From NCBI GenBank assembly GCA_020249775.1, contig JADCFA010000016.1, positions 62,001 to 126,000 of the forward strand: a stretch of 64,000 nt of DNA, given 5' to 3'. Shown here one piece after another: positions 1 to 64,000 of the stretch. Made by a program: the position numbers and the translations under genes. A model generated the notes under the pieces. That model did not search any database and was not told the DNA's origin. It saw only the letters and a list, made by a program, of their open reading frames with translations. This DNA is from Roseomonas sp. Its GTDB lineage: Bacteria > Pseudomonadota > Alphaproteobacteria > Acetobacterales > Acetobacteraceae. The stretch's first letter is position 1; each line of letters starts with the position of its first letter.

Positions 1-594
1 GTTTCCCTTTTGGCGGCGCGCGCGGTGCCGAACCCGCCCGCCTGGCAGCCTTTTGCCGATTTGCCCGCCTTTCCCGTGACGCATGTCTCATTGGTTTTGG
101 GAGCGGTGGCGCTATTGCTGCTGGCGCGCCGGGCCGGCGCTATTGCCCTCGCGCAGGGCGCCATCAAGCGCGCTGCCAGGCCGGCGCTGATCATGCTGCT
201 TTATGTGCTGTTGGCGCGCTGGATGAGTGAAAGCGGTGCCACGGCTGCGCTCGCGCGGGAAGCCGCCGCCGCGCTGGGTCCGCTCGCACCATATGCCGTG
301 CCCCCGCTTGGGCTGATGGCGGGAATCGTCACAGGGACCAATGTCGGGTCCAATGCTGCGGTCATGCCGGTGCAATACAAGCTTGGCCTGGCGGCTGGGC
401 TGCCGCCGGTGCTGGCCCCGGGCGTGCATAATTTTGTCGGTGCGGCGGGGGCCGGCATGTCCTTTGCTGTCACCGGCATGATTTGCGGCTTGCTCGCCGA
501 TGGCACCAAACCCGTCCAGCTTTGGCGGCTGTTATGGCCGTCGCTGGCGGCGGTGCTGCTGCTGGGCTGGGGGGCGATGGCCTTCTTATCCTGA
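1..594 (+). CDS. Lactate permease-like transporter, C-terminal part (cut by window start)
   Basis: The frame is open from the first base, so the 5' end lies outside the window and the visible 197 or so residues are the C-terminal part. The product is very hydrophobic with several membrane segments. It contains a Gly/Asn/Ser-rich loop (TGTNVGSNAAVMPVQ) followed by a Gly/Ala-rich helix, the pattern of the C-terminal repeat of L-lactate/glycolate permeases (LldP/GlcA). The role would be uptake of a small organic acid across the inner membrane. The assignment rests on the loop pattern and topology only; another large organic-acid carrier family is possible. A Bug receptor gene follows after 62 nt on the same strand. 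Confidence 0.55.
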   Translation, partial: VSLLAARAVPNPPAWQPFADLPAFPVTHVSLVLGAVALLLLARRAGAIALAQGAIKRAARPALIMLLYVLLARWMSESGATAALAREAAAALGPLAPYAVPPLGLMAGIVTGTNVGSNAAVMPVQYKLGLAAGLPPVLAPGVHNFVGAAGAGMSFAVTGMICGLLADGTKPVQLWRLLWPSLAAVLLLGWGAMAFLS

Positions 595-656
595 GGGCTT
601 GCATCCGGCGCCAAGGCCGCACAGTTTGGGGTCAAGAAACTTCAGGGAGGCTGACA

Positions 657-1634
657 ATGCCGCACTTCACCCGCCGCTCTGCCTTGGCGCTTTCCGCCGG
701 CATTCTGGCCGCGCCGGCCGTTCATGCCCAAGGCGCCTTTCCGAACAAGCCCTTGCGGATCATCGTGCCCTATCCGCCGGGCGGCGTGACCGACATTATG
801 GGCCGCCTGGCTGCCGAAGCCATGGCGCGGCATTTGGGCCAGACAATTGTGGTTGAAAACCGCGCCGGCGCCGGTGGCAATATCGGCGCCATGGCGGCCG
901 CCCAGGCGGAGCCCGATGGCTATACCCTGTTCCTTGGCACCATGGCCACACAAGGGGTGAACCCCATCCTTTATCCCGATCCGCGCTTTGACCCGCGCAA
1001 GGCTTTCGTGGGTGTTGGCATGATGGCGGATATGCCCAATGTCATGTCCTGCCTGCCGCGCCGTTACAACCCGGCCAGCGCGCGCGAAGCGATTGCGCGC
1101 GCCAAGGCCGAACCGGGCAAAATGACCTTCGGCACGGTTGGCAATGGGTCCTCGGCGCATCTGTCGCTTGTCATGCTGGAAAAGCTCGCCGGCGTTGACT
1201 TCGTTCATGTGCCTTATCGCGGTTCCGCGCCCGCGGTCGCGGCGCTGCTGGCCGGTGATCTAGATTTGTTGTTTGACGCTTCGGCCACCTCCGCCCCGCA
1301 TATCCTGCAAGGCTCGATCAAGGGGCTTGCCGTCACCATGGATCGGCGGATCGGCAGCCTGCCCAATACGCCCACGCTGCACGAAGAAGGTGTCGCCGGC
1401 TATCATTTGAGCGTCTGGAACGGCGTCTTCACCCAATCCCGCGTGCCAGCGCCGATCCTGGCGCGGTTGCAGGACGCCTTCAACAAGGCGATGGATGCAG
1501 CAATGCTGGAAAGGCTCAAGGCCAATCACACGGAACCCCTGCTGATCCCGACCGCCGAATTGCAACCCTGGCTGGATCGCGATGCGCAGCGCTGGGGCCA
1601 GGTTGCGCGTGACAGCGGCATCAGGATTGACTAA
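657..1634 (+). CDS. Bug-family (TctC-like) periplasmic substrate-binding protein
   Basis: 325 residues, starting at an ATG preceded by AGGGAGG at 644-650; the longer open frame upstream overlaps the permease gene and was not used. An N-terminal twin-arginine-like/hydrophobic export signal (TRRSALALSAG...VHAQG, about 24 residues) precedes the typical first beta strand of Bug receptors (PLRIIVPYPPGGVTD). Later family blocks include GAGGNIGA, PDGYTLF and HVPYRGSAPA. Bug proteins are extracytoplasmic receptors for carboxylates, in the classical case feeding a TctAB membrane pair. No tctA or tctB is seen here, so it is an orphan receptor, and its ligand cannot be read from sequence. Confidence 0.9.
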   Translation: MPHFTRRSALALSAGILAAPAVHAQGAFPNKPLRIIVPYPPGGVTDIMGRLAAEAMARHLGQTIVVENRAGAGGNIGAMAAAQAEPDGYTLFLGTMATQGVNPILYPDPRFDPRKAFVGVGMMADMPNVMSCLPRRYNPASAREAIARAKAEPGKMTFGTVGNGSSAHLSLVMLEKLAGVDFVHVPYRGSAPAVAALLAGDLDLLFDASATSAPHILQGSIKGLAVTMDRRIGSLPNTPTLHEEGVAGYHLSVWNGVFTQSRVPAPILARLQDAFNKAMDAAMLERLKANHTEPLLIPTAELQPWLDRDAQRWGQVARDSGIRID

Positions 1635-1698
1635 CCGGAGGCTTGGCTTCGCCGGGGGCCGCGTTCAACAACAACCAACCAAAACACAAGGAGACATC

Positions 1699-2673
1699 AT
1701 GTCCATTTTTCGTCGCATGACGCTGGCCGCCGGGTTGGCCGCGCCGCTTTTTGCGCTGCCCGCCCTGGCGCAGCCGCAGATCACCATCCAGCACGGGCTG
1801 CCGCCCAATAGCCATACCGGGCTTGGCGCTTCCACCTTCAAGGATAATTTTGAGCGTCTGACCAATAACCGCTTCCGCGTTGTGGTGCAGCGCAATGACA
1901 ATGAACGCGAAATGATTGAAAGTGTGCAGATCGGCACGCTGGATTGCACCTTCACTTCTACCGGGCCGGTTGGCAATTTCGTGCCTGAAGTGCGCGTTTT
2001 TGATGTGCCCTTCCTGTTCCGTGATGCCGCCCATGCGCGCGGCGTGCTGGATAGCGATATCGGTTCCGCCGTGCTGGCGCGCTTCCCGGCGCGTGGCTTG
2101 GTCGGCGTCATCTGGACTGAAAACGGCTTCCGTCATTTGACCAATTCGCGCCGTGAAGTGAATGCACCCGCCGATATGCGCGGCCTTAAGGTGCGCACCA
2201 TGGAAAACCAGGTGCATATGCGCGCCTTCTCCACCCTTGGCGCGCTGCCGACGCCCATGGCCTTCAGCGAATTGATCCCCGCCCTGCAGCAGGGCACGGT
2301 GGATGGTCAGGAAAACCCGATTTCCGTGATTGTGGCGAATAACATCAACCAGGTTCAGAAGTTCATGACGCTGACGAACCATGTCTATTCGCCATCGGTC
2401 ATGATCTGCAATCCGGGCATGATCAATCGCCTGTCTGCCGCTGATCGCGCCCTGTTCCAGGAAGCCGCGCGCGCTGCGCAAAAGGCCAATCGCGACCGCG
2501 TCACAGCGGATGACGCGAGCGGCGTTGAGGAACTGCGCCGCCGTGGCATGACGGTGGTGACACAGGTGGATACCGCTGCCTTCCAGACCGCACTGGCGCC
2601 GGCCTTCGCTGAATGGGAACGTACGCTTGATGCGGCGACACTGCGGCGCATTCGCGAATGGAAGCCGAACTGA
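1699..2673 (+). CDS. dctP: TRAP transporter solute-binding protein, DctP family
   Basis: 324 residues; the ATG follows an AAGGAG element at 1687-1692. The N-terminus is a Sec-type signal (hydrophobic residues 8-21, ALA-QP cleavage). Mature sequence shows DctP-type blocks: an early HGLPPNSHTG strand, a conserved Arg/Asn region (GLKVRTMENQVH) around residues 165-177 and the GTVDGQENP block near residue 200, where the family places its ligand-contacting segment. It should bind an organic acid in the periplasm and deliver it to the DctQM membrane proteins encoded directly downstream. The ligand is not predictable with confidence. Confidence 0.93.
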   Translation: MSIFRRMTLAAGLAAPLFALPALAQPQITIQHGLPPNSHTGLGASTFKDNFERLTNNRFRVVVQRNDNEREMIESVQIGTLDCTFTSTGPVGNFVPEVRVFDVPFLFRDAAHARGVLDSDIGSAVLARFPARGLVGVIWTENGFRHLTNSRREVNAPADMRGLKVRTMENQVHMRAFSTLGALPTPMAFSELIPALQQGTVDGQENPISVIVANNINQVQKFMTLTNHVYSPSVMICNPGMINRLSAADRALFQEAARAAQKANRDRVTADDASGVEELRRRGMTVVTQVDTAAFQTALAPAFAEWERTLDAATLRRIREWKPN

Positions 2674-2762
2674 CTGGCGCGTGTATCGGCGCCTGATGGG
2701 TTGACCCCATCAGGCGTCAGAAGGGAGGCACCAATCACCCTCAGTTTTTTTAGGACGGCGCG

Positions 2763-3359
2763 ATGAATGCGATGAATACCCTGCCCTTGCAGGTGACAGG
2801 TATGGCCACGCTGCTGGTGTTGGTTTTCGCCTTTTGGCTGAAATCCGGTGATGGCTTGCGTGCCCAGCTTCGCGCCGGTGTGCTGGCTGCCGATAGGATC
2901 GGCACCACCATCGCCGCCATCATTGCCTGTCTTGCGCTTTCGGTCGCGGTGTTTGCCGGGCTCTGGCAGGTGGTGGCGCGGTTTGCGACCGAAACGCCCT
3001 CTGTCTGGTCTGAAGCGCTGGTGCGCACCGCGCTGATCTGGATGGCCTTTATCGGGCTTGCGGTGGCGCTGCGCGCGGGTGCGCTGGTTTCGATTGATAT
3101 TGCCCATCGCCTGTCGCGCGGGCTTTTGCGCCATATCCTGGAAGGGCTTTCGCTGGCGAGCATTCTGCTTATGCTCGGCGTCATGTTCTGGTTTGGCTGG
3201 ACCATGGCAGAGCGCGTGAAATTTCAGGAAATGGCGGGCATGGAGGTTTCCATGGCTTGGGGCTATGCCGCCATCCCGATTGGCGCGGTCTTTGCCATGC
3301 TTGGGGCGATTGCCCATTTCCTCGATAGACGCTCTGAAGAATTGGAGTCTGCAGTATGA
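2763..3359 (+). CDS. dctQ: TRAP transporter small permease, DctQ family
   Basis: 198 residues, hydrophobic, second gene of the dctPQM set. DctQ proteins are the four-helix membrane partner of DctM. Here residues from about 45 onward match that plan (helices near 47-70, 90-110, 130-150, 170-190). An extra hydrophobic stretch at about residues 14-27 (MATLLVLVFAFWL) precedes them, making the protein longer than the usual 160-180 residues. The ATG at 2763 has only a weak upstream purine run, so a shorter version starting at a later in-frame ATG (M14) is possible. The stop overlaps the dctM start by 4 nt, implying translational coupling. Confidence 0.88.
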   Translation: MNAMNTLPLQVTGMATLLVLVFAFWLKSGDGLRAQLRAGVLAADRIGTTIAAIIACLALSVAVFAGLWQVVARFATETPSVWSEALVRTALIWMAFIGLAVALRAGALVSIDIAHRLSRGLLRHILEGLSLASILLMLGVMFWFGWTMAERVKFQEMAGMEVSMAWGYAAIPIGAVFAMLGAIAHFLDRRSEELESAV

Positions 3360-4633
3360 GCGGCACCATGCTCACCGTCATGCTGGTGCTTTTCGCCGCC
3401 AGCATTCCGGTTGCCGTTGCCATCGGCCTTGCCGCCATCATCGGCATTCATGGCTTCACGAATTTCCCGCTGGTGGTGGTGGCGCAGCAGCTTTTTGTCT
3501 CGCTGGATCGCTTTCCGCTGGCTGCCATTCCCTTCTTCATCCTGGCCGGGAATCTTATGGAAGTCGGCGGGATTTCGCGCCGTCTGGTGGAATTCGCGCG
3601 CTCCATCGTGGGGGGCATTCAAGGCGGGCTGCCGGCGACTTGCGTGATCACCTGCATGATCTTTGCTGCCATCAGCGGCAGCAGTGTTGCCACCACCTTT
3701 GCCATTGGCGCCATCATGATCCCGGCTTTGGTGCGCGCGGGCTATCCCGTGCCCTTCGCCGCCGCCTTGCAGGCCACCGCGGCCGAGCTTGGCGTCATCA
3801 TCCCGCCTTCCATTCCGATGATCCTTTATGGCGTCACCACGCAAACCTCGATCCCTGAGCTGTTCATCGCAGGCTTCGGGCCGGGCTTTCTGATTGGCGG
3901 TTCCTTGATTGCCACAGTGCTGATCTGGTGCCGCGTGAAGGGCTGGGGCAAGGAAGATGGGGTTGGGCGCTTGTCCTTCCCTGTCGCAACACGCCAGGCG
4001 GGCTTCGCGCTGCTGATGCCCTTCGTGGTGCTGGGGGGCATTTACGGAGGCGTCACAACACCGACCGAGGCTTCGGTGATCGCCGTGGTCTATGCGCTGC
4101 TGATTGGGCTTTTCGTGCATAAGGAAATCGCCTGGCGCGATCTTTTCCCGATCTTCAAGAAATCCGTAATCTCAAGCGCTGTCATCATGTTCATCATTGC
4201 CTGTGCGGCGGTGTTTTCCTGGCTGCTGAACCGCCAAGGCGTACCGGATATCGCGGCGGAATGGATCGCGACTTCCTTCAATGATTCCGGCCTCTATCTG
4301 CTGGTGGTCAATCTGTTCCTGTTTGTGGTTGGCATGTTCGTGGAAACCTCGGCTTCCATCATCGTGCTGGCGCCCATTCTGGCGGAAGCGGCGGAAAAAC
4401 TTGGCATTGATCAGGTGCATTTCGGCACCATCATGGTGGTCAATCTGGCGCTTGGCATGATCACGCCGCCCTTTGGCGTCAACCTGTTCGCCGCCGCGCA
4501 AGTCGCACGCTGCGGCGTTGACCAGATGATGCGCTATTTGTGGATTTTCATTGCCGTTGTCTTCGGCGCGCTGATGGTGATCACCTATGTGCCCTGGATC
4601 ACGCTCACCTTGCCGAAGCTTGTCTTCCGATGA
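3356..4633 (+). CDS. dctM: TRAP transporter large permease, DctM family
   Basis: 425 residues, the usual length for DctM, with about 12 membrane segments. Family blocks seen are the AIPFFILAGNLM region near residues 58-70, the ISGSSVATTFAIG loop near 103-115, the ELGVIIPPSIPMILYG block near 143-158, and near the end a second GMITPPFGVNLF half-repeat. It forms the ion-coupled translocation channel that takes solute from DctP. The gene overlaps dctQ by 4 nt at its start, and its last 4 nt overlap the start of the following glycosylase gene (ATGA). Confidence 0.95.
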   Translation: MSGTMLTVMLVLFAASIPVAVAIGLAAIIGIHGFTNFPLVVVAQQLFVSLDRFPLAAIPFFILAGNLMEVGGISRRLVEFARSIVGGIQGGLPATCVITCMIFAAISGSSVATTFAIGAIMIPALVRAGYPVPFAAALQATAAELGVIIPPSIPMILYGVTTQTSIPELFIAGFGPGFLIGGSLIATVLIWCRVKGWGKEDGVGRLSFPVATRQAGFALLMPFVVLGGIYGGVTTPTEASVIAVVYALLIGLFVHKEIAWRDLFPIFKKSVISSAVIMFIIACAAVFSWLLNRQGVPDIAAEWIATSFNDSGLYLLVVNLFLFVVGMFVETSASIIVLAPILAEAAEKLGIDQVHFGTIMVVNLALGMITPPFGVNLFAAAQVARCGVDQMMRYLWIFIAVVFGALMVITYVPWITLTLPKLVFR

Positions 4634-5277
4634 GCCTCGGCACGCCGGAGGCTTTGCGTCACCTCCGGCGTGATGCCGCGCTCAAGCGCGTCATTCGCCA
4701 GGTGGGGCCCTTCACGCTAAAGCCCGCGCGGCGCCAACCCTATGAGGCGTTGGTGCGCGCCATTGCCCATCAACAGGTGCATGGTCGTGCGGCAGAGGCC
4801 ATTCTTGGCCGTTTCATCGCGCTTTGCCCTGAGCCCGGCTTCCCTACCCCGGAGGCGGTGTTGGCCTTGTCACCCGAAGCGATGCGCGGCGCCGGGCTTT
4901 CGGCCAATAAGGTGCTCGCCATTCGTGACATTGCCGAAAAGGCTGTGCTTGGCGTTATCCCTGATCGCGCGGCGGCGCGCCGGCTTTCAGATGAGGTTCT
5001 GATCGAAAGGCTGGTCGCACTGCGCGGTGTTGGGCGCTGGACGGTGGAGATGCTGCTGATCTTCACCCTTGGCCGCGCGGATATACTGCCCGTGGATGAT
5101 TTCGGTGTGCGCGAAGGCTACCGCGTTGCGGCGGGCCTGACGGAACAGCCAAAACCGAAAGCACTCGCTGAAATCGGGGAGGCTTGGGCGCCCTATCGCA
5201 CCACAGCCGCCTGGTATCTTTGGCGTGCGGCAGATTTGGCCAAGGAAGGCGGTTTCAAGGCGCCGGCGGCAATTTGA
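4630..5277 (+). CDS. DNA-3-methyladenine glycosylase II (AlkA-like, HhH-GPD family)
   Basis: 215 residues. The ATG overlaps the dctM stop by 4 nt; an upstream extension would lie inside dctM. It shows the HhH-GPD core: AIAHQQVHGRAA near residues 43-54, a helix-hairpin-helix LVALRGVGRWTVEML near 130-145, and the catalytic aspartate in LPVDDFGVREGY near 156-167. Members of this family remove alkylated purines in base excision repair. The protein is shorter than E. coli AlkA (about 280 residues) because it lacks the N-terminal domain, as do many bacterial homologues. Its coupling to a TRAP operon is probably just positional. Confidence 0.88.
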   Translation: MSLGTPEALRHLRRDAALKRVIRQVGPFTLKPARRQPYEALVRAIAHQQVHGRAAEAILGRFIALCPEPGFPTPEAVLALSPEAMRGAGLSANKVLAIRDIAEKAVLGVIPDRAAARRLSDEVLIERLVALRGVGRWTVEMLLIFTLGRADILPVDDFGVREGYRVAAGLTEQPKPKALAEIGEAWAPYRTTAAWYLWRAADLAKEGGFKAPAAI

Positions 5278-5285
5278 GAAAAAGA

Positions 5286-5341
5286 CCGGAGGGCTCTGCC
5301 CTCCGGACCACCCGCCAAAGGCCGAAAGGCCTTTGGAAACC
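5286..5341 (-). repeat. Dispersed palindromic intergenic repeat, copy A
   Basis: Read on the minus strand, this stretch has the same architecture as 60974-61028 and 62621-62675: a hairpin CCAAAGGCC / GGCCTTTGG, then GGCGGGTGG, then a second small hairpin AGGGC / GCCCT. It begins a few bases after the stop of the glycosylase gene. It is more diverged from the other two copies than they are from each other. Alignment was by eye. Confidence 0.7.
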
Positions 5342-5424
5342 ATGATTTGGGCTGGCAACCTGTCTGAGAATTCGCTATCCGGATTTGTTTGTTTCTGATT
5401 CACCATTGTAATGGATTAGGGCTG

Positions 5425-5640
5425 CCAAGCCCTGGTTATGGATCAGGTATGGCTTCTTCCATCTGGCGCATTTTATGCGCGATACAGTGCGCGAGGCGCT
5501 GGACCTTTCGGCGATCAGTTGCGCCTACAAGTCTGAACAGGGGCGGCCGCCCTATCATCCCGGAATGCTGGTGGCGCTGCTGCTTTGTGGCTACGAGGCG
5601 ATCGAACGGCGGGGAAGTATCGGGCACGCGAGCTGCTTAA
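5425..5640 (+). pseudogene. Degenerate N-terminal fragment of an IS1182-type transposase
   Basis: One frame (5475-5610) reads REALDLSAI, then a tyrosine-containing spacer, then RPPYHPGMLVALLLCGY. This is the characteristic start of IS1182/IS4-like transposases (DUF772 region: DLSAI...PPYHPAMMVALLLYGY). Just upstream the similarity continues as a mixture of two frames (WLLPSGAF in one, FFHLAHFMRDTV in another), which indicates a frameshift. After the GY the match stops abruptly and the neighbouring DUF805 gene's 3' end begins. No catalytic core, inverted repeats or target duplication could be found, so this is a relic and not an active element. Confidence 0.65.
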
Positions 5641-5671
5641 CGCGGAAAGCGCGCCAGGGAAATCGTGTTGT

Positions 5672-6220
5672 TCAGCCCCGGCGGATGGGCGGCACGCTGC
5701 CGCCGCCCTGCGGTGGCGGAGGCGGTGCGCCCCAACCCCCGGAAGGCGGCGGTGGAGGGCCTTGCGGCTGCCATCCGCCCGGCGCCTGCGGTGGATAGGG
5801 CGGCTGATAGCCACCGCCATAGCCACCCGGCGGCAGGTCTGGCGCGAGCGGGTCAGGGCCGAAGCGATTGGGGCCAGGTGTGCCGCGCAGGAAGCCCGCG
5901 ACGATGAAGGCCCAGAGCCAGCCAATTAGGGGGATGAAGGAGACCAAAACCCACCAGGCGGATTTGTCTCGGTCGTGCCAACGCTTGGCCTGTCCGGCCA
6001 GGGCGACCCAAAGTCCACCCAGACCAGCGATCATGGAGAAAGGCCCCATGCCAACATCGCCCATGCCTGATTTATCCGGCAGGGCGTTTCTGGCGCCGAA
6101 AAACTGTGCATCCAACGCGCTGGCCGCAATGTTGATGCCAATCGGGACCAAAAAATAAAAAACCCACCAGGTCTTGCGGCTGATACGGCCGTTGAAGCTG
6201 AACCATTGCGCCAGGGTCAT
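5672..6220 (-). CDS. DUF805 membrane protein with Pro/Gly-rich tail
   Basis: 182 residues when started at the ATG giving MTLAQWFSF; the open frame extends 18 codons further, but the neighbouring DUF805 gene has the same TQWFSFNGRISR start context, supporting this choice. Residues 1-125 are a DUF805 domain: FNGRISRKTWW motif, hydrophobic segments near 20-38, 62-78 and 93-112, the QAKRWHDRDKSAWW signature, and a closing RGTPGPNRFGPDPL. A low-complexity tail (about residues 128-182) of Pro, Gly and Gln follows. The function of DUF805 proteins is not established. It lies 28 nt downstream of the double-DUF805 gene on the same strand and is probably co-transcribed. Confidence 0.85.
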   Translation of the reverse strand: MTLAQWFSFNGRISRKTWWVFYFLVPIGINIAASALDAQFFGARNALPDKSGMGDVGMGPFSMIAGLGGLWVALAGQAKRWHDRDKSAWWVLVSFIPLIGWLWAFIVAGFLRGTPGPNRFGPDPLAPDLPPGGYGGGYQPPYPPQAPGGWQPQGPPPPPSGGWGAPPPPPQGGGSVPPIRRG

Positions 6221-6248
6221 GGGCTTTTCCTCAATCCTTGCAGCAAAG

Positions 6249-7334
6249 CTACTGAGGCTGCGGGGGAGGCGCAATATTGGTGGTGTCGGGCCGCGCCAGC
6301 GGATCAGGCCCGAAGCGGTTGGGGCCGGGTGTGCCGCGCAGAAAGCCCGCGACGATGAAGGCCCAAAGCCAGCCGATTAGGGGGATGAAATTCACCAGCA
6401 CCCACCAGCCGGATTTGTCACGGTCATGCCAACGCTTGGCCTGGCCAGCGAGGGCGATCCAAATGCTGGCCAAGGCCGCGATGATGGAATACGCACCCAT
6501 ATTAGCATCGCCTGTGCCGGATTTATCGGGCAGTGCATTTTTGGGGCTTAAGATCATCGCATCCATCGCGCTGGCGACGATATTGATGCTGATTGGAATC
6601 AGAAAATAGAAAATCCACCAGGTGTTGCGGCTGATACGGCCATTGAAGCTGAACCATTGCGTTAAAGAAATTAGATTCTCCTCAGATTTTTCCTGATCTG
6701 GCCGATGAGATGGGATCAGAGCTAAACTCTTGCGAAGACCAGTCTCCCTGAAGGTTGCCGTTGCCGTGTTCTTGTCGGCATCCTTCGGTGCGAGCGGATC
6801 AGGGCCAAAGCGATTGGGGCCGCGTGTGCCGGGAAGAAAACTACCGTTGACGAAGAATAGGACCCAAAGGAGTAGAAGAGAGAAGGAGACAAGATTCATA
6901 CCCTCCACTAAAAATCGATTGATGTTCGGACCACTAAATCCAAGAACGGAGAAAAACATAAACGCCAGAGGGAAAACAATCTGTCCGATTAAATAAATTT
7001 TCGCATCGCCCTCGATAAAAAAAAGAAACCAAGTGACAATAAAATTTGGAATCGTCGTCAAACAACCCCACCAGCCAGTTCTATCCTGATCATGCCAGCG
7101 CTTCACCTGCCCTGCCAAGCTTAGCCAAAGTCCCAACAGAAGCGCTAAAGCGGACACCACCGATAATTCACCCATGCCTTTGCCCAGGGCCGTGGGCATT
7201 GAGTTTTTCGGCAAGACCCGCGCATCCAAAATGCTGGCCGCAAAGATGATGGCATTAGGAATCAAAAAATAGAAAATACACCACGTCAGACGACTGATGC
7301 GCCCCTTGAGACTGAACCAAGTTCTAAAACCCAT
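6249..7334 (-). CDS. Membrane protein with two fused DUF805 domains
   Basis: 361 residues. Residues 1-185 form one divergent DUF805 unit (SLKGRISRLTW, QVKRWHDQDRTGWW, closing GTRGPNRFGPDPL). Within it, an extra stretch of about 60 residues with added hydrophobic segments separates the WHDQD motif from the closing motif. A polar linker (about 186-220) leads into a second, canonical DUF805 unit, about residues 222-350 (FSFNGRISRNTWW, QAKRWHDRDKSGWW, RGTPGPNRFGPDPL). The second unit is nearly identical to the separate DUF805 gene downstream, so the locus holds three units from duplication and fusion. The A+T content in the inserted part of the first unit looks higher than its surroundings. Confidence 0.85.
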   Translation of the reverse strand: MGFRTWFSLKGRISRLTWCIFYFLIPNAIIFAASILDARVLPKNSMPTALGKGMGELSVVSALALLLGLWLSLAGQVKRWHDQDRTGWWGCLTTIPNFIVTWFLFFIEGDAKIYLIGQIVFPLAFMFFSVLGFSGPNINRFLVEGMNLVSFSLLLLWVLFFVNGSFLPGTRGPNRFGPDPLAPKDADKNTATATFRETGLRKSLALIPSHRPDQEKSEENLISLTQWFSFNGRISRNTWWIFYFLIPISINIVASAMDAMILSPKNALPDKSGTGDANMGAYSIIAALASIWIALAGQAKRWHDRDKSGWWVLVNFIPLIGWLWAFIVAGFLRGTPGPNRFGPDPLARPDTTNIAPPPQPQ

Positions 7335-7394
7335 GTGGCTCTCCCCACGAAACGAAGAGAGTCTAAGCCGAAAAACACACCCGGGGAAACCGCC

Positions 7395-8045
7395 TCACCC
7401 CCCCAACAACAACCCTGTCAAAGCCGCCATATCCGCAAAAGGCTCCGCCCCATGCGCCGCCAAAACCGCAGCGGGACTTTCATGGCAAAAACCGAGCACA
7501 CGGCAGCCCGCCGCACGCCCCGCGCGCACGCCGGGCACGCTGTCCTCAATCACCACACAATCCTCAGGCGCCGCGCCACAGGCCGCTGCCGCCGCCAGAT
7601 AGATATCCGGCCAGGGTTTTGGGCGCGGCACATCCTCAAAGGAAAATACCCGCCCGGCAAAAATCTGCGCCAAGCCTAGGCTCCGCATCTTAGCCGCCAA
7701 TTCAAAACGCGAGGAATTGGAAGCGACCGCCACCGGCACGCCCGCCGCCGCCAAGGCACGCACCGCTTCCACCGCGCCCGGAATGGCGAGCGTTTCTTCC
7801 GCCATGCGCCGCGCAATCAGTGTCGAGATTTCCTGCGCCCAATCGGGTGGCAGCAGCCCAACGCGCGCTTCAATCCGCGGCAGCATATCGGGCAGCGCCA
7901 TGCCCAGAAACGTTTCCCGCGCTTCGGCCGCTGTCATGGGCCAGCCGCGCAAGGTCATTTCCTCCGCGACAATGCTATTCACCACCAATTCAGTATCGGC
8001 GAGCACACCATCGCAATCAAACAGGATGGCAGCGGGGCGCTTCAT
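7395..8045 (-). CDS. HAD-superfamily phosphatase (phosphoglycolate phosphatase/phosphoglucomutase-like)
   Basis: 216 residues with all HAD motifs: motif I FDCDGVLAD (nucleophile D10, acid D12), motif II VASNSS near 107-112, motif III lysine in RPKPWPD (K143), and motif IV VVIEDS (E167/D168). The alpha-helical cap between motif I and II (about residues 18-85) is of the C1 type found in phosphoglycolate phosphatase and beta-phosphoglucomutase. These enzymes act on small phosphorylated metabolites in the cytoplasm; the substrate cannot be assigned. Its ATG overlaps the ferrochelatase stop by 4 nt, so the two are translationally coupled. Confidence 0.88.
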   Translation of the reverse strand: MKRPAAILFDCDGVLADTELVVNSIVAEEMTLRGWPMTAAEARETFLGMALPDMLPRIEARVGLLPPDWAQEISTLIARRMAEETLAIPGAVEAVRALAAAGVPVAVASNSSRFELAAKMRSLGLAQIFAGRVFSFEDVPRPKPWPDIYLAAAAACGAAPEDCVVIEDSVPGVRAGRAAGCRVLGFCHESPAAVLAAHGAEPFADMAALTGLLLGG

Positions 8046-9160
8046 GCCTCGGCTTTGGCGCGCGCCAGATTATCCACGCGGAGCTTCTCATGCGGGCAAT
8101 CGCGATGCTGCTTCGGGCATTGCCGCCCGCCGGCGAAGGAACAAAGGCTGCGCCCGGATTGCAAGGCACCGCGTACCAGATGCGCGAGGGATGCGATAAA
8201 GGCCGGATCGCTATTCTGCGCCGGCACACGGAAATAGCCGGGAATGCCGAGATGCTCGGCCTCTTCCCGATATTCCACATCCAATTCCACCAGGGTTTCG
8301 GAATGTTCGGACACGAAGGCGATGGGGCAGATCAGGATCGCCACTTTTTCTTCCGCCGCGCGTTCAATCTCACCTTCCGTGGAAGGCCCGATCCAGACCT
8401 GAGGTGTGACGCGCGATTGATAGCAGACGATATGATCAAGCTCCGGCATCGCCAATTCAGCGACCACGGAAGCGACGGTTTGCTCGACCTGCCATTGATA
8501 GGGATCGCCCGCCTTCACAATCGATTCCGGCAGGCCATGGGCGGAGAATAATACGCGGAGCGGCACTTCCGCCGGCAATTCCGCCCGCGCCTTGGCATAG
8601 GCTTCACGTACCAGCCGCGCGGTCGCCGCCGCAAAGCCCTGATCCGAATGCCAGCAGCAAAGCGCCGTGGTCGGCACATCCAGCCCGATCTTGCGTGTGG
8701 CATCCTGCCAGGCCACCAGGCTTGAACCCGTGGTGGTGGTGGAGAATTGCGGATAAAGCGGCACCAGCAAAATGCGATCCGGCGCCCAATCCTTCACGGC
8801 GCGGGCGCATTCATCACTCATCGGGTGCCAATAGCGCATGGCAACGAAGCAGCGGGTTTCCGTCCCGGCCTCATCCGCCAAGGCCACTTCCAGGCTGCGC
8901 GCCTGTTCTTCCGTGAGTTCCAAAAGCGGCGAACGCCCGCCCAGCACCGCGTAGTTTTCCTGCGCCGGCTTGGTGCGGCGCCAGGCGATCAGCCGGCCAA
9001 GCCAGGGGCGGATGAAGCCCGGCACGCGCAGAATGGCCGGGTCGGTGAACAGGTTCACCAGGAATGGCCGCACGCTTTCAGGCGCATCGGGTCCGCCGAG
9101 GTTGAACAGCACAATAGCCAGGCGCTGGCGGCGCGGCGATGCGGGCATCATCTGATCCAT
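8042..9160 (-). CDS. hemH: Ferrochelatase
   Basis: 372 residues. It inserts Fe2+ into protoporphyrin IX, the last step of protoheme synthesis. It carries the family N-terminus LFNLGGPDAPESVRPFL (residues 18-34), the catalytic histidine in LFSAHGLPES (H208) and the acidic metal/proton path in SEHSETLVELD (E285, E288, E292). A C-terminal extension holds three cysteines (C340, C348, C355) in a C-x7-C-x6-C arrangement, resembling the [2Fe-2S] ligand set of some alphaproteobacterial, mycobacterial and animal ferrochelatases. C168 or C169 could supply a fourth ligand; this is inference. The HAD phosphatase gene overlaps its 3' end by 4 nt. Confidence 0.95.
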   Translation of the reverse strand: MDQMMPASPRRQRLAIVLFNLGGPDAPESVRPFLVNLFTDPAILRVPGFIRPWLGRLIAWRRTKPAQENYAVLGGRSPLLELTEEQARSLEVALADEAGTETRCFVAMRYWHPMSDECARAVKDWAPDRILLVPLYPQFSTTTTGSSLVAWQDATRKIGLDVPTTALCCWHSDQGFAAATARLVREAYAKARAELPAEVPLRVLFSAHGLPESIVKAGDPYQWQVEQTVASVVAELAMPELDHIVCYQSRVTPQVWIGPSTEGEIERAAEEKVAILICPIAFVSEHSETLVELDVEYREEAEHLGIPGYFRVPAQNSDPAFIASLAHLVRGALQSGRSLCSFAGGRQCPKQHRDCPHEKLRVDNLARAKAEA

Positions 9161-9242
9161 GCGCCCGACATGACATGCGCGGGCTGGCGGTCAAGGGTTC
9201 AAAGCGGTCTGGGGAGCGTTTTTTCGCCCCCAGGCACCGGAT

Positions 9243-9752
9243 TTAGGCATTTCCTTGGGCAGGGGCGGCGGCGGCCTGCTGCTGCGCGCGGCGATTCTGC
9301 CAAAGTGCCACGAAATCAATCGGCGCCAGCATCACGGGCGGGAAGCCGCCATCACGGGTGACCTCGGCCAGGATATTGCGCGCGAAGGGGAACAAAAGGC
9401 GCGGGCATTCCACCAGTAGCACGGGTTCCAACATCTCGGGCCCGATGCCATTCAGGGTGAAAATGCCGCAATAGACCAGCTCGGCGATGAAGGCCGTGGT
9501 ATCGGCGCCCAACTTCGCCTCACAGCGGATTTGCAGCGTGACCTCAAAATTCTCCTGGCCTTCCTGCAGGCGGCGGGCCTGGACATCAAGGGCAATGTCA
9601 ACCTTGGGGGCTTCGCGCAGGTTGATGAAGATTTGCGGCGCGCCCGGCACTTCGAAGGAGAGATCCTTGGTGTATTGCAGATTGAGCGTGATCGGCGTCG
9701 GCGCCCTGGCTGCGGGGCCAGTCGCCGGGGTGGCAGTGGATTGTTCGGACAT
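9243..9752 (-). CDS. secB: Protein-export chaperone SecB
   Basis: 169 residues when started at the ATG giving MSEQSTAT; a further ATG ten codons upstream exists but adds a non-conserved segment. The core shows the SecB pattern: LNLQYTKDLSFEVPGAP near residues 23-40, an EVTLQIRCEAK strand near 70-82, ELVYCGIFTLNGI near 91-103, and CPRLLFPFARNILAEVTRDGGFPPVMLAPIDF near 115-148. SecB is a cytoplasmic tetrameric chaperone that keeps preproteins unfolded and passes them to SecA. The gene sits alone between ferrochelatase and a LolA-like gene. Confidence 0.95.
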   Translation of the reverse strand: MSEQSTATPATGPAARAPTPITLNLQYTKDLSFEVPGAPQIFINLREAPKVDIALDVQARRLQEGQENFEVTLQIRCEAKLGADTTAFIAELVYCGIFTLNGIGPEMLEPVLLVECPRLLFPFARNILAEVTRDGGFPPVMLAPIDFVALWQNRRAQQQAAAAPAQGNA

Positions 9753-9843
9753 GACAAAGCCTTTCGAAGCGGGGGCGGGCAAAGCCGCCTAAGTGCGCGG
9801 GGCGGTAGCACGCCGGGGGGCGGGGCGGCAAACAAGGGCTGAA

Positions 9844-10488
9844 TTACCTTCCCCCAGCCCCGCCGGGTTCAAAAAACTGCGGATGATTGAACTGGAACAT
9901 GCGTGCGTTCAGCGCCAGCCCGGTTTCAATCTGCGTCAGCGTCACGCGGGTTTCGCGCCCCTGGGCATCCAGCACCGCCCATTGGCGCAATTCCAGGGGC
10001 TCCGGCTGGAACACCAGGGTCAAGGACCCCTCTCGCGGGTCATTGGTGCGGAACACGGTGATGCGCAGAAACCCGCCATCGCGCTGGATGCGGCTGATAG
10101 TCACATCGCCCGAAAGCCGGATTTCTGGGCGGAGCAGCATCCCAAGCGGCGTTGCGCTGGTGGGCAAAGTGGTCGGCGCCTTCAATTCCCGGTCATAGAG
10201 CAGAAATTGGTTGCCATCCGCCACCAACAGCAGCGGCTCGGGCGGGTCATAGTCAAAGCGCATCCGCCCAGGGCGAGAGATATAGGCCCAGCCCTGCGCG
10301 GAGGCGCCATTCTGGGCGATTTGCAGAAACCGCGCGCGCAGCGTCGTCAGCCGGTTCAAATAGGCCTCAACGGCGGCGATATCGCGCCGATCACGCTCGG
10401 AAAGTGCCGCCGCCTGGCTTTGGGCCAGGGCGGGGAACGGCAGCAAAAGCGGGGCGGCTAGCAGGGCGCGGCGGAACATGGCCCTCAT
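9844..10488 (-). CDS. LolA-like outer-membrane lipoprotein carrier protein
   Basis: 214 residues if started at the ATG at 10488; an ATG three codons later (10479) has a better-placed AGGG and is equally plausible. A signal peptide (RRALLAAPLLLPFPALAQ) directs it to the periplasm. The mature part matches LolA-type folds: a start around LNRLTTLRARFLQ, GWAYISRPGRMRFDYDPPEPLLLVADG near residues 65-93, then a YDRELK strand and a beta-rich C-terminus. LolA ferries lipoproteins from LolCDE to the outer membrane. It is divergent from the CMD gene, with about 90 nt between them. Confidence 0.85.
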   Translation of the reverse strand: MRAMFRRALLAAPLLLPFPALAQSQAAALSERDRRDIAAVEAYLNRLTTLRARFLQIAQNGASAQGWAYISRPGRMRFDYDPPEPLLLVADGNQFLLYDRELKAPTTLPTSATPLGMLLRPEIRLSGDVTISRIQRDGGFLRITVFRTNDPREGSLTLVFQPEPLELRQWAVLDAQGRETRVTLTQIETGLALNARMFQFNHPQFFEPGGAGGR

Positions 10489-10579
10489 GTGGACCGTCTC
10501 AGCACGAAGGGGAAGGCCCCCGAAGCTTGCCTGATTCGGGCAGGGCGTTAGCTTGCCCTCGCGCCAGAGGGGGTAGGCC

Positions 10580-11356
10580 ATGACGCAACGCAATGATTTG
10601 AACCGAACCGGCGTGGCCTTGCGCGCCGAGATTTTTGGCGCGGGTGAAGCGGCGCTCGCCAATGGCGCCCTTGGCTTTGGCGATCTGATGGCGGAACTCG
10701 TTTATGGCAATATCTGGAACCGCCCGGGCCTTTCGCGCCCGGATCGCATGGCGGTGACGCTGGCGGTGCTCTGTTCCCTGCAAAACCAGGCGCAGCTTCG
10801 CCGCCACGTTGCCGCCGCGCTCAAGCTTGGCCTCGCGCCGCGCGCCATTGTGGAGATTTTGATCCAGATCGGCATTTATCGCGGCTTCGCGGCATCGGAA
10901 ACCGCACTGGAAACGGCGTTGGCGGTCTTTGCCGAGGCAGGCATCTCGCTTGAACCCGACGCACCACGCACTGATTCGCTGGAAGTGCTGATGGCACGCG
11001 GGCGGGATTTGCAAGGCGCGCTGCATGCCGAACGCCGGCATGAAGGCCATGCTGCGCCGGATAATCCCGCGACCGGCAGCATTTATCCGCTGGTGGTGCA
11101 GTATTGTTATGGCGAGATCTGGGATCGGCCAGGGCTGGATCGGCGGTTGCGTGCGCTTTGCGCCGTGGCATCCTTCGCCGCCTTGGATCACGATATTCTG
11201 CTCCGTAAATTCATTCTCTCGGCGCTGAATATCGGCGCCAGCCGGAACGACATCATTGAAACCCTGATCCAGGGCGGGCCTTACAATGGCTTTGCCTTCA
11301 TGCTGAAGGCCCTGAATATCGCGCAGGAAGCCTTTGCCTCACTGGACAAGGCGTGA
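10580..11356 (+). CDS. Carboxymuconolactone decarboxylase-like protein with two CMD domains
   Basis: 258 residues containing two CMD-fold units: about residues 37-115 (LVYGNIWNRPGLSRPDR... HVAAALKLGLAPRAIVEIL) and about 172-250 (YCYGEIWDRPGLDRR... FILSALNIGASRNDIIETL). The duplicated GxIWxRPGL motif shows they arose by internal duplication. The AhpD-type Cys-x-x-Cys is absent, so a peroxidase-reductase role is unlikely; a gamma-carboxymuconolactone decarboxylase-like enzyme acting in aromatic breakdown is possible but unproven. It heads a tight plus-strand run (DUF2272 lipoprotein, OYE, SelO). Confidence 0.82.
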   Translation: MTQRNDLNRTGVALRAEIFGAGEAALANGALGFGDLMAELVYGNIWNRPGLSRPDRMAVTLAVLCSLQNQAQLRRHVAAALKLGLAPRAIVEILIQIGIYRGFAASETALETALAVFAEAGISLEPDAPRTDSLEVLMARGRDLQGALHAERRHEGHAAPDNPATGSIYPLVVQYCYGEIWDRPGLDRRLRALCAVASFAALDHDILLRKFILSALNIGASRNDIIETLIQGGPYNGFAFMLKALNIAQEAFASLDKA

Positions 11357-11364
11357 AGGCTGGC

Positions 11365-12168
11365 ATGGCGAAGACAAGGCTTTATCTGGCATTGCTGCTG
11401 ACCGTGCTGCTTGCGGCCTGCGCCGTGGGGCCGCCGGCACCCAAGGAACCGCCGCTATCCTACCCGCCGCTGGCGCGGGAAAGAATGCTCCGCATCGCCA
11501 TCGCGGAATGGGAAGAATGGGGGCGGCAGGTTTCAGACCGGCAGCCTGGGCCGGCGCAGGAATCGGACCCCACCGGCTTTCCGCGCCTGCAAGCCTATTG
11601 GCGGGCGGTGCCGGAAGGCCGCGGCATCATCACGCGCAATCGCGCGCTTTTCCGCGCGGGCTATGAAGGGCAATGGCAGCAGGATGCCTGGTCCGCCGCC
11701 TTCATTTCGTTTGTGATGCAGACAGCCGGCATTGATGCGCGGGAATTCCCGCCCTCTGCTGCGCATGGCACCAGCATTGATGGCATGATCGCCGATGCGC
11801 GGGAATTTCCCGATCAGGCGCCCTTCATCCCGCATCGCGTGCAGGATCGTGTTGCGGCGCCGGGGGATTTGCTCTGCGCCGATCGGTCACGCGCGCCCCT
11901 GGCCCATTGGCAGGACCGCGCCGGGGATCAGGGGCGGTTTCGGCCCATGCATTGCGATATTGTCATCCGCAACCATCACGGCATGGTGGAAGCGATTGGC
12001 GGGAATATCCGCGATGCGGTGACGCTGGCGCGCTTCCCAACCGACCGGCGCGGCATTTTGCGCCCCGCCCCCCCTGGCGCGCCGCAATGGTTCGCCATAT
12101 TCGAAAACCGCTTGGGGCGGCTGCCGCCCTGGACCACTTCGCCCAACCCGGAGGCTTCCCGCCCGTGA
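11365..12168 (+). CDS. DUF2272-type lipoprotein
   Basis: 267 residues from the ATG at 11365, preceded by AAGG with 6-nt spacing; a GTG at 11353 overlapping the CMD stop would add four residues. The N-terminus is a lipoprotein signal: hydrophobic stretch and a lipobox LLAAC with cysteine near residue 18. The mature part contains an EGQWQQDAWSAAFISFVM block, a GTSIDGMIADA block and a C-terminal HCDIVIRN...EAIGGN section. This resembles the DUF2272 family, which has an NlpC/P60-like look (a conserved His and charged residues), though no catalytic cysteine is obvious. The function is unknown and the location would be the cell envelope. Confidence 0.7.
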   Translation: MAKTRLYLALLLTVLLAACAVGPPAPKEPPLSYPPLARERMLRIAIAEWEEWGRQVSDRQPGPAQESDPTGFPRLQAYWRAVPEGRGIITRNRALFRAGYEGQWQQDAWSAAFISFVMQTAGIDAREFPPSAAHGTSIDGMIADAREFPDQAPFIPHRVQDRVAAPGDLLCADRSRAPLAHWQDRAGDQGRFRPMHCDIVIRNHHGMVEAIGGNIRDAVTLARFPTDRRGILRPAPPGAPQWFAIFENRLGRLPPWTTSPNPEASRP

Positions 12169-13280
12169 CCGATCTGTTTTCCCCCCTGACGCTGCGCGGC
12201 GTTACCTTTTCCAACCGCATCGGCGTCGCACCCATGTGCCAGTATTCCTGCCATGATGATGGCATCCCGACCGAATGGCATCTGGTGCATCTCGGGTCAC
12301 GCGCGGTTGGCGGTGCCGGCATGGTGATGGTGGAAGCCACCGCCGTGGTAGCGGAAGGCCGCATCAGCCCCGGCGATGTCGGCATTTGGTCTGATGCACA
12401 TCTGGCAAGCCACACGCAATTGGCCTCCGCACTTGCGGCACTTGGCACCGTGCCGGCCATTCAATTGGCGCATGCCGGGCGCAAGGCTTCCCGCAAGCAG
12501 GCCTGGCTGCCAGGCCCGGCGGAGCCTTCCTGGGAAACCCTGGGCCCTTCGGCCGAGGCCTTTGGCGATTTCATCCCGCCACGCGCCATGACGGAAGCGG
12601 ATATTGCGGCGACGATTGAAGCCTTTGTCGCGGCCACCAAGCGTTCCATCAAGGCGGGTTACCGGCTGATCGAATTGCATGCCGCGCATGGTTATTTGCT
12701 GCATCAATTCCTGAGCCCGCTGACCAATAAGCGCAATGATCGCTGGGGCGGGGATTTTGAAGGCCGCGCGCGCTTGCCGCTTGAGATCGCCGCTGCCATG
12801 CGCGCTGCCATGCCCGCCGATGCCGTGCTTGGCGTGCGCGTTTCGCATACGGATTGGGTGGATGGCGGCTGGACCACGGAAGAAACCGTGGAATTGTCGC
12901 GCCGCTTCAAGGCGCTTGGCGTGGATTTCATGGATGTATCTTCCGGCGGCAATGATCCGCGCCAGCAAATCCCGCTCGGGCCTGGCTATCAGGTGCCGGG
13001 TGCGGCTGCGGTGAAACATGGTGCGGGCATCATCACGGCTGCGGTTGGCCTGATCACGGAAGCGAAGCAGGCGCAGGCCATTCTGGATGAAGGCCATGCG
13101 GATTGGATCTATCTGGCCCGCGTGCTGCTGCGCGATCCCTATTGGCCCTTGCATGCGGCGGCTGAGCTTGGCCGCACGGAAGCGGTGCCAACCCCCCCGC
13201 AATATGATCGCGGCTGGAATGCGCTCGGCAAGACGAAAATGGCCATGCCCATCGCCAACCCCATGCCGCGCTTGGGATGA
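12165..13280 (+). CDS. NADH:flavin oxidoreductase, Old Yellow Enzyme family (NamA/YqjM-like)
   Basis: 371 residues from a GTG at 12165 preceded by GGAGG at 12150-12154; this start overlaps the stop of the lipoprotein gene. It is a TIM-barrel FMN enzyme that reduces activated C=C bonds with NAD(P)H. Visible family blocks: [13 protein letters not shown] near residues 16-28 (the Cys and adjacent residues are typical of the YqjM subclass), IQLAHAGRK near 100-108, the [25 protein letters not shown] block near 170-190, and the phosphate-binding [12 protein letters not shown] near 290. The gene overlaps selO by 4 nt. Confidence 0.93.
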
Positions 13281-14737
13281 GCACGCGGTTTTCCTTCGAC
13301 AATAGCTATGCCCGCCTGCCGGAGCGCTTCTATATCCGGCAGGAACCGCTTGCGGTCGCGGCACCCAGGCTGGTGTTTTTCAACGCACCGCTTGCGGAAG
13401 AACTTCGCCTTGATGCGCCAGCGCTTGCGGGTGCGGAGGGTGCCGCGATTTTCGCCGGCAATCTTGTGCCGGAGGGTGCTGACCCCTTGGCGATGGCCTA
13501 TGCCGGCCATCAATTCGGCGGTTTCAGCCCGCGCCTTGGTGATGGTCGCGCGCTTCTTTTAGGAGAGGTGATTGGTCGTGACGGGCAGCGCCGCGATATC
13601 CACCTAAAGGGCAGCGGGCGCACACCCTTCTCCCGTGGTGGCGATGGCCGCGCCGTGCTGGGTCCGATGCTGCGCGAGGCCATCATCAGCGAAGCCATGG
13701 CAGCGCTTGGCGTGCCGACCACGCGCGCGCTGGCGGTGGCGATGACAGGCGAAGCGGTGCTGCGCGAAAAACTGCAACCGGGCGCCGTGCTGGCGCGCGT
13801 GGCGGCCAGCCATATCCGCGTCGGCAGCTTTCAGTATTTCGCCGCGCGGGATGATCAGGAGGCGCTAAAGCTGCTCGCGGATTTCGCGATTGCGCGACAT
13901 GACCCTGCGGCGGCTGAAGCGGAAAACCCCTACGCCGCGTTGCTCACTGGCGTGATTGCGCGGCAAGCAAAGCTGATCGCGGCCTGGCTGCATATCGGCT
14001 TCATCCATGGCGTCATGAATACCGACAATATGACGATCAGCGGTGAGACGATTGATTACGGCCCCTGCGCCTTCATGGATGCCTATGATCCCGCGATGGT
14101 ATTGAGTTCCATTGATCACGGCGGGCGCTATGCCTATGCCAATCAGCCGCGCATGGCGCAGTGGAATCTGGCGCGGCTGGCGGAGGCGCTGCTGCCGCTT
14201 TTGGCAGAACAGGAAGAAGCGGCGCTTGAGATCGCCCAAGCGGCACTCGGCACCTTCGCCCCGGCTTTTGAGGCCGCCTATTATGATGGCTTCGCGCGCA
14301 AGATCGGCATTGCGGCACGCGCCCCGGAAGACAATGCGCTGATCGAGGATTTGCTGCGCAGCATGGCGGAACAGGGTGCTGATTTCACCCTGACCTTCCG
14401 CGGCCTGGCCGCGGCGGCGGAGGGTGATGCGGGCGCGGCCCGCGCGCAATTCACCGATCCGGCAGCGTTTGATAGCTGGGCTGAAGGCTGGCGCGCGCGG
14501 ATCACGCGCGAAGCAGCCCCCGCAGGGCTGATGCGCGCCACCAACCCGGCCTTCATCCCGCGCAATCATTTGGTCGAAGCTGCTATCCGCGCCGCCGAGG
14601 ACCGCGATGATTTCCGCCCCTTTGAGGCGCTGATGGCAGTCCTGGCACGGCCCTTTGAGGATCAGCCAGGGAGCGCGCCTTTCGCCACCCCACCCAAGCC
14701 CGAAGAACGCGTGCTGGCGACCTTCTGCGGCACCTGA
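13277..14737 (+). CDS. selO: SelO-family protein adenylyltransferase (YdiU/UPF0061)
   Basis: 486 residues, close to the family size. SelO proteins are kinase-fold enzymes that transfer AMP to Ser/Thr/Tyr of proteins and are linked to redox homeostasis. Sequence blocks: the N-terminal [13 protein letters not shown] (residues 6-18), [23 protein letters not shown] (75-97), [20 protein letters not shown] (107-126), [22 protein letters not shown] (132-153), and [25 protein letters not shown] (244-268), holding the Asn/Asp metal-binding pair. It is in a 4-nt overlap with the OYE gene, so it is expressed with an oxidoreductase. Confidence 0.93.
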
Positions 14738-14807
14738 GCCTGTTGCCTTTCGGGGGAAAAAGGACCAGATAGGTCCGGAAACCGCCTCCCATCCAAAGGG
14801 CCAAGAC

Positions 14808-15374
14808 ATGTTCATCGAAACCGAAGCCACCCCCAACCCCGCCACGCTGAAATTCCTGCCCGGCCGGGATGTTTTGGGTGATCGGGGCACGGCAGATTTC
14901 ACCAGCGCCGAGGAAGCCGCCGGCCGTTCCCCCCTCGCTGAACGGCTGTTTGGCCTCGGCGAAGTCGCGCGGGTCTTTTTCGGCTCGGATTTCGTGACCG
15001 TGACCAAGACGCTGGATGCCGATTGGCAAATGCTCCGCCCGCAAGTGCTGGGCGCCATCATGGAACATTACCTGACCGGCATGCCCATTCTGGAAGGGGC
15101 CGCGGCCGAGGAACATGCCGAGGATTTTGAGCCGGCCGATCAGGAAATCGTCCTGCAAATCAAGGAATTGCTAGACACGCGCGTGCGCCCGGCGGTGGCC
15201 AGCGACGGCGGCGATATCGTGTTCCGCGGCTTCCGCGATGGCATTGTGCGGCTGCGCATGCAGGGTGCCTGTTCCGGCTGCCCATCTTCGCGCGCCACGC
15301 TGAAGCATGGCGTGGAAAACATGCTGCGCCATTACGTGCCGGAAGTGGTGGCGGTGGAGCAGGTGGAAGCCTGA
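14808..15374 (+). CDS. Nfu-type iron-sulfur cluster scaffold/carrier protein
   Basis: 188 residues from the ATG giving MFIETEATPNP; the longer open frame upstream overlaps selO. Residues 1-88 form the Nfu N-terminal domain (FIETEATPNPATLKFLPGR start, AERLFGLGEVARVFFGSDFVTVTK). Residues about 105-185 form the NifU-like C-terminal domain with the CxxC motif that holds a cluster (GACSGCPSS). This two-domain form is the mitochondrial/alphaproteobacterial NFU1 type, which delivers [4Fe-4S] clusters to target enzymes. It is a separate locus from the iscR/iscS genes around 47-55 kb. Confidence 0.93.
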   Translation: MFIETEATPNPATLKFLPGRDVLGDRGTADFTSAEEAAGRSPLAERLFGLGEVARVFFGSDFVTVTKTLDADWQMLRPQVLGAIMEHYLTGMPILEGAAAEEHAEDFEPADQEIVLQIKELLDTRVRPAVASDGGDIVFRGFRDGIVRLRMQGACSGCPSSRATLKHGVENMLRHYVPEVVAVEQVEA

Positions 15375-15420
15375 CGCTATAGAGCCCCCGCTGTTTTCAC
15401 TGCCCTGACGGAGCCAAACC

Positions 15421-16020
15421 ATGTCCGAAACTGCCGCGCCCCTTGATGATCGGGCGCTTGATCAGCTTTTCCGTGCCGCGCGCACCCAAAACAAGTGGCA
15501 GGATCGGCCCGTGCCCGATGCCAAATTGCAGGAGCTTTATGAGCTGCTGAAATGGGGCCCGACTTCGGCCAATTCCTCACCCGCGCGCTTTGTTTTTGTG
15601 CGCACGCCGGAAGGCAAGGCGAAGCTCAAGGAAGCGCTTTCCGCCGGCAATCTGGAAAAGACCATGGCAGCGCCGGTCACGGTAATTGTCTGCTACGACA
15701 GCTATTTCTACGACAAGCTCGGCCAGCTTTTCCCGCATGCGGATGCCAAGCCCTGGTTCACCTCAAGTCCGGAATTCGCGGAAAAGACCGCGTTTCGCAA
15801 TGGGTCCTTGCAGGGCGCCTATCTGATGCTGGCGGCGCGCGCCATCGGGCTTGATGTCGGCGCCATGAGCGGCTTTGACAATGCCAAGGTGGATGAGCTG
15901 TTCCTCTTTGGCACCGGCTGGAAGTCCAATTTCCTGGTCAATCTGGGCTATGGCGACCCCGCTGGCCTGTTCCCGCGCAGCCCGCGGCTTTCCTTTGATG
16001 AGGCGGCGCGGCTGGAATAG
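15421..16020 (+). CDS. Nitroreductase-family oxidoreductase, RutE-like (malonic semialdehyde reductase)
   Basis: 199 residues, the usual RutE size. RutE reduces malonic semialdehyde to 3-hydroxypropionate in pyrimidine breakdown, using NADPH and FMN. Blocks seen: [19 protein letters not shown] (split around residue 14-32), [19 protein letters not shown] near 42-60, [31 protein letters not shown] near 124-154 and the C-terminal [11 protein letters not shown]. No other rut genes are adjacent, so the assignment is to the RutE/HadB-like subfamily, not to the rut pathway. Confidence 0.88.
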
Positions 16021-16029
16021 GCGCGCCCC

Positions 16030-16055
16030 ACCCGCCGGGTTTGACCCTGGCGGGT
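16030..16055. terminator. Possible stem-loop after the rutE-like gene
   Basis: A perfect 7-bp inverted repeat, ACCCGCC / GGCGGGT, with a 12-nt loop that itself contains GGGT/ACCC. It begins 10 nt after the stop codon of the RutE-like gene and lies 45 nt before trpB. There is no long T-tract, so intrinsic termination is only a possibility; a trpB leader structure is an alternative. Confidence 0.4.
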
Positions 16056-16099
16056 TCTAGACTAAACAGGCAGCAACACACGCAAATTGAGAGACTGCC

Positions 16100-17317
16100 T
16101 TGAACAAGCCGCTGCCCAATTCCTTCCGCCAGGGGCCCGATGCCCGTGGCCGCTTCGGCCCTTATGGCGGGCGTTTCGTCGCCGAAACCCTGATGCCGCT
16201 GATCCTTGAGGTCGAAAAAGCCTATGAGGAAGCAAAGCGCGACCCGGCCTTCATGAATGAATGGCGCCGCTTGCTGACCCATTATGTCGGCCGGCCCAGC
16301 CCGCTTTGGTATGCCGAACGCCTGACGCAGAAGCTCGGCGGGGCGAAAATCTATTTCAAGCGCGATGAGCTGAACCATACCGGCGCGCATAAGATCAATG
16401 CCGTGCTGGGGCAGATCATGCTGGCCAAGCGCATGGGCAAGACGCGCATCATCGCGGAAACCGGGGCGGGTCAGCATGGTGTTGCGACCGCCACGGCCTG
16501 CGCTTTGTTCGACCTGCCCTGCACCGTCTTTATGGGTGCAACCGATGTGGAACGCCAGCAGCCGAACGTGTTTCGCATGAAGCTGCTGGGAGCAGAGGTT
16601 GTGCCCGTGACCTCCGGCGCTGCAACGCTCAAGGATGCGATGAATGAAGGGCTGCGTGATTGGGTCGCCAATGTGCGCGATACCTATTACTGCATCGGCA
16701 CGGTGGCCGGCCCGCATCCCTTCCCGATGATGGTGCGGGATTTCCAATCCGTGATCGGCACGGAAGCGCGCGAACAGATGCTGGCTGCCGAAGGGCGTTT
16801 GCCGGATTTGCTGGTGGCCGCGATTGGTGGCGGTTCCAATGCCATGGGGCTGTTCTACCCCTTCCTGGATGATGCCAGCGTTGCGATGCATGGCGTGGAA
16901 GCCGCCGGCAAGGGCGTGGATACGGAAGAACACGCGGCATCACTCACCAAAGGCCGCCCCGGCGTGCTGCATGGCAATCGCACCTATCTGTTGCAGGATG
17001 AATTCGGCCAGATCCTGGAAGCGCATTCCATCAGCGCGGGGCTGGATTATCCCGGTGTTGGCCCGGAACATGCCTGGCTGCATGACATCAAGCGCGTGGA
17101 ATATGTGAGTGCGACGGATGATGAGGCGCTGTCGGCCTTCCAGCTATGCTCCAAAATGGAAGGCATCATCCCGGCCTTGGAACCCGCACATGCCCTGGCG
17201 CATGTGATCAAGGTGGCGCCCAGCATGCCCAAGGATAAGCTGATCATCATGAATATGTGTGGCCGTGGCGATAAGGATATTTTCACCGTGGCGCGCGCCC
17301 TTGGCGTTTCGATGTGA
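16100..17317 (+). CDS. trpB: Tryptophan synthase beta chain
   Basis: 405 residues. It condenses indole with serine using pyridoxal phosphate. The PLP lysine is in [13 protein letters not shown] (K98). Other family blocks are [17 protein letters not shown] near the N-terminus, [18 protein letters not shown] near residues 129-146 and the glycine-rich phosphate-binding GGGSNAMG near 240. The start is a TTG/ATG-type choice at 16100 (codon TTG, reading M-N-K-P); it is the only start consistent with the family length. trpA overlaps its stop, as usual for the alpha2-beta2 complex. Confidence 0.97.
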
Positions 17318-18159
17318 GTGTCATGACAGGAACTTCCCGCATCGCCGCGCGCTTCGCTTCCCTTCGCGCCGAAGGGCGTGGCGCCTTGATCCCCTTTCTG
17401 GAAGCCTTTGATCCAGACCGTGCGACGGCCATGGAAATCCTGCGCGGCTTTCCAGGCGCGGGCGCTGATTTGATTGAAATCGGCTGCCCCTTCACGGACC
17501 CCATGGCCGATGGCCCGACGATTCAACGCGCTGGGCAGCGCGGTTTGAAGGCTGGCGCGACATTGGCCGGCACGCTGCAAATGGTGCGCGAATTTCGCGC
17601 GGGTGATGCGGCAACGCCGATCATTCTGATGGGCTATTACAACCCCATCCTGTCTTATGGCGCCAATTTCTGCGCCGATGCGGCGGCAGCCGGTGTGGAT
17701 GGCCTGATCATCGTGGATGTGCCGCCCGAAGAAGCGGATGAGATCGAACCTCAGGCACGCACTGCCGGGCTTGATATGATCCGCCTGATTGCGCCAACCA
17801 CGGATGATGCGCGGCTGCCCAAGGTTTTGGCCGCGACATCAGGCTTTGTCTATTACGTTTCCATCACTGGCATTACGGGGACGCGCAGCGCCAGCGGCGC
17901 TGAATTGGCGGACGCCATTCCGCGCATCCGCAGGCACACCAATCTGCCGATCGCCATTGGCTTTGGCGTGCGCACGCCCGAACAGGCCGCCGAAGCCGCG
18001 CGCATTGCTGATGGTGCGGTGGTGGCTTCAGCATTGATTGATGTGCTGGCGGGCGATCTGGATGCCGAAGGCCGCGCCAAGCCTGGCACGGCGCGGAAGG
18101 TGCTGGATCAGGTTGCGGCACTGTCCGCTGCTGTGCGCAAGGTTAAGAAAGGCGCCTGA
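17314..18159 (+). CDS. trpA: Tryptophan synthase alpha chain
   Basis: 281 residues from the GTG that overlaps the trpB stop by 4 nt; an ATG at 17323 gives a protein three residues shorter and is equally possible. It cleaves indole-3-glycerol phosphate to indole, which is channelled to TrpB. Catalytic residues appear in [18 protein letters not shown] (E55 and D66 in this numbering), with the phosphate-binding [10 protein letters not shown] segment later. The usual TAGDP motif after the first strand reads EAFDP here, an uncommon variation. trpF is not next to the pair in this window. Confidence 0.95.
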
Positions 18160-18193
18160 AGGCGCGTCCCAAGTTACTGAGAGGAAGAGTGTG

Positions 18194-19399
18194 ATGACCT
18201 CCCCCATTGGTCCCCTTTCCGGTTTGCGTGTGCTTGATCTGACGCGCGTTCTGGCCGGCCCCACCTGCACGCAGATGCTGGGTGATCTTGGCGCGGATGT
18301 GATCAAGATTGAACGGCCCGAAGCCGGTGATGATACGCGCGGCTTCGCGCCCCCCTTCGTGCCGAATACGAAGGAAAGTGCCTATTTCGTCGGCGTCAAT
18401 CGCAACAAGAAATCCGTGACGCTTGATATCGCCAAGCCGGAAGGTCAGGCGATCATCCATAAACTGCTGGAACATTGCGATATCCTGGTGGAGAATTTCA
18501 AGGTCGGCGCCTTGGCAAAATACGGCCTGGGCTATGAGCAATTGGCGAAGACCCATCCGCGGCTGATCTATTGCTCGATCACCGGCTTCGGGCAGACCGG
18601 GCCTTACGCGCCGCGCCCCGGCTATGATGCGCTCATCCAGGCCATGGGTGGTGTCATGTCACTCACGGGTGAACCTAATGGCTCACCGCAAAAGGTTGGC
18701 GTCCCAGTCGCTGATCTTTTCGCGGGGCTTTATGGCTGCATTGGTATTCTGGCGGCAGTGAATCATCGCAATAATACCGGTCAGGGCCAGCAGATTGATA
18801 TCGGCATGCTGGACACGCATGTCGCTTGGCTCGCCAATCAGGGCATGAATTATTTGGCGACGGGCGAAAATCCGCCGCGGCTTGGCAATCAACACCCCAA
18901 TATCGCGCCCTATCAGGAATTCCCGACCAAGGATGGCTATATCATCCTTGCGGTTGGCAATGACCCGACTTTTGAACGCTTCTGCAAGGCGTTTGGCCAG
19001 GAAGCGCTGCTGGCCGATCCGCGTTTCGCCACCAACCCGATCCGCGTGCAAAACCGCCAATTGGTGACGGATACACTCACGCCCGTGATGAAATCCAAAA
19101 CCACGGCGGAATGGATTGAGGCTTTGGAAGAGCTCAAGATCGGCTGTGGCCCGATCAATACGCTGGAACAGGTTTTCGCCGATCCCCATGTGCAGGCGCG
19201 CGAGATGGTGGTGGAAATGGCGCATGGCAGTGGTGAGACGGTGAAGGTGATTGCCAATCCCGTGAAGCTTTCCGCAACCCCTCCAAGCTATCGCAGCGCG
19301 CCGCCAGTTTTGGGTGAGCATACGCAGGATGTGCTGACTTCCGTGCTGAAGATGAGCGCGCCTGATATCGCCACGCTCAAGGAAAAGGGCATCGTGTGA
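18194..19399 (+). CDS. Class III CoA-transferase (CaiB/BaiF family)
   Basis: 401 residues from the ATG after a GAGGAAGAG purine tract at 18181-18189 (an in-frame GTG immediately precedes it). Family blocks: LSGLRVLDLTRVLAGPTCTQMLGDLGADVIKIE split over residues 8-40, YFVGVNRNKKSVTLD near 61-75, RPGYDALIQAMGG near 138-150, and the catalytic aspartate region GQGQQIDIGMLDTHVAW near 195-212. These enzymes move CoA between carboxylic acids (formyl-CoA/oxalate, carnitine and others); the acid here is unknown. It is followed with 4-nt overlap by an alpha/beta hydrolase. Confidence 0.92.
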   Translation: MTSPIGPLSGLRVLDLTRVLAGPTCTQMLGDLGADVIKIERPEAGDDTRGFAPPFVPNTKESAYFVGVNRNKKSVTLDIAKPEGQAIIHKLLEHCDILVENFKVGALAKYGLGYEQLAKTHPRLIYCSITGFGQTGPYAPRPGYDALIQAMGGVMSLTGEPNGSPQKVGVPVADLFAGLYGCIGILAAVNHRNNTGQGQQIDIGMLDTHVAWLANQGMNYLATGENPPRLGNQHPNIAPYQEFPTKDGYIILAVGNDPTFERFCKAFGQEALLADPRFATNPIRVQNRQLVTDTLTPVMKSKTTAEWIEALEELKIGCGPINTLEQVFADPHVQAREMVVEMAHGSGETVKVIANPVKLSATPPSYRSAPPVLGEHTQDVLTSVLKMSAPDIATLKEKGIV

Positions 19400-20259
19400 C
19401 GCCGCTTCCAGCCGAGGCACGCGCCGGAGCCCTCCGCTGGCTTTCGCCCGCGGGTTTCTTCACGTTGCGTTGGTTGGAATGGGGGCCGGTGACTGGCGCC
19501 CCGGTGGTCTGCGTACATGGGCTGACGCGATCGGGGCGGGATTTTGATTCTTTGGCCCGTGCACTTGCCGCTTCAGGGCGGCGCGTTTTCTGCCCTGACC
19601 TTCCGGGGCGCGGTGCTTCCGATTGGTTGCCCGATCCCGCGCTGTATCAGCCGCCGATCTATTCCCAGGCGCTCGCGCATCTGCTGGCGCGGATTGATGG
19701 GCCAGTGGATTGGGTGGGAACATCCTTGGGTGGCATTTGCGGCATGGGCATTGCCGCAACACCGGGCAATGCGATCCGCCGCATGGTGCTGAATGATGTT
19801 GGCGCCATCATCCCCGCCGCGGCGCTTCAGCGTATTCGTGATTACATCAATCAGCCGGCGCAGGCCTTTCCCGATATCGCGGCGCTTGAGTCGCATTTGC
19901 GCAAGGTGCATGCGCCCTTTGGGCCTTTGACGGATACCGAATGGCGGCATTTGGCGGAAACCTCCGCCCGCAAGGCTGCCACAGGCGCCTTGCAATTGCA
20001 TTATGATCCAAAGATCACGCATGCCTTTAGTGTTGGCGATGTCGCGGATATTGATCTTTCGCTATTTTGGGCGGCGATTGCCATTCCGGTACTGATCCTG
20101 CGCGGCGTCACCAGCGATATCCTGCCCGCCGAAATCGCGGCGGAGATGGCGCGCAAGCCGAAGGCACGGCTGCTTGAAATTGCCGATGCAGGCCATGCAC
20201 CCGCCCTGATGGCGCAGGATCAGATTGCCGCCATACAGGATTTCCTGAACACGCCATGA
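19396..20259 (+). CDS. Alpha/beta hydrolase
   Basis: 287 residues, starting at a GTG that overlaps the CoA-transferase stop by 4 nt. The oxyanion-hole strand VVCVHGLTRSGRDFD (near residues 37-51) and the nucleophile elbow GTSLGG (near 108-113) are clear, and a C-terminal His lies in DAGHAPAL (near 268-275). A cap region of about 90 residues separates strands 6 and 7. The fold covers esterases, thioesterases and C-C hydrolases; coupling to a CoA-transferase hints at acyl ester or acyl-CoA chemistry, which is inference only. Confidence 0.85.
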   Translation: MTPLPAEARAGALRWLSPAGFFTLRWLEWGPVTGAPVVCVHGLTRSGRDFDSLARALAASGRRVFCPDLPGRGASDWLPDPALYQPPIYSQALAHLLARIDGPVDWVGTSLGGICGMGIAATPGNAIRRMVLNDVGAIIPAAALQRIRDYINQPAQAFPDIAALESHLRKVHAPFGPLTDTEWRHLAETSARKAATGALQLHYDPKITHAFSVGDVADIDLSLFWAAIAIPVLILRGVTSDILPAEIAAEMARKPKARLLEIADAGHAPALMAQDQIAAIQDFLNTP

Positions 20260-21572
20260 ATGGGGAAGCCACACCCCCACGCAAGGAAGGGCTGATTGGC
20301 TTTGTGGTGGCGCTATGGGATGGGCTTTACAGCTTTGTCTTTCGCGTAGTGCCTTTGTTATTGGCGGCAGCCTTTGTGCTGCTGTTGCTGCGCGAAATGC
20401 GGCGGCAGGATATCGAAATAGCGCCAATCCAGGTGCCGGTAAGGCTGGCGGAAGCGGGACTTTCGCCGGATGTTGTGGCGCTGCGCCTGCTTGATCAGGT
20501 GGTGCTGGTGCAAAACACCGTCACCGCTGAAAGGCTGGGCCAACAGCGCCTGGAATTGGCCGGCGATCAGCCGGATTTCAATGTGCCGATTGCGGGGCTT
20601 TCGCTGCGTGCGCTGGCGACATTGCTGCGTAGTGTTTTTGGCACACCCAGCCGACGCATTACCGGTGAGATTGTGCTGGAAAAGGAACAGCTAAAACTTC
20701 GCCTGAGGCTCGCTGGCCATGGGCTGATTGCCGATATTGATGGCGTGCCGGCCGATGCGGTTGATCAATTGCTATCGCGCGCGGCGCCGGAGATTTGGCG
20801 CGTGATCCAGCCAAGGCTTTACGCCTGGCATGTGGCGCAGCACGAACCCGACCAGACCATTGTGCGCGATAGGCTGCGTGCCCTGTTGCGCAGCGCGGGT
20901 GGCGATATTGCCACCGAAACCACCGCGCGCGGCCTGATGGGGCGAAGCTATTTGCGTGAAGGCCGTGCGCGCGATGCCTTTGATGTTGCTGAAATCATGA
21001 TCAATGCCAATCCCGAACAGGGTGCGGCTTGGTATCTGCGCGGCCTTGCGCAATTCCGCCTCGGACGGGTGGAAGCGGCGCTTGAGGATTATCGCCGAGC
21101 ACAACAGCTCGACCCACGCGCGGTCTGGGTGCATGTCGCCTTGGCCGAGGTTTACACGCAGGCCGGACGATTGGATGATGCGCTTGGGGAAATCCGCAAG
21201 GCGTTGCTAATGCAACCGCGTGACCCTTGGGCGCTTTTGCATGAAGGCAAGGTGCTTCTGGCGATGAACCGCACACGCGAAGCGATGTTGGCCACACGCC
21301 GCGGGCTGGATCAGGACCCGAATAGCGCCGATCTGCGCCATTTGCTCGGGCGCGTTTGGCTGAAGCTCGGCAATCAGGCGGAAGCCATCAATGCCTTTCA
21401 ACAGGCCATGCGGTTTGCACCCGCCATGGCTGAACCCGTGCTTGATCTTGCCGAAGTGCAGATCAGCACTGGAAAAACAGCCGAGGCGCGCGATGCTCTG
21501 ACAGCACTTCTGGCGCGTGAAGATTTGCCGCCACCGCAGCGCGCGCGGGCTGAAGCGCTGATGGCGCGCTGA
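20256..21572 (+). CDS. Membrane-anchored tetratricopeptide-repeat protein
   Basis: 438 residues, ATG overlapping the hydrolase stop by 4 nt. One membrane helix lies near residues 27-45 (FRVVPLLLAAAFVLLLL). A soluble region of about 170 residues of unknown family follows, then TPR-like helical repeats from about residue 225 to 430 (for example ARDAFDVAEIMINANPEQG, AALEDYRRAQQLDPRAV, AINAFQQAMRFAPAMAE). The TPR part suggests a scaffold facing the periplasm or cytoplasm. I do not recognise the middle region and assign no function. Confidence 0.8.
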   Translation: MNGEATPPRKEGLIGFVVALWDGLYSFVFRVVPLLLAAAFVLLLLREMRRQDIEIAPIQVPVRLAEAGLSPDVVALRLLDQVVLVQNTVTAERLGQQRLELAGDQPDFNVPIAGLSLRALATLLRSVFGTPSRRITGEIVLEKEQLKLRLRLAGHGLIADIDGVPADAVDQLLSRAAPEIWRVIQPRLYAWHVAQHEPDQTIVRDRLRALLRSAGGDIATETTARGLMGRSYLREGRARDAFDVAEIMINANPEQGAAWYLRGLAQFRLGRVEAALEDYRRAQQLDPRAVWVHVALAEVYTQAGRLDDALGEIRKALLMQPRDPWALLHEGKVLLAMNRTREAMLATRRGLDQDPNSADLRHLLGRVWLKLGNQAEAINAFQQAMRFAPAMAEPVLDLAEVQISTGKTAEARDALTALLAREDLPPPQRARAEALMAR

Positions 21573-21597
21573 ACAATAAAGCCAGGAGTTTGCAGCC

Positions 21598-23163
21598 ATG
21601 TATGATGTGATCGTGGTAGGCGCGGGTTCATCGGGCGCCACTTTGGCTGCGCGGCTTTCGGAAGATGCGCATCGGCGCGTCTTGCTGCTGGAAGCAGGGC
21701 GCGATTGGCGCGCGGCGGAAGCGCCGGCCGCTTTGCGCAGCCCCAATATCGTGCCCTTCATGCATGACCCCGCGCATCAGGCCGCCTGGCAATGGCCAGG
21801 GCTGATGACGCGGCGCACCCGCGCCCAGACGCCCAAATTCTATTGGCGCGGCAAGGCGCTTGGCGGTTCTTCCACGGTCAATGCACAGATCGCCATTCGC
21901 GGTGTGCCGGCGGCTTTCGATGCCTGGGCTGAGGCCGGGTGTGAGGGTTGGTCGGCCGCCGATGTCATGCCGATATTCGATGCCATCGAAGATGATGCGA
22001 ATTACGGCACGCCGGGCAAGCGCCAGGGCGGCCCCATCCCGGTTTGGCGCATGCCGGAAGAAAACTGGGGCGCGGTTGATTGCGCGCTGCGCGATGCCGC
22101 GCGCATCGCGGGCTATCCCGTTAAACCCGATCTGAATGCGCCGGAAGGTGAGGGGCTTTCCTGCAACCCGATTAATCTGCGGCACGGCCAGCGCGTCACA
22201 ACCAATGATGGCTACCTGGAACCGGCGCGCGGGCGGGCGAATCTTGTTATTCGCGGCGATGCGCTGGTAGATCGCGTGATCTTTGAAGGGCGCCGTGCTG
22301 CCGGTGTGCGTGTGCGCTTTGGCGCTGGCGCTTTTGAGGAAATCCGCGCGAAAGAAGTAGTGCTTTGCGCTGGCGCCATCCATAGCCCGTGCATGTTGAT
22401 GCGTAGCGGCATCGGCCCTGCACAGGCTTTGCGCGGCTTGGGTATTGAAGTTTTGCATGATGCGCCTGCCGTTGGGCAGCATTTCATGGATCATCCGATC
22501 CTGCGCGCGAGCCTGGCGCTTAAGCCAGGTTTTCGCGCGCAAGGCGCCGATGCGCGGCATACCAATTGCTGCCTGACTTACAGCAGTAAATTGGCCGGTG
22601 GCGGTGAGCGTGACATGATCATCATCGCCTATAATCACCGTGGCCTCGCTGAAGGCGGCGTGGCACCCAATGGCGGCATTGGCGTGGCACTTTATGATGC
22701 GCTGTCGCGCGGTGAGGTGCGTTTGACCTCAGCCGATCCGGATGCGCAGCCGGTGGTTGAGGAAAACATGCTGGATCATCCGGCCGACCGGCTGCGCATG
22801 CGCGATGGTGTGCGGCGCCTTGCGCGCCTATGCGCCCTGCCGCCAATCGCTGATATTGCGGATGCCATCACCTTTGGCGAAACCGCGCTGACCATGGCCG
22901 AACCTGCGGCTTTATCCGATGACGCGCTGGATGCGCTGATGCTCGATCAGGCGGGCGATATCCAGCACGCCGCCGGCACCTGCCGCATGAGCGCGCATGA
23001 AGACCCGCGCGGTGTGGTGGACCCTGATTTGAAGGTGCGCGGCGTGGCGGGGCTGCGCGTCGCGGATGCTTCCATCATGCCCTATGATTGCCGCGCCAAT
23101 CTGCATTTCACCTGCGTGATGATCGGTGAGGCGGCGGCGCGAAGGATGCGTGCAGCCGGGTGA
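21598..23163 (+). CDS. GMC-family FAD-dependent oxidoreductase
   Basis: 521 residues; ATG preceded by AGGAG at 21582-21586. The N-terminal FAD-binding motif (YDVIVVGAGSSGATLAARL, residues 2-20) and GKALGGSSTVNAQIAIRG near 85-102 are hallmarks of glucose-methanol-choline oxidoreductases. The C-terminal half holds the GTCRM histidine-region block and VRGVAGLRVADASIMP near 480. It oxidises an alcohol or similar compound and passes electrons to FAD; choline- and alcohol-dehydrogenase-like members look alike at this resolution. It follows the TPR gene after 25 nt. Confidence 0.92.
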   Translation: MYDVIVVGAGSSGATLAARLSEDAHRRVLLLEAGRDWRAAEAPAALRSPNIVPFMHDPAHQAAWQWPGLMTRRTRAQTPKFYWRGKALGGSSTVNAQIAIRGVPAAFDAWAEAGCEGWSAADVMPIFDAIEDDANYGTPGKRQGGPIPVWRMPEENWGAVDCALRDAARIAGYPVKPDLNAPEGEGLSCNPINLRHGQRVTTNDGYLEPARGRANLVIRGDALVDRVIFEGRRAAGVRVRFGAGAFEEIRAKEVVLCAGAIHSPCMLMRSGIGPAQALRGLGIEVLHDAPAVGQHFMDHPILRASLALKPGFRAQGADARHTNCCLTYSSKLAGGGERDMIIIAYNHRGLAEGGVAPNGGIGVALYDALSRGEVRLTSADPDAQPVVEENMLDHPADRLRMRDGVRRLARLCALPPIADIADAITFGETALTMAEPAALSDDALDALMLDQAGDIQHAAGTCRMSAHEDPRGVVDPDLKVRGVAGLRVADASIMPYDCRANLHFTCVMIGEAAARRMRAAG

Positions 23164-23230
23164 AGGCAGTCTATCCCTTATTTCGTTATCGTGGTGCAGT
23201 GGCAAACAGTGAAGGAAAGGAAGCATCAGC

Positions 23231-23824
23231 ATGCAGATAGCGCGCCTCAAGATCACCTTGGATGATGTGGAACCTCGGGTCATGCGCCGGGTTGAGGTGC
23301 CTTTCGATATTCGGCTGGACCGGCTGCATCTGGTCATCCAGGTGGCCATGGGCTGGACCAATAGTCACCTTTTTGAATTTCGGCTTGGTGAGGAGGGTTG
23401 GGGTATTCCGAATCCGGACTTTCCAGATGAAGCACAGGATGCGCGCAAGGCACGCCTTTCGTTGTTTCTGACAGAGTATGGCAGAAAAAAATTCGGCTAT
23501 ATCTATGATTTCGGCGATTGTTGGGAACACACAATCTCTATCGAAAAAATTCTGGAAGCTGCGCCTGGTCAGGAATATCCCTGCCTGATTGACGCGGAAG
23601 GAAATTGCCCGCCGGAGGATGTTGGCGGCTATCCCGGCTACGAGGAATTGCTCGCCGCCAAGGCAGACCCGTCACATGAACGACGCGAAGAATTCGAAGA
23701 GTGGATGGATATTGACGCGTTTGATCCCAGAACGCCTGATATTGCTTTCATCAGGCTCGCATTGAAGGCTTTGGCGAAGAAATGGGCACCAAAGCCGAAG
23801 GCCAAGTCAGTGAGGCCGGGATAA
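23231..23824 (+). CDS. Plasmid pRiA4b ORF-3-like protein
   Basis: 197 residues, ATG preceded by GGAAAGGAA. Recognisable pRiA4b ORF-3 family features: LKITLDDVEPRVMRRVEV at the start, LHLVIQVAMGWTNSHLFEF near residues 33-51, YDFGDCWEHTISIEK near 93-107 and CPPEDVGGYPGYEELL near 125-140. The family is widespread on plasmids and chromosomes, and its biochemical role is not established. A+T content is slightly raised relative to neighbours, compatible with acquisition. It lies between a GMC gene and the convergent hemB gene. Confidence 0.88.
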   Translation: MQIARLKITLDDVEPRVMRRVEVPFDIRLDRLHLVIQVAMGWTNSHLFEFRLGEEGWGIPNPDFPDEAQDARKARLSLFLTEYGRKKFGYIYDFGDCWEHTISIEKILEAAPGQEYPCLIDAEGNCPPEDVGGYPGYEELLAAKADPSHERREEFEEWMDIDAFDPRTPDIAFIRLALKALAKKWAPKPKAKSVRPG

Positions 23825-23843
23825 TCATCCGGCCCCGCATCGC

Positions 23844-26191
<2,348 letters not shown>

Positions 26192-26247
26192 GGCATTCTC
26201 CCTTCCCGCCTGGCCTGGGGCGCGCGGGAAAATTTCTTCAGGGCGCG

Positions 26248-26272
26248 GGTTTCGCCGCAACAAGGCGAAACC
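26248..26272 (-). promoter_or_regulatory. Leader hairpin upstream of metY
   Basis: A perfect 9-bp inverted repeat GGTTTCGCC / GGCGAAACC with a 7-nt loop lies 57-81 nt before the metY start, inside the 278-nt gap to the divergent Bug gene. The conserved SAM-II core expected upstream of alphaproteobacterial met genes was looked for and not found. The hairpin could be a leader structure, a terminator-like element or an operator. Confidence 0.35.
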
Positions 26273-26469
26273 TGCCACGCCACCGGCGGTTGCGAAAGGG
26301 TTTTCCGAAAAAGATAAGGGCTTTGCTTGGCGCAGGGGCCGCGCGCGACGCCTGTTTCACTTGCGTCCTGTTGCGGAGCAATATTTCGTCCGCGCCCCTG
26401 TTCCGCCGCAAGCTTCCCGCCCGAACCGCTTCGGCTTAGCTTCAAGTCCCGTAGCAGGAGCCAATCCGC

Positions 26470-27447
26470 ATGCCCATCATCACCCGCCGCGCGAGCCTTG
26501 GCCTTTTCGCCACCGGCCTCACCGCCCCAGCCCTTGCCCAGGCGCCCGCCTTCCCCAATCGTCCCATCCGGATTTTCGTGCCCTTCGCCGCTGGCGGCAC
26601 CACGGATATCCTGGCCCGCGCGTTTGGCGAAAGGCTCTCCGCCGCACTTGGTCAGCCCGTGGTGATTGACAATCGCGGCGGCGCGGGTGGCACTGTGGCC
26701 GGTGAGGCCTTTGCGCGATCCGAACCTGATGGCCATGCACTGCTGGTCGCTACCGCCTCGCTGATTTGCATCAATAGGGCGCTTTATCAGCGCCTCAGTT
26801 TTGATCCGGATACGGATTTCCTGCCCATGGCCATGCTGGCGCAGCAGCCCAATGTGCTGGTGGTCAATCCGCGCGCCTTGCCCATGACCGACCTGCCGGC
26901 GCTCATCGCCCATATCCGCGCCCGACCCGGCCAGGTGGCCTTTGGCTCCTCCGGCACCGGGTCACAGCTGCATCTGACCGGCGAGATGTTTCGCGCCGCG
27001 ATTGGCGCGGAGATGACCCATATCCCCTATCGCGGCAGTGCGCCGGCCATGACGGACCTCGTGGCGGGCAATGTGCCCATGATGTTCGATGGGCTTGGCA
27101 CGGCGCTGCCGCAAATCCGCGGCGGCGCCATTCGCGCGCTTGGCGTGGCCTCAGCCGCGCCCAATGCCGCGTTGCCCGGCGTACCCCCCATCGCCAGCGT
27201 ATTGCCGGGCTTTCTTTCGGTGAATTGGACGGGGCTTTTTGCGCTGCGCGGCACCCCCGAACCCATCTTGGCGCGGATCGAAGCCGAAACCGCCAAGGCG
27301 CTCTCCAGCCCTGAAATGGCGCGGCTTTTCACCGAACGCGCCTTTGACCCCATGCCCATTCCCCGCGCCGAATTGCCCGGCTTTGTCGCGGGTGAAAGCC
27401 AGCGCTGGCGCGAAGCGGTGCGCCAATCCGGCGCCAAGGCCGAATAG
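26470..27447 (+). CDS. Bug-family (TctC-like) periplasmic substrate-binding protein
   Basis: 325 residues; ATG preceded by AGGAG at 26456-26460. A twin-arginine-like signal (TRRASLGLFATGLTAPALAQ) is followed by family blocks PIRIFVPFAAGGTTD, NRGGAGGTVAGEAFA, PDGHALLV and THIPYRGSAPAMTDLVAG. It should bind a small carboxylate in the periplasm. It is followed after 15 nt by an MFS carrier instead of TctAB, so the receptor is an orphan in this window. The next genes in the same run are rnhB and ccrM. Confidence 0.9.
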   Translation: MPIITRRASLGLFATGLTAPALAQAPAFPNRPIRIFVPFAAGGTTDILARAFGERLSAALGQPVVIDNRGGAGGTVAGEAFARSEPDGHALLVATASLICINRALYQRLSFDPDTDFLPMAMLAQQPNVLVVNPRALPMTDLPALIAHIRARPGQVAFGSSGTGSQLHLTGEMFRAAIGAEMTHIPYRGSAPAMTDLVAGNVPMMFDGLGTALPQIRGGAIRALGVASAAPNAALPGVPPIASVLPGFLSVNWTGLFALRGTPEPILARIEAETAKALSSPEMARLFTERAFDPMPIPRAELPGFVAGESQRWREAVRQSGAKAE

Positions 27448-27462
27448 GCCAAAGCCCGCCTG

Positions 27463-28689
27463 ATGGCCCGGCTTGCTCCAGGCGTGGCGCTGGTCTTGGC
27501 GCTCGCCTTACTGACCGGGCTCAGCCAATTCCATCGCAGCGCCCTTGGCGTGATTGCGCCGGAATTGAGCGCCGATCTGGCGCTAACACCGGCCATGCTG
27601 GGTGCGGCCAATGGCATGTTCTTCGCGTCCTTGCTGGTGATGCAGCTACCGGTTGGTATTGCGCTGGATCGGCTGGGGCCGCGGTTGGTGGTGGCGGGGC
27701 TGAGCGGCATCGCCGTGCTTGGCCTCACGCTGCAAGCCTTTGCGACGGATGGCACCTCGCTACTTCTCGCACGCGCGCTGATTGGCATTGGTTGCGCGGC
27801 GTCCTTCATGTCGGCCGTGGTGCTTTGTGCGCGCTGGTATGGCGGCGGGCAGATGACGCTCGCGCTCTCGCGGGTGTTTGCCTTTTCGCAGCTGGGGATT
27901 TTGCTGGCGGGCGCACCGCTCGCCTGGTTGGCGGGCTGGCTTGGCTGGCGGGCGGCCTTTTTGGTCTCGGCGCTGCTGACGGGGCTTGCTGCACTCGCCT
28001 GGTGGCGGCTGGTGCAGAATGACCCGCCGGATAAGCCCGCCCCAACGCGCAAGCCAGAAAGCCTGATGGAAGCGTTGCGAGGCCAGTTTTCCATCTGGCG
28101 CCTGCCGGGTCTTTCGCGGGTGCTGGCCTTGCATCTTGTGGCCTATGCCGCCGCCGCCACAGTGATTGGGCTTTGGGCCGGGCCCTATTTCGCGGATGTA
28201 CATGGGCTGAACGCGAACGAACGCGGCCTGGCGCTCGCCGCGATGGGGCTCGCAATGCCAATTGGGCTTTTGCTGGTTGGCCCCCTGGAGCGGCGCTTTT
28301 TCCGCCGCAGCGCCATGATCAGCGCCGGCGCCGCGCTTTCGGCGGCCATGCTGGTGATCCTCGCGGTCTGGCCAGCGCCACCCTTGCCAATCGCGCTTGC
28401 CCTCCTGGTCGGGCTGGTGCTGTTTTCCAGCTACCCGGTGCTGCTGGTGACAGAAGCGCGCATGTTGTTTCCTGATCATCTGGTCGGGCGTGGCGCGAGT
28501 ACGGTAAATATGGCGCAGGTTCTGGGGTCTTCCCTGCTGCCTTTGCTGGTGGGCCTCGTGATTGGCTTCTTCCCCATGGATGAATTTACGCGGCCTGAGG
28601 CCGCCTATCGCGCCGGTTTCGCTGTATTGGCGGGCAGCCTGCTGCTGGGGCTGGCGGGGTGGCTCTTGCTGCCGCGCGCCAAAGCATGA
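27463..28689 (+). CDS. Major facilitator superfamily transporter
   Basis: 408 residues with about 12 membrane helices. The first-half MFS motif is visible near residues 65-75 ([12 protein letters not shown]) and the helix order follows the two six-helix bundles, with a central cytosolic loop (about residues 185-215, [14 protein letters not shown]). The start [16 protein letters not shown] gives an N-terminal first helix. Substrate unknown. The position after a Bug receptor suggests carboxylate traffic, but MFS carriers do not normally use such receptors. The stop overlaps the rnhB start. Confidence 0.85.
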
Positions 28690-29318
28690 TGACGCGCCCC
28701 GATTTCAGCCTGGAAGCGGCGCTTGGTGGCCGCGTTGCCGGGGTGGATGAGGCCGGGCGCGGCCCCCTGGCTGGCCCGGTTTTGGCGGCGGCGCTGGTAT
28801 TCCTGGTCCCGCCACCCGAAAGCCTTGCGGCACTGTTGCAGGATTCCAAAAAGCTCAAGGAGGCGGCGCGCGATGCTGCTTTTGTCGCACTCCGCGACGC
28901 TCAAGCGCAGGGGCTGGTTGAAATCGGCGTAGGCGCGGCCTCGGCCACCGAGATCGGACAGGTCAATATCCTGCGTGCCACGCATCTTGCCATGCGCCGA
29001 GCTGTGGCCAAGCTGCCCAATCCCCCGGATCATGCGCTTGTGGATGGCAATCAGCCGCCACCTTTAGCCTGCAAGGTACGCTGCGTGGTGGGCGGCGATG
29101 GGCTCAGCTTTTCCATCGCCGGCGCCTCCATCATCGCCAAGGTGCTGCGGGATCGGGCCATGCGCCGGCTTGATCCGCGCTGGCCTGCTTACGGTTTTGC
29201 GCGCCATGCCGGCTACCCGACAGCTGCGCATCGGGATGCCTTGGCAAGGCTCGGCCCATCCCCCCATCACCGGCGCGGCTTTGGCCCGGTGGACCAAGCC
29301 GTTCTGAAACTGACTTGA
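28686..29318 (+). CDS. rnhB: Ribonuclease HII
   Basis: 210 residues; two adjacent ATG codons (28686, 28689) overlap the MFS stop. It cleaves RNA in RNA-DNA hybrids and removes misincorporated ribonucleotides. The hallmark RNase HII motif [16 protein letters not shown] (residues 17-32, catalytic D and E) and the [10 protein letters not shown] block near 52-61 are present, with the later acidic residue in the VDGNQ strand near 118-122 and the [13 protein letters not shown] segment near 144-156. rnhB directly precedes ccrM, an arrangement known in alphaproteobacteria. Confidence 0.95.
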
Positions 29319-29337
29319 CCGGGCTGCTCGGGCGCGC

Positions 29338-29355
29338 GATTCTTACGCGGGATTC
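29338..29355 (+). promoter_or_regulatory. Two GANTC methylation sites in the ccrM upstream region
   Basis: GATTC occurs at 29338-29342 and 29351-29355, 13 bp apart, ending 13 nt before the favoured GTG start of ccrM; a third GATTC lies at 29414-29418 within the gene. GANTC is the known target of CcrM-class enzymes. In Caulobacter, GANTC sites in the ccrM leader are linked to methylation-dependent shut-off, so autoregulation is a reasonable hypothesis here. The sites are seen; the role is inferred. Confidence 0.5.
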
Positions 29356-29368
29356 AAGGGATTTCACG

Positions 29369-30451
29369 GTGGGAACGCAGCTGGAGCTGCTCTTGGACCA
29401 GGTTCTGGTCGGGGATTCGATTGCCATGCTGCGCCGCCTGCCGCCGGCGAGCGTGCATGCGATTTTTGCTGACCCGCCCTATAATCTTCAGCTGAAAGGT
29501 GAATTGCGCCGGCCCGATGAAAGCATCGTTGATGGCGTGGATGATGCCTGGGACCGCTTTCCGGATCTGGCCGCCTATGATGCCTTCACCCGCGCCTGGC
29601 TGACCGAATGCCGCCGCGTCTTGCGCAAGGATGGCACGATTTGGGTGATGGGCGCCTATCACAATGTCTTCCGGCTTGGCGTCGCTTTGCAGGATCTTGG
29701 CTTTTGGATCCTGAATGATGTGATCTGGCGCAAGGCCAATCCCATGCCGAATTTCCGCGGCCGGCGATTTACCAATGCGCATGAAACCCTGATCTGGGCC
29801 GCGCATGGGCAGGAATCAAAATACCGCTTCAACTACGCCGCCATGAAGGCGCTGAATGATGATGTGCAAATGCGCAGCGACTGGTTCATCCCGCTTTGCA
29901 CAGGTGCCGAGCGGCTGCGCGATGAAAAGGGCGACAAGCTGCACCCAACGCAAAAGCCCGAAGCATTGCTGCATCGCGTGATCCTGTCCTGCACCCAACC
30001 CGGAGAGGTTGTGCTCGACCCCTTTCTTGGTTCCGGCACCACGGCGGCGGTCGCCAAGCGGCTCGGCCGGCGCTTCATCGGCATTGAACGGGAAGAACGC
30101 TACGCCAAGGGTGCGCGCGCCAGACTGGCGGCGGTGGAGCCCATGCCGGAATCAGCGGCGCTTGCTCTGCCATCACGGCGCGAACAGCCGCGCATCCCCT
30201 TTGGCACGCTGGTGGAACGCGGCCTGGTGCCGGCGGGCAGTGTGCTGACCGATGCGCGCCGGCGTTGGCGGGCGGAAGTGGGTGCCGATGGCACGCTTCG
30301 TTGCGGCAAGGCTGCGGGGTCCATCCATCAGGTGGGCGCGGCGGTGCAGGAAGTGCCTTCCTGCAATGGCTGGCTGTTCTGGCATGTGGAAAACAAGGGT
30401 GGCGGCCTGCGCGTATTGGATGAATTGCGCGCGGAAATCACCGGCGGCTGA
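29369..30451 (+). CDS. ccrM: CcrM-type adenine-specific DNA methyltransferase (GANTC)
   Basis: 360 residues from the GTG at 29369, chosen because AAGGG lies at 29356-29360 and the length matches Caulobacter CcrM; a TTG at 29315 overlapping rnhB would add 18 residues. The catalytic DPPY motif (residues 35-38) precedes the SAM-binding FLGSGTT (219-225), the beta-class order. The block [14 protein letters not shown] is also conserved. The last 85 or so residues ([19 protein letters not shown]... [10 protein letters not shown]) form the C-terminal domain found in CcrM proteins and used for DNA recognition. It methylates adenine in GANTC and is cell-cycle regulated in known cases. No restriction partner is present. 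Confidence 0.93.
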
Positions 30452-30456
30452 AGCCC

Positions 30457-31635
30457 TCAGCCTATTTTATCATCATAGCGCCGCCGCCAGGCGACACTCA
30501 GTTCTTCCGGCCCCGCAATATCATAGGCGATATCGCGCCAACGCATGCGCCGCGCCGCGACCGATGATAGAATGATCGCAAGCAGCATGGGCACCGAGAC
30601 CACCGGCAAAAGCGCCATCACGACCTGACGCCAAATCTCGGCGCCTGTCATGGGGGAGGCGATTTTTTCAGCAACCGCCATATGGCAGCGCAAGCAAGCC
30701 AAGCGCAGCAGCAGGATCATCGCAAGACAAAGCTGCGCCAAGCCATGGCCGCTAATGCTCGCCACCAGCAACACCAGAATCCCCAGCGCGTGCAGCGTGG
30801 TGACGCCCAGCGCAATGGTGGGGGCGGATGGCTGATAATGCCAGCCATATTGGAATTGCCGCCGATAGAAAGCAAACCCGCGTGAAGCGCTTGGCAGCGG
30901 CACCAGCAGCGCGCGGCGGGTTAATATCCGCAAACCAAGCGCGCGCGCCTTGAGACCCGCCGAAAGATCATCCACCAATTGCCGTGCATAAAGCCGCGGC
31001 AGATCAAGCTGGCGCAGCGCGGCGGCACTATAGGCGGTGGAACCGCCCCATATCGCACCAATCCCTTTCAACCTCGGCAAAAGCGCCACGGCATGATCCA
31101 GCCAGGCAATCGCCTGCACCATCCACCCGGCACCGCCCGGTTGCAGCCAGCGATAGCCAGTGACGATGTCATAGCGCCCATCCAGCACGGGCCCGACCAG
31201 ACAACCAAGCCAATAGGATTGCGGCCTGATATCGCCATCCATCACCACAACCGTATCATCATGCTGATCAATCAGCGCCATGGCCGCGGCAAGATTGGCG
31301 CATTTCTGCGCTGTCGCCTCAGCCTCACCGGCGATCACGCATAGCAGCGGAAAGGGCAGCATGCCAGCCAGCGCGCGGGCCTGCGCCATTGCGGGATCAG
31401 CCTCAGTTTCCACCGCAATGATCAGCCGTCGCGCGGAAAATTCCTGCGCGGCCAGCGCCGCGAAAAGTGCCGCCAGCCCGGGCTGATCACCCCGCAGCGC
31501 CAAAATCAAAGAAACCTTGCCAGCCCGATCAGCACCCGCGCGCCGCAGCTTCCGAAAATGCCAGATGGAAAGAAGCAAAAAGCCAAGCGTGATCAGCAGC
31601 GAAAAGCCACCCAGACCCCAAGCAAGCCAAATCAT
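30457..31635 (-). CDS. Membrane glycosyltransferase, HpnI/ceramide-glucosyltransferase-like (GT2/GT21 type)
   Basis: 392 residues, starting at the ATG that overlaps the P450 stop (MIWLAW); the longer frame overlaps the P450 gene. Membrane segments lie at residues 4-25 and in a C-terminal cluster (about 285-365). The GT-A part shows TVVVMDGDIRPQ (near 125), LVDDLSAGLKARALG near 220-235 and RRQFQYGWHYQ near 260, the QxxRW-like spot. This matches HpnI, which acts in hopanoid head-group synthesis, and GT21 ceramide glucosyltransferases. HpnH/J/K are not adjacent. The acceptor is unknown. Confidence 0.7.
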   Translation of the reverse strand: MIWLAWGLGGFSLLITLGFLLLSIWHFRKLRRAGADRAGKVSLILALRGDQPGLAALFAALAAQEFSARRLIIAVETEADPAMAQARALAGMLPFPLLCVIAGEAEATAQKCANLAAAMALIDQHDDTVVVMDGDIRPQSYWLGCLVGPVLDGRYDIVTGYRWLQPGGAGWMVQAIAWLDHAVALLPRLKGIGAIWGGSTAYSAAALRQLDLPRLYARQLVDDLSAGLKARALGLRILTRRALLVPLPSASRGFAFYRRQFQYGWHYQPSAPTIALGVTTLHALGILVLLVASISGHGLAQLCLAMILLLRLACLRCHMAVAEKIASPMTGAEIWRQVVMALLPVVSVPMLLAIILSSVAARRMRWRDIAYDIAGPEELSVAWRRRYDDKIG

Positions 31636-33002
31636 GCGCACATGCCGCGCCGCGCCAGCAGCATCGGCAAGCCACCATCCGGGCGCAGCGTCAGCCGAAG
31701 CTTTGGCATGACACGATGCTGAGGCGCGATGGTGAAATCCAATCGCCGTAGCAGAACGGGTAGAAGCACCAGCATCTCCGCCATGCCAAAGGCCGCACCG
31801 GCACAAACCCGCGGGCCGAGCCCAAAAGGGATATGCGCAAAGCGCGGCGGCTTTTCCGGCGCATCCGGCAGGAAGCGTTCCGGGCGGAATTCATGCGGCG
31901 CATCCCAGACCAGCGCATTGCGCTGCAAAAGCCAGGGCAGGCAGGCAACGGTGCTGCCTTTGCGAACCTCCCAACGCCTTATGCGATCAGCGCGCATGGC
32001 CTGCCGCGACAGGATTGCGACCGGCGGATAAAGCCGCAGCGTTTCCTGCACCATGGCGCGGGTGAAGACCAAAGCCGGTAGATCGGCGGCTTCCGGCGCG
32101 CGCCCATCGCCCAAAACCGCCTGCCATTCGCCGCGCAACCGATCGAGCGTGGGCGCATGGCTCGTGGCAAGATAGAGCGCCCAGGCCAAGGCATTGGCCG
32201 AGGTCTCACTGCCCGCGAGCAGCATCATCCCGATCTCATCCACCAAAGCCGCGTGGTCAAGCAGGAGCGTGCCATCATCGCGCCGCGCATGTGCCAAGCG
32301 AGCGAAAGGCGCGGTCAGGGTGTGGCGGCGCAGCAGGTCTTCGATCAGCGCGCGGATATCGCGTGCCGCCCGGCGCGCGCGGCGGCTTTGCGGCGTTGGC
32401 ACCCAGGCCGGCAGGCCGAGCAAATGGGCAAGATCAATACTTTCCACCGCATCCTGATAAATCGCGAAGGCTGCGGCCAAATCGCGTGCTGCCGCCAGCG
32501 CAACTTCCGGCCCAAAGACCGCCAGCATCACAATGCGCGCGGTCGCAATCGCAAGATCAGGCGCGATATCACGCGCCGGCCCGCCGGCTGCCGCTTCCCA
32601 ATCCGCCGCCAATTCGCCGGCCACTTGAATGAAAAGCGCATGGAATTGCGCGAGCCCCGCCGGGTGCAGAGCGGGGGACAGCGCATCACGCCTTTCGCGC
32701 CAGACCTCGCCATGATTGATGAACAGGCTCTCACCAATGACCGGCGCCAAGGCGCGTTCCATATAATGTGATTTGCGCCCATAAACCTCGTGGCGCAGCA
32801 CGAAGATATCGCGCACCAAGTCAGGCGTATTCACAATAATCATGCGCCGGCCCAGCAGATGCAAAGGGATGCATTCCGCCTGGTAGCTGCGGGCGAGAAA
32901 GCCGCTCAAGATATTGCCGCGCAGCAGTCGGATCATTTCGAAAGCGCCGGGCAGGCTTTCGCGCGGTTCCGGAAAAGGGGGGATGAAGGGTGCTGCGGTC
33001 AC
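31632..33002 (-). CDS. Cytochrome P450
   Basis: 456 residues, class-I-like soluble bacterial P450 without an obvious N-terminal anchor. The haem-ligand loop FGLGPRVCAG places the axial cysteine at residue 400; the ExxR motif is ETLR (320-323), the I-helix oxygen-activation motif is AGSETSA (263-269), and FRPERFLPD follows. P450s of this length and pattern hydroxylate lipids or other small molecules with electrons from a ferredoxin. The stop overlaps the start of the HpnI-like glycosyltransferase by 4 nt, which suggests a common lipid-like substrate (inference). Confidence 0.93.
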   Translation of the reverse strand: MTAAPFIPPFPEPRESLPGAFEMIRLLRGNILSGFLARSYQAECIPLHLLGRRMIIVNTPDLVRDIFVLRHEVYGRKSHYMERALAPVIGESLFINHGEVWRERRDALSPALHPAGLAQFHALFIQVAGELAADWEAAAGGPARDIAPDLAIATARIVMLAVFGPEVALAAARDLAAAFAIYQDAVESIDLAHLLGLPAWVPTPQSRRARRAARDIRALIEDLLRRHTLTAPFARLAHARRDDGTLLLDHAALVDEIGMMLLAGSETSANALAWALYLATSHAPTLDRLRGEWQAVLGDGRAPEAADLPALVFTRAMVQETLRLYPPVAILSRQAMRADRIRRWEVRKGSTVACLPWLLQRNALVWDAPHEFRPERFLPDAPEKPPRFAHIPFGLGPRVCAGAAFGMAEMLVLLPVLLRRLDFTIAPQHRVMPKLRLTLRPDGGLPMLLARRGMCA

Positions 33003-33045
33003 AATGGCGCCGATTATAGGCGCGCGGCGCGCCTGTCACGAAACC

Positions 33046-34098
33046 TTATGCCGCCAGCCCCGCCAGGATGAGCAATTTCCGCATGACACTCGGCAGTGCC
33101 TGCGCCGCTTCCCTGGGCGGCAGCCATTCGCCTTCCGGGCGTTTGCGCCGCGCTGGCAGCTGCGCATGGTAAAGCCGCATGGTCAGCGCGAAATGGGTGA
33201 AGACATGGCGCGCCTCACCGGCCATGGGCTGCCAAGTGATGGCGATGGGTGCTTGGGCCAGCGCCTCGGCCTCCGCCCAGCCAGCCTCGCGCCAGGCAGT
33301 GCCGGGGATTTCCAGCATGCCGCCCAAAAGCCCGCGCGACGGGCGGCGCCTCAGCCAAACCTGGCCTTGCGCATCCGTCAGCAAAAAATGCACGCCATGG
33401 CGCGTTGGGCGCTCTGGCTTTGGCGCCTTGCGCGGCAAGGCTTCTGTCAGGCCAAGCTTTTGCGCCTGGCAGGATTTCCGCCAGGGGCAAAGCGCACAGG
33501 CGGGTTTGCGCGGCGTGCAAATCCCAGCGCCCAGATCAAACAAGGCCTGGGTGAAATCACCGGGCCGGGCGCGCGCTGCCTTATCGGCCAGAAAACCCTG
33601 CGCCAGAGCATCAAGCCGGGGCTTGGCGTCGGGCAGCGCTTCCTCCACCGCGAAAATCCGCGCGGTAACGCGTTCCACATTGCCATCCAGCGGCACCACG
33701 GGCGCGTTGAAGGCAATGGCGGCGATGGCGGCGGCGGTATAGGGGCCAATGCCGGGCAGGGCGGCCAAACCCTCCCGCGTTTCAGGAAAGCCGCCCAAGG
33801 CCTGGATTTGCCGCGCCGCCGCGTGCAGGTTGCGCGCGCGCGCGTAATAGCCAAGCCCCGCCCATTCGGCGGCCACATCTTGCCATGGCGCTTCAGCCAA
33901 AGCGGCCAATTCGGGGTAGCGCGCCAAAAACCGCTGAAAGCGCGGCCCCACCGTTGCCACGGTTGTCTGCTGCAACATGATTTCCGAAAGCCACACATGA
34001 TAAGGCTCTGCCCGCTGCCCAGGTGCCGCGCGCCATGGCAAGATGCGGCGGTGCCTGTCATACCAGTGCAGCAGATCGGCGGCGGAAGGGGGTTTCAC
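33046..34098 (-). CDS. mutY: A/G-specific adenine glycosylase MutY
   Basis: 350 residues from a GTG at 34098; the frame stays open further upstream but would overlap the divergent DUF721 gene. It removes adenine opposite 8-oxoguanine. Catalytic E39 lies in SEIMLQQTTVATV, and D138 in VPLDGNVERV. The helix-hairpin-helix is LPGIGPYTAAAIAA near residue 114-127. Four cysteines C194-x6-C201-x2-C204-x5-C210 bind a [4Fe-4S] cluster. A Nudix-like C-terminal domain (about 230-345) recognises the 8-oxoG. The start lies only 3 bp from the DUF721 start on the other strand. Confidence 0.95.
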   Translation of the reverse strand: MKPPSAADLLHWYDRHRRILPWRAAPGQRAEPYHVWLSEIMLQQTTVATVGPRFQRFLARYPELAALAEAPWQDVAAEWAGLGYYARARNLHAAARQIQALGGFPETREGLAALPGIGPYTAAAIAAIAFNAPVVPLDGNVERVTARIFAVEEALPDAKPRLDALAQGFLADKAARARPGDFTQALFDLGAGICTPRKPACALCPWRKSCQAQKLGLTEALPRKAPKPERPTRHGVHFLLTDAQGQVWLRRRPSRGLLGGMLEIPGTAWREAGWAEAEALAQAPIAITWQPMAGEARHVFTHFALTMRLYHAQLPARRKRPEGEWLPPREAAQALPSVMRKLLILAGLAA

Positions 34099-34101
34099 GG
34101 C

Positions 34102-34572
34102 ATGTCCCGGAATGAGGATGAAAGGCGGTTCTTCGGGGGGCCTAGACCCCTCGGCGCCCTGATTCCAGCCCTGACGCGCCCGGCCTTCAAACGCAAGAGC
34201 CCCGCCGCCGCGCAGATCATGGCGGATTGGCCGGCGCTGGTCGGCCCGGCGCTCGCCGCCGTGACCCAGCCGCTGCGGCTGACCTCTGGCAGCCTGACCA
34301 TCGCGTGTTCCGGGCCGATTGCCTTGGAGCTCAGCCATTTGGCGCCGGAGCTGATGGCGCGGATCAATGGCGGGCTTGGGCGCGTCGCGGTGGAAAGGCT
34401 CCGCTTCGTGCAGACCAATCAGCCAGCCCGAACGGGGGCCAAACCGGCCCTGCCGCCCCGCCCCGTGGCGCTACCCGCCCGAGTCGCCACCGCTTTGGAC
34501 AGTTTACCCACAGGGGATTTGCGCGAGGCGCTGGAAAGATTGGCGCGCGGCGTCTATCGAAAACAAGGCTGA
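34102..34572 (+). CDS. DUF721 (DciA-like) protein
   Basis: 156 residues from the ATG at 34102, the first ATG after the divergent mutY start. Blocks PAAAQIMADWPALVGPALAAVTQPLRL near residues 34-60 and ITI/GPIALELSHLAPELMARIN near 68-90 match the DUF721/DciA family, whose members load or assist the replicative helicase. Family members are usually near smc/mutY in alphaproteobacteria, as here. Between mutY and this gene only 3 bp separate the start codons. Confidence 0.85.
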   Translation: MSRNEDERRFFGGPRPLGALIPALTRPAFKRKSPAAAQIMADWPALVGPALAAVTQPLRLTSGSLTIACSGPIALELSHLAPELMARINGGLGRVAVERLRFVQTNQPARTGAKPALPPRPVALPARVATALDSLPTGDLREALERLARGVYRKQG

Positions 34573-34657
34573 AGGGGGTCCGAGTCGTCCCCCAAGGCCA
34601 AATCGGCCGGAGCGCTTCCCCCCGAAAAGGCGCGTCCGGTCCGAAGGAGAGAAATTG

Positions 34658-35362
34658 ATGCCTAATCGTCGTTTGCTGTTGGGCGGCGCGGCTGTTGTGG
34701 TTGTGGCTGGTGGTTTTGCCGCTTGGCGCTGGCTCGCCGCGCCAAAAGCACCGATCCCAACCGCGCAACCACCGGCCCCAGCCCCCGCCCCGGCGCAGCC
34801 CCAGGCGCCGGTGCCCCCCCGCCCGACCATTGCTGGCGGCTTGGATGAACGCAGCCTTGGGCGCGCCGATGCGCCCGTGACGGCGATTGAGTATTTCTCC
34901 CTGACTTGCAGCCATTGCGGCGCCTTTCACCGGGATACTTGGCCGCGCGTGAAGCGCGAATTGGTGGAAACAGGGCGCGTGCGCATGGTGTTTCGGGATT
35001 TCCCGCTTGATGAGATCGCGCTCCGCGCTCATGCCGTGGCGCGCAGCTTCCCGGCGGATCGCTATGAACCCTTCATCTCCGCGCTTTTTGCCACGCAGGA
35101 TCGCTGGGCCTATGCGCGCGGCGTGGATCACAAGGCGGAAATCGCCAAGATCGCCGCCATGGCGGGCATGAGCGCGGATGCCTTCAACGCTGCCTGGGCG
35201 GATGACGCTTTGGCCCGCGCCATTCTGGAAGCGCGCCAGAAGGGGGAGGCCGAACATCAGGTCAACGCCACGCCAACCTTCATCATTGGTGCGCAAAAAC
35301 TGCCCGGCGCGATCCCCTTTGAGCGCTTCGAAGCCGCGGTGCGGGAGGCAACGCCGCGGTGA
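34658..35362 (+). CDS. DsbA-family thioredoxin-fold protein, membrane-anchored
   Basis: 234 residues; ATG follows AAGGAGA at 34644-34650. One hydrophobic anchor or signal (residues 6-24) precedes a Pro/Ala-rich linker (31-57) and a thioredoxin-fold domain. The active site is C84-S-H-C87 in a FSLTCSHCGAFHRDTW context and the cis-proline loop reads NATPTFIIG. DsbA-type enzymes oxidise protein thiols in the periplasm; the CSHC dipeptide differs from classical CPHC, so an isomerase or other redox role is possible. The gene sits between DUF721 and smc, whose ATG overlaps its stop. Confidence 0.9.
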   Translation: MPNRRLLLGGAAVVVVAGGFAAWRWLAAPKAPIPTAQPPAPAPAPAQPQAPVPPRPTIAGGLDERSLGRADAPVTAIEYFSLTCSHCGAFHRDTWPRVKRELVETGRVRMVFRDFPLDEIALRAHAVARSFPADRYEPFISALFATQDRWAYARGVDHKAEIAKIAAMAGMSADAFNAAWADDALARAILEARQKGEAEHQVNATPTFIIGAQKLPGAIPFERFEAAVREATPR

Positions 35363-38300
35363 TGGAAGAAGCGATCCCCCCCGCCCCGGCCGAGACCGAA
35401 GCCGAAATCAGCACGCCCGAAGCAGAAGGCGCTGAGGCCGCGCGTAGCGAAGAACAGGCGCGCGCCGCACATAACGCCAAGCTGTCACGAATTCGCATCG
35501 CCGGCTTCAAATCCTTTGCGGAAGCGACAACAGTTGAAGTGCTGCCGGGCCTGACCGGCATTGTCGGGCCCAATGGCTGCGGCAAATCCAATGTTGTCGA
35601 GGCGCTGCGCTGGGCGATGGGTGAAACCTCGCCCAAGGCGATGCGCGGCGGCGAAATGGATGATGTGATTTTCGCCGGCACCGCGACAAGGCCCGGGCGG
35701 AATGTCGCCGAAGTGATGCTGTTTTTGGAAGATGCGGCGGGGCTGGCGCCGGCACCCAATCACGATATCCCTGAATTGGAAGTGACACGCCGGATTTCGC
35801 GGGGCGAGGGCAGCAATTTCCGCGTCAATGGCAAGGAATTGCGCGCGCGTGATGTGCAAACCATGTTCGCCGATATCGGTTCCGGTGCAAGGTCCTCCGC
35901 CCTGGTCAGCCAGGGCCGCGTTGCCGCGCTGATCCAGGCCAAGCCCGATGATCGTCGTGGCGTTTTGGAAGAAGCCGCCGGCATTGCCGGGCTGCGCACG
36001 CGCCGCCATGAAGCGGAATTGAAGCTGCGCCAGGCGGAAACCAATTTGTCCCGCGCGGAAGATTTGCTCGGCCAATTGGACGCGCAGCGCCAGGGGCTAC
36101 AACGCCAGGCGCGCCAGGCCAATCGCTATCGCAATATCTCGGGCCTGGTGCGGCAGGCAGAGGGCGAATGGCTGGCGTTGCTGGCTGCCCGCGCCAATGC
36201 GGCACTCACCGCCGCCGCAACGGCGCTGGAAGCGGCGCGGGTTGCCACCAGCGCGGCGGAACAGGAAGCCGAAGCGGCGGCGATTGCGCTGCATGAGGCC
36301 GAACAGGGGCTCGCCGCGCCGCGCGCCGATGAAGCCACCGCGCGCACCGCACTTGAACGCCGCCGCGTTGAAGCGGAAGGCATGGAGGCGGAAGAAAGCC
36401 GCGCCCGCGCAGCACTTGAAGCTGCCGAAGCGCGCCTCGCTGAACTTCGGCAGGATCTGTCGCATGCTGAGGCTTTGGCTCAGGATGCGGATGCCGCACG
36501 CAGGCGCATCACGGAAGAAGACGCAAACCTGGTTGAACGCGAAGCCGCCCTGCCCGCGCGGCGCGATGCCGCCGCCGCAGCGCTTGCGGAGGCGAGTGAA
36601 GCAGTGCGCGAAGCCGAACGCGCCGCCAATCAGGCGACCGAATCCGCCGCCGCTGGTGCCGCACAACTGCAAGCGGCCGAAGCCGAATTGGCGGCGGCAG
36701 AAACGCGGCTACGCCGCGCGCGCGAAGCCCATGCGGCGCTAAGTGCGGATCGTGATGCCGCTATGGCGCGCGCGGTTTCGGATGCAGAAAAACAAGCCGC
36801 CGCGCAGCATGTTTGCGAAGCGGAAGTAGCCTTCGCCGCCGCGCGTGACGCTTTGGAAAACGCGGAAGCGGCGCGCACAGAAGCTGTCGCCCAATACGCT
36901 GAAGCGCGCCGTGCCGCTGAAGAAGCCAGCGCCGAGGCCGCGCGCCGCGAAACCGCGCTGCAAGCCGCTGATGACCGCCACCGGCGCATTGTCGCTCAAT
37001 ATGCGACACTTTCCGCCGAACGTGATGCCGCGCTGGCTGAACGTATTCCGGAAACTGCGCGCGATGCGGCGCTGTCTTCCGCGCGGCTTGCGGAAGCGAC
37101 CCTGATCGGCAGCGCGGCGCGGCTCCGTGAAGCGGAAGCAACACGCGCCGCGGCGACCGAAGCCCTGGTGCAGGCACGCCGCAAGGCTGCCGAAGCAGGT
37201 GCCGCGCGCGCCCGCATCGCCGCTGAAGTGGCGGCGCTCACGGAAGTTTTGGAAGCGCGCGGCACGGCCTCGGCCCAGCCCATTCTGGATCAGGTGCGCG
37301 TACCGCCTGGCCTGGAAGCGGCCCTTGGCGCTGCCTTGGGTGAGGCTTTGGAAAGCCCCGCCGATGCCTCTGCCGCGCGGCATTGGCGCAACCTGCCGCC
37401 GTTGGCCATCACCCAACCCTTGCCCGATGGCGCAGTGCCGCTTTCGCGCCTGGTGGAAGCGCCGGCAGCCTTGGCGCGTGCGCTGTCCCAAGTGGGCTTG
37501 CTCGCGCGCGGGATGGATGGGGCTGCGCTGCAAGCGGGGCTGCGCCCCGGTCAGGCTTTGGTGACGGAAGAAGGCGCGGTCTGGCGCTGGGATGGCCATA
37601 CGCATCACGCCGGCGCACCAACGCCGGGCGCCGTGCGGCTTGCGCAACGCAATGCGCTGCGCGCGGCTGAAGCGCGGCTGGATCAGGCGGAAGTCACCGC
37701 GGCGGAAACCGAAGCCGCGCGCATCACCGCCGAAGCGGCCGAAGCGGAAGCCGCCAGCGCCGAAGCCGCCGCACGCAATGCCCGCAGCGCCGCCGAAGCT
37801 GCTGCATCCGCCGCGCGTCGGGCGGAGGGTGAATTGGCCGCGCGCGATGCCCGCGCCGAAAGCCGCATCGCAGCGCTTGAGCCGCAATTGGCGCGCCTTG
37901 CCGAGGACCGCGCCGAGGCCGATGCCGCGCGGGCCGAGGCCGAGGCGCTTTACACGACCCGCCCCGATGTCGCCTTGCTGCGTCAGGCAGAACAGGCCGC
38001 CGCCCGCGCGGAAGCCGAAGCACGCAGTGCTGAGGCCAATGCACGGGAAGCGCGTCGTCGCGCTGAAATGGCTTTGGCGGAATCGCGCCAGCGTCAGGCA
38101 GCTTTGCTGAACCGCGCGTCAGAGGTGGAAAACCGCCTCGCCGCGCTTGCCCCGCAATTGGAACGCATCGGCGCGGAATTGACCGAAGCCGAAGCCGCGC
38201 GCGCGAACGCCGCGCAAACGCGCGACGCGGCGCCTGACCTCGCGCAGCTCCGCGAAACGGTTGAAGCCGCGCGCGGCAAGCTTGCGGAACAGCGCGTGGC

Positions 38301-39471
38301 TGAAGCTGCGGCGCGCGATGCGCAAGGCGCCTTGGCGGCTGAGGCCGGTTCCATTGCCGCGCGCCGCGCAAGCCTTGCCAATGAAGCAAGCCTTTGGGCA
38401 GCGCGCACCGAAGATGCCGCGGCCCGTGTTGCTGATCTGCGCCGCCGTGATGCGGAAGCTGATGCCGAACGTGAAGCGCTGGCCGCCGCACCGGAAGCCG
38501 CCGCACTGCGCCGCGCGGAAGCTGCGCGCTTGCTGGAACAAGCAAGCGAAGCGCATGCCACCGCCGCCGCCGCACTCGCCGCCGCTGAACGGCGCGTGAG
38601 TGAGGGCAGCCAGGCGCGCCGTAGTGCCGATACCGCCTTTGCACTGGCGCGTGAGGATCAGGTGCGCGCGCAAGCCGCGACGGAAGCGGCGGAAACCGCC
38701 TCAGCCGCTGTGGCCGCGCGCATTGCCGAAAGACTTGGTGAAGGCGCGGAATTGCCGCCGGCGCCTGAAGAACTTTCGGATGTCGCGGAAGACAAGGCGC
38801 GGCGCAAGGTGGAACGCCTGGTGCGTGAGCGCGATGAAATGGGCCCGGTCAATCTGCGCGCCGAGATCGAGATCACCGAGATTGAAGAACGCATCGGCCA
38901 GATCACGCATGACCGTGATGAGGTGATGAACGCGATCGCCAAGCTGCGCGGTTCCATCGGCCATTTGAACCGCGAAGGCCGTGAGCGTCTGCGTGAGGTT
39001 TTTGACCGTGTGGACAATGAATTCCGCAGCCTATTCACGCGGCTTTTCGGCGGCGGGCGCGCGCATCTGGCTTTGGTCGGTTCCGATGACCCCTTGGAAG
39101 CCGGGCTTGAAATTTACGCCGAACCGCCGGGCAAGAAGCTATCCACCCTGTCCTTACTATCGGGTGGCGAGCAGGCGCTGACGGCACTTTCGCTGATCTT
39201 CGCGGTCTTCCGCTGCCATCCTGCGCCAGTCTGCGTATTGGACGAAGTGGATGCGCCCTTGGATGATGCGAATGTGGAACGGCTTTGCGATTTGCTGGAT
39301 GCCATGGCCGCCGAAAGCGGCACGCGCTTCCTGATCGTCACACACCATCCGCTCACCATGGGGCGAATGCATCGGCTTTATGGCGTAACCATGCAGGAAC
39401 GCGGCGTATCGCGCTTGCTGAGCGTTGACCTTGGCCGGGCGATTGAATTGGCCGAGACGTCGCTATTGTAA
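35362..39471 (+). CDS. smc: Chromosome partition protein SMC
   Basis: 1369 residues. ATPase head parts: Walker A GPNGCGKS (residues 69-76), signature LSGGEQ (1266-1271), Walker B VLDEVDAP with D1294/E1295. Two long alanine/glutamate-rich coiled coils flank a hinge of about 120 residues starting near residue 640 (QPILDQVRVPPGLEAALG). The protein is longer than the usual 1150-1200: an acidic, alanine-rich N-terminal extension of about 40 residues precedes the head, and the coiled coils are long and low in complexity. SMC with ScpAB organises and segregates the chromosome. The ATG overlaps the dsbA-like stop (TGATG). Confidence 0.95.
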   Translation: MEEAIPPAPAETEAEISTPEAEGAEAARSEEQARAAHNAKLSRIRIAGFKSFAEATTVEVLPGLTGIVGPNGCGKSNVVEALRWAMGETSPKAMRGGEMDDVIFAGTATRPGRNVAEVMLFLEDAAGLAPAPNHDIPELEVTRRISRGEGSNFRVNGKELRARDVQTMFADIGSGARSSALVSQGRVAALIQAKPDDRRGVLEEAAGIAGLRTRRHEAELKLRQAETNLSRAEDLLGQLDAQRQGLQRQARQANRYRNISGLVRQAEGEWLALLAARANAALTAAATALEAARVATSAAEQEAEAAAIALHEAEQGLAAPRADEATARTALERRRVEAEGMEAEESRARAALEAAEARLAELRQDLSHAEALAQDADAARRRITEEDANLVEREAALPARRDAAAAALAEASEAVREAERAANQATESAAAGAAQLQAAEAELAAAETRLRRAREAHAALSADRDAAMARAVSDAEKQAAAQHVCEAEVAFAAARDALENAEAARTEAVAQYAEARRAAEEASAEAARRETALQAADDRHRRIVAQYATLSAERDAALAERIPETARDAALSSARLAEATLIGSAARLREAEATRAAATEALVQARRKAAEAGAARARIAAEVAALTEVLEARGTASAQPILDQVRVPPGLEAALGAALGEALESPADASAARHWRNLPPLAITQPLPDGAVPLSRLVEAPAALARALSQVGLLARGMDGAALQAGLRPGQALVTEEGAVWRWDGHTHHAGAPTPGAVRLAQRNALRAAEARLDQAEVTAAETEAARITAEAAEAEAASAEAAARNARSAAEAAASAARRAEGELAARDARAESRIAALEPQLARLAEDRAEADAARAEAEALYTTRPDVALLRQAEQAAARAEAEARSAEANAREARRRAEMALAESRQRQAALLNRASEVENRLAALAPQLERIGAELTEAEAARANAAQTRDAAPDLAQLRETVEAARGKLAEQRVAEAAARDAQGALAAEAGSIAARRASLANEASLWAARTEDAAARVADLRRRDAEADAEREALAAAPEAAALRRAEAARLLEQASEAHATAAAALAAAERRVSEGSQARRSADTAFALAREDQVRAQAATEAAETASAAVAARIAERLGEGAELPPAPEELSDVAEDKARRKVERLVRERDEMGPVNLRAEIEITEIEERIGQITHDRDEVMNAIAKLRGSIGHLNREGRERLREVFDRVDNEFRSLFTRLFGGGRAHLALVGSDDPLEAGLEIYAEPPGKKLSTLSLLSGGEQALTALSLIFAVFRCHPAPVCVLDEVDAPLDDANVERLCDLLDAMAAESGTRFLIVTHHPLTMGRMHRLYGVTMQERGVSRLLSVDLGRAIELAETSLL

Positions 39472-39499
39472 GCGGCTGGGGCAAAGCGCCCCAGCGCCA

Positions 39500-40060
39500 T
39501 CACCCCTCGGCCTTCGCCACCACCACCATCGCAGGCTTCAGCAGCCGACCATTCAGCGTCCAGGCCGAGGTCCAACCATGGATCACCGTGCCTGGCGCCA
39601 CACCTTCAGGCGCGGGTTGTTCTGCCATCGCCTGATGCTTTTCCGGATCAAAGGGCTGGCCCTTGGGGTCGTGGCGCTGGACGCCATGCCGTTCAAGAAT
39701 GCCAAGGAAGGACCGCTCCACCCCCTCAAACCCGGCGCGGAGCTTGGTCAGCAGATCGGGCTCATCCTCGGCCGGCGCCGGCAGGGCTTCGATCCCGCGG
39801 CGCAGGTTTTCCGCCGCTTCCACCACATCGCTCGCAAATTTTTGCGTGGCATAGGCGCGCGCATCGGCCACTTCGCGCTGGGTGCGGGCGCGCAAATTCT
39901 GCATCTCGGCTTCTGAGCGGAGCCATTTGTCGCGCAAAGCCTCCATTTCCTGCGCCAGCATGAAAAGCCGTTCCTCGGGGCTCAGCGCCGGGGTTTCGGG
40001 GGCGGGTTCTTGCGCCGCCGTCGGGGAGGGGGCGTTGGGGTCGTTCGTATCGTTCATCAT
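39500..40060 (-). CDS. grpE: GrpE nucleotide-exchange factor
   Basis: 186 residues; two adjacent Met codons (40060 or 40057). GrpE releases ADP from DnaK in the heat-shock chaperone cycle. Features: charged/Pro-rich N-terminus, the long coiled coil (about residues 28-75, EERLFMLAQEMEALRDKWLR..., RTQREVADARAYA), and the beta domain at the end with the conserved PFDPEKHQAMAEQPAPEG block and HGWTSAWTLNGRLLKPAMVVVA. hrcA and dnaK are not adjacent. It is divergent from murJ, with 125 nt between them. Confidence 0.95.
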   Translation of the reverse strand: MMNDTNDPNAPSPTAAQEPAPETPALSPEERLFMLAQEMEALRDKWLRSEAEMQNLRARTQREVADARAYATQKFASDVVEAAENLRRGIEALPAPAEDEPDLLTKLRAGFEGVERSFLGILERHGVQRHDPKGQPFDPEKHQAMAEQPAPEGVAPGTVIHGWTSAWTLNGRLLKPAMVVVAKAEG

Positions 40061-40117
40061 GGTATCGCGTGGTTACTCACGGAAAGGTTCGGCATGCGTG
40101 CCGGGAAGGACCTATCA

Positions 40118-40145
40118 CCTAGGCGCGCTCGGGCCCAAGAACAAG
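40118..40145 (-). promoter_or_regulatory. Possible heat-shock-type promoter for grpE
   Basis: On the minus strand CTTG (40145-40142) is followed after 18 nt by CCTAGG (40123-40118), about 57 nt before the grpE start. This resembles the CTTG-N17/18-C-rich -10 pattern of RpoH promoters in alphaproteobacteria. The -10 match is only partial. Confidence 0.3.
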
Positions 40146-40185
40146 CGCCCTTCCGCTTCGCCTCGCTCGCGCCTACACCACCGCC

Positions 40186-41742
40186 ATGCTGCGTTCCGTG
40201 CTGACTGTTGGAAGCTGGACCATGGCAAGCCGCATTCTCGGCTTTGCCAGGGACATGCTGATCGCCTCCCGCCTTGGGGCGGGGCCGGTGGCGGATGCGT
40301 TTTTCGTCGCGCTGAAACTGCCCAATCTGTTCCGGCGGCTATTTGGCGAAGGCGCCTTCAACGCGGCCTTTGTGCCCGCCTTTGCCGGTGTATTGGCCGC
40401 CGAAGGCCGTGCGGCGGCGCGCGATATGGCGGAACGCATGGGCGCGCTGATGATGCTCTGGCTCTCACTGCTGACACTGATCGCGCTCATCTTCATGCCG
40501 CAGGTGATTGGGGTGCTGGCACCTGGCTTTGCCGCCAATCCGGGGAAATTTGCGCTGGCGGTGGAACTCACGCGCATCACGTTTTTCTACATGCCGCTGA
40601 TCTGCCTGACGGCGCTGATTTCCGGCGTGCTGAATAGCCTGGATCGCTTCGCCGCCGCCGCTGCCGCACCGGTGTTTTTCAACCTGTTATTGATGGCGGC
40701 CTTGGTTGGCCTCACGCCCTATTTGCCCACCCCTGGCCATGCCCTGGCCTGGGGGGTTTTTGCCGCGGGGGTGGTGCAGCTTGCCATGGTCTGGGTTGCG
40801 GCGCGTCAGGCCGGCATGGCGCTGCGCCCATACCGCCGCCCGGCGCTGACACCGCCCATTCGGCAAGTCCTGCGCCGCATGGTGCCAGGCGTGCTCGGCG
40901 CCGGCGTCACGCAGATCAATCTGGCGGTGGATGTGATCATCGCGTCTTTCCTCGTGAGTGGCTCTGTCTCCTACCTCTATTATGCGGATCGCGTGGCGCA
41001 ATTGCCGCTGGGCGTGATTGGCGCCGCACTTGGCACCGCGCTGTTGCCGCTGCTCGCGCGGCATTTGCGCCTGGGGGAGAAACTGGCGGCGCATCGTGCG
41101 CTCAATCGCGGCATAGAATTGGCGGTGCTGCTGACGCTGCCTTGCGCGGCGGGCTTGGCGGTCGCGGCGGGGCCGATCATCGCCGCCCTGTTCCAGCGCG
41201 GCGCTTTTGATGCAGCGGCGAGTAGCGCCTCGGCTGCGGCGCTGGTGGCCTATGCTATCGGGCTGCCAGCCTTTGTGCTGGTGAAGGTTTTTGCGCCGGC
41301 GTTTTTTGCGCGCGGCGATACTTCGGCCCCGGTGCGGATTGGGATTTTGTCTGTTGCGGTCAATCTCGCGCTTAATATCGCCTTCATGAATGTGCTGGGG
41401 CATGTCGGGGTTGCGCTCGCCACCAGTATCGCGGCCTGGGTGAATGGCGGCTTGCTCGCCTGGCTGCTGGTCCGCCGAGGCCATATGGTGCTGGACCGGC
41501 GCTGCCGGCGCGTGCTGCCGCGCCTGGTGCTGGCGAGCGCCATCATGGCGGCGCTGGTATTTGGCGTTGGGCTGGCGCTGCCTGGGCTTGGGGCGGTGCT
41601 GCGCGCGGGCCTCATGATCCTCTCTGGTGCGGTGGTTTTCACCCTGGCGGGCATGGCGCTGGGCGCCTTCCATCCGCGCGATGTGCTCCGCCAATTGCGC
41701 CGCCGCGCCCCCCGTGGCGCAAGCCCCGCCGATACTGCATGA
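40186..41742 (+). CDS. murJ: Lipid II flippase MurJ (MviN)
   Basis: 518 residues, 14 or so membrane segments, the family size. MurJ flips the peptidoglycan precursor lipid II across the inner membrane. The N-terminal block ASRILGFARDMLIASRLGAGPVADAFFVALKLPNLFRRLFGEGAFNAAFVP (split over residues 13-63) is diagnostic. Later blocks such as INLAVDVIIASFL...YYADRVAQLPLGVIGAALGTALLPLL near 245-290 also fit. The gene is divergent from grpE and is followed after 27 nt by an MFS gene. Confidence 0.95.
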   Translation: MLRSVLTVGSWTMASRILGFARDMLIASRLGAGPVADAFFVALKLPNLFRRLFGEGAFNAAFVPAFAGVLAAEGRAAARDMAERMGALMMLWLSLLTLIALIFMPQVIGVLAPGFAANPGKFALAVELTRITFFYMPLICLTALISGVLNSLDRFAAAAAAPVFFNLLLMAALVGLTPYLPTPGHALAWGVFAAGVVQLAMVWVAARQAGMALRPYRRPALTPPIRQVLRRMVPGVLGAGVTQINLAVDVIIASFLVSGSVSYLYYADRVAQLPLGVIGAALGTALLPLLARHLRLGEKLAAHRALNRGIELAVLLTLPCAAGLAVAAGPIIAALFQRGAFDAAASSASAAALVAYAIGLPAFVLVKVFAPAFFARGDTSAPVRIGILSVAVNLALNIAFMNVLGHVGVALATSIAAWVNGGLLAWLLVRRGHMVLDRRCRRVLPRLVLASAIMAALVFGVGLALPGLGAVLRAGLMILSGAVVFTLAGMALGAFHPRDVLRQLRRRAPRGASPADTA

Positions 41743-41769
41743 TGCCCCTGGCTTTTGGGGGATGAACGC

Positions 41770-42978
41770 ATGGATGCGGCTCGGCGGCAGGTGGTTCTGA
41801 TCAATGCCGCGCATAGTTTCACCCATTACAGCCTGCTGATTCTGGCAACCGCCGTGCTTGCCATGGTGCAGCAGGATGCGGGGATTTTCGGCCCGGATTA
41901 CGGACCCATCCTGGCACTCGGCACCACCATGTTCGTGATTTACGGGCTTTGTGCGCTCCCCATGGGCTGGCTTGCGGATCGCTTCGGGCGGCGCTTTTTG
42001 ATGGTGGCTTTCTTCATGGGCTCGGGCGCCTTCATGGTGGCGGCGGGGTTTGCCCCATCACCGATGACACTTGCCATCACGCTTGGCGCCATGGGGGCAT
42101 TTGTCGCGATCTATCACCCGATTGGCACCGCGATTCTGGTGGAAGCTGCCGGCGAGAAAGTGGGCCGCGCCATGGGCATCAATGGCGTTTTCGGCAATCT
42201 GGGTGTCGCAACCGCACCCGTACTGACTGCTTTCATCGCCGCTGATGCCGGCTGGCGCTGGGCTTTCATCATCCCCGGTATCGCCTGCATCATTGCGGGG
42301 TTCTTCTACTGGCGCGAACCGCCCTTTGATTCGGCGCGCATCCAGGCCGGCGGCAAGCCCTTTCCTGAGATCCCCGCCGCTTTGGTGCGCCGCGCGGTGA
42401 TTATCCTACTCGCCATCGCCACGGTGTCTGGCCTCGTGTTCAACGCCTATACGCTCTTGATCCCAAAGCTGATGCAGGAACGCCTGGCCGGCAGCCCGGA
42501 ATTGCTGCCGATTGTGGGCCTGCTTTCCTTCCTCGCCACGATTTGCGGCGGTGTCGCGCAATTCAGCGTGGGGCGCATGATTGATCGGCACACGCTCAAA
42601 ACCGTTTTCATGCCGCTGGCGGTGCTGGTAGTGCCGGGTTTGTTTGCGCTCGCTTTTCTGGATGGCTGGGTGGTGCTTCCCGTGGCGGGGCTGGTCGCGG
42701 CCTGCATCTTCGGTCAGGTCACAGTGAATGAGACAATGACCGCGCGTTATGTCGCCCCTGCCTTGCGCGCGAAGCTTTATTCCATTCGATTTACGGTAGG
42801 GTTTTTGGGCGCGGCGATTGCCTCACCCTTGATCGGTTTTTTGCATGAGGCGACAGGATCGCTCGCACTTTCCATGTTGGTGCTGGGCGCGGTTGCCTGC
42901 GTAACACTTGCCTGCGCCATGCTGTTTCCAAACCGCAAGGAAGAATTGCAGCCGGAATTATGGGCGAAGGCTGGATAA
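41770..42978 (+). CDS. Major facilitator superfamily transporter
   Basis: 402 residues from the ATG at 41770, preceded by a GGGGGA tract at 41757-41762; a TTG five codons earlier gives a less likely longer form. About 12 membrane helices. The MFS loop motif GWLADRFGRRFLM lies near residues 67-79, and the family block YHPIGTAILVEAAGEKVGRAMGINGVFGNLGVA near 116-148 resembles the fosmidomycin-resistance-like MFS group. Ligand unknown. It is downstream of murJ and convergent with tyrS, which ends 3 nt later. Confidence 0.85.
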   Translation: MDAARRQVVLINAAHSFTHYSLLILATAVLAMVQQDAGIFGPDYGPILALGTTMFVIYGLCALPMGWLADRFGRRFLMVAFFMGSGAFMVAAGFAPSPMTLAITLGAMGAFVAIYHPIGTAILVEAAGEKVGRAMGINGVFGNLGVATAPVLTAFIAADAGWRWAFIIPGIACIIAGFFYWREPPFDSARIQAGGKPFPEIPAALVRRAVIILLAIATVSGLVFNAYTLLIPKLMQERLAGSPELLPIVGLLSFLATICGGVAQFSVGRMIDRHTLKTVFMPLAVLVVPGLFALAFLDGWVVLPVAGLVAACIFGQVTVNETMTARYVAPALRAKLYSIRFTVGFLGAAIASPLIGFLHEATGSLALSMLVLGAVACVTLACAMLFPNRKEELQPELWAKAG

Positions 42979-42980
42979 GG

Positions 42981-44216
42981 TCACGCCGGCTTCAGCAAAA
43001 CATGGCGCTTCTTGCCGATGGAAAGCTTGATCACGCCATCCTGCATATCGGCGGCGCTCAGCAGGCGATCAACCGCGCCAACGGCTTCGTTATTGGCGTA
43101 AATGCCACCATTGGCGATCAGGCGCCGCGCCTCACCCTTGCTTGGCACCAGCTTATGTTCCACCAGCACATCAACAATATTCGCGGGCAGGGCTGAAACA
43201 ATCGTCGGCAGGCTCGCCGCATTCAGCCCTTCCTCAAACGCCTTGCGCGCTGTCTCGGCCGCCGCTTCCGCAGCCGGACGCCCATGCAACAGGGCGCAGG
43301 CTTCGGTCGCGAGCACCTTCTTCGCCTCATTCACCTCAGCGCCTTGCAGCGCGGCGTAGCGGGCGATTTCAGTCATGGGCAATTCGGTGAACAATCCCAT
43401 GAAGCGCGCCACATCGGCATCTTCCGTATTGCGCCAGAATTGCCAGTAATCATAAGGCGAAACGCGATCGGCGTTGAGCCAAACGGCACCCTTCGCCGTC
43501 TTGCCCATCTTCGCCCCTGATGCGGTGGTGATCAGCGGTGTCGTCAGGCCGAAGGCTTCCGCCTGATCCATGCGCCGGATCAGATCGGTCCCCATGACGA
43601 TATTGCCCCATTGATCAGACCCGCCCATCTGCAGCACCACACCATGCCGCCGACGCAATTCCAGAAAGTCATAGGCCTGGAGCAACATGTAGTTGAATTC
43701 CAGGAAGGTCAGCGGCTGGTCGCGTTCCAGCCTTTGCTTCACGCTTTCCATGGTCAGCATGCGATTGACGCTGAAATGCCTGCCCACATCGCGCAAAAAG
43801 GGAATGTAGAGCAGCCGGTCCAGCCATTCCGCGTTATCCAACATGATGGCATCCGTCGGGCCATCACCGAAGGTCAGGAAGGCATCGAATACCTTGCGAA
43901 TGCCGGCCTTATTGGTTTCGATCTGCGCATCCGAAAGCAAGGGCCGCGCCTCATCCCGGAAGGAAGGATCGCCTACTTTCGTCGTGCCACCGCCCATCAA
44001 CACCACAGGGCGATTGCCGGTGCGCTGCATCAGGCGCAGCAGCATGATCTGCACCAAGGACCCGACATGCAGGCTATCCGCGGTCGCATCAAAGCCGATA
44101 TAGCCCGAGAGCGGGCCAGCCTGCAGCCGCGCCAGAAAGGCGCCTTCTTCGGTGGTTTGGTGAATATAGCCGCGTTCCCGCGCCACATGCAGGAAATCGC
44201 TTCGCGCGCTGTTCAT
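42981..44216 (-). CDS. tyrS: Tyrosyl-tRNA synthetase
   Basis: 411 residues from the ATG giving MNSARSDF. It charges tRNA-Tyr. The HIGH-like signature reads HVGS (residues 50-53) and KMSKS reads KMGKT near residue 230. Other blocks include [12 protein letters not shown] (39-50), [13 protein letters not shown] near 170-182 and [11 protein letters not shown] near 192-202. A C-terminal S4-like RNA-binding domain (about 345-405, [22 protein letters not shown]) is present. It is divergent from anmK, with 79 nt between the starts. Confidence 0.96.
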
Positions 44217-44295
44217 GATGCTATCCGGTTTGTCGAAACTCGTTCCCCGCCGGGGGCTTCCACCGACAGGCGGGCGGGGGTAGCACGTCCCCATC

Positions 44296-45393
44296 ATGCT
44301 GAGAACCATCGGCCTTATGAGTGGCACGTCATTGGATGGCGTGGATGCTGCCTATCTGGAAACGGATGGGGAGGTGATTGCGCGCTTCGGCCCGCGCCAG
44401 ACCCTGCCCTATGACCCTGCCTTGCGCCGCGCGCTGCGTGCCCTGCTGGACCGCGCCGAGACCCTGGCGCCTGATGACCCCGCCTTGCTGGATGCAACGC
44501 GCCGCCTGACCGAACGCCATGCCGATGCGGTTGAGGCGATTGGCCTACCCGCAGACCTTATCGGCTTTCACGGCCAGACCATCCTGCACCGCCCGGCAGC
44601 ACCAGGGCGCACAGGCACCCCCTTCACCTGGCAGATCGGCGATGCCGCGCTGCTGGCGCGCCGCACGGGCATGAGTGTGGCTTATGATTTTCGCAGCGCC
44701 GATGTCGCCGCCGGCGGCCAGGGCGCGCCCCTGGTGCCGGTTTTCCATCGCGCCCTTGCCGCGCCCTTGCCTAAGCCACTCGCCATCCTGAACCTCGGCG
44801 GTGTCGGCAATGTGACCTGGCTGGGGCCGGAGGGTGAGATGCTCGCCTTTGATACCGGCCCGGCCAATGGGCCTTTGGATGATTGGGCGCGCCAGCATAC
44901 CGGCAAGGATTATGACGCTGCGGGCAAGCTCGCTTTGGCGGGGCAGGCGGATGGCGCGGTGCTGGGGCGGCTGATGGCGCATCCTTTTTTGGCCGCGCCA
45001 CCGCCGAAATCGCTCGATCGGCTGGATTTTGACCGTGCGCTGCGGGAAGCGGGTGCGGGCAGCCTTTCCGCTGCTGATGGCGCTGCCACCCTGGTTGCTT
45101 TCTGCGCGGTATGCGTAGCCGCTGCCGCGCGGCATTTTCCGGAACCGCCTCTGCAATGGCTGGTCGCGGGTGGCGGGCGGCGCAATCCGGCGCTCATGAA
45201 GGCACTCGGCGGCGCTTTGGAAGAACCGGTGCGCGGGGTTGAGGTTGCGGGCTGGGATGGCGATGCGCTGGAAGCCCAGGCTTTCGGTGTTTTGGCGGCC
45301 CGAGTGGCGCGCGGCCTGCCGCTGAGTTTCCCCGGCACCACGGGTGCGCCGCGCCCGCTGACCGGCGGGCGGATTATCGGCGCGCTGCTTTAG
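44296..45393 (+). CDS. anmK: Anhydro-N-acetylmuramic acid kinase
   Basis: 365 residues, ATG at 44296. It hydrolyses and phosphorylates 1,6-anhydro-MurNAc in peptidoglycan recycling. The N-terminal phosphate-binding motif [16 protein letters not shown] (residues 5-20) is diagnostic; [13 protein letters not shown] near 87-99 and [12 protein letters not shown] near 186-197 follow the family pattern. No murQ or other recycling gene is close. The 3' end is separated from the convergent Bug gene by two tandem hairpin repeats. Confidence 0.95.
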
Positions 45394-45395
45394 TG

Positions 45396-45496
45396 GGTCG
45401 CATTTTCCGAGCCGCCAAGTGATTCCACTTGGCTTGAAAATGCCTGTTGGTCGCATTTTCCGAGCCGCCAAGTGATTCCATTTGGCTTGAAAATGC
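45396..45496. repeat. Two tandem 48-bp hairpin-forming repeats
   Basis: Copies at 45396-45443 and 45449-45496 differ at one position (CACTTGG versus CATTTGG) and are separated by 5 nt. Each unit can fold into a nested hairpin: outer arms GCATTTTC / GAAAATGC and inner arms GCCAAGTG / CACTTGGC around ATTC. The pair lies exactly between the convergent anmK and Bug genes, so it could be a double bidirectional terminator or a REP-like element. Confidence 0.85.
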
Positions 45497-45501
45497 TCCG
45501 A

Positions 45502-46461
45502 TCACTCCCGCCAGGGATGCTGGTTCCAAAGCGCCTGATAGCGCGTGCGCAGCGCGACAAGCTCCGCCCGATAGGCATCGGGGGACAGAAAGCGCAAAGG
45601 CAGGAATTGCTGTTCGGCCAGGCGCTGGAATTCCGGATTTTCGACCGTCTTTTTCACTGAATCCGCAAAGCGCGTGATGATTTCCGCCGGCATGCCGCCA
45701 GGCGCGGCCATACCGCGCATGGAACCCTCCACCACATCAAAGCCCATCTCCCGCAGGGTTGGGATATTGGGCGCGCGTTCCCACCGGGTTTCGCCCATCT
45801 GCGCCAGCGGATGTAGCGTGCCTTGGCGCAAATCATTCAGCCCTTCCGCGACATTCATCACCGCGAGCGGAATGGTGCGCGACAGCACATTCTGTTTCAC
45901 CTGAGACGATCCCGCGAAGGGAATATGCAGGAATTTCGTGCCGGAAGCGCGTTCCAGCGCCAGCATCGCCAAATGATCATCCGAACCAATGCCCGTGGTG
46001 CCATAGCCAATCGTGCCCGGATTGGCCCGCGCCGCCGCCAATAGATCAGCGAGTGTCCGATACGGGCTATCGGGCAGCACCCACATCGCGCCCGGATCAT
46101 CCACGATGTTACCGATCAGCGAAAAATCATCGAGCGAGAAACGCGCGCGCCTTTCGATCGGGATGGTCACAATGGTCGGCGTATTGATGAAGCCGATCGT
46201 ATAGCCATCGGGCCTGGCGCGCGCCAATTCAGTAAAGCCGATTTCCCCGCCAGCGCCGGGCCGGTTTAGCACGACAACGGGCTGGCCAAGATCTGCTTCC
46301 ATGAAACGCGCAATGGTGCGCGCCGCCACATCCGTGCCACCACCCGCGGCAAAGGCAACGATCATGGTGATTTGCCGATCCGGCCGCCAACCACCTTGAG
46401 CCTTCGCAATGGCAGGGGTGGCAAGGGCGCTGGCGATCAGCGCGCGACGCGATAATTTCAT
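45502..46461 (-). CDS. Bug-family (TctC-like) periplasmic substrate-binding protein
   Basis: 319 residues from the ATG giving MKLSRRAL; the frame continues upstream without a plausible start. The signal peptide is short (SRRALIASALATPAIAKAQ). Family blocks seen: QITMIVAFAAGGGTDVAART near residues 30-48, LNRPGAGGEIGFTE near 62-76, PDGYTIGF near 83-90, FLHIPFAGSSQVKQN near 170-185. The early VAFAAGGGTD replaces the more usual VPYPPGG. No TctAB partner is nearby. It is convergent with anmK across the hairpin repeats. Confidence 0.88.
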   Translation of the reverse strand: MKLSRRALIASALATPAIAKAQGGWRPDRQITMIVAFAAGGGTDVAARTIARFMEADLGQPVVVLNRPGAGGEIGFTELARARPDGYTIGFINTPTIVTIPIERRARFSLDDFSLIGNIVDDPGAMWVLPDSPYRTLADLLAAARANPGTIGYGTTGIGSDDHLAMLALERASGTKFLHIPFAGSSQVKQNVLSRTIPLAVMNVAEGLNDLRQGTLHPLAQMGETRWERAPNIPTLREMGFDVVEGSMRGMAAPGGMPAEIITRFADSVKKTVENPEFQRLAEQQFLPLRFLSPDAYRAELVALRTRYQALWNQHPWRE

Positions 46462-46510
46462 GGTGACCTCCCGGTTATTCCCATCACCAAAGCACAAGCC
46501 GCGCAAATGA

Positions 46511-46544
46511 AAAAGGCCGCCCAGGGTGACCCAGGCGGCCTTTT
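46511..46544 (-). terminator. Rho-independent terminator of the hydrolase gene
   Basis: Perfect inverted arms AAAAGGCCGCC (46511-46521) and GGCGGCCTTTT (46534-46544) with a small inner GGG/CCC pair. On the minus strand the GC stem is followed by TTTTT just beyond the hydrolase stop at 46565. It is the clearest terminator in the window. Confidence 0.85.
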
Positions 46545-46564
46545 GCGTCTTGTGCCACGCGAAC

Positions 46565-47233
46565 TCAATCGGCGGCGAGCGCCATGCGGTTGCGGTTCAG
46601 AATACCCATCACATGATCTTCCGCCGCATCCACAACTTTTTCGGTCTGTTCTGGCGTGAAGACATGGCCGGCACCGGCCATGACGCGATAGTCAATGCTG
46701 ACGCCCTTTTGCGTATTCAGCTTTTCCACCAGCTTCTTCACAGATACTTCCGGCACCAATTCATCATCGGCGCCATGCAGGATCAGCCCGCCGCAGGGGC
46801 AAGGGGCCAGAAAGCCGAAATCATAATGCGAAGCGGGCGCGCTGATGGAAACAAAGCCGCCCATTTCCGGCCGGCGCATCAGCACCTGCATGCCGACATA
46901 AGCGCCGAAGGAATAGCCCAACACCCACTGGGAAGACGCGTTGGGGTTGACGGTCTGCAGGAAATCCAGCCCCGCGCAGGCATCAGAGATTTCGCCAATG
47001 CCGCCATCATAGCGGCCCTGGCTGCGCCCCACACCACGCATGTTGAAGCGCAGCACAGAAAAGCCGAGCGCCTGCATGCGCTGATAAAGCGCATGAATAA
47101 CGCGGTTATTCATGGTGCCGCCATGAAGGGGGTGCGGATGCAATAAAAGCGCTGTGGGGGCATTCGGACGCTTGGAATGGTGATAGCGTCCTTCAAGCCG
47201 TCCATCAGGCCCGGCGAACATCACTTCTGGCAT
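46565..47233 (-). CDS. Alpha/beta hydrolase, serine-esterase-like
   Basis: 222 residues from the ATG giving MPEVMFAGPDGR; the longer frame has no family similarity. Features: LLLHPHPLHGGTMNNRV near residues 29-45, FNMRGVGRSQG near 63-73, the nucleophile elbow GYSFGA near 105-110, a catalytic Asp in GADDELVPE near 153-161 and His in AGAGHVFT near 186-193. The fold and length fit the dienelactone-hydrolase/YfhR-like group of short hydrolases. Substrate unknown. It ends at a strong terminator and lies upstream of the iscR-like gene on the other strand. Confidence 0.85.
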   Translation of the reverse strand: MPEVMFAGPDGRLEGRYHHSKRPNAPTALLLHPHPLHGGTMNNRVIHALYQRMQALGFSVLRFNMRGVGRSQGRYDGGIGEISDACAGLDFLQTVNPNASSQWVLGYSFGAYVGMQVLMRRPEMGGFVSISAPASHYDFGFLAPCPCGGLILHGADDELVPEVSVKKLVEKLNTQKGVSIDYRVMAGAGHVFTPEQTEKVVDAAEDHVMGILNRNRMALAAD

Positions 47234-47621
47234 GGTCTTCTTCTGTCCATTCCATTCTTGGCCGATACGGGGCCCGAAACCCACCGCCCATGGGGGATGG
47301 GCGATGCAGAACCCAGCGGCACCGGCGCCGCATTTCCGGGAAACCAAAGCCCACGACCAGGATACGCCGTCATCACTCACTTACCGACCGCGGAAATCTT
47401 GACCGCCAAGATCGGCAAACCTAGCTTTCATTGCCACGGGAGCGCCGCGGTATCCTATCGCCGAGGCGGCGCCAAAGCCGCCACCCCGATGCCTCAGAGG
47501 GGTTTCCCGTCCCTCAGAGGAAACCGCAATATAATGACCAAGACTGGAAATTCCTAATGTTTTCATGCCGGGAGTCGCGATTTTTTTGTCCCCCTCCGCT
47601 TGTGTCAGGATGGGCTGACAG
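47234..47621. other. 388-nt intergenic region before the iscR-like gene
   Basis: No convincing gene was found; short ORFs in both directions lack family features. It holds the divergent start regions of the hydrolase (minus) and iscR-like gene (plus). A TATAAT -10-like box is at 47530-47535, and a perfect 7-bp inverted repeat at 47501-47507 and 47519-47525 is followed closely by that box. Confidence 0.5.
47492..47535 (+). promoter_or_regulatory. Candidate promoter/operator of the iscR-like gene
   Basis: A consensus -10 hexamer TATAAT lies at 47530-47535. The -35 zone (about 47501-47525) holds a perfect inverted repeat GGTTTCC / GGAAACC, and CCTCAGAGG occurs twice at 47492-47500 and 47512-47520. 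No good -35 hexamer was seen, which is usual for activated or repressed promoters. The predicted leader is about 80 nt. It could be an operator for the Rrf2 protein itself, but I could not match the known IscR site consensus by eye. Confidence 0.35.
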
Positions 47622-48083
47622 ATGAGGCTCTCAACCCGTGGTCGCTATGCCGTTATGGCCCTTGCCGAAATGGCCCGGCGAGAGGCAGCGCAGACTGACC
47701 CGCTGGAGGCGCGGCCAGCCTCCATCGCCGATATTGCCGCCGCCCAGCATCTGTCAGCCGCCTATCTGGAACAGCTTTTTGGCCGGCTCCGCCGAGCGGG
47801 GCTGGTGGAATCGGCCCGTGGGCCAGGGGGCGGGTATCGGCTGCTGCCGGCACCGGAACGCATCACCATCGCCGCCATCATAGATGCGGTGGAAGAACCG
47901 ATTTCGGCCACCAGGTGTGAGGAAGGCAACCCTGGCTGCCTGGCGGGCCAGCGCTGCGAAACCCATGATCTTTGGGCAGAATTGGGCGGCCAGATCAGGC
48001 TTTTCCTGGCCGGCGTGACGCTAGCCGATGTGCTGGCCGGGCGCGTTTTGGGCCGCGCCGCCGCCCCCTTGCCCCCCGGCTGA
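47622..48083 (+). CDS. Rrf2/IscR-type iron-sulfur transcription regulator
   Basis: 153 residues. A winged-helix Rrf2 domain (MRLSTRGRYAVMALAEMA start, recognition region about residues 33-75) is followed by the cluster-binding segment C99-x6-C106-x5-C112 and H115 (CEEGNPGC..CETHD), close to the [2Fe-2S] ligands of E. coli IscR (Cys92/98/104, His107). Thus it probably senses cluster status and controls downstream cysteine desulfurase genes. It is followed after 6 nt by the first of these. A TATAAT box and a palindrome lie upstream. Confidence 0.9.
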   Translation: MRLSTRGRYAVMALAEMARREAAQTDPLEARPASIADIAAAQHLSAAYLEQLFGRLRRAGLVESARGPGGGYRLLPAPERITIAAIIDAVEEPISATRCEEGNPGCLAGQRCETHDLWAELGGQIRLFLAGVTLADVLAGRVLGRAAAPLPPG

Positions 48084-48089
48084 GGCGCC

Positions 48090-49178
48090 ATGCCCCGCCT
48101 ATACCTGGACGCCAATGCAACTGAGCCCATGCGCCCGGAAGCCATCGCCGCCATGGCTGAAGCGATGGCTTTGCCGGGCAATCCATCCTCGGTCCATGCC
48201 GAGGGGCGGGCGGCGCGGCGCATTCTGGAAGAAGCGCGGGAGGCGATTGCGGCCCGCTTCGGCGCGCGCGGGCGGGATGTGGTTTTCACCTCCGGCGGGA
48301 CAGAGGCCAATGCCTTGGCCATCCGCGGCCTTGCCGCCGGGCGGCGCGTGCTGGTGGGGGCGACCGAACACCCCGCCGTGCTGGCAGCGACCGGGCCGGA
48401 GGCCGAGATGATCCCGGTGCTGGCTGATGGCACCCTGGACCTTGGCGCGTTGGAAGCGGCGCTGAGCAAGGGCGGCCCGGCCCTGGTTGCGGTCATGGCG
48501 GCCAATAATGAAACCGGCGTGCTGCATCCCGTTGAAGCCATTGCGGCGCTTTGCCAGGCGCATGGCGCGCTGTTGCACCTGGACGCGGTGCAAATGCCGG
48601 GCCGCCTGCCCTTCACGCTCGGCCCTGCCGATTCCATGGCGCTTTCCGCCCATAAGCTCGGCGGACCCAAGGGCGTGGGCGCCTTGTTGCTGCGCCCCGG
48701 TTTGGACCCCACGCCGTTATTGACCGGCGGCGGGCAGGAATCCGGCAGGCGCGGCGGGACCGAAGCCCTGCCCGCCATCGCCGGCTTCGCCGCCGCCATT
48801 GCCTGCCCACGGCCCGAAGGCCTGGCCGCGCTGCGCGATGCGATTGAGGCCGGCGTGAAGGCCCTGGCGCCGGAGGTGATCATCGCAGGCGCCAGCGCAC
48901 CGCGCCTGCCCAATACCACCAGCCTGATCCTGCCCGGTGTCGCGGCAGAGACCCAGGTGATTGCGCTTGATCTGGCGGGGGTTGCGGTATCCGCAGGTGC
49001 CGCCTGTTCATCGGGCAAGGTGCGGCAATCCCATGTGCTGGCGGCGATGGGGTATGGGGCGGAAGCTGCATGCGCCATCCGCGTTTCGCTGCCGTGGAAT
49101 GCGGGGACAGGGACGGTGGCGCAGTTCTTGGACGCTTGGGGCGGGATGCGGGGGAGGCTTTCAAAAGCAGCGCGCTGA
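48090..49178 (+). CDS. Cysteine desulfurase (first copy)
   Basis: 362 residues, PLP enzyme of the NifS/IscS family that removes sulfur from cysteine. PLP lysine lies in ALSAHKLGGPKG and the persulfide cysteine in SAGAACSSGKVRQSHVL. It starts with the standard LYLDANATEPMRPEAIAAM, showing DANATEP instead of the more common DNxATT. At 362 residues it is shorter than IscS, by about 30. It follows the iscR-like gene after 6 nt. A second, more canonical desulfurase is 2.9 kb downstream, across an inserted antisense cassette. Confidence 0.9.
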   Translation: MPRLYLDANATEPMRPEAIAAMAEAMALPGNPSSVHAEGRAARRILEEAREAIAARFGARGRDVVFTSGGTEANALAIRGLAAGRRVLVGATEHPAVLAATGPEAEMIPVLADGTLDLGALEAALSKGGPALVAVMAANNETGVLHPVEAIAALCQAHGALLHLDAVQMPGRLPFTLGPADSMALSAHKLGGPKGVGALLLRPGLDPTPLLTGGGQESGRRGGTEALPAIAGFAAAIACPRPEGLAALRDAIEAGVKALAPEVIIAGASAPRLPNTTSLILPGVAAETQVIALDLAGVAVSAGAACSSGKVRQSHVLAAMGYGAEAACAIRVSLPWNAGTGTVAQFLDAWGGMRGRLSKAAR

Positions 49179-49179
49179 A

Positions 49180-49207
49180 TTGGGGGGCGAGAGAACTCGC
49201 CCCCCAA
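49180..49207. terminator. Perfect stem-loop just after the first desulfurase gene
   Basis: Twelve-base arms TTGGGGGGCGAG (49180-49191) and CTCGCCCCCCAA (49196-49207) with a 4-nt loop, starting 2 nt after the stop codon. No T-tract follows directly; a T7 run occurs about 20 nt further. The remaining sequence to 49433 (about 225 nt) shows no gene. Confidence 0.5.
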
Positions 49208-49433
49208 GCCCCCCCACTCCTTTTTTTGACTTTTGGCGCTGGGGGCTGCGCAGCGCGGCATGCCATTGCGATGCTTTGGGGGCCTCAGGCGCCTTTAGCC
49301 GGCGCGCCAAGCGGTCCAAAAGGTTTCGAGGACGGGCACCAAACAGCACTGGCTTATCCATGGGCGCAAGGGATAGTCGCGCCGGCGGCGACCAGGGAGG
49401 TAAGGAGATAAAGATACACAATGAAGCTCGGTA

Positions 49434-50534
49434 TCAGTCGAGCGTTCTGGCAACACGGAAACCGATGCTGCTACTCCGGCCCACGGGTCGGAGCGTGCCG
49501 CGCTTCCACGAGCGCAGGAACTCCGGAGATTTTGTCCAGGAACCGCCGCGCAGCACACGCTGAGACGGAATAGCATACACCAAGGGACTGGCATCTGTCG
49601 CATACGCGGGATAGTCGCAGTAGGCATCTTCCACCCATTCCGAAACATTGCCATGCATCTCGTGAAGGCCCCAAGGGTTAGCCGGCAAGCTGCCCACTGG
49701 CACGGTGCGGCCACAGAATTCGCCCTGCGCTGCTTTCTCATAGGAGTAACTGCCATTATAATTCGCCTGCTCGGGCAAGATTTTTTTGCCAAAGCTGAAG
49801 GGCGTTATCCTTCCGGCCCGGCAACTATATTCCCACTCGGCCTCACTCGGCAGACGGTAGGTGCCGGGGGGAAGCCCCAGACGCTGGTTCAGCCAGGTGC
49901 AATAGGCCTGGGCGTCGTGCCAGCTGACATTGATGACCGGCCGCTCGTCGCGCCCCCAGCCTGCATCTTTAGGCGGCTCCGTGCCGGAAGGCGGGACGAA
50001 GCCGGCTGCCATCGCCGCATCCCACATCGCGAAGGTCACCGCCGTCCGGCCCAGCGCGAAGGGGCGCGGGACGGTGACACGGCGTTGCGGACGTTCGTTG
50101 GTTTGGCTGCCCTTCTCGGCCTTCGGGGCGCCCATCAGGAACGTCCCGGCGGGGAGCGTGACCATGTCGGGCCAGGCTCGCTCCGGCAGGCCGGGGATGG
50201 GTTCGCGCCAACGCGCCAACGGTTCCAGCGGCGGGCGCAACTGGGACAGGGGCATGTGAAGGTCGGGCGGAAACCGCGTGGTCTCGTCCCAACCCGCATA
50301 TTGAAACATATCGCGCCGCAACCCGCGCGCCTGCGACAAATCCGCACCATGCAGCAGCGTGCGCGGGAAGCGGAAACCTGTCAGATCGTCAGTGCCAAAA
50401 TCCACGCTGCGCAGATCGGCACCGCGCCAGCCAGTTGCAGGGTCAAGGCCGCTGGCGCGCGCCAAGGCCACGAAGCTTTCACTTGGCTCGGCCATAATGC
50501 GCGCAAGGCTTTCACGCGCAGCATCCTTTATCAT
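49434..50534 (-). CDS. Pentapeptide-like + SUMF1/FGE-fold protein lacking catalytic cysteines
   Basis: 366 residues. Residues about 36-75 have pentapeptide-like repeats (GADLRSVDF.., LHGADLSQA). Residues about 122-364 are a formylglycine-generating-enzyme (SUMF1/C-type-lectin) fold: DMVTLPAGTFLMGA, VTFAMWDAAM, PVINVSWHDAQAYCTWLNQ, RLPSEAEWEYSCRAG, NPWGLHEMHGNVSEWVED, and RVLRGGSW...GFRVAR. In true FGE two cysteines follow GGS-(Y/W); here the text reads GGSWTKSPEFL, so they are missing and sulfatase activation is unlikely. Such domains can act as binding modules. ATG overlaps the HTH gene stop by 4 nt. Confidence 0.85.
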   Translation of the reverse strand: MIKDAARESLARIMAEPSESFVALARASGLDPATGWRGADLRSVDFGTDDLTGFRFPRTLLHGADLSQARGLRRDMFQYAGWDETTRFPPDLHMPLSQLRPPLEPLARWREPIPGLPERAWPDMVTLPAGTFLMGAPKAEKGSQTNERPQRRVTVPRPFALGRTAVTFAMWDAAMAAGFVPPSGTEPPKDAGWGRDERPVINVSWHDAQAYCTWLNQRLGLPPGTYRLPSEAEWEYSCRAGRITPFSFGKKILPEQANYNGSYSYEKAAQGEFCGRTVPVGSLPANPWGLHEMHGNVSEWVEDAYCDYPAYATDASPLVYAIPSQRVLRGGSWTKSPEFLRSWKRGTLRPVGRSSSIGFRVARTLD

Positions 50535-51589
50535 GTTTTGTCGTCCTGCTCTGCAACAATTGCACCCGTGGCGAGTTCGGCGTGATCGCCCTCACCCTCA
50601 AACCCAAGCATGAGGAGCGCTTGGGCGATGACGGCATCACGATTGCTGTTGACAGGGCGGCCACCGATCCGCGTGACGGCGATATCCTCTCGTCTGGCAT
50701 AAGCCGAAATCAGCAATTTATCCCCCGGCGCACCCGCTTCCAGTAAAGCCGCTTCAAAGTGATCAAGCGCCCAGGCATTCGCTTTTTGTGGTAAGGTAAC
50801 TTCCCAGCCCCCCGCGTAGGTCACGGTTGGGTTTGCGTTACTTACATTGATACTATTCTTTAAGGCGCTTACCGCTCCCCAGCCGGGCCTGATCCGAACT
50901 TTGGGCAAGCTGACCTCAAAGCGGAGCGGCGCACCGCCTTCCCGGCTCAGACTGATTGTCTGCGACGTGTAGTCAATGGAAAAGCAGAGTTGGTTCGGCA
51001 CATCCTGCGGTGCGTCGTGCAGGATCAGCTGGAACCATTGATCAGGATTTGGTGTCACGGGTTCGCGCCGTTCTACACGGAAGCGCAGCGCTGAAGGCGC
51101 CGGCGCTGAAGGCGCCGGCGCTGGCGCGGTGCCGGCGGGAGGTGCTGGTGCCGGTGCCGGTGGTTGCTGGCCGGCCGAAGAAGCGCCCGGCGCTGTTTGG
51201 CTCCTGGGCTGCTTCTTTGGCCTTTCCGCTTCCGCTGCGCTCACACGTGCACTCTCAGCCTTCTCGACCCAGCTTTCATCAAAGAGCAACTCCTTCTGAC
51301 CAGTCGTTCCACCTTGCGCATTTGCCTTCTTCTCTACTGCCTTCTTCTCTACGGTCCGCAGTTCGTGAATGAAACTAGCCCATCGGTCTCCTTGAGGCAC
51401 ATGCTCGCCGTTCAGCCAGCGCGTGAAAGTTTTCAAATTCATATTGAATTTCTTTGCGAATGCGCTGCGCGGCCGACCGACCATGCTCGTGTGCTGATGT
51501 GCTGCCCAATGCTGCAAAATTTGCTCGAGAACAAGCTGCAAATCCGACTTTGTCGCATTTGTCTTTTTTGTCGCATCTGTCTTGGACAT
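50531..51589 (-). CDS. Helix-turn-helix protein with proline-rich linker and unknown C-terminal domain
   Basis: 352 residues from the ATG giving MSKTDATKK, with GAAAGGA upstream on the coding strand; the longer frame lacks a credible start. Residues about 38-66 look like an XRE-type helix-turn-helix (GRPRSAFAKKFNMNLKTFTRWLNGE), residues 80-125 are charged (VEKKAVEKKA repeat), 127-168 are Pro/Ala-rich low complexity (the DNA has tandem 15-bp duplications here and at 51324-51353), and 169-325 form a beta-rich domain I do not recognise. The G+C seems lower than in neighbours. It is coupled to the FGE-like gene and probably regulates or assists it. Confidence 0.7.
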   Translation of the reverse strand: MSKTDATKKTNATKSDLQLVLEQILQHWAAHQHTSMVGRPRSAFAKKFNMNLKTFTRWLNGEHVPQGDRWASFIHELRTVEKKAVEKKANAQGGTTGQKELLFDESWVEKAESARVSAAEAERPKKQPRSQTAPGASSAGQQPPAPAPAPPAGTAPAPAPSAPAPSALRFRVERREPVTPNPDQWFQLILHDAPQDVPNQLCFSIDYTSQTISLSREGGAPLRFEVSLPKVRIRPGWGAVSALKNSINVSNANPTVTYAGGWEVTLPQKANAWALDHFEAALLEAGAPGDKLLISAYARREDIAVTRIGGRPVNSNRDAVIAQALLMLGFEGEGDHAELATGAIVAEQDDKT

Positions 51590-51697
51590 AAAAATCCTTT
51601 CGAGACAAACCAGACATTCTCGCCGACTTCGCTTGAAATCCTGCTCGCCGAAACGCTTAGCTTCCCCCGTGGCAACAAACCGAGGAGGACCACGAAA

Positions 51698-51946
51698 ATG
51701 ACCGGTCCACTGGAAACCGTGATTCGGAATCATAACGTCTGGTGCTGCCTATGTCATGGCCTGCTTGCGGGCTTCAAGCTGGCCATTGGCTCACTCGCAG
51801 AGGCGGCGGCGTATGGGGTCATCACCGCGATTCATGCCCTTAGCGCCCGGGATGAGTTTCGGCGCAAGCCCCCACATGGCCCTGGTGGCGCCGGAGGAGA
51901 CGGCGTCCGGGAGGAGTTTCGGCGCAAGCCCCCGCATGGGCAGTGA
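51698..51946 (+). CDS. Small hypothetical protein, divergent from the HTH gene
   Basis: 82 residues; ATG preceded by GAGGAGG at 51681-51687, a strong ribosome site but with 10-nt spacing. Residues 1-49 include a possible amphipathic/hydrophobic stretch (CHGLLAGFKLAIGSLAEAAAYGVITAIHAL), then a duplicated DEFRRKPPHG / EEFRRKPPHG decapeptide, with 20-residue period, caused by a 60-nt DNA duplication. No family recognised. The duplicated DNA could alternatively be a non-coding repeat, so coding status is uncertain. Confidence 0.4.
   Translation: MTGPLETVIRNHNVWCCLCHGLLAGFKLAIGSLAEAAAYGVITAIHALSARDEFRRKPPHGPGGAGGDGVREEFRRKPPHGQ
51845..51939. repeat. Two direct copies of a 35-bp sequence, 60-nt period
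   Basis: The units at 51845-51879 and 51905-51939 share GAGTTTCGGCGCAAGCCCCC with only three differences over 35 bp. They lie within the 3' part of the small ORF. Such units may be part of a dispersed repeat family, but only this pair was seen in the window. Confidence 0.7.
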
Positions 51947-52018
51947 TACCGGGCGGCAAAGGGCGGATCGTTTCCGTGGCGCGCGTTTGTGCCCCGCTCG
52001 CCACGCTTGCCATCATCA

Positions 52019-52041
52019 TCACCCGCGCCAAGCGCGGGTGA
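52019..52041. terminator. Stem-loop ahead of iscS
   Basis: Perfect 9-bp arms TCACCCGCG (52019-52027) and CGCGGGTGA (52033-52041) with a 5-nt loop, about 50 nt before the iscS start. It may act as the end of the upstream transcript, a leader structure or an mRNA processing site. The rest of 51947-52091 shows nothing else. Confidence 0.4.
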
Positions 52042-52091
52042 CCGCCCCAATCCCCCTAGCCCCACACCCCATTCCGCCCCATCTTCCCCCC

Positions 52092-53279
52092 ATGTCGTTC
52101 CCGAACCAACCCATCTACCTGGACAACCACGCCACCACGCCGGTGGACCCGCGCGTGCTCCAGGCCATGCGCCCCTTTTGGGAAGCGCAATTCGCCAATC
52201 CCGCCAGCGCCGAACACGTCATGGGCCGCGCCGCCGCCGAAGCGGTGGAAGCCGCGCGAGACTACATCGCCGAATTGATCGGCGCCTCGGCGGCTGAAAT
52301 CATTCTGACCTCCGGCGCGACGGAAGCGAATAACCTCGCCATCAAGGGTGCCGCGCGCTTTGCCGCCAGCCAGGGCGATCCGCGCCGGCGCATCATCACG
52401 GTCGCGACCGAACATAAATGTGTGCTGGAATCCGTGCGTGACCTGGCGCAGGAGGGGTTTGAGCCCGTCATCCTGCCGGTCGGCGCGGATGGGCTGCTGG
52501 ATCCGGAAGTGCTGCGCGCCGCCTGTGATGAAAGCACCCTGCTGGTGTCCATCATGGCGGTGAATAATGAAATCGGCGTCATTCAAGACCTACCCACGCT
52601 GGGCGCCATTGTGAAGGAAGCCGGCGCCGCCTTTCATACCGATGCCGCGCAGGCAGCCGGGCGCATTCCGCTTGATGTCGGGGAAATCCAGGCTGATCTG
52701 ATGTCGCTTTCGGGCCATAAGGTCTATGGCCCGCGCGGCATTGGCGCGCTTTATGTCCGCCGCCGGCCACGCATGCGCCTCGCCCCCCTGTTTTCTGGTG
52801 GGGGGCAGGAAAGGGGCTTGCGGTCCGGCACGCTGCCCGCGCCCTTGGTGGTGGGTTTTGGGGAAGCCTGCCGGATCGCCGCCATTGAAGGGCTGCTCGA
52901 TTCCGGGCGCATCGCCGGCCAGCGCGATATTTTCCTGGATAAGCTCCGTGCCGAAATCCCGGGCCTGGTGGTCAATGCCGAAGCCGCGCCCAGGGTTTCG
53001 GGCAATCTGAACCTGACCTTCCCCGGCGGCGTCTCCGCCCAGGCCATCATGGAAGGCGCGCCGCTTGTCTGTGTTTCCACGGGTTCGGCCTGTTCCTCGG
53101 CGGAAATCGAGCCTTCTTACGTGCTGCAAGCCATAGGGCTTGAACCCGAAGCCGCCCGGGCCACCTTGCGGATTGGGATGGGACGCTTTACCTCGCCCGC
53201 CGATGCGGAACTGGCCGCGGCAAGCCTTGCCGCTTCCTGGCACCGCGCAGCCTCCGCAACAGACAAGGCAAGTGATTAG
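52092..53279 (+). CDS. Cysteine desulfurase IscS-like (second copy)
   Basis: 395 residues from the ATG giving [20 protein letters not shown]; a longer frame exists but overlaps the small ORF region. PLP lysine in [12 protein letters not shown] and the catalytic cysteine in [17 protein letters not shown] are plain; [14 protein letters not shown] and [17 protein letters not shown] blocks also match. It mobilises cysteine sulfur for Fe-S assembly and tRNA thiolation. A ferredoxin gene follows after 2 nt and mnmA two genes later, both users of its product. The iscU/iscA/hsc genes are not in the window. Confidence 0.94.
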
Positions 53280-53281
53280 CC

Positions 53282-53611
53282 ATGCCGAAAATGGTATTCA
53301 TCGAACGCGACGGAACGCAAAAGGAAGTGGAAGCCCCGCTTGGCCTTTCCGTGCTGGAAATCGCGCATCGCAATAGCGTTGACATTGAAGGCGCCTGCGA
53401 AGGCTCGCTGGCGTGCTCCACCTGCCATGTGATTGTGGACCCTTCCTGGTTCGGCAAGCTGGCCAAGCCGACCGAGGATGAGGAAGATATGCTCGATCTT
53501 GCCTTTGACTTGCAGGAAACCAGCCGGCTTGGCTGCCAATTGATCATGACGGATGCGCTGGATGGCCTGGTGGTGAAGCTGCCCGCCGGGTCGCGCAACG
53601 CGGGCGGCTGA
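53282..53611 (+). CDS. [2Fe-2S] ferredoxin, Isc type
   Basis: 109 residues. Cluster cysteines are C39, C45, C48 ([12 protein letters not shown]) and C85 (LGCQL), the adrenodoxin/Fdx pattern. It probably donates electrons for cluster assembly by the adjacent IscS-like enzyme; P450 support is another possibility. The gene starts 2 nt after iscS. Tyr/Trp pattern DPSWFGKL and [17 protein letters not shown] is typical. Confidence 0.95.
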
Positions 53612-53614
53612 GGC

Positions 53615-54316
53615 GTGGCCGCGCCATGGGATGAATTCGGCGCGGAAGGCGGCTTGTTTCGCAAGCTGGCCGCTGCTTCGGCATCCGAATGGCGCGATTA
53701 TACTTGGCATCCCTTTGTGCGGCAGCTTTCGGCTGGCACTCTGCCGCTCAAGGCGTTTCAGCATTACCTTATTCAGGATTACCTGTTCCTGATTCATTTC
53801 GCTCGCGCCAAGGCGCTTGCGGTGCTGAAGGGCGAAAGCCTGGCGGCGATGCGCGACAAGGCGGCTGCTGTGTTGGCCATTCTGGATGAAACGAAGCTTC
53901 ATCTGAAATACTGCGCCGAATGGGGACTTTCGGAAGCGGCGGTGGTTTCCGTGCCTGAAACGGCCGAGACAGTTTCCTATACGCGCTGGGTGCTGGATCG
54001 TGGCTATGCCGGCGATATCCTGGATCTGGAAGTGGCTTTGGTGCCCTGTACGGTGGGTTATGCTCAGGTGGCGCTACGCATTCTGGCAGACCCCGCGCGG
54101 CAGCGTGATGGCAACCCGTATCAGTCCTGGATTGATGCCTATGGCGCCGCTTCCTATCAGGAAATGGCGCAGGCGGCGGCGCGGCGGATTGATGCGCTGG
54201 GCGTGTCTCATGGTGGGGAAGCGCGTTTTGCCCGCTTGGCGGCTGATTTCGCCGAAGCGGCGCGGCTTGAGCAGCGCTTCTGGCAGCAGGGGCTTGATGC
54301 GGCGGGGCGCGGCTGA
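53615..54316 (+). CDS. TenA/thiaminase II-family protein
   Basis: 233 residues, starting at a GTG 3 nt after the ferredoxin stop. Helical TenA fold blocks: WRDYTWHPFVRQLSAGTL near residues 26-43, FQHYLIQDYLFLIHFARA near 48-65, and the catalytic cysteine in LVPCTVGYA (C145). C-terminal EAARLEQRFWQQG supplies the usual glutamate. TenA salvages thiamin pyrimidine; placement between ferredoxin and mnmA has an unclear meaning. No TPP riboswitch is visible. Confidence 0.9.
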   Translation: MAAPWDEFGAEGGLFRKLAAASASEWRDYTWHPFVRQLSAGTLPLKAFQHYLIQDYLFLIHFARAKALAVLKGESLAAMRDKAAAVLAILDETKLHLKYCAEWGLSEAAVVSVPETAETVSYTRWVLDRGYAGDILDLEVALVPCTVGYAQVALRILADPARQRDGNPYQSWIDAYGAASYQEMAQAAARRIDALGVSHGGEARFARLAADFAEAARLEQRFWQQGLDAAGRG

Positions 54317-54318
54317 TC

Positions 54319-55422
54319 ATGCGCGTGCTGGTGGCCATGTCGGGCGGGGTGGATAGCAGCGTGGTTGCCGCGCTATTGCAGGAAGCCGGGCATGAGGTGA
54401 TTGGCGCCACCTTGCAGCTTTATGATCACGGCGCGGCCTTGCAGAAAAAGGGCGCCTGCTGTGCGGGGCAGGATATTCTGGATGCGCGGCGCGTGGCGGA
54501 TCGGCTTGGCATTGCGCATTACGTTCTGGACCGTGAAGAGATTTTCCGCCGCGACGTGATGCGTGATTTCGCCGATAGCTATGCGCGCGGCGAAACGCCG
54601 GTGCCCTGCATTCGCTGCAACCAGACCGTGAAATTCCGCGACATGGTGGCGATGGCCGAGGATTTGGGCTGCGAAGCTCTGGCGACCGGCCATTATGCAA
54701 GGCGGATTGAAGGTGCGGGTGGCGCCGAATTGCACCGCGCCGTGGACCCGGAGCGGGACCAAAGCTATTTCCTGGCTGCCACCACCCGCGCACAGCTTGA
54801 ATTCGCGCGCTTCCCCTTGGGTGACATGCCGGACAAAGCCACGGTACGTGCTGCTGCCGCAAGGCTCGGCCTGACGGTCGCGGAAAAGCCGGATAGCCAG
54901 GATATCTGCTTCGTGCCGGCCGGGCGTTATGACGCGTTGGTGGGCAAGCTTCGCCCGGATGCCGCCGAACCGGGTGAGTTCGTGCATGCCGATGGCCGGG
55001 TGCTTGGCCAGCATGGCGGGATTTCCGGCTTCACGGTGGGCCAGGGGCGCGGCCTTGGTCAGGCTTCCTGGGATGGCGACGAAAAGCTTTACGTGGCCGC
55101 GGTGGAAGCACCGAAGCGCCGGATTGTGCTGGCGCCACGTTCTGGCCTGGAACGGCGGGACGCCATCGTCGGTGAAGTGAATTGGCTGATCGCCCCGCCG
55201 GAAGCGCCGCTGCGCTGCGCCGTGAAGCTCCGCGCCCGCGAAGTGCCGCGTGCCGCTGAGGTTACCTGGGATGCGGGGGCGGGCCTTTTGCGCGTTTTAT
55301 TGGATGAGCCCGGCGTGATCGCGCCCGGCCAGGCCTGCGTGATGTATGATGGGGACCGCGTCTTGGGCGGCGGCTTCCTGCGGGCGCGGCTTTCGGTTGA
55401 CACTGACCGGGCAGCGGCCTAA
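54319..55422 (+). CDS. mnmA: tRNA-specific 2-thiouridylase MnmA
   Basis: 367 residues. It adds sulfur to U34 of tRNA-Lys/Glu/Gln with persulfide from IscS. The PP-loop SGGVDSS (residues 8-14) binds ATP; the catalytic cysteines are in PVPCIRCN (C100) and SQDICFVP (C197). TGHYARR near 123-129 and GQGRGLG later fit the family. It ends the desulfurase-ferredoxin-tenA run, a logical neighbour for IscS. The tRNA-Met gene follows after 15 nt. Confidence 0.96.
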   Translation: MRVLVAMSGGVDSSVVAALLQEAGHEVIGATLQLYDHGAALQKKGACCAGQDILDARRVADRLGIAHYVLDREEIFRRDVMRDFADSYARGETPVPCIRCNQTVKFRDMVAMAEDLGCEALATGHYARRIEGAGGAELHRAVDPERDQSYFLAATTRAQLEFARFPLGDMPDKATVRAAAARLGLTVAEKPDSQDICFVPAGRYDALVGKLRPDAAEPGEFVHADGRVLGQHGGISGFTVGQGRGLGQASWDGDEKLYVAAVEAPKRRIVLAPRSGLERRDAIVGEVNWLIAPPEAPLRCAVKLRAREVPRAAEVTWDAGAGLLRVLLDEPGVIAPGQACVMYDGDRVLGGGFLRARLSVDTDRAAA

Positions 55423-55437
55423 CTCCCCCAACCCGAA

Positions 55438-55514
55438 GGCGGCGTAGCTCAGCTGGTTAGAGCACGGCACTCATAATGCCGGGGTCAGCGGTTCAAGTCC
55501 GCTCGCCGCTACCA
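55438..55514 (+). tRNA. tRNA-Met (elongator, anticodon CAT)
   Basis: A 77-nt cloverleaf including an encoded CCA. Stems: acceptor GGCGGCG with CGCCGCT (G1-U72 wobble), D arm GCTC/GAGC, anticodon stem CGGCA/TGCCG with loop CTCATAA, and T stem AGCGG/CCGCT with TTCAAGT loop. The anticodon CAT plus sequence similarity to alphaproteobacterial elongator tRNA-Met distinguishes it from initiator and from tRNA-Ile2, although Ile2 is not fully excluded. Confidence 0.92.
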
Positions 55515-55553
55515 TTCATCAAGTGCTTCGATGGTGTTTTGGGGGCATTCGCG

Positions 55554-56873
55554 ATGGCAAAAAAGGCGCATATGATCTCGGCCGAGGAAGCCGCGGCGCT
55601 GGTGAAGCCCGGCGATTGGCTCGATTTCGGCGCCTGTTTCAATCAGCCTGATGTTTTTGATCGTGCCCTCGCCGCGCGCAAGGCGTCCCTTCGTGATGTG
55701 CGCATTCGCAATTGCCTCAGCATGAAACCGCGCGCCTTTCTGGAACAGGACCCGGAAGGGGCACATTTCGCCTGCTACAACTGGCATTTTTCCGGCTATG
55801 ACAGGCGTAAGCATGACCAGGGGTTGGTCAATTACCTGCCCTGCCATCTTGGTGAAATCCCCGACTATTACCGCCGCTTCATCCCACGCACTGATATTGC
55901 CGTGCTGCGCGCGGCGCCAATGGATGCGGACGGCTATTTCAATCTTGGTCCAGTCAATGTCTGGCATCCCGCCATTGTTGAAACCGCCAAAACCCTCATC
56001 ATTGAAACCCTGCCCGATATGCCGCGTGTGGTTGGCACGCATGTGCGCGTGCATCGCAGCCAGGTGGATTACGTGATTGAGGGCGATGATGTACCGACCC
56101 CGGAATTGCCCAATGCCGAAGCGTCTGAGGTGGACCGCGCCGTAGCAGCCTTGATCGCCGAGCAGATCGAAGATGGTTCCTGCCTGCAAGTGGGCATTGG
56201 CGGTATGCCCAATGCGGTCACCGCGCTGTTGCAGCAGGCTTCCGTGCGCGATCTTGGCGTCCATACCGAAATGCTGAATGATGGGCTGGTTGAACTATAC
56301 CTTGCCGGGCGGATCAGCGGGGCGCGCAAGGCTTTCGATCAGGGTTTGGTGACCTATAGTTTTGCCCTCGGCAGCCGCCGGCTTTACGATACGCTTCGCG
56401 AGAATGATGATTTCATCGCAAGGCCTGTTGATCATACGAATATGCCCGACATCATCGCCCGCAATGACCGCGCGGTCGCGATCAACAACACCACGCAGAT
56501 TGATCTGCAGGGGCAGGCGGCATCCGAATCTGATGGTCATCGCCATATCAGCGGCACGGGCGGGCAGGCGCAGTTCGTGCGCGGCGCCTATGCATCGAAG
56601 GGCGGCAAGAGCTTTATCTGCCTGGCGTCAACCTATGAACGTAAGGGCGTACGGAAAAGCCGCATTGTCCTGAATCTAACGGCGGGCAATGTCGTGACCA
56701 CCGCGCGGTCTGATCAGATGTATGTCGTTACCGAATACGGCATCGCCAATCTGAAGGGGCTATCGGTCGCTGAACGTGCACGGGCTATCATCGGCCTTGC
56801 CCATCCCGATTATCGTGAAGCGCTTTCGCGGGAGGCACGCGACCATGGGCTGGTGCCGCGGCATTTTCTGTGA
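55554..56873 (+). CDS. Acetyl-CoA hydrolase/4-hydroxybutyrate CoA-transferase-family protein
   Basis: 439 residues from the ATG giving MAKKAHMISAEE; the frame upstream runs into the tRNA. Family blocks: YFNLGPVNVWHPA near residues 125-137, QVGIGGMPNAVTALL near 211-225 (CoA-binding GxGG) and the catalytic glutamate in LGVHTEMLNDGLVEL near 230-245. The enzyme moves CoA between short acids or hydrolyses acetyl-CoA; which acid is unknown. An 11-bp palindrome follows at 56890-56917 and the next gene is convergent. Confidence 0.9.
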   Translation: MAKKAHMISAEEAAALVKPGDWLDFGACFNQPDVFDRALAARKASLRDVRIRNCLSMKPRAFLEQDPEGAHFACYNWHFSGYDRRKHDQGLVNYLPCHLGEIPDYYRRFIPRTDIAVLRAAPMDADGYFNLGPVNVWHPAIVETAKTLIIETLPDMPRVVGTHVRVHRSQVDYVIEGDDVPTPELPNAEASEVDRAVAALIAEQIEDGSCLQVGIGGMPNAVTALLQQASVRDLGVHTEMLNDGLVELYLAGRISGARKAFDQGLVTYSFALGSRRLYDTLRENDDFIARPVDHTNMPDIIARNDRAVAINNTTQIDLQGQAASESDGHRHISGTGGQAQFVRGAYASKGGKSFICLASTYERKGVRKSRIVLNLTAGNVVTTARSDQMYVVTEYGIANLKGLSVAERARAIIGLAHPDYREALSREARDHGLVPRHFL

Positions 56874-56889
56874 CTGCGGCGGTCTTGAT

Positions 56890-56917
56890 GGTGTGATCCG
56901 CGGAGACGGATCACACC
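56890..56917. terminator. Palindromic stem-loop between convergent genes
   Basis: Perfect 11-bp arms GGTGTGATCCG (56890-56900) and CGGATCACACC (56907-56917) with a 6-nt loop, midway between the converging CoA-transferase and VOC genes. Without a T-tract it is a probable bidirectional transcription barrier, not a textbook terminator. Confidence 0.55.
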
Positions 56918-56926
56918 TGCGCATAA

Positions 56927-57304
56927 TCACCCGCGATGCAGCGCGCAAAGCTTATTGCCGTAAGGATCGCGCACATAAGCCAGATAAAGCCGCACCGCGC
57001 CGCCTTCGCGCCAGCCGGGCGGGTCTTCAATGCTGGTGCCACCATTGGCGACCGCCGCATCATGGAAGGCCTTCACCTTTTCTGGGCTGTCGCAAGCGAA
57101 GCCAATCGTGCCGCCATTGGCACCGCAGGCAGCCTTGCCATCAATCGGCTTGCTGATGCCAAGCGTGCCGGTTGGCGTGCGGTAAAAGCAGCGCCCTTTC
57201 GGGTCCATCTTCCCTTCCGCGACACCAAGCACGCCGAGTGCCGCATCATAGAATTTCTTGGAAACGGCGACATCATCTGCGCCGACAAAGATATGAGAGA
57301 ACAT
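56927..57304 (-). CDS. VOC-family (glyoxalase-like) protein
   Basis: 125 residues from the ATG giving MFSHIFVGADD; an open extension of 15 codons is not conserved. The metal-centred VOC fold is indicated by FSHIFVGADDVAVSKKFYDAALGVLG (split), the central SPEKVKAFHDAAVANGGTSIEDPPG and the final YVRDPYGNKLCALHRG. Such proteins include glyoxalases, dioxygenases and resistance factors; the reaction is not known. It is convergent with the CoA-transferase gene. Confidence 0.85.
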   Translation of the reverse strand: MFSHIFVGADDVAVSKKFYDAALGVLGVAEGKMDPKGRCFYRTPTGTLGISKPIDGKAACGANGGTIGFACDSPEKVKAFHDAAVANGGTSIEDPPGWREGGAVRLYLAYVRDPYGNKLCALHRG

Positions 57305-57388
57305 TTCCACCCCATCATGTTGAACGCCCGGCAAAGGACGATGACCCATCTTCCGATACCGCGCGCCGATTGCAAGTCCCGTTCAACC

Positions 57389-58366
57389 CTATTCAGGCTT
57401 CAGCCCCACGGCGCGCACAACGGGGCCCCATTTCGCCATATCGGCTTCCATCGCCGCGCGCATGCCGGCGGGGTCCTTATGCCAAACCTCGGCCCCCTGG
57501 CGGCGAATACGCTCGGCCACATCGGTTTCGGTGACGATGCGGCGAATGCCGGCAGAAAGCCTTTCCATCACCGCCGGCGGCAGATTGGGCGGTGCGATAA
57601 AGCCGAACCACAAATACATCTCAAACCCCGGCACACCAGCCTCAGCAAAGGTGGGCACATCAGGCAAAGCTGGGTCGCGTGCGCTGCCGGTCACCGCAAG
57701 CGCGCGCATCTGGCCGCCGCGAATATGGCCGATGGAATTCGGCACATTATCAATCAGCATATCAATGCGCCCGGCGATGATTTCGGTACCTGACGCAGCG
57801 CCGCCGCGAAACGGCACATGGGTGATGTCAACGCCGGTCATGTGCTTCAGCAATTCGCCAGCCAAATGCGGGCTGCTGCCGCTGCCGGAACTGGCGAAGG
57901 TCATCCGCCCCGGCTGGGCGCGGGCGCGTTCCAGGATTTGTTGCAGGCTGGTCAGGCCGCTATTCGGGTTGACGACCAGCACATTCATCAGCCGCGCGGC
58001 AATGCCGATCAGGCTGATTTCCGTGCGCGGATCATAGCCCATATTCGGATAGACAAAGGGATTGACCGACAGGATCGGCGTATTGCCGATGCCAATCGTG
58101 TAGCCATCGGGTGCTGAGCGCGCGACATTGGTCGTGCCGATATTCCCCGCCGCCCCTGGGCGATTTTCGACAACGCCTGGCTGGCCGAACACCTCTGGCA
58201 TCTTATCCGCGACCCAGCGCGCCAGCATGTCATTGATAGCCCCCGGCGGGTAGGGCACCACGATGCGAATGGGCCGGCTTGGGAAGGCTTCCTGCGCGCG
58301 CAGCGCCGGTGCGGCCAGCAAGCCCGCGGCACCAGCGCCGATCAGGGCGCGACGCGATATCGCCAT
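57389..58366 (-). CDS. Bug-family (TctC-like) periplasmic substrate-binding protein
   Basis: 325 residues, ATG preceded on the minus strand by AAGGAGGAT, a strong ribosome site. Signal peptide ISRRALIGAGAAGLLAAPALRAQ. Blocks PIRIVVPYPPGAINDML, NRPGAAGNIGT, PDGYTIGIGNT and THVPFRGG mark the Bug family. It is the fourth orphan receptor in the window. No TctAB is adjacent; the gene is divergent from a small EthD-like gene. Confidence 0.92.
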   Translation of the reverse strand: MAISRRALIGAGAAGLLAAPALRAQEAFPSRPIRIVVPYPPGAINDMLARWVADKMPEVFGQPGVVENRPGAAGNIGTTNVARSAPDGYTIGIGNTPILSVNPFVYPNMGYDPRTEISLIGIAARLMNVLVVNPNSGLTSLQQILERARAQPGRMTFASSGSGSSPHLAGELLKHMTGVDITHVPFRGGAASGTEIIAGRIDMLIDNVPNSIGHIRGGQMRALAVTGSARDPALPDVPTFAEAGVPGFEMYLWFGFIAPPNLPPAVMERLSAGIRRIVTETDVAERIRRQGAEVWHKDPAGMRAAMEADMAKWGPVVRAVGLKPE

Positions 58367-58539
58367 GGCGGATCCTCCTTTTGTAGCGGGTGCTTGATGC
58401 GCCCTTACGCGGGAAGCCTAACGCGGGGTAGGCGCGCGCGCCACTGACAAATGCCGCGGCTTTCCAGCGGCGCCGATCAGGCGTTACCCTTGCCCCGCAA
58501 TACGCCGGCAGCCGCCGCGCGGAATTCAGGGGATAACGC

Positions 58540-58863
58540 ATGTCCAAGGCATTCTTCATGGTACGCGCCGTAGTGGCAGACCCGGCGGATCGGCCCGCTT
58601 TCGACACCTGGTATGAAAAGGAACACCTGCCCGATGCGCTGGCGGCCTTTGGCGTTGCCCATGCCTGGCGCTGCTGGAGCAAGACGGACCCATCGCTCCA
58701 TTTCGCCTTTTACGAATTCCCAAGCCTGGCCGCGGCCGAGGCGCTGCCCGGTTCACCCGCACTTGCCGGCATGATCAAGGAGTTTGACCGCGTTTGGGGC
58801 AGCCGGGTCACGCGATCCCGCGAAATCCTGGAATTCGCCGGGGAGGCGCGGCGCCCCGGCTGA
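58540..58863 (+). CDS. Small EthD/dimeric alpha-beta barrel-like protein
   Basis: 107 residues. The start SKAFFMVRAVVADPADRPAFDTWYEKEHLPD has the look of a ferredoxin-like dimeric barrel unit (strand, then helix with HLPD), as in EthD and stress-responsive barrel proteins. The middle WRCWSKTDPSLHFAFYEFPSLAAAEAL is consistent. No catalytic motif can be named. Function unknown. It is convergent with the aminotransferase, whose stop abuts its own. Confidence 0.65.
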   Translation: MSKAFFMVRAVVADPADRPAFDTWYEKEHLPDALAAFGVAHAWRCWSKTDPSLHFAFYEFPSLAAAEALPGSPALAGMIKEFDRVWGSRVTRSREILEFAGEARRPG

Positions 58864-60027
58864 TCAGCGCTTAGACAAGGCTTCAGCCAGCCGCCCGCTG
58901 GCTTCGCGGATGCGCGCCTCACTTTGCGCGAAGCAAAGCCGCAAATGGCCTTCGCCGCCCGCGCCAAAGGCGGCACCAGGTGCTATGCCAACCCGCGCCG
59001 AATGCAGCAGAGATTTCGCGAGTGCCAGGCTATCCGTGCAGCCTTCCACCTTCAGGAACAGATACATCGCGCCATCCGGGCGCGGCGCGGTGATACCCGG
59101 CACGGCAGACAGCGCCGCATGGGCGATATCGCGCGCCTTCAAATAACGCGCGCGGGTTTCCGCAATGAAGGCATCTCCCTTGTCCAGCGCCACCACGCCG
59201 GCATGCTGGATGAAGGTGGGCGCAGAGGACATGTTGAATTCATTGAGCTTGCCAATCGCATCCATCAACGCCGGCGGGGCGACAATCCAACCCAAGCGCC
59301 AGCCGGTCATGGCCCAGGATTTGGAGAAGGAATTGACTGAGACCACACGGTCCTGCTCATCGGCGATTTCCAGAAAGGACGGCGCGGCATCGCCCGCGAA
59401 GTAGAGCCTTTCATAGACATCATCGGCAAGAATCCAGGTGCCGGTCTGGCGGCATTTGGCAAGGATGGTGCGCTGTTCTTCGGCAGTCAGCGTCCAGCCC
59501 GTCGGATTGCCGGGGCTGTTCAGGAAAAGCAGCTTGGTTTCGGGCGTGATGGAAGCCAGCAATTCATCCAAATCCGCGCGCCAGATACCGTTCATGAGGC
59601 GAAGCGGCATATCCGCCACTTTCGCGCCCATGACACGCGCAATGCCATCCATATTGGGCCAGGCGGGGGCGGGGATGACCACGCGATCGCCCGGCGACAG
59701 GAGTGCTTGCGCCACCAGCATCAGCGCATTGACGCCCGATGCGGTGACCGCGACGCGCGCCGTGCCGACCGGGCGGTTATTGCGCTGAAGGTAGGCCGCG
59801 ATGGCTTCGCGCAGCGGCGGAATACCGGGATTGGGCGCGTAGAAGGTTTTGCCTTCATCCAACGCCAGCTTCGCCGCTTCGCGCACGAAATCCGGCGTGA
59901 CCGTATCCGGTTCCCCGAACCAGAGTGGGATCACATCCTGCATGTAGCGCCCGACTTCCGAGACTTCGCGGATCAATGAGCCGGGGATTTCAGCAAGGGC
60001 GGGGCGGGGGGTGGGTTCGAAGGGCAT
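58864..60027 (-). CDS. Class I/II PLP-dependent aminotransferase
   Basis: 387 residues. The PLP lysine is in VNSFSKSWAMTGWRLGW near residue 236, with GEPDTVTPDFVREA near 38-51, VTASGVNALMLVAQALL near 89-105, NSPGNPTGW near 169-177, and the substrate-binding arginine in LRLCFAQSEARI near 363-374. This fits fold type I aspartate/aromatic aminotransferases (PatA-like). Amino donor and acceptor unknown. Its stop directly abuts the EthD-like gene on the other strand. Confidence 0.92.
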   Translation of the reverse strand: MPFEPTPRPALAEIPGSLIREVSEVGRYMQDVIPLWFGEPDTVTPDFVREAAKLALDEGKTFYAPNPGIPPLREAIAAYLQRNNRPVGTARVAVTASGVNALMLVAQALLSPGDRVVIPAPAWPNMDGIARVMGAKVADMPLRLMNGIWRADLDELLASITPETKLLFLNSPGNPTGWTLTAEEQRTILAKCRQTGTWILADDVYERLYFAGDAAPSFLEIADEQDRVVSVNSFSKSWAMTGWRLGWIVAPPALMDAIGKLNEFNMSSAPTFIQHAGVVALDKGDAFIAETRARYLKARDIAHAALSAVPGITAPRPDGAMYLFLKVEGCTDSLALAKSLLHSARVGIAPGAAFGAGGEGHLRLCFAQSEARIREASGRLAEALSKR

Positions 60028-60071
60028 GGTGGCGCTTTAGCGCGGGACGCGCGGCTTGGACAGGGTAAGGT

Positions 60072-60887
60072 TCAGGTCCGGCGCCCCATGGATAGGACCT
60101 TATCAAAATCAGCGACGGCATTCGCCTGATCGCCCCGCAAGGCATAGGCGCGTCCGCGATTTTGATAGGCATCCACATTATTCGGCTCAAGCTGAATGGC
60201 CTTGGAGAAGTCCTCAATCGCCGCTGCGCTATTGCCTTGCGCCAGTCGTAAGGTGCCGCGATTTACGTAGAAGGACGCCACATCGGGCTTGAGCTGGATT
60301 GCGCGGTTCGAATCCGCCATGGCGCCGGCATTGTCGTTCAGGAGTCGCTTGACCGTGCTTCTGAGATCATAGTTCGAGGCATTATTGGGCTCAAGGCGGA
60401 TTGCCGCATTCGCGTCATCCAGTGCGCCGGTAAAATCGTGCTGGGTGACCCGGATGGCGGCCCTGAGTGAACGCGCATTCGCGCGATCAGGCGCAAGGCG
60501 AATGATTTCAGTCAAATCATCATGGGTGCCGGCAATATTGCCTTGACGCATGCGAAGTTCTGCGCGGGCGGCGTAGCCCCCAACCAAGCTTGGGTTCAGG
60601 CGCAACGCCGCATCACAATCGGCTGCGGCACTTTCTGGCGCATTCATGCGGCCCTTGACGATGCATCTTTCCGCGAGAACCTCGGGGTATTCGGGGCGCA
60701 GCCTCAGCGCGGCGTCAAAATCGGCCAAGGCGGCTGGAAGATTATTGGTGTGCCGATGGATCGCGCCACGCATTGCAAGCACCGATGCCATTTGGGGATT
60801 GTTCGGCGTATTTGTCGCGGTTGGTGACGCTTGCTGCGCGGCGCAGCCGGCCAAACATAGCGCCATCGCGACGACCAAAACCCTCAT
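60072..60887 (-). CDS. TPR-repeat lipoprotein
   Basis: 271 residues. Lipoprotein signal: MRVLVVAMALCLAGC with the acylated cysteine at 15. From about residue 38 to the end there are six or so TPR units (AALADFDAALRLRPEYPEV, AGTHDDLTEIIRLAPDRAN, GALDDANAAIRLEPNNAS, AMADSNRAIQLKPDVAS, AIEDFSKAIQLEPNNVD). It is a likely outer or inner membrane scaffold; partner unknown. Codon use and A+T look slightly different from neighbours but not strongly. Confidence 0.85.
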   Translation of the reverse strand: MRVLVVAMALCLAGCAAQQASPTATNTPNNPQMASVLAMRGAIHRHTNNLPAALADFDAALRLRPEYPEVLAERCIVKGRMNAPESAAADCDAALRLNPSLVGGYAARAELRMRQGNIAGTHDDLTEIIRLAPDRANARSLRAAIRVTQHDFTGALDDANAAIRLEPNNASNYDLRSTVKRLLNDNAGAMADSNRAIQLKPDVASFYVNRGTLRLAQGNSAAAIEDFSKAIQLEPNNVDAYQNRGRAYALRGDQANAVADFDKVLSMGRRT

Positions 60888-60973
60888 TTCAATCCCCCGG
60901 CTTTTGCCTCCACTGACTAGCCTTCCATTTCCTGATCGAGCCTGTCAATCACGGCGTTTGCTCCCGTAATTCC

Positions 60974-61028
60974 TGGGTTCCAAGGGCCTCGCGGCCCTTG
61001 GCGGGTGGGTGTGGGAGGGCAGAGCCCT
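60974..61028 (+). repeat. Dispersed palindromic intergenic repeat, copy B
   Basis: The stretch contains hairpin CCAAGGGCC / GGCCCTTGG (4-nt loop), then GGCGGGTGGGT, then AGGGC / GCCCT. It closely matches copy C at 62621-62675 in the same orientation. It lies just upstream of the racemase-fold gene. Confidence 0.85.
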
Positions 61029-61073
61029 CACGCTTCTGTTATGATGATGTCGTTTTATGGAAGGAGTGCACCC

Positions 61074-61823
61074 ATGCCCCGCGATATCCTAGGCTGGCGG
61101 AAGCTTTTTGGTGTGATGGGGCCATCCACCAACACCGTGGTGCAGCCTGATTATGACATGCTGCGTCCGGCGGGTGTCACCAATCACTATAGCCGCATTT
61201 TCACGCCCGATTCCGATGCGGTTTCCAATGAAAGTTTTCGGGCCGGCATTGCGGTGATCAGCGGCAATACGATGGATGCGGCACGCAGTGTCATGACCTG
61301 CCATCCGGATTATCTGGTGATGGGCATGTCGGCGATCACGTTCTTTGGTGGGCGGAAGGGTGCCGATGATTTTGTAGCGCAGGTCAGAGATTTTTCCGGC
61401 CTTGGGATCAGCATTGGCAGCCATTCCTGCACGGCCGCCTTGAATGCCTTTGGCGGCGTCAGGCGTATTGCGGTGCTGACGCCCTATTGGCCGGTGATGA
61501 ATGCCGAAGTGGCGCGCTATTTCACTGATATGGGTTTCAGCGTAGTGCGCGACATTGCGCTGCAATGCCGGAGTTGGACTGGCATTGCGCAGGTAACGCC
61601 GGCGGAATGTGTGGCCGCGCTGAAGCGGCTTGATGGCGATGATGTGGATGCCATTGTGCAGGTGGGCACCAATCTTTCCATGATCCGTGTGGCGGCGGCG
61701 GCCGAGCTTTGGTTGGGCAAGCCGGTGCTTGCCATCAATGCCGCGACCTATTGGCACGCGCTACGCGCCAATGGGATTGCGGAAAAGCGTGCAGGCTGTG
61801 GCCGGATTTTTGAGGAGTTTTGA
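61074..61823 (+). CDS. Asp/Glu racemase-fold protein (maleate isomerase/arylmalonate decarboxylase-like)
   Basis: 249 residues from the ATG after AAGGAG (61061-61066); the longer frame adds an unconserved piece. Blocks GVMGPSTNTVVQPDYDML, FRAGI, YLVMGMSAITFFGG and VDAIVQVGTNLSMIRVA match the maleate cis-trans isomerase/arylmalonate decarboxylase group. The two usual catalytic cysteine positions are not cysteine: MGMSAIT occupies the first and QVGTNLSM the second. Other cysteines (GSHSCTAA, AGCGR) lie elsewhere. So standard racemase chemistry is doubtful; a decarboxylase or binding role is possible. It is 3 nt from the next gene. Confidence 0.75.
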   Translation: MPRDILGWRKLFGVMGPSTNTVVQPDYDMLRPAGVTNHYSRIFTPDSDAVSNESFRAGIAVISGNTMDAARSVMTCHPDYLVMGMSAITFFGGRKGADDFVAQVRDFSGLGISIGSHSCTAALNAFGGVRRIAVLTPYWPVMNAEVARYFTDMGFSVVRDIALQCRSWTGIAQVTPAECVAALKRLDGDDVDAIVQVGTNLSMIRVAAAAELWLGKPVLAINAATYWHALRANGIAEKRAGCGRIFEEF

Positions 61824-61826
61824 TCC

Positions 61827-62615
61827 ATGTCTGGTGCTGCGCTTGCTGAAATTCGCGAGGCTGAAGCCCCACCCGATATTGCCGCGATCTATGCCGCGTT
61901 GAATGAGGGGATTGGCATTGGCCAGGTGAATCTGATCTGGCGCCATGCGGCGGCCTTGCCCGGCGTGCTGGATTGGCTTTGGGCGCAAGCCGCACCCGCG
62001 CTTCTATCGGGCGCGGCGGCTGCGGCGCGGGATCGCATTGCCGCATCCATCAAGCTGCCAATGCCTGTCACCACTCAGCAACCGCATCATCGCGCGGCGA
62101 TTACGGACCTTATTGACATCTATAACCGCGGCAATCTGACCAATCTGGCGCTGCTCTCGGCGATTTCCCTGCGCGCGCAAGGCATGGCGCCCGGAGCGAC
62201 GCCGACAGTGGCGGCGCGCGGCGCGATGTTGCCCAGGCCCCCAGCATTACCGCGCCTTGCCGCCTTGCCCGTCGCGCTGCAGGCACAAATTCGCGCGCTG
62301 ACCGCGGCGCATGGGCTTTCCGATGCGGCGGTGGTGCCAAGCCTTTATTTGCATCTGGCGTTATGGCCGGAATTTCTGGCGGGCCTCCCCGATATGCTGG
62401 CGCCCCTGCGTGCCGATGCGGGTCTGACGCAGTCGCGTGACGCGGCAATAGAAGCCGCGCGCGATGCTGCGCCAGGGTTGATCGCAGCCCTTGGCCCAGC
62501 CCCCGCGCCGCCGCCGGCCTTGCCGGAATTCCTCGCACGGCTTGAAGTTTTTGTGCGTGAGGTAATCCCCGGCATGGTGCCGGTGGGTATATTCTTGCGT
62601 CGGGTGCTCACCTAA
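61827..62615 (+). CDS. DehI-like hypothetical protein
   Basis: 262 residues, 3 nt after the racemase-fold gene, so in one operon. Alpha-helical throughout, with an early PPDIAAIYAALNEGIGIGQVNLIWRH (split) segment and PGVLDWLWAQAAP, resembling DehI-type (halocarboxylic acid dehalogenase group I) proteins. Later, LPDMLAPLRADAG and the C-terminal PEFLARLEVFVREVIPGMVPVG look like a second half. No active-site residue could be checked. Substrate unknown; dehalogenation is a guess. Confidence 0.5.
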   Translation: MSGAALAEIREAEAPPDIAAIYAALNEGIGIGQVNLIWRHAAALPGVLDWLWAQAAPALLSGAAAAARDRIAASIKLPMPVTTQQPHHRAAITDLIDIYNRGNLTNLALLSAISLRAQGMAPGATPTVAARGAMLPRPPALPRLAALPVALQAQIRALTAAHGLSDAAVVPSLYLHLALWPEFLAGLPDMLAPLRADAGLTQSRDAAIEAARDAAPGLIAALGPAPAPPPALPEFLARLEVFVREVIPGMVPVGIFLRRVLT

Positions 62616-62620
62616 AGTCC

Positions 62621-62675
62621 TGGGTTCCAAGGGCCTCACGGCCCTTGGCGGGTGGGTGCGGGAGGGCAGAGCCCT
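62621..62675 (+). repeat. Dispersed palindromic intergenic repeat, copy C
   Basis: Near-identical to copy B: CCAAGGGCC / GGCCCTTGG with loop TCAC, GGCGGGTGGGT, and the AGGGC / GCCCT hairpin. It directly follows the DehI-like gene. B and C are in the same orientation, 1.6 kb apart. Confidence 0.85.
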
Positions 62676-62715
62676 ACCGCCGAAAGGCGGCGCCAATCGC
62701 TGAATTGGCAAAAAG

Positions 62716-63276
62716 TCACCATGACCGCCTCTCATTGTTATTCGCCGCCAATTCCATGCGCGCATCCAGCATGGCGCGGGTGGTCCGTGGCAGTGCGGGG
62801 GGCTCGCCAAAGCGATTGAGCGTGTCCTGCCCGCCAGGGGTAAAGAGCGGGGAGCGCAAGGCCGCCACTGCCGCCGCGGGGCTGCGCGCAGCAAAGGCGC
62901 GGCGGAGCTCGGTCAGGCTATCAATCACCTCCTGCGCGCGCGCATCAGCGGCGATGCCGAAGGCCTGACGCCATTCAGGGCGCGCAGCGGGTACCGCGAG
63001 TTGCCCCATGGGTAGCACCACATTCCAACGCGGGCCGTTTGGCAATTCCACCGCCAGGAATTCCAGCGCCTGGATCAGGCGTGCGGTTTCCCAGGGCTGA
63101 CCCGTATGTCGGCGCGGGTTGGTCAGGATATCGGCACCCTGTTCGATCGAATAGCGAACCGGATCAATGGACAGAAAGCCCCTGAATTCCGGCAATTGTG
63201 CTACCTCAGGCGGCGTGCCGGAGCATGCGCCGAGACCAATCAAACCCGCCAGGAAAACGCGCCTATCGCACCGCAT
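62716..63276 (-). CDS. Putative lipoprotein, family unknown
   Basis: 186 residues from the ATG giving MRCDRRVFLAG, after AAGGAAA on the coding strand; the longer frame is not conserved. The signal RRVFLAGLIGLGACSG ends in a lipobox (LGAC, Cys 18). The mature protein is mostly helical at its C-terminus (about residues 110-180) with no recognised domain. It may be an envelope protein. It is downstream of the UPF0173 gene on the same strand, with two palindromes between them. Confidence 0.7.
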   Translation of the reverse strand: MRCDRRVFLAGLIGLGACSGTPPEVAQLPEFRGFLSIDPVRYSIEQGADILTNPRRHTGQPWETARLIQALEFLAVELPNGPRWNVVLPMGQLAVPAARPEWRQAFGIAADARAQEVIDSLTELRRAFAARSPAAAVAALRSPLFTPGGQDTLNRFGEPPALPRTTRAMLDARMELAANNNERRSW

Positions 63277-63300
63277 CGTGATTTCCTTCCACTGATTCCT

Positions 63301-63412
63301 GCCAAGCGCCGACAATCCTCTTAAGCGCTTGGCGGGGTGGGCGCCTTGATCAGCATCATGGCGCATTTCGGCGGTGAGAAGCCGCGAAGCGGCCTGATGC
63401 TGATAGGCGCCC
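63301..63412. repeat. Two consecutive long inverted repeats after the UPF0173 gene
   Basis: First: GCCAAGCGC (63301-63309) with GCGCTTGGC (63325-63333). Second: arms 63339-63358 and 63395-63412, GGGCGCCT...ATCAGCATCA against its reverse complement with 2-3 mismatches or gaps, around an inner GC-rich stretch. They lie between the UPF0173 stop and the lipoprotein start, so act as terminator or mRNA-processing structures. Confidence 0.6.
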
Positions 63413-63424
63413 GCACACGCCTGT

Positions 63425-64000
63425 CTATAGGCTGACCGCCTTGCCCTTTTCCGGGATCAGCACCTTGGCCTTGGCGCCGATCATCTCGGCCTCAAAACCC
63501 TTGGCATCCGGCAGCAGCAGGCCGAAAGTCGCGTAATGGCAGGGGATGGCGGTGGTGACATTGCGCAGATACCGCTTCACCGAAAGCGCCGCGGCACGCG
63601 GGCCCATGGTGAAGCGATCACCCACCGGGACCAGCGCCACCGTTGGCGCGTATAATTCATCAATCAGCGCCATATCGGAAAATATATCCGTATCGCCCAT
63701 GTGATAGACGGTCGGTTCATGCTTGTCCTTCGGCGTCACCACAATGCCATTGGGCAGACCCAGGCAATGGAAGACGCCATTGGCATCAACCTCAACCGAA
63801 GAATGGAAAGCCTGGGTCAGCGTGACAGTGAATTCGCCCTGATCCGTGGTGCCGCCGGTATTCATGGGATCAAATGCGCTAACACCTTGCTTGTTGAGCC
63901 ACAGGGCGAGTTCGTAATTGGTGACAAGCTTGGCGCCGGTGCGTTTGCAGATGGCCGCCGTATCGCCGATGTGATCAGCATGGCCATGGGTCAGCAGCAC
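63425..64000 (-). CDS. UPF0173-family metal-dependent hydrolase (cut by window end)
   Basis: At least 191 residues are visible; the N-terminus lies beyond base 64000. Metallo-beta-lactamase fold: LLTHGHADHIGD near the visible start (metal ligands His, His, Asp, His), then VYHMGDTDIFSDM with a ligand Asp around residue 103 and CHYATF near 155. The UPF0173 family includes UlaG-like and other hydrolases; its substrate is unknown. The frame reads into the window edge with no start. Confidence 0.9.
   Translation of the reverse strand: MLLTHGHADHIGDTAAICKRTGAKLVTNYELALWLNKQGVSAFDPMNTGGTTDQGEFTVTLTQAFHSSVEVDANGVFHCLGLPNGIVVTPKDKHEPTVYHMGDTDIFSDMALIDELYAPTVALVPVGDRFTMGPRAAALSVKRYLRNVTTAIPCHYATFGLLLPDAKGFEAEMIGAKAKVLIPEKGKAVSL

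Follow-up and report, generated by a model that had tools for sequence, protein, structure and literature searches.

The locus described here lies in Roseomonas sp. (assembly GCA_020249775.1, contig JADCFA010000016.1, positions 62,001-126,000 of the forward strand). This 64,000-nt stretch is the window that was analysed, and its genome is designated G000 in the comparisons below. The features of the locus, in window coordinates, are:

47622..48083, plus strand: Rrf2-family (iscR-like) regulator gene (Pfam Rrf2, E=2e-34), given as context
48090..49178, plus strand: first cysteine desulfurase gene (Pfam Aminotran_5), the left neighbour, which adjoins iscS in the empty-site loci L049 and L050
49182..49205, plus strand: perfect hairpin with a T run after it, interpreted as the desulfurase terminator and outside the cassette
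about 49236..52055, no strand: cassette, defined as the insert relative to the G022 empty site (L050)
49434..50534, minus strand: gene for a 366-aa protein with a pentapeptide-like N-terminus and an FGE fold
49446..49544, minus strand: C-terminal stretch (residues 331-363) of the FGE domain that is hypervariable by entropy and pN
50220..50237, minus strand: RPPLEP linker, residues 100-105, the FGE/WD40 switch point, from the blastn ends of shared DNA
50531..51589, minus strand: HTH-A gene for a 352-aa protein (HTH-A, Ala/Pro linker, C-terminal domain)
50534..51091, minus strand: HTH-A C-terminal domain, residues 167-352, found in 28 known proteins, with intragenic recombination detected
51194..51553, minus strand: HTH-like N-terminal region, residues 13-132, with XRE/HigA-type fold neighbours
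51590..51697, no strand: 108-bp region separating the divergent HTH-A and small genes, aligned in five loci
51698..51946, plus strand: small divergent gene (82 aa) that accompanies HTH-A cassettes
52019..52041, no strand: palindrome present in the five HTH-A loci
52056..52091, plus strand: conserved iscS leader, the right junction of the cassette
52092..53279, plus strand: iscS, the right neighbour in seven of eight carriers

An opposite-strand cassette of HTH and FGE-like genes between two desulfurases, as proposed in the first-pass annotation, is real: the empty site of G022 matches the window at 90% up to 49235 and resumes at 52056, and the rrf2, desulfurase and iscS genes are likewise adjacent in G002. 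The HTH-A and pentapeptide-FGE genes, for which coupled translation was claimed, overlap by ATGA, and the small divergent ORF seen beside them is a gene under purifying selection. The hairpin at 49180, once taken as a cassette boundary, is instead read as the desulfurase's own terminator, as it is also present in the G022 empty site, and the supposedly lower G+C of the cassette proved unremarkable overall. This hairpin is single-copy in G000 in a search allowing up to one mismatch. An Rfam search of 47000-53500 returned no match; promoter-like sites number 2 against 0.7 +/- 0.9 in shuffled sequences, and terminator-like sites 3 against 3.4.

Eight same-genus carriers, G000 included and with one genome compared per species, have differing module combinations at one left junction. 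The front is HTH-like or a TIR, the middles differ, and the back is an FGE or a WD40 domain; no middle module matches a family above cut-off, and the names HTH-C, "transmembrane-looking" and "helical" used for modules in relatives are labels read from sequence alone. FGE and WD40 replace one another after three different preceding modules, always at the same RP(P/S)LEP linker, and reading frames run through the exchanged joints while the linker stays constant. The pentapeptide gene behind HTH-A carries FGE in G000 and G033 and WD40 in G034; the G000 and G034 genes are 90.8% identical in DNA over the first 315 nt, after which blastn finds no match of at least 80 nt. A TIR plus middle module precedes FGE in G031 and WD40 in G007 (92.6% identity over 1398 nt). 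Another middle module, with fronts that also differ, precedes FGE in G006 and G014 and WD40 in G019, and is 94.4% identical between G014 and G019 over 985 nt.

These relatives are about 89-93% identical in neighbouring genes (in G017 and G027 no position could be assigned to iscS). The shared module is more alike than iscS-mnmA DNA in G031/G007 (92.6 vs 89.5%) and G014/G019 (94.4 vs 89.2%), whereas modules are less alike than core DNA in G000/G033 (HTH 87.3%, FGE gene 82.9%, core 92.5%), G006/G014 (83.4 vs 88.9%) and G006/G019 (89.5 vs 92.4%), so module transfer is not established for every pair. The allele of G034 may be dead, since its HTH gene has a broken frame. Listings give 14 contigs for the HTH cluster and 14 for the FGE cluster, which points to a stable HTH/FGE allele within this species.

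The left junction is common to all eight carriers as far as their contigs reach, with the hairpin terminator there in seven. The cassette was earlier said to split a desulfurase-iscS run, an arrangement seen in G000 alone; six of the eight carriers join the left flank (desulfurase end plus terminator) to an iron-binding-protein gene, G007 doing so via two contig ends; the G031 contig ends at the left flank. In G033 the right neighbour is flhF, and DNA upstream of iscS lies beyond the contig end, while an FGE gene of G026 is on another contig; the chromosomal address of the cassette is thus not absolute. At this place in close loci, 7/16 have other genes or contig ends. In the regions compared from sixteen more distant same-genus genomes, neither HTH nor FGE has a match, and six of these genomes have inserts of 2.7-6.9 kb, one with an IS1595 transposase. 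Fragments of iscS and mnmA lie nearby. An inversion between the desulfurase-iscS and iron-binding-protein-flhF loci via cassettes at both would put a cassette or flhF next to the desulfurase in relatives; in this simple form it was set aside, as no cassette module was found in 15 desulfurase regions; G006 and G012 end soon after the desulfurase in that comparison, and the 49-aa flhF probe is too short for a fair test.

The HTH-A protein has no family match in Pfam, PADLOC or NCBIfam, and HigA structures are among the closest neighbours of its HTH region among the structure matches listed. A search limited to the C-terminal domain returned only the same 28 proteins. No fold can be assigned to this domain, as model pLDDT is below 50 over residues 125-352 and the three matches from a profile search against solved structures have E-values of 0.18 or worse. 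At least six pairs of HTH proteins have fronts 25-28% identical and yet 60-aa C-terminal windows 100% identical, and a PHI-type test of the domain gave 0.347 against 0.487 +/- 0.019 (0/1000). Plasmids searched with the HTH protein held no relative. Neither it nor the pentapeptide-FGE protein is recognised by PADLOC, and neither protein has a domain of NTPase, kinase or nuclease type in Pfam. HTH-A may act simply as a regulator.

All HTH-A loci (5/5) also contain the small gene; loci with other fronts have 97-164 nt before iscS, too short to hold it. Its protein has a conserved WCCxCH motif and a hydrophobic stretch but no Pfam or NCBIfam match, and hence no RelE/HigB-family toxin is recognised.

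FGE-fold domains have many different roles, and human FGE uses Cys336/Cys341 as its catalytic cysteine pair. The window protein has the FGE-sulfatase fold without this pair ("ggswtkspefl" aligned to "ggsymchrsyc"), and its fold neighbours include PvdO and the variable protein TvpA of a diversity-generating retroelement (DGR), the latter second best among the structure matches listed. Residues 331-363, which correspond in position to the variable region of DGR targets, are hypervariable, with an entropy of 2.04 vs 1.37 bits (110 domains) and pN of 0.38-0.54 vs 0.11-0.18 in 14 of 15 pairs. A full FGE domain (at least 70% identity) is present in 6/35 same-genus genomes and any match at E<=1e-40 in 10/35. 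Public proteins fuse the domain to caspase, TIR and other fronts, and phages searched with the FGE protein contain FGE-domain relatives only (best 44% identity among matches listed). The G000 genome itself has a second FGE gene.

We consider the segment to be one allele of a modular locus, likely a sensor-effector conflict (anti-invader) system, at a probability of roughly 0.6; the conflict function is what we infer from this organisation. In this reading the FGE or WD40 part would be the sensor for an invader or a non-self molecule, with the middle part as relay and the front part as output. For the window allele, we propose that binding by FGE would alter the coupled HTH-A protein, that HTH-A would in turn leave the divergent promoter free, and that the 82-aa protein thus expressed would harm or stall the cell. 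New sensors would arise from recombination at shared linkers rather than from a retroelement. The earlier suggestion of an acquired accessory module, possibly a conflict system, is partly supported and passes both of the checks proposed with it: empty sites exist and both genes occur together in G033 and on contig L081, but they are not a fixed pair, as G034 has WD40 in place of FGE behind the same HTH and pentapeptide genes and the HTH front of G019 is fused to another module. More tentatively, with the odds somewhat against it, this would be an allelic receptor locus, a single slot where recombination at fixed linkers reshuffles the front, relay and sensor cassettes from one species to another without a retroelement. 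FGE and WD40 would then be interchangeable recognition heads, and in the window allele a lectin-like FGE head would gate an HTH switch that controls a new effector gene of 60-80 aa.

An unlikely alternative is a regulatory or toxin-antitoxin-like unit in which HTH-A represses the small gene in the manner of HigA and FGE is a non-sensing accessory. The HigA structures among the HTH neighbours listed and the constant presence of a purifying-selected small gene with HTH-A agree with this; however, HTH-A elsewhere forms a single chain with a middle module and WD40, middle and back modules occur with other fronts where the space before iscS excludes the small gene, and the small protein belongs to no known family. 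It is improbable that the iscS leader is a mere rearrangement site collecting unrelated genes, with common modules that have no joint function: the other genes or contig ends in close loci, the nearby iscS and mnmA fragments and the inserts in distant genomes would fit such a site, but continuous frames across exchanged joints, the constant linker and purifying selection on the small gene would not. Hardly probable, too, is an accessory housekeeping role for the isc operon, such as modifying or sensing an Fe-S or sulphur-handling protein. The cassette adjoins iscS in seven carriers and enzymes of sulphur chemistry, EgtB for one, have the FGE fold, yet the gene pair is on the opposite strand, lacks the catalytic cysteines and is replaced at the same place by other genes in relatives, the full FGE domain is confined to the six genomes given above, and the G033 copy adjoins flhF.

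The FGE/C-type-lectin fold, the TvpA match and the position of the hypervariable stretch raise the further alternative that a DGR acting in trans diversifies the FGE gene, which we regard as very improbable. A DGR is rejected as the main cause of FGE variation. Comparison of the FGE gene with loci L001-L008 revealed no template-like match; beyond itself it matched only the second FGE gene of its own genome and chance-length pieces. Reverse transcriptase typing covered G000, whose single match is nearest to retron St85 and below that family's cut-off. Carriers G019, G031 and G033 have reverse transcriptases too, whereas a search of 35 genomes found no match in the draft genomes of carriers G006, G014, G034 and G007. 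Of 387 changed codons, 188 differ in the third base and 199 keep it, unlike adenine-directed change.

Several known systems resemble parts of the modular locus. In Kaur et al. 2020 (PMC7159879) on FGS/CLec NTP-dependent conflict systems, the FGE-type (FGS) domain is listed under predicted effectors; common to both are this domain with other domains always N-terminal to it, TIR, caspase, HTH, pentapeptide and beta-propeller domains, and strong architectural variability, whereas variation here is module exchange at one locus. We find no vWA, MoxR ATPase or VMAP domain in the window pair or among the matches listed for seven carrier proteins. DGR-diversified antigen sensors, as described in PMC10907252 and PMC7517822, are alike in fold, variable stretch and the layout of a front plus lectin-type domain, and have WD40 in a neighbouring peptidase gene; here, by contrast, four carriers lack a reverse transcriptase match and codon changes are not adenine-directed. 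The prokaryotic metacaspase census (PMC3501461) places WD40 and FGE among the five commonest metacaspase partners, with pentapeptide and transmembrane variants. Its metacaspase-FGE and metacaspase-NACHT-WD40 proteins come from a protein census, whereas here one and the same preceding module ends in either FGE or WD40 at a single chromosomal place.

The G031 TIR gene matches ThsB of Thoeris (PADLOC, 1e-29) and has its counterpart in G007 (92.6% in DNA), but the protein beside it in G031 matches no PADLOC model, no ThsA is recognised, and the window allele has no TIR. Fungal NOD-like receptor loci (PMC12222747 and PMC4986451) offer an analogy in the variable recognition parts of their non-self recognition genes and no family relation, as no NTPase core is recognised here: the window pair has no NACHT/STAND NTPase match in Pfam, and the middle modules, in which a very diverged domain could escape detection, reach no family cut-off. 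For HigBA toxin-antitoxin systems, HigA structures are among the listed neighbours of the HTH region, but the small protein has no RelE/HigB-family match. Active SUMF1/FGE enzymes share the fold but not the missing cysteine pair. Interchangeable parts on a conserved layout, as in sensor-effector conflict systems in the broad sense, are observed among close relatives.

A literature search of limited scope, by titles and abstract openings, returned no report of FGE/WD40 exchange at one locus. Exchangeable parts are known from bacterial conflict systems, but the exchange has usually been deduced by comparing distant relatives. Among the close relatives compared here, each of three preceding modules is followed by FGE in some and by WD40 in others at the same junction, so that renewal of recognition without a retroelement becomes directly testable, and a small unstudied gene may be the output of the HTH-type front.

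We surveyed the iscS site in 35 genomes of the genus, our own (G000) and 34 others (16 + 1 + 16 + 2 = 35). In 16 close genomes we examined the sequence preceding iscS, for some only to a nearby contig end; a module cassette is present there in seven (G000, G006, G007, G014, G019, G031, and G034), while another seven (G008, G012, G023, G024, G025, G026, and G029) show a contig end or different genes at that position, with an FGE gene on a different contig in G026. The remaining two, G002 and G022, have the desulfurase directly upstream of iscS with no gene between, which supplies the empty site that the first-pass annotation had proposed to seek in relatives. An eighth carrier, G033, has as the cassette's right neighbor a gene that we take, from its N-terminus, to be flhF, and its contig ends before the DNA upstream of iscS. 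The site was not placeable in G017 and G027, which stand outside the gap counts. In the 16 distant genomes, the desulfurase-iscS gap measures 27–407 bp (eight), ~0.9 kb (two), or 2.7–6.9 kb (six), and at E<=1e-8 these regions yield neither an HTH nor an FGE match. Gap inserts include an MmeI-like type IIG restriction-methylation gene of 568 aa in G030 (L165:5041-6744, aligned to model positions 1–573 of 912), a TPR protein of 826 aa in G009 (L162:4027-6504) with a trypsin-like match just below the Pfam cut-off, and an IS1595 transposase in G013.

The carriers have the following architectures, in which FGE, WD40, and TIR are Pfam matches and the remaining module names (HTH-C, M1, M2, etc.) are our own labels:

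G000 and G033: gene 1, HTH-A and C-terminal domain (50531..51589, −, in the window); gene 2, pentapeptide and FGE (49434..50534, −)
G034: gene 1 as in G000 and G033 but frame-broken; gene 2, pentapeptide and WD40
G019: single chain, HTH-A, middle module M1, and WD40
G006 and G014: single chain, a different front (HTH-C), M1, and FGE
G031: TIR gene, then a gene with middle module M2 and FGE
G007: same TIR gene as G031, then M2 and WD40

The HTH and FGE genes, initially annotated as a coupled pair, do co-occur elsewhere, in the same two-gene layout in G033. Shared pieces have DNA identities of 90.8% over 315 nt (G000/G034), 92.6% over 1398 nt (G031/G007), and 94.4% over 985 nt (G014/G019), and in all three pairs identity ends near an RPPLEP linker (RPSLEP in G033), where WD40 replaces FGE. 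HTH-A is common to G000 and G019 (87.9% over 388 nt), and the chains diverge beyond it. The same FGE domain also follows other fronts, caspase, TIR, and cold-shock among them, in public proteins (the 120 best relatives listed). Four FGE proteins (P0050, P0054, P0064, and P0118) have the cold-shock domain, which in P0050 is C-terminal of FGE and is possibly a further output module.

Core iscS-mnmA DNA is 88.6–92.9% identical across ten genomes. Two pairs, G007/G031 and G014/G019, show higher identity in their shared modules than in their core genes, which fits transfer or recombination of these modules. Modules are less alike than the core in G000/G033 (HTH 87.3% and FGE gene 82.9% versus 92.5%), G006/G014 (83.4% versus 88.9%), and G006/G019 (89.5% versus 92.4%). 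Within the HTH family, 60-aa C-terminal windows are 100% identical in six listed pairs, whose fronts are just 25–28% identical. A PHI-type permutation test, run with our own script on 24 of 28 sequences after removal of fragments P0013, P0015, P0017, and P0028 (gap-free columns, 78 informative columns, neighbors <=8 informative sites), gave 0.347 versus 0.487 ± 0.019, with 0/1000 permutations as low.

In the G022 empty site, ~130 bp separate the desulfurase from iscS, with 90% identity to the window up to 49235 and again from 52056; this places the insert at ~49236–52055. The left hairpin (49182–49205; 49180–49207 as first annotated), previously proposed as a cassette boundary, falls in DNA shared with this empty site, and we accordingly take it to be the terminator of the desulfurase gene; our genome has a single copy of it. 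Each of the five aligned HTH-A loci contains the palindrome at 52019–52041. The lower G+C ascribed to the cassette holds for the HTH gene and its leader only, the insert overall being within the normal range.

The left flank, comprising the desulfurase end and terminator, is shared by all eight carriers (the G031 contig ends inside it). It adjoins the remainder of the desulfurase gene in G000 and an iron-binding-protein gene in G006, G014, G019, G033, and G034; two contig ends indicate the latter junction in G007. Since the flank is the same and the DNA beyond it differs, the insertion point seems to predate later rearrangement. An iscS 5' fragment (77 codons, 90% identical) lies beside the iron-binding-protein gene in G026 (L057:4636-4866), and the same start of iscS stands at the end of a G031 contig (L193:2530-2609); both may be remnants of rearrangements at the iscS leader. 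Partial mnmA-like matches also lie near intact mnmA in G014 (L055:13770-14213) and G007 (L059:1897-2353). L081 (JAJTGP010000099.1) is labelled Hyphomonadaceae, but its cassette and right flank can be aligned to G033 on the flhF side, and it is probably a wrongly binned Roseomonas-like contig.

A small divergent gene (51698..51946, +, in the window) adjoins HTH-A in five of five HTH-A loci (G000, G033, G019, G034, and L081). Its product of 61–82 aa matched no known family and has the conserved motif HNxWCCxCHGxLAGFKLAIGSLAEA, the last three letters of which differ in one locus. Its dN/dS is 0.06–0.45 in nine pairs, and G000 and G033 are identical across the 55 codons compared. In G006, G007, G014, and G031, just 97–164 nt separate the front gene from iscS, too short for this gene. 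At 51743–51757, C-C-L-C-H fits a CxxCH pattern, which may indicate haem or metal binding.

The domain layout and exchange pattern resemble those of known conflict systems. In PMC10907252, C-terminal CLec/FGE domains are proposed as invasion sensors; in PMC7159879, the CLec/FGE domain is placed among effectors, with all other domains N-terminal to it. Following the former, FGE and WD40 would be heads and HTH, TIR, and caspase outputs. In the window allele, the HTH-A protein may repress the divergent promoter, the FGE partner coupled to it would report an invader, and the small protein would be the damaging or arresting output. The general kind of system is already known; on-topic literature searches listed no report of the variant described here, in which FGE and WD40 heads alternate behind identical types of preceding module at a single chromosomal site without a retroelement.

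A second FGE-type gene in our genome (G000:C5:57278-57958) is 49% identical to the window's FGE, and six further genomes of the genus have FGE-type matches of 48–55%. Contig C16 of our genome encodes a retron-St85-like reverse transcriptase (L006:9384-10346, −; NCBIfam E=2.4e-60, below the family's cut-off) among neighbors of no recognised family, possibly a separate defence island. An FGE-type protein encoded by Microcystis phage LMM01 (NC_008562.1:41691-42419) and annotated 'kinase' shares 44% identity with the FGE domain of the window. A study of single Microcystis colonies reports Roseomonas in 70.64% of colonies (PMC8477515). As the isolate names of FGE carriers G006, G014, G026, G031, and G033 carry A-numbers resembling species labels in that study, we infer that these five stem from it and hence from freshwater.
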